Positions 1 to 10,212 of a stretch of DNA of 10,212 bases are shown here, piece after piece. Below the pieces are notes generated by a model. The model saw nothing but the letters and a program-made list of their open reading frames with translations, ran no database searches and was not told where the DNA came from. Every line of letters begins with the position of its first letter. Position 1 is the stretch's first letter. Both the position numbers and the translations under genes were made by a program. Source of the stretch: Gemmatimonadaceae bacterium (GTDB lineage: Bacteria; Gemmatimonadota; Gemmatimonadetes; Gemmatimonadales; Gemmatimonadaceae); assembly GCA_013816695.1 (NCBI GenBank), contig JACDDZ010000048.1, positions 1-10,212 on the forward strand. Direction: 5' to 3'.

Positions 1-1032
1 GCGGTGGCAACGAACAGCGCGACAAGCGCTTTGCACATCGCTTATCTCGCTCTGGGATTGAAGCCAGGCGATTACGTGTGGACTACGCCAGTTACATTCG
101 TGGCGACGTCGAACGCTGCACTCTACTGCGGGGCGAAAATCGACTTTGTGGACATCGATTCGCGCACATACAATCTGAGCGTGGATGCCCTGCTCGAAAA
201 GCTGCTTGTCGCGGAGCGCGACGGTAGGCTGCCGAAGATAGTCACGGCCGTGCACCTCGGCGGCCAATCCTGCGACATGGCAGGAATTCATGCGCTAAGC
301 CAGCGGTTCGGCTTCAAAGTTGTCGAGGACGCATCTCATTCGGTCGGTGGCAAGTATCGCGGCGAACATATCGGCGGCTGCCACTACAGCGACATCTGCA
401 TTTTCAGTTTTCACCCGGTAAAGATCATCACGACGGGCGAAGGCGGGATGGCGCTTACCAACAGCCCCGAGTTGGCGGCTCGCCTGTCCCGGCTTCGCAG
501 CCACGGAATTACCCGTGTTGCGTCGGAAATGACTCATCTCCCGGACGGTCCCTGGTATTATCAACAACTGGAGCTGGGTTTCAACTATCGACTGACTGAA
601 TTCCAGGCGGCTCTCGGACTAAGCCAGCTGTCACGGCTTGATGAGTTCGTCGAGCGTCGGCGGGGGCTCGCCGAGAAATACAACGAGTTGCTCGCTGATT
701 TGTGGGTGACGACGCCATGGGAACATCCTGACTCCCATTCGGCGATGCACCTCTACATAGTGCGCCTGAAACGCGACCGGGCAAAGCTTGGTCAGTCTGA
801 AGTATTCGAGCGACTCCGAACGGCGGGCGTTGGGGTAAATCTCCACTACATCCCCGTTTACCGGCAGCCGCTTTACGAAGCGATGGGATTTGACCGGAGA
901 GATTTTCCCCAGGCCGAGGCGTATTATTCCGAGGCCATGAGCCTTCCACTTTTTCCAGGGCTGACAGACGCCCAGCAGCTCGAAGTGGTTCAGAGAATGA
1001 AGGCGCCCATAGGCCACCAGACGATCTTTTGA
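1..1032 (+). CDS. pseC: PseC-type UDP-4-amino-sugar aminotransferase, 5'-truncated
   Basis: This is a cytoplasmic PLP-dependent aminotransferase of the DegT/DnrJ/EryC1 family, best matching PseC. PseC converts UDP-2-acetamido-2,6-dideoxy-4-keto-arabino-hexose to the 4-amino sugar, using glutamate as amine donor. The reading frame is open from base 1 and a GTG at base 4 lies inside conserved sequence (AVATNSATSALH), so the true start is outside the window and about 40 N-terminal residues are missing. Counting codons from base 1, the PLP-pyridine aspartate is D110 in EDASHSVGG and the Schiff-base lysine is K141 in FSFHPVKIITTGEGG. The later WYYQQLELGFNYRLTEFQAA segment is typical of PseC and its close relatives. 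It ends with TGA 23 bases before the aldo/keto reductase. The family is certain; the substrate is supported by pseG and a neuB-type gene in the same run. A related sugar aminotransferase remains possible. Confidence 0.92.
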   Translation, partial: AVATNSATSALHIAYLALGLKPGDYVWTTPVTFVATSNAALYCGAKIDFVDIDSRTYNLSVDALLEKLLVAERDGRLPKIVTAVHLGGQSCDMAGIHALSQRFGFKVVEDASHSVGGKYRGEHIGGCHYSDICIFSFHPVKIITTGEGGMALTNSPELAARLSRLRSHGITRVASEMTHLPDGPWYYQQLELGFNYRLTEFQAALGLSQLSRLDEFVERRRGLAEKYNELLADLWVTTPWEHPDSHSAMHLYIVRLKRDRAKLGQSEVFERLRTAGVGVNLHYIPVYRQPLYEAMGFDRRDFPQAEAYYSEAMSLPLFPGLTDAQQLEVVQRMKAPIGHQTIF

Positions 1033-1055
1033 CGGAAACTGCGTCAGCGGTATGA

Positions 1056-1937
1056 ATGGCAAGTTCTGATCGGCTTGCAATCGGGACGGCGCAGTTCGGT
1101 TTGGCTTATGGTGTTGCAAATGTGCGCGGACAAGTATCGCGTGACGAAGCTGCCGGGATTCTGGCGTTTGCATCTTCTGCGGGCATTCATACCATTGACA
1201 CCGCTGCAGGATACGGCGAAAGCGAAACACGACTCGGCGATATCGGGGTCAAGGGATGGGAGCTGGTTTCAAAACTTCCCGCCATCCCGCGTGGCTGCCG
1301 CGACATCCAGGCCTGGGTCGAAGAGGTTGCGCGGGAGTCACTAACGCGCCTTCGTGTTGAATGCTTGTACGGTTTTCTGCTGCACCGCCCAAGCGAACTT
1401 CTCGAGGATCGAGGACCCGAGCTTTATTCAGCCATGACCCGTCTCAAGGAGCTGGGAATAGTTCGGGCGATCGGGATTTCCATTTACGATCCGAGTGAGC
1501 TGGACGAAATCATGGAGTCGCATCCAATGGATATTGTGCAGGCTCCGTTCAACTTGCTCGACCGACGCCTCGAGGACACCGGATGGATGCAGCGAATTTC
1601 CGCTAGCGGCGCGGAGCTTCATGTAAGGTCGGTGTTCCTGCAGGGACTTCTCCTGATGAAGAACAGTGAGCGCCCGGCGAAATTTGGCAGATGGGTCGGC
1701 CTTTGGGACCACTATGACAGTTGGCTTGCTGACAGTGGATTAACGGCCCTCGAAGCATGTCTGAGTTTTGCTCTTTCCTTTCCCGAGATTCACAAAGTGA
1801 TCGTAGGGATCGACAGTCTCAGGCAGCTGAAGGAAATCCTGGCCGCGTCGGACCATTCTTATGTTGCACCGCCTGACGGATTAAGAAGCGCTGACACTTC
1901 ATTGATAAATCCGGGCGCCTGGCCGGCGCTCAGCTGA
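1056..1937 (+). CDS. Aldo/keto reductase family protein
   Basis: This 293-residue protein is an aldo/keto reductase, a cytoplasmic NAD(P)H-dependent TIM-barrel oxidoreductase acting on carbonyl groups. It starts with the barrel strand LAIGTAQFGLAYGV. The full catalytic tetrad can be placed: D48 and Y53 in IDTAAGYGESE, K73 in LVSKLP and H110 in LLHRP. The later QAPFNLLDRR (near residue 165) and the C-terminal VIVGIDSLRQL segment match the usual cofactor side of the barrel. The ATG at 1056 places the first barrel strand right at the N-terminus, as is normal for the family; no strong Shine-Dalgarno is visible. Aldo/keto reductases of this subgroup often sit next to SpsF-like genes in surface-polysaccharide loci, but I know of no settled role for them. 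It could reduce a keto-sugar or a keto-acid made by neighbouring enzymes; the substrate is unknown. Confidence 0.9.
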   Translation: MASSDRLAIGTAQFGLAYGVANVRGQVSRDEAAGILAFASSAGIHTIDTAAGYGESETRLGDIGVKGWELVSKLPAIPRGCRDIQAWVEEVARESLTRLRVECLYGFLLHRPSELLEDRGPELYSAMTRLKELGIVRAIGISIYDPSELDEIMESHPMDIVQAPFNLLDRRLEDTGWMQRISASGAELHVRSVFLQGLLLMKNSERPAKFGRWVGLWDHYDSWLADSGLTALEACLSFALSFPEIHKVIVGIDSLRQLKEILAASDHSYVAPPDGLRSADTSLINPGAWPALS

Positions 1938-1956
1938 TACTTTCGGACTATTGAGC

Positions 1957-2667
1957 ATGACGCGAAGGCTCGTGGCTGCAATTGCATGCCGCAACAACGG
2001 CTCCCGGCTTTATGGAAAGCCGCTTCAGAACCTCGATGTTAAACAGAATGTCCGCATTCTCGACAACCTCGTGAACTGCATCCGCACGATTCCGGCGGTG
2101 GATGAGATAGTGCTTGGAATTGCGGAAGGGAGTCATAATGAAATATTCAAGGACGTGGCCGCGGAGCTCGGGCTTCGATATATCGTTGGTGACGGTATCG
2201 ATGTGTTGTCCAGACTAATCAAGTGCGGCCGGCTCGCTGGTGCCACAGACATCTTTCGTGCGACGAGTGAATCACCCTTCCTGTACTTCGAGGCCGCCGA
2301 GGGGATGTGGCGGCGCCATCAGCAGGAAAGTGCAGATGCGACATTCCTTGACGATATCGTAGATGGATGCGGTTTCCAGATTATCTCGTTGAGAGCGCTC
2401 GAGGAGGCACACGCAAAGGGCAACGAGACACACAGGTCGGAGCTCTGTTCGCTGTACATTCGGCAGAATGCCACGGATTTCCGCATCATAACGGAGTATC
2501 CGCCAGAGCGGCTGCGAAGGCCGGAGCTGCGGCTCACCGTTGATACGCCTGAAGATCTGGTGTTGTGCAGGGCCGTCTATGAGAGGTTTGCCGAATTCGC
2601 GCCGCGAATCCCGGTCCTCGAAGTTCTCCCTTTTATTGAATCGTTATCTGCGGCTCCAGCCCATTGA
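1957..2667 (+). CDS. SpsF-like cytidylyltransferase (probable CMP-sugar activation)
   Basis: This 236-residue protein resembles the SpsF / acylneuraminate-cytidylyltransferase-like nucleotidyltransferases. The nucleotide-binding signature is CRNNGSRLYGKPLQNL (residues 11-26), followed by a VGDGIDVLSR segment (77-86) and LRLTVDTPEDL (191-201), which is the conserved SpsF C-terminal motif. The family's usual ITGDCP-like strand reads RATSESP here (101-107), so the glycine-aspartate pair has become serine-glutamate. No other cytidylyltransferase is present, so this is the best candidate for the PseF step, activating the finished nonulosonic acid with CTP; that is an inference from context. ATG at 1957 is chosen; a TTG at 1951 two codons earlier is in frame and possible, and neither has a clear ribosome binding site. 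It ends 38 bases before the class III aminotransferase. It could instead activate a different sugar or sugar acid. Confidence 0.84.
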   Translation: MTRRLVAAIACRNNGSRLYGKPLQNLDVKQNVRILDNLVNCIRTIPAVDEIVLGIAEGSHNEIFKDVAAELGLRYIVGDGIDVLSRLIKCGRLAGATDIFRATSESPFLYFEAAEGMWRRHQQESADATFLDDIVDGCGFQIISLRALEEAHAKGNETHRSELCSLYIRQNATDFRIITEYPPERLRRPELRLTVDTPEDLVLCRAVYERFAEFAPRIPVLEVLPFIESLSAAPAH

Positions 2668-2705
2668 TGCCTTGCCGGTAATAATCATTCATCTGTCGCA
2701 GGGTT

Positions 2706-4055
2706 ATGAACCAAATAAATAACTTCCATAAATCGCAGGAATTTCGCGCCAGGATTCATGACCTGGTGCCGGGTGGATCGCACACGTATTCCAAGGGCGA
2801 CGATCAGTTTCCTTCGCTGTCTCCCGCCGCTATTGACCATGGTCTCGGCGCGAGGGTGTGGGACATTGACGGCAACGAGTACCTGGACTGTTCGATGGGG
2901 CTTACCTCAGTCAGCCTCGGCCATGCGTACAAGCCCGTCTTGGACCGAGTCAAACGCGAACTGGACCGGGGCGTCAATTTCCAGCGGCCATCCGTACTGG
3001 AGCTCGAAATGGCGCAGCGTTTTGTGGCGCTGGTACCGCAGCATGACATGGTCAAGTTCGCAAAGAACGGATCCACTGTGACAACCGCGGCTGTGAAGCT
3101 GGCCCGCGCGGCCACGGGACGGAAGCTTGTCGGTTTCCCCGGCAACCATCCTTTCTACAGCTACGACGACTGGTTTATCGGGTCGACTGTGGTGAACAAG
3201 GGTATTCCTGAAGAGTTCGGGAACCTATCCGTAAAATTCAAGGCGTGCGACATCGAGTCGCTGAAGGCCATTTTCAAGCAGTATCCGAACGAGATTGCGT
3301 GCATCATGACTGAGCCGGAGAAGAGCACCTGCACGGTGGATTGTCCGTGCGGCGCAAACCCCGGTGAGTTCCTCAGGCAGGCAATTGATCTGGCGCATGC
3401 GCATGGCGCGCTCTTCATCATCGATGAGATGGTATCGGGATTCAAGACAGCGCTTCCGGGATCGATAACGAAATACAACCTGCCGGCCGACATGGCGACG
3501 TGGGGGAAGGGAATCGCAAATGGTTTTGCATTCTGCGCGCTGACCGGAACAAAGGAAGTGATGGAGCTGGGCGGAATTCGAAACAAGGGTGCAGAAAAGG
3601 TTTTTCTCATCTCCACCACGCATGGCGCCGAGACGCACGCGATGGCCGCTGCCCTCGCAACTATTGACGTGTTCGAGGCAGGAAATGTCATCGCCACGAA
3701 TCACGCGATGGGCAGGAAAATCATCGCGGAGTGTGAGCGCGCGTTCACCGCTGCCGGCCTTGGCGACTGCATTCAGGTACTTCCTGCCGAATGGCTGCCC
3801 GCTTTCGTTTTCAGGGACGGAAAGGGTCAGCCATCTGCAGGATTCAGGACGCTGTTCATGCAGGAGATGATTCGCCGAGGAATATTGTTCCAGGGAATTT
3901 TCGCTCCGACTCCTTCGCACACTGATCTCGACACCCAACAGTTTGTAAGCGCAGTCACGGAATCGCTTCAAGTGTATCGTCGCGCTCTTTCGGAAGGTTA
4001 CGACAAGTATCTTGTCGGCGAACCCACGAGAGCGGTTTTCCGCAAGACGCTCTGA
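2706..4055 (+). CDS. Class III PLP-dependent aminotransferase, glutamate-1-semialdehyde-aminomutase-like
   Basis: This 449-residue cytoplasmic protein is a fold-type I, class III aminotransferase. The N-terminal LVPGGSHTYSKG (residues 20-31) and the NGSTVTTAAVKLARAATGR segment (121-139, phosphate/PLP side) are characteristic of the glutamate-1-semialdehyde-aminomutase-like branch found in polysaccharide loci. The pyridine-nitrogen aspartate is D240 in IIDEMVSGFK, and the PLP lysine is K268 in TWGKGIANGF. A heme-pathway HemL is unlikely: the gene lies between SpsF-like and nitrilase genes and the sequence departs from HemL around the lysine. An odd point is a cysteine group, C209, C213 and C215, in STCTVDCPCG between the TEPE and D240 motifs. 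The start at ATG 2706 gives a normal N-terminus; only a weak, very close AGGG precedes it. It could aminate a keto or aldehyde group on a sugar or on an acyl precursor; the substrate is unknown. Confidence 0.9.
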   Translation: MNQINNFHKSQEFRARIHDLVPGGSHTYSKGDDQFPSLSPAAIDHGLGARVWDIDGNEYLDCSMGLTSVSLGHAYKPVLDRVKRELDRGVNFQRPSVLELEMAQRFVALVPQHDMVKFAKNGSTVTTAAVKLARAATGRKLVGFPGNHPFYSYDDWFIGSTVVNKGIPEEFGNLSVKFKACDIESLKAIFKQYPNEIACIMTEPEKSTCTVDCPCGANPGEFLRQAIDLAHAHGALFIIDEMVSGFKTALPGSITKYNLPADMATWGKGIANGFAFCALTGTKEVMELGGIRNKGAEKVFLISTTHGAETHAMAAALATIDVFEAGNVIATNHAMGRKIIAECERAFTAAGLGDCIQVLPAEWLPAFVFRDGKGQPSAGFRTLFMQEMIRRGILFQGIFAPTPSHTDLDTQQFVSAVTESLQVYRRALSEGYDKYLVGEPTRAVFRKTL

Positions 4056-4074
4056 CACGCCGGTCTCCGCGCTC

Positions 4075-4866
4075 ATGAGAATTGCGCTGGCTTCGATGGA
4101 TCAGGCCTGGGAAAACAAGGAGCTCAACCTGGAGCGCGTATCGGCTCTGGCGAATAGCGCCGCCGGACTTGGCGCGGAGCTGGTCGTGTTTCCCGAGATG
4201 ACGCTTACGGGATTCACGATGAACACCGGTTACTCTGCAGAAACGGCCGAGAACTCACCAAGTGTGAAGGCTCTGGCGCAGATTGCTGCTGCGGAGAAGA
4301 TCTGGCTTCTTGCCGGTGTTGTGTTTCGCTCGGGTGAGACCGCGACAAATAACCTGGTCGGGTTTGCACCGGACGGGATGCAACGCGTTCTCTATGCGAA
4401 GATCCACCCGTTTTCCTTTGCCGGCGAAGACCGGTTTTTTTCGAGAGGTGAGCATCTGGCGACATTGGCGCTGACCGAGTTCACACTCGGGCTTTCCATA
4501 TGCTATGATCTGCGATTCCCCGAGCTGTTTGCGGCGCTTGCTGACAAGGCTGATGTCCTCATTAACATTGCAAACTGGCCCAGGCGGCGTCTGGACCATT
4601 GGGTGACGCTGCTGCGTGCGCGCGCCATCGAAAACCAGGTTTATGTCGTCGGTGTGAATCGTACTGGCACAGATGGGAACGGCGTAGAGTATGTGAGCAG
4701 CTCGATGGTGATCGATCCCAATGGGGTGGCATTGTCGCCGGTTTCTACCGCCGGCGACATTGACGTCTACGATATGACGCGCCAAGCGCTTGACGAATTC
4801 AGAAAAAGCTTCTCCACAAGACAGGACCGTCTTCCGGACCTATACGGGAAATTCTTGCATGAATAA
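4075..4866 (+). CDS. Nitrilase-superfamily carbon-nitrogen hydrolase
   Basis: This 263-residue protein belongs to the nitrilase (C-N hydrolase) superfamily, which hydrolyses amides or nitriles through a Glu-Lys-Cys triad. All three residues are visible: E41 in VVFPEMTLTGF, K109 in YAKIHPFSFAGED and C143 in SICYDLRFPELF. The downstream NIANWP (about 163-168) and HWVTLLRARAIENQVYVVGVNRTG region is typical of the omega-amidase/Nit2-like branch. The length fits a single catalytic domain with no synthetase or ligase fusion. ATG 4075 gives the canonical MRIALASMDQ first strand; the frame stays open further upstream but that would overlap the aminotransferase gene by 44 bases. The stop overlaps the deacetylase start by eight bases, which argues for joint expression. 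Its substrate may be an amide side chain or an amide by-product in sugar synthesis; the exact activity cannot be read from the sequence. Confidence 0.91.
   Translation: MRIALASMDQAWENKELNLERVSALANSAAGLGAELVVFPEMTLTGFTMNTGYSAETAENSPSVKALAQIAAAEKIWLLAGVVFRSGETATNNLVGFAPDGMQRVLYAKIHPFSFAGEDRFFSRGEHLATLALTEFTLGLSICYDLRFPELFAALADKADVLINIANWPRRRLDHWVTLLRARAIENQVYVVGVNRTGTDGNGVEYVSSSMVIDPNGVALSPVSTAGDIDVYDMTRQALDEFRKSFSTRQDRLPDLYGKFLHE
4859..4866 (+). promoter_or_regulatory. Stop/start overlap ATGAATAA between C-N hydrolase and deacetylase
   Basis: The deacetylase ATG lies inside the last three codons of the hydrolase gene, in a different frame, so the two share eight bases. This is the usual arrangement for translational coupling and supports coordinated amounts of the two enzymes. 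The coupling itself is inferred. Confidence 0.7.
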
Positions 4867-5557
4867 GCAGCTCACTGTTGAAAGTGCTCTCGTAGTGGCG
4901 GCGCACCCCGATGATGAGGCGCTCGGGTGTGGAGGCACGATCGCGAAGCTAGTGGAGCAGCATGCTTCAGTTCATGTAGCGTTCATGGCCGACGGCGTGT
5001 TTTCCCGTTCGGCGCAAAAGGACGAGCATGCGCAGCAGCTGGTGGCGCGCAGGGACGCAGCCAGAAGAGCGTGCGCGCAGCTCGGAGTGAAGTCGGTGTC
5101 GTTCGGAGAGTTTCCAGATAATCGCATGGACTCCATACCGATGCTGGACATAGCGCAGGCCGTCGAGAGTCTCGTTAACAAGTATTCTCCTGAACTGATT
5201 TTGACGCATCACGCTGGGGATCTGAACGTTGACCACCAGCGGCTCTCTGCTGCGGTTGTCACCGCGTGCCGCCCCCAGGCAGGGATGGACGTCAGGACAA
5301 TACTCATGTTCGAGGTGCCATCGAGCACCGAGTGGCATGTGCCCGGCGCCGCTCCTGCATTTGCGCCCAATTGGTATGTTGACATTTCAAAGAATCTCGA
5401 TCGCAAGATTGCCGCACTGAACGAGTATTCCGTGGAGATGAGGGAATGGCCGCATCCACGGTCAGTCCGTGGAGTGACGCACCTTGCGCATTGGCGCGGT
5501 GCGACGGTTGGTGTAGATGCCGCCGAAGCATTCGTTCTCGGCCGACGCATCGATTGA
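4859..5557 (+). CDS. PIG-L/LmbE family N-deacetylase
   Basis: This 232-residue protein is a PIG-L (LmbE-like) zinc-dependent deacetylase, a family that removes N-acetyl groups from GlcNAc-type sugars and related compounds. The hallmark AHPDDEALGCGG begins at residue 15 (H16, D18 and D19 supply metal ligand and catalytic base). The second metal/catalytic motif is HHAGDLNVDHQ at 117-127, where H126 is the likely remaining ligand. No signal peptide or membrane segment is seen, so it acts in the cytoplasm. ATG 4859 is used, with a GGGAA about eight bases upstream and an eight-base overlap with the C-N hydrolase; an upstream in-frame start near 4790 would overlap that gene by 77 bases and adds unlikely sequence. 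The standard pseudaminic pathway needs no deacetylase, so this enzyme probably exposes an amine for a different acylation, an inference from the ATP-grasp and GNAT genes nearby. Confidence 0.92.
   Translation: MNKQLTVESALVVAAHPDDEALGCGGTIAKLVEQHASVHVAFMADGVFSRSAQKDEHAQQLVARRDAARRACAQLGVKSVSFGEFPDNRMDSIPMLDIAQAVESLVNKYSPELILTHHAGDLNVDHQRLSAAVVTACRPQAGMDVRTILMFEVPSSTEWHVPGAAPAFAPNWYVDISKNLDRKIAALNEYSVEMREWPHPRSVRGVTHLAHWRGATVGVDAAEAFVLGRRID
5554..5557 (+). promoter_or_regulatory. TTGA overlap: deacetylase stop and pseG start
   Basis: The TGA stop shares three bases with a TTG that begins the pseG frame. No convincing Shine-Dalgarno precedes it, so re-initiation by the ribosome finishing the deacetylase would be the likely route. 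The start choice rests on frame position and the N-terminal motif. Confidence 0.6.
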
Positions 5558-6621
5558 GAAGCTCCCGGGCGGGGACCGAGACTCGCCCCCTCCTGATTGT
5601 GCGCGCAGACGCGAACGCTGCCATTGGCAGCGGCCACGCAAAACGAAGCGCCGCAGTTGCAGAAGAGTGGCATAGGCGGGATTTGCAATTTGCTCTTGTT
5701 ACGAGCGGTTCCCTGGAGTCCGTGCCCACGGCGATTCGTCGGCGCGCTTCACGCATCGAGACAGGGTTTGCAGCGCATCCCGACCCTGAGGATCTTGACC
5801 GTTTGCTCCGCATGATAGGGGAGAGCCAAACCCCATGTGTTTTGCTTGACGGGTATGGCTTTGATGAGGAGTATCGCCGCGCAATCCGGCAAAGCGGCGC
5901 GACGCTCATCGTTATGGACGACAACGGGTCGCAGGCAAGTCACGCCCACGTCGTCGTCAACAGCAGCCCATCGGCTGATCGTACGGAATACCGTGGGATT
6001 GCGGTAGAATCTTTGGTTGGACCTGCTTTCGCGCCGTTGCGAAGCGAGTTCATGCTGCAGTCGCGAAAAACCGGCAGCGACCTTTCCGAGCCCCCGAGAA
6101 TTCTCGTCACGCTTGGGGGCAGCGACCGGCTTAACCGGACTGCGATGGTCATTGAAGCATTGGAGCTGACCAGCCGCCGGGTGCAAGCACGAGTGGTCAT
6201 CGGCCCCGCGAACACCGGGAAAGGTGAGCTGCTTGAAAAATGTTCGTCCGCTAGTCAACACATCGAGTGTATTGTCGATCCACCGGACATGTCAGCGCTG
6301 ATGGCCTGGTCGGATATTGCTGTGTGCGCTTCGGGAGGAACGCTGCTCGAGATTGCGTTTCTTGGCGTACCCTCACTCTCGCTCGTGCTGGCGGAGAACC
6401 AGCGGAAGATTGGAGAAACGTTCGCAGATTCTGGCGTCACCCGTAATCTCGGTTCCGCAGAGCAGTTGACCGCCCGCGGCATTGCCGACGCACTGACCGA
6501 AATGCTCGAGAACCAGGAGATACGGCGGGCGCAGACAATTGCGGGACAGAGTCTCATAGATGGCTTGGGGACCAGCCGTATTGTGGATCATATTCTCGGT
6601 TTTACAACGGTGAACGATTGA
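5554..6621 (+). CDS. pseG: PseG-type UDP-sugar hydrolase
   Basis: PseG removes UDP from UDP-2,4-diacetamido-2,4,6-trideoxy-beta-L-altropyranose, giving the free sugar for the synthase. This 355-residue protein has the family's GT-B-like layout. The N-terminal LLIVRADANAAIGSGHAKR carries the catalytic histidine H28 in the GxGHxxR motif. The C-terminal nucleotide-binding part has ASGGTLLEIAFLGVPS (S260-G261-G262-T263, E266) followed by LVLAENQRK (E281, N282, Q283). The middle contains LVTLGGSDRLN, also typical. The TTG at 5554 is chosen because it overlaps the deacetylase stop as TTGA and leaves only 12 residues before the first strand; extension to 5446 would run 112 bases into the deacetylase gene. 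No clear Shine-Dalgarno is visible, so translation is probably coupled. Its presence points to an L-altro (pseudaminic) rather than a legionaminic precursor. Confidence 0.92.
   Translation: MRSSRAGTETRPLLIVRADANAAIGSGHAKRSAAVAEEWHRRDLQFALVTSGSLESVPTAIRRRASRIETGFAAHPDPEDLDRLLRMIGESQTPCVLLDGYGFDEEYRRAIRQSGATLIVMDDNGSQASHAHVVVNSSPSADRTEYRGIAVESLVGPAFAPLRSEFMLQSRKTGSDLSEPPRILVTLGGSDRLNRTAMVIEALELTSRRVQARVVIGPANTGKGELLEKCSSASQHIECIVDPPDMSALMAWSDIAVCASGGTLLEIAFLGVPSLSLVLAENQRKIGETFADSGVTRNLGSAEQLTARGIADALTEMLENQEIRRAQTIAGQSLIDGLGTSRIVDHILGFTTVND
6618..6621 (+). promoter_or_regulatory. TTGA overlap: pseG stop and GNAT start
   Basis: The same TTGA arrangement recurs at the pseG/acetyltransferase junction, again with only a weak purine stretch upstream (ACGGTGA). 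An internal ATG at 6687 is the competing start. Confidence 0.5.
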
Positions 6622-7622
6622 CTGTTCAACGTCTTCAGGGCGGGAACGGGAGAAAAGAAGTAGCGAATACCTTAGACGAAACTCTCATGCACCTTTTGCC
6701 CGCGCACGGTTTTGACCGCTATCGGAATTATCCGGCGTCCAGGCCGGATGCCTGGCAGGAATATGCGAGAGCGCGCCTACGTGATTTGGCGGACGATTCG
6801 GAATGGACCTTTCATCTTGCGGGAATTGAGAAAAACGGGTCTCTCCTCGGATGCCGGATTTCTGCATGGGATCTCGAGCATTATGGCTTCAAGCTTGGCT
6901 TCCTTCATGTGCTGGCGCGAGGTGAAGGTTCCGGGGCAAATGCTGCGCAGGAACAAACGCTTCGGGATTGCATGGAGCATTTCCAGAGCGAAGGGGTTGG
7001 AATGGTCGTTACGCGGGTATCCGGTTTCGACTTGTTCTCGATTCACTCGCTGGAAAAACATGGCTTTCGGTATTACGAGACCGAGGTGTCGCCCATTGTC
7101 AAAGTTGGGCCTGCTCACCTTCAGGGGGATCCGGATGTCAGGCTAATGGCTGAAGAAGACATCGAGGCCGTAAAGCGCATTGCGGTTCGTGGCCAGTTTC
7201 CTTCGGGTCATTACCAGCTGGATGGGCAGCTTGATCAGGAACGAGTTGCGCGAATGTACGCGAAATGGGTCGAGAGTGCATGGAAGCGGGGAGAACCAGT
7301 GGCTGTGATTGCACCTGAGGGGACGCCGCTCGGCTATTTCATTTTTCGCTTCTCCCCCGACCTATCGAATGCTCTGGGTTTGCAGTTCGGAAGCCTGAGG
7401 GCTCTTGCGATCGATCCTGACGCGCGAGGGCGCGCACTCGGCCGAAGATTATTTAACGGAACGCTGGCACTACTTGGATATGGCGGCGCGCAGTTTATCG
7501 AGTCGACCTATTCAACCAAGAATTTTGTTTCGGCAGGGCTGCACACTCGAGCACAGTTCATGTCGGCATATGAAGAAGTAACAATGCATTGCTGGCTGAA
7601 TGCGAAGGGAGCGCGGACATGA
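6618..7622 (+). CDS. Two-part GNAT N-acetyltransferase (PseH position)
   Basis: This 334-residue protein ends in a GNAT acyl-CoA N-acyltransferase domain (about 172-330). Motif A is LRALAIDPDARGRALGRRL (260-278), which holds the pyrophosphate loop. The first half (about 65-165) carries SAWDLEHYGFKLG (82-94) and SLEKHGFRYYETEV (144-157). These resemble the N-terminal half of WecD/RffC-like dTDP-fucosamine 4-N-acetyltransferases, but that is a recalled pattern, not an alignment. By its place between pseG and the synthase gene it is the natural candidate for the PseH step, acetylation of the C4 amine from PseC, or for re-acylating an amine freed by the deacetylase. TTG 6618 overlaps the pseG stop as TTGA; a later ATG at 6687 would drop 23 residues and cannot be excluded. 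It is much longer than the roughly 160-180 residue PseH. Confidence 0.86.
   Translation: MTVQRLQGGNGRKEVANTLDETLMHLLPAHGFDRYRNYPASRPDAWQEYARARLRDLADDSEWTFHLAGIEKNGSLLGCRISAWDLEHYGFKLGFLHVLARGEGSGANAAQEQTLRDCMEHFQSEGVGMVVTRVSGFDLFSIHSLEKHGFRYYETEVSPIVKVGPAHLQGDPDVRLMAEEDIEAVKRIAVRGQFPSGHYQLDGQLDQERVARMYAKWVESAWKRGEPVAVIAPEGTPLGYFIFRFSPDLSNALGLQFGSLRALAIDPDARGRALGRRLFNGTLALLGYGGAQFIESTYSTKNFVSAGLHTRAQFMSAYEEVTMHCWLNAKGART
7605..7610 (+). promoter_or_regulatory. Ribosome binding site of the NeuB-type synthase gene
   Basis: AAGGGA lies eight bases before ATG 7619, which overlaps the preceding TGA as ATGA. This decides the start against an in-frame TTG at 7589 that would add ten residues of no recognisable family sequence. 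Confidence 0.75.
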
Positions 7623-8644
7623 TTTCCAGAATCCATCCTATCCCATTTGGAAGAAAATGGATCGGTCCGGGGCTTCCGGTGGTCATCATCGCCGAGATCG
7701 GAATCAATCACGAAGGCGATTTCGAGACGTGTATTCGGCTCGTCGAGGCAGCTGCCCGTTCCGGCGCCGACGCGGTAAAACTAATCACAGTTCGGGCGAG
7801 CGAGAATTACGCGCCAGACACGGAATCGTTTGCAGTTTTCAGCCGTTCAGAGCTGAAGCCCGCGGAGACGGCGGCCGCTTTTGGGAGGGCTCGCGAGCTC
7901 GGGATGGAATGCTTTTCGACCTGCGGCGATTTCGTATCAGCGGAATTTGTTGGAACTTTGGAGCCAGCAGCATGGAAAGTTTCCAGCGGCCTGCTAACTC
8001 ACCTGCCCCTTATTCAGCGGCTCTCGGAAACCGGACTATCGCTGTTGCTGTCCACCGGAATGTCTTCCATGAAAGATGCAGCCAGGGCCGTTGAAATCGC
8101 CCGGAAATCGGGCGCTCGTCACATCGGACTTTTTCAATGCACTTCACTGTATCCTGCTCCGCCGGAACTTCTCAATCTCCGATCCATCAGGTCAATGTTA
8201 TCCGAATTCAACGTGCCCGTGGGTTTGTCTGATCACTCGGATGGTTACCTCGCTCCAGCGATTGCGGTTGCGGCGGGCGCAATGATGATTGAGAAGCATT
8301 TTTCGCTGGATCCGACCCGGCCAGGGTTTGACCATCGCGTCTCGCTCAATCCGACCGAGTTTTCAAGAATGGTCGAAACCGTCCGAACCGCCGAGCAGAT
8401 GCTCGGATCCGAGATAAAGGATGTGCCTGAGGCGGTACGTCAGGTTGCGCGCAGGAACCTTCGTGGACTCGCGGCGGCCCGGGACATTCCCAAGGACAAA
8501 CAAATCGAGGCCTCGGATCTCGGGGTCATGCGAGTGGCTGGTGAAAAAGGACTGCCGCCTGAAGCCTTGTCCACGATTCCCGGCCGTTTAGCCGCGCGCG
8601 ACATCGCGGCTTACGAGCCCATCACCCAGGAAGATATCCAGTGA
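7619..8644 (+). CDS. neuB: NeuB/PseI-type nonulosonic acid synthase with SAF domain
   Basis: This 341-residue protein condenses a six-carbon amino sugar with phosphoenolpyruvate to a nine-carbon nonulosonic acid. The TIM-barrel NeuB domain starts with IIAEIGINHEG (E26, N30, H31) and contains ADAVKLIT (K54), FQCTSLYPAP (C174), GLSDHSDG and MIEKHFSLD. From about residue 280 there is an antifreeze-like SAF domain, RRNLRGLAAARDIPKDK, which normally reaches into the partner active site. The substrate-end motif reads PGFDHRVSLNP, closer to the PGPDH form of Neu/Leg synthases than to the GGxDSAFSLEP form I associate with PseI. The product is therefore not settled even though pseC and pseG are present. 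ATG 7619 overlaps the GNAT stop as ATGA and has AAGGGA eight bases upstream. The family assignment is very secure; the isomer made is not. Confidence 0.95.
   Translation: MISRIHPIPFGRKWIGPGLPVVIIAEIGINHEGDFETCIRLVEAAARSGADAVKLITVRASENYAPDTESFAVFSRSELKPAETAAAFGRARELGMECFSTCGDFVSAEFVGTLEPAAWKVSSGLLTHLPLIQRLSETGLSLLLSTGMSSMKDAARAVEIARKSGARHIGLFQCTSLYPAPPELLNLRSIRSMLSEFNVPVGLSDHSDGYLAPAIAVAAGAMMIEKHFSLDPTRPGFDHRVSLNPTEFSRMVETVRTAEQMLGSEIKDVPEAVRQVARRNLRGLAAARDIPKDKQIEASDLGVMRVAGEKGLPPEALSTIPGRLAARDIAAYEPITQEDIQ
8628..8633 (+). promoter_or_regulatory. Ribosome binding site of the ATP-grasp gene
   Basis: AGGAAG lies seven bases before GTG 8641, which overlaps the synthase stop as GTGA. It is one of the clearest Shine-Dalgarno matches in the window and supports the non-ATG start. 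Confidence 0.75.
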
Positions 8645-9705
8645 CAACTGGTCCGACTGCCCGCGTGCTCATGACATGTGTGGGAGGTACGCTGGGGCCC
8701 GACCTGCTCGTGCACTTGCGGGCAGAGCGCGATCTAGTGGATTGGCTTGTAGGCGTGGATGCGTGTGAGACCGCCGCGGGCAGACCATATGTTGATTCCT
8801 TTTTTCAGGTGCCTTGGGCAGATGCACCCGACTACGTGGAAAACATCGCGCGCATCGTCAAGCAGCAAAGGGTTAACGTCGTTCTTCCCGGATCGGACCA
8901 GGAAGCGTTCGTCCTCTCACGCGCCCGCGAAGAACTGCTAGCGGCGGGAGCAGCGTTGATGACGAGTCCGCCAGCCGTGCTCGAGCTGATCAAGGACAAG
9001 GAAGCGACTTATCGCACCGCAGAGTCGGCCGGTATTGTCGTCCCCCAAAGGAGAATTGTTACTTCCTTCGCGGAGCTCAAATTCGCGCTTACGGAGTTTG
9101 GATATCCTGAGCAGTCCGTGGTGTGCAAGCCGACAGCCGGACGCGGAGGCCGCGGGCTGCGAATTCTCGTAGGCACAGGTGATCCCTTGCCGGCCTGGAT
9201 GGGCGGTGGCGCACGAGAGTCACGTTACGAAGTAAGGCCATCCGATTCAGATATGGATGCATGGTTCGCGGATGGATCACTCATGGTGATGCCAGCGCTC
9301 AGGGCGCCCGCATACGATGTCGATGTTTTCGCGGTTTCCGGCAAGGCGAAGCATGCTTTCGTGCGCGAGCGCGTTAACCCGGCGGGGATTCCGTTCGCCG
9401 GCAATATCCTCAGGCCCGAGGTGGAGATCAGGGAGTATTGCATTTCGCTCGCGGGAGCATTCGGACTGGATGGATTGCACGACATCGATTTGATGACCGA
9501 CAGGGAAGGCCGCCCCGCACTGCTCGAAGTAAATCCCCGGATGAGCGGGAGCGCAGTCGCCTCTCACGCGGCTGGTTTTCCGGTAGTTGCGGCGGCAGTC
9601 GCGGCAGGCGTCGGGCTGGATTATGAAATCGCACCAGTTACAGAACGCATCGAAGTGACTCTCATTCCCCGTGCGACCATTACTCGCGCAATGCGAGGGA
9701 AATAG
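8641..9705 (+). CDS. ATP-grasp carboxylate-amine ligase-like protein
   Basis: This 354-residue protein has an N-terminal Rossmann-like pre-ATP-grasp domain (RVLMTCVGGTLGPDLL, 8-23; VLPGSDQEA, 81-89) followed by an ATP-grasp domain like that of CarB or PylC. The ATP-binding lysine is K163 in VVCKPTAGRGGRGL, whose glycine-rich loop covers 167-172. The magnesium-binding end is DIDLMTDREGRPALLEVNPRMSGS, cited here by position 281-304, with E296 and N298 as metal ligands. Enzymes of this fold activate a carboxylate as an acyl phosphate and pass it to an amine. Together with the deacetylase it suggests amide-linked decoration of the sugar, but the substrates are unknown. GTG 8641 overlaps the synthase stop as GTGA and has a good AGGAAG at 8628-8633. 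All the expected ATP-grasp residues appear present, so it is probably active. Confidence 0.92.
   Translation: MTTGPTARVLMTCVGGTLGPDLLVHLRAERDLVDWLVGVDACETAAGRPYVDSFFQVPWADAPDYVENIARIVKQQRVNVVLPGSDQEAFVLSRAREELLAAGAALMTSPPAVLELIKDKEATYRTAESAGIVVPQRRIVTSFAELKFALTEFGYPEQSVVCKPTAGRGGRGLRILVGTGDPLPAWMGGGARESRYEVRPSDSDMDAWFADGSLMVMPALRAPAYDVDVFAVSGKAKHAFVRERVNPAGIPFAGNILRPEVEIREYCISLAGAFGLDGLHDIDLMTDREGRPALLEVNPRMSGSAVASHAAGFPVVAAAVAAGVGLDYEIAPVTERIEVTLIPRATITRAMRGK
9695..9700 (+). promoter_or_regulatory. Ribosome binding site of the LeuA-like gene
   Basis: GAGGGA sits inside the end of the ATP-grasp gene, six bases before TTG 9707. It decides the TTG start for the LeuA-like enzyme, whose conserved DTTLRDGEQ motif begins only seven residues later. 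Confidence 0.78.
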
Positions 9706-9706
9706 C

Positions 9707-10212
9707 TTGAAGCTGATCGAGATCTACGATACGACACTGCGCGACGGTGAGCAGGCGCCCGGGGCGGCGATGCACCCGTCACAAAAGGTGGAAATTGCAC
9801 TGGAACTTCAGAGTCTTGGCGTTGATACCATCGAGGCCGGGTTCCCTGCGTCGTCGGAAAAAGACGCCGCATCAGTGGCGGAGATTTCGCGGCTCTGTCG
9901 GACCTGCCGCATCGCGGCTTTCGGGCGCACCACCACGGAAGACGTGGAGGCTGCGATTGTAGGTGTGCGCGATGCGGAGCATCCGCGGATCACGCTGGTC
10001 ATGCCGGCGAGTGACCTCCACATGTACAGCAAACTCCGAATTAATGATATGGAGGCGCTGGAGCTGCTTCCGCGTATGGTGCGAATGGCGCGAAACAAGT
10101 GCGCAGAGGTTGAAGTAATCGCTGAAGATTCCACTCGTTCACGTCCGGAATTCATTACGAGGCTTTTCCAAACAGCCGTCACCGCCGGAGCGAGATGGTT
10201 TACGCTTGCGGA
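9707..10212 (+). CDS. LeuA-like (isopropylmalate/homocitrate synthase family) enzyme, 3'-truncated
   Basis: The frame from TTG 9707 stays open to the window end and gives 168 residues of a DRE-TIM metallolyase. This family condenses acetyl-CoA or another acyl-CoA with a 2-keto acid (2-isopropylmalate, citramalate, homocitrate) or cleaves the reverse. The signature YDTTLRDGEQAPG holds the metal aspartate D8, the catalytic arginine R12 and Q16. VDTIEAGFPASSEKD (39-53), MPASDLHMYSKL (99-110) and the EVEVIAEDSTRS segment (about 135-146) follow the LeuA order; the window ends just before the expected LADT and HxH parts. TTG is chosen because GAGGGA lies six bases upstream and the usual N-terminus begins there; no ATG fits. 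It starts one base after the ATP-grasp stop, so it belongs to the same unit. A housekeeping leucine gene is possible, but the coupling favours a pathway-specific role. The 2-keto acid used is unknown. Confidence 0.92.
   Translation, partial: MKLIEIYDTTLRDGEQAPGAAMHPSQKVEIALELQSLGVDTIEAGFPASSEKDAASVAEISRLCRTCRIAAFGRTTTEDVEAAIVGVRDAEHPRITLVMPASDLHMYSKLRINDMEALELLPRMVRMARNKCAEVEVIAEDSTRSRPEFITRLFQTAVTAGARWFTLA

Follow-up and report, generated by a model that had tools for sequence, protein, structure and literature searches.

The window, the whole stretch of 10,212 nucleotides that was analysed, contains 11 genes, all on the plus strand, beginning with a PseC-type gene and ending with a LeuA-like gene (Table 1). 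From PseG to the LeuA-like gene, the last five genes follow each other with 4-base overlaps or a 1-base spacing. The GNAT, NeuB and ATP-grasp genes start 4 bases within the preceding gene (6618/6621, 7619/7622 and 8641/8644, respectively), and the stop codon of the ATP-grasp gene ends at 9705, one base before the LeuA-like start at 9707. The window ends inside the LeuA-like gene; P0160, a full-length protein of 386 residues, is identical over the 168 visible residues. The genes named in a preliminary description of this DNA are borne out by profile matches, on the plus strand and approximately where they had been placed. The feature described there begins at position 4075, and the PseC and SpsF-like genes lie upstream of it. 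The aldo/keto reductase and the class-III aminotransferase are absent from that description.

Table 1. Genes of the window with the profile matches on which the assignments rest.
Feature	Position	Strand	Evidence
PseC-type aminotransferase, 5' end cut by window	1..1032	+	TIGR03588 459.5 bits, cut-off 423.5
Aldo/keto reductase	1056..1937	+	PF00248 2.6e-29
SpsF-like nucleotidyltransferase, candidate CMP-sugar synthetase	1951..2667	+	PF02348 23.5 bits, barely above cut-off 22.6
Class-III (GSA-type) aminotransferase	2706..4055	+	NF004856 527 bits, cut-off 486
Carbon-nitrogen hydrolase (CN_hydrolase), no role assigned	4075..4866	+	PF00795 1.7e-41
PIG-L/LmbE deacetylase	4859..5557	+	PF02585 1.6e-29
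PseG-type UDP-sugar hydrolase, start codon uncertain	5560..6621	+	TIGR03590 164.2 bits, cut-off 153.55
GNAT acyltransferase, candidate for the PseH role	6618..7622	+	PF00583 1.2e-6 (weak), residues 216-310
NeuB-family nonulosonic acid synthase with SAF domain	7619..8644	+	PF03102 3.8e-63, PF08666 2.7e-6
ATP-grasp ligase	8641..9705	+	ATPgrasp_Ter 7.7e-16, PylC-like_N 1.6e-9
LeuA-like condensing enzyme, first 168 of 386 residues	9707..10212	+	PF00682 (HMGL-like) 4.8e-38

PseC and PseG both score above the curated cut-offs for the pseudaminic pathway (Table 1). NeuB is below both curated cut-offs of its family (NeuB_NnaB, 249.7 versus 399.65; PseI, 226 versus 340.25), thus the family alone does not settle which nonulosonic acid is made. 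Its nearest sequences in the PDB are SpsE (1vli) and PseI (8h2c). The single-sequence structure model of the GNAT protein has a pLDDT of 34.7 and is unusable. Two clusters of the Planctomycetota MAG G002 (C462 and C147) contain matches to the SpsF-like protein (44–47% identical) and to the aldo/keto reductase (28% identical), and the class-III aminotransferase has matches in the loci L002, L026 and L011. For the carbon-nitrogen hydrolase, tblastn gave no match at E ≤ 1e-4 across seven comparison loci.

The LeuA-like proteins form a group of their own. In the tree, which used 30 of 60 other matches, 57 sequences lie on one side of a branch with a support of 100/99; P0141 belongs to the group and is too short for the tree. 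P0179 and P0180 are in the group by score and outside it by the tree, so that 58 rather than 60 group sequences were compared with 62 other matches listed (120 in total). Isoleucine occupies site 138 in all 58 (serine in 57 of the 62 others), threonine site 166 in all 58 (asparagine in 58 of 62) and alanine site 168 in all 58 (proline in 59 of 62). Site 72 is phenylalanine in 57 of 57 sequences, with one gap (leucine in 58 of 62), and the histidine found at site 96 in 59 of the 62 others is present in 0 of 57, again with one gap. These changed sites, including the exchange of serine for isoleucine at 138, presumably line the keto-acid pocket. His201, His203 and Asn237 are unvarying across all 120 LeuA-type sequences and, like Arg12 and Asp13, are found in every aligned sequence that has a residue there; we take these five to be catalytic or metal-site positions. 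Site 140 is alanine in three of the 58, where the aligned glutamate is kept in 61 of the 62 others, and these copies may be inactive or different. The regulatory domain PF08502 is listed for none of the 58 and is also absent from many matches listed outside the group.

P0160 remains below the cut-offs of all NCBIfam LeuA models (best 440.1 versus 532), of the homocitrate models NifV (300.6 versus 462.9) and LysS (245.2 versus 413.55) and of the citramalate synthase model TIGR00977 (187 versus 450). Ala168 is common to P0160 and the homocitrate synthase 6ktq. A homocitrate synthase proper can be rejected because the scores are below cut-off and Glu136 stands where 6ktq apparently has arginine. 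The NifV score above that for TIGR00977, Ala168 in 6ktq and the differences from the G002 citramalate synthase at sites 136, 138, 166 and 168 weaken the case for any one keto acid.

The ATP-grasp protein has the ATP-grasp fold and contains an E-x-N-P-R stretch. Its structure model predicts the fold common to carboxylate-amine ligases, with L-amino acid ligases among the matches; carboxylases and GAR synthetase match the model about equally well.

The ATP-grasp and LeuA-like genes are a pair, and this pair is the best-supported unit of the locus. It is narrower than the scheme of the preliminary description, in which PIG-L frees an amine, the LeuA-like enzyme builds a hydroxy acid and the ATP-grasp protein joins the two. 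Pairing was assessed by an exactly equal size of the longest contig, which is an indirect sign of a shared contig. By this measure 31 of 58 ATP-grasp relatives (at least 320 bits, among the matches listed) have the same contig size as a member of the top LeuA-like group, compared with 1 of 62 weaker hits among the matches listed. None of the same 58 shares a contig size with the 59 LeuA matches listed below 397 bits. P0179 and P0180 are each without a contig partner, so the count of 31 pairs is unchanged by their placement. Of the 27 ATP-grasp relatives lacking a contig partner, 16 are on contigs of at least 5 kb, some of them 360, 229 and 206 kb long; some ATP-grasp proteins may thus work without a LeuA-like partner. 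The window itself is among these 16, which means that the equal-size method also misses true pairs. Across 32 pairs (the 31 and that of the window) the distances of the two proteins correlate with r = 0.576, a value that none of 2000 permutations reached (maximum 0.321), with the caveat that related sequences correlate anyway. The order NeuB, ATP-grasp, LeuA-like is common to the window and to locus L001 of a Polaromonas MAG.

The translation of the PIG-L gene carries the motif HPDDE, which we take to be the zinc-site motif of PIG-L deacetylases; its PDB relatives include deacetylases and 4-oxalmesaconate hydratase. Among the best 120 of 7741 PIG-L matches (the window's own and 119 at 64–70% identity), the window's own is the single one whose contig size recurs among the 58 ATP-grasp relatives. 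The Polaromonas MAG contains NeuB, ATP-grasp and LeuA-like genes, yet no PIG-L or PseG match was found in it at E ≤ 0.001; its completeness is not given. A fixed unit of PIG-L, ATP-grasp and LeuA-like genes is therefore rejected. Of the earlier scheme, the part that places the LeuA-like and ATP-grasp genes together stands, these genes lying directly behind NeuB in two loci, and PIG-L as their fixed partner is dropped.

In samples of genomes, the centre genome was the only one to match. This applies to the ATP-grasp query in the class (1/274, E ≤ 1e-40), the phylum (1/398, 1e-70), the Planctomycetota (1/392, 1e-35) and the order (1/399, 1e-60), and to the LeuA-like query in the family (1/399, 1e-118) and the genus (1/87, 1e-110); the six samples overlap, and, except for the genus, scoring was limited to the top few candidates of each genome. 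The preliminary description depended on the two genes recurring in most homologous loci, and matches confined to the centre genomes speak in part against it. The pair thus seems to be an accessory that few loci have. The Rhodoferax protein P0122 represents a carrier outside those samples. Among plasmids, the ATP-grasp query yielded 58 records; none reached 60% identity, and the 30 listed lie at 26–31%. In viral contigs the ATP-grasp query found one distant locus (L011); the LeuA-like query found six loci, and the flanks examined gave no ATP-grasp match (E ≤ 1e-3).

In G002, PIG-L and ATP-grasp matches occur together in two clusters out of three; in the remaining one, C312, of which the first 14 kb were read, PIG-L, PseG and PseC are matched and ATP-grasp is not. 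A gene for a citramalate synthase (TIGR00977, 616.1 bits versus a cut-off of 450) and an ATP-grasp gene of G002 overlap by 4 bases, and matches to NeuB, PIG-L, PseG and SpsF lie on the same contig. The synthase has Phe72 and Thr96 in common with P0160, whereas sites 136, 138, 166 and 168 differ. The adjoining ATP-grasp protein is the less similar of two on this contig, with 32% identity to that of the window. No LeuA-type match adjoins the closer ATP-grasp gene (41%, same contig) or that of C147. The citramalate synthase could be the isoleucine-pathway gene of that genome.

We tentatively propose, as a reading with nearly even prospects, that the operon serves the synthesis of a nonulosonic acid of the pseudaminic or a closely related type, to which a dedicated two-gene module adds an unusual acyl group. 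The LeuA-like enzyme would use acetyl-CoA and, in place of ketoisovalerate, a different alpha-keto acid, most likely a small one (for example pyruvate), and condense them to a 2-hydroxy-2-alkyl succinate of the citramalate type. The ATP-grasp enzyme would activate one carboxylate as an acyl phosphate and link the acid through an amide bond to an amino group on the nonulosonic acid or on its precursor. The source of this amine may be PIG-L, PseC if no acetylation follows, or the class-III aminotransferase. The proposal draws on gene content, gene pairing, the adjoining NeuB in two loci, the predicted ligase-type fold, the kept metal ligands and the changed aligned sites. It is possible, if somewhat doubtful, that the LeuA-like proteins are a family derived from the leucine pathway, with a rebuilt keto-acid pocket, and dedicated to a citramalate-type acid for nonulosonic acid amides.

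Instead of an amine freed by PIG-L, the same acid and ligase could serve another acceptor, either a second kind of amino sugar in the glycan or an amine installed by the class-III aminotransferase. The Polaromonas MAG, with NeuB and the pair and no PIG-L or PseG match, would fit this, as would the listed PIG-L relatives on other contigs and an O-polysaccharide in which, in the available part of the source, a trideoxy-glucose bears a 2-hydroxyglutaryl amide alongside an 8-amino nonulosonic acid (PMC3210612). However, NeuB directly adjoins the pair in both loci read, PIG-L is present in both G002 clusters with an ATP-grasp match, and the completeness of the Polaromonas MAG is not given; another acceptor is unlikely. 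That the ATP-grasp enzyme adds an amino acid or a small peptide-like group, with the LeuA-like product used elsewhere or further converted, is improbable. The resemblance of its model to L-amino acid ligases would agree with such a role, and ATP-grasp genes occur in the flagellin loci of Shewanella (sfm) and Clostridioides difficile type B, according to the available parts of PMC3765264 and PMC5207246. Two things speak against this role: the ATP-grasp gene is paired with the LeuA-like gene, and the two diverge in a correlated way. Furthermore, no LeuB, LeuC or LeuD was recognised by eye among the listed ORFs of L001 and L025, the window ending inside the LeuA-like gene.

It is very improbable that the LeuA-like gene is an ordinary gene of the leucine pathway with a chance location here, and this identity was rejected. 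The L001 protein is 45–53% identical to matches listed outside the group, and the closest PDB sequence to P0160 is an isopropylmalate synthase (3rmj). But the group is without a listed regulatory domain, all LeuA scores of P0160 are below cut-off, four aligned sites are uniformly changed in the group and histidine is lost at a fifth, the tree places the group apart, and the gene is paired with ATP-grasp. A contig labelled as viral encodes an ordinary isopropylmalate synthase of 519 residues in which these sites are still L, H, S, N and P.

Flagella and surface glycans carry a coat of nonulosonic acids, which differ in their N-acyl groups. To our knowledge, few enzymes that make their non-acetyl N-acyl groups are known. 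If the proposed two-gene hydroxy-dicarboxylic module is real, it would explain one class of modification, add a charged group and give a genome marker. Pse5Ac7Ac with one acetyl replaced by citramalyl would have a mass of 422.154 Da as the free sugar.

In the literature searched, mostly non-subscription, no route with LeuA-like and ATP-grasp enzymes for a nonulosonic acid was found described, nor an N-(2-alkylmalyl) nonulosonic acid, nor anything linking nonulosonic acid, PIG-L and ATP-grasp. Within the same scope, matches for isopropylmalate and for citramalic-acid polysaccharide amides were unrelated by their listing, and searches for IPMS pocket residues and a Treponema glycan gave no match. 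In PMC6321876, as far as available, an ATP-grasp gene is listed among phase-variable genes.

The LeuA-like protein resembles 2-isopropylmalate synthase LeuA in sequence, in the TTLRDGEQ motif and in the metal ligands; it differs by the missing regulatory domain, by the changed sites presumed to line the pocket and by scores under the curated cut-offs. Citramalate synthase CimA (TIGR00977) adjoins ATP-grasp in G002 and shares Phe72 and Thr96 with P0160, whereas the score of P0160 is far below its cut-off and sites 138, 166 and 168 differ. Malyl and 2-hydroxyglutaryl amides on amino sugars of O-polysaccharides show that the product type exists; these are on other amino sugars, the nonulosonic acid bears 3-hydroxybutyryl, and the available part of the source gives neither citramalyl nor a biosynthesis (PMC3210612). 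The C. botulinum flagellin sugar Leg5GluNMe7Ac is a nonulosonic acid that bears an N-acyl group of amino-acid type, not acetyl; it belongs to the legionaminic series, and the accessible portion of the report names the methyltransferase PtmH and neither an ATP-grasp nor a LeuA-like gene (PMC13317340). The C. difficile type B flagellin locus makes a sulfonated peptidylamido-glycan and has a carbamoyl-phosphate-synthetase-like ATP-grasp protein, of a family with carboxylate-amine ligase activity, but no nonulosonic acid pathway or LeuA-like gene is mentioned in the available text (PMC5207246). In Shewanella oneidensis, sfmABCDE combines NeuB-domain and ATP-grasp genes in one operon, and its nonulosonic acid bears an extra moiety of 236–264 Da; the chemistry of the 236 Da group is not solved in the part of PMC3765264 available. 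According to the same part, sfm has a methyltransferase, a reductase and an ATP-grasp_4 domain and no LeuA-like gene; SfmB is a TPP enzyme named ilvB, again a branched-chain-pathway-like enzyme with ATP-grasp (PMC3765264). If the proposed module is real, the decoration of glycans would have taken over a carbon-carbon bond-forming enzyme of primary metabolism, and the ilvB-like gene of Shewanella sfm would be a parallel case.

The window holds eleven genes, all on the + strand, in the order PseC (cut), aldo/keto reductase, SpsF-like, class-III aminotransferase, C-N hydrolase, PIG-L, PseG, GNAT, NeuB, ATP-grasp and LeuA-like (cut). The gene content named in the preliminary description, overlapping or adjacent on one strand, is therefore present. 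From PseG to the LeuA-like gene, neighbouring genes overlap by 4 bases or stand 1 base apart, a spacing that resembles a translationally coupled operon. Promoter-like sites (6 in the window; shuffles mean 3.7, s.d. 2.0) and terminator-like sites (9; mean 10.6, s.d. 3.3) are not clearly over chance. Both PseC and PseG score over the curated cut-offs, whereas the window NeuB is under two of them (NeuB and PseI). Judged from these matches, the core of the sugar pathway is pseudaminic-like, and its product may be a pseudaminic-type or closely related sugar.

The ATP-grasp protein as query finds 58 relatives at 320 bits or more, and the full LeuA-like protein of L001, a Polaromonas MAG locus, finds 59 relatives at 397 bits or more whose longest contig is sized. 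An identical size of the longest contig per protein cluster in the two listings was taken as an indirect sign that two genes share a contig. By this measure 31 of the 58 ATP-grasp relatives have a LeuA-like partner, all of them in the top group of the LeuA-like list, whereas only one of the 62 weaker ATP-grasp matches listed has one. Sixteen of the 58 have no LeuA-like partner by longest-contig size although their contigs are at least 5 kb long. The measure undercounts, since the window's own pair is missed, its proteins being listed under different longest contigs. Pairwise distances of the two proteins are correlated as well (32 pairs, r 0.576, a value reached by none of 2000 permutations). 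That the ATP-grasp and LeuA-like genes belong together is thus borne out; gene linkage gives good support to a functional pair, whose chemistry we infer.

The PIG-L gene, which had been thought to free the amine for acylation by this pair, behaves differently. The best 120 of 7741 PIG-L relatives comprise the window's own protein and 119 others at 64–70% identity, some of which carry a Sulfuricella or Sulfurirhabdus name. Within these 120, the window's own is the only one whose longest-contig size recurs among the 58 ATP-grasp relatives, and no size recurs among the 59 LeuA-like ones. Among these relatives a fixed association of PIG-L with the pair is not supported; the earlier interpretation is upheld in part, the pair standing by gene linkage. 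As the comparison covers the best 120 of 7741 matches, more distant PIG-L genes may possibly adjoin the pair.

L001, whose contig is titled Polaromonas sp., repeats the window's gene order of NeuB (43% identical), ATP-grasp (55%) and LeuA-like (60%), and a LIC12162-family transferase is next (TIGR04331, 465.1 bits, cut-off 225). A protein named for Rhodoferax saidenbachensis (P0122) is 96% identical to the L001 LeuA-like protein. This MAG genome has no PIG-L or PseG match at E <= 0.001, and its best PseC match (167.8 bits) is under the cut-off. In G002, a MAG titled Planctomycetota, contig C462 has matches to NeuB, PIG-L, PseG, ATP-grasp (41%), SpsF, aminotransferase and reductase. It also contains a second, more distant ATP-grasp gene (32%), which a citramalate synthase gene (616.1 bits, cut-off 450) overlaps by 4 bases. 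Since the citramalate synthase adjoins the more distant ATP-grasp, our best explanation, in which the ATP-grasp would attach a citramalate-type acid made by the LeuA-like enzyme to an amine of the nonulosonic acid or its precursor, is held with slightly less confidence. The rival reading, in which the ATP-grasp would attach an amino-acid or peptide-like moiety, gains slightly. A second cluster, on C147, has ATP-grasp and PIG-L and no LeuA-like match. On C312 there are matches to PseC (over the cut-off) and PseG and two to PIG-L, but the 14 kb read there show none to ATP-grasp.

The reductase, SpsF-like and aminotransferase matches recur jointly in C462 and C147, where a second NeuB-like match (27–28%) is also found. 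In the window these three genes possibly form a module of their own, which may supply an additional amine. Neither the C-N hydrolase nor the GNAT has a match at E <= 1e-4 in the seven comparison loci.

Coordinates of features in the window and in comparison loci
Locus	Coordinates	Strand	Feature
Window	1056-4055	+	Aldo/keto reductase, SpsF-like and class-III aminotransferase genes
Window	4075-4866	+	C-N hydrolase gene
L025 (in G002)	7964-12441		WbqC-like gene (read by eye) and N-acetyl sugar amidotransferase-like gene (TIGR03573, 53.5 bits, under the cut-off of 203.2), both preceding ATP-grasp and citramalate synthase
L011 (viral-labelled contig)	7135-13131		Consecutive SpsF, class-III aminotransferase, ATP-grasp (25%), PIG-L (46%) and PseC-like matches
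L033 (viral-labelled contig, IMG/VR)	2865-4424		Full-length 519-aa ordinary isopropylmalate synthase gene; pocket sites of the usual type

The predicted structure of the ATP-grasp protein is confident (mean pLDDT 92.9). Its closest folds are 2pn1 (titled carbamoylphosphate synthase large subunit), biotin carboxylases, L-amino acid ligases and GAR synthetase, and all 32 sequences compared keep an E-x-N-P-R stretch unchanged. The model fits a ligase, whose substrate the fold does not name.

The LeuA-like protein is related to isopropylmalate synthase (3rmj, 289 bits), and the PF08502 domain is not listed for it; it misses the NCBIfam cut-offs for LeuA, NifV, LysS and CimA. In a midpoint-rooted tree of 89 rows, 57 LeuA-like rows are set apart by a branch with 100/99 support. 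Compared with 62 other matches, the 58 rows of the group keep the aligned metal ligands and are changed at five further sites: L72 to F, H96 to T (34), A (12), S (9), N or I (1 each), S138 to I, N166 to T and P168 to A. By analogy with the structures of LeuA from Mycobacterium tuberculosis and citramalate synthase from Leptospira, these sites presumably touch the keto-acid side chain. At two of the sites the new residue is bulkier, in favour of a small keto acid. P0219 has three of the five, so that its pairing with P0086, the lone one among the weaker ATP-grasp matches, may be real too. The G002 citramalate synthase shares F72 and T96 but differs at sites 136, 138, 166 and 168, and A168 also occurs in a homocitrate synthase, so that citramalate can be offered just as a best guess for the product. 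Compared with an N-acetyl group, the calculated mass shift of the sugar would be +88.016 Da for citramalyl, +74.000 Da for malyl, +102.032 Da for ethylmalyl and +116.047 Da for isopropylmalyl.

In a literature search on nonulosonic acids, ATP-grasp and isopropylmalate, this enzyme set was found nowhere described; the part for which the literature searched gave no precedent is the dedicated LeuA-like enzyme. The nearest system found is the sfmABCDE set of Shewanella, where NeuB and ATP-grasp stand together with an ilvB-named gene and a nonulosonic acid receives a further 236–264 Da group (PMC3765264). Some O-polysaccharides carry malyl and 2-hydroxyglutaryl amides (excerpt of PMC3210612), and a nonulosonic acid with an amino-acid-type N-acyl group is named for C. 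botulinum (excerpt of PMC13317340). To the extent of these excerpts, both the product type and the use of an ATP-grasp enzyme have precedents.
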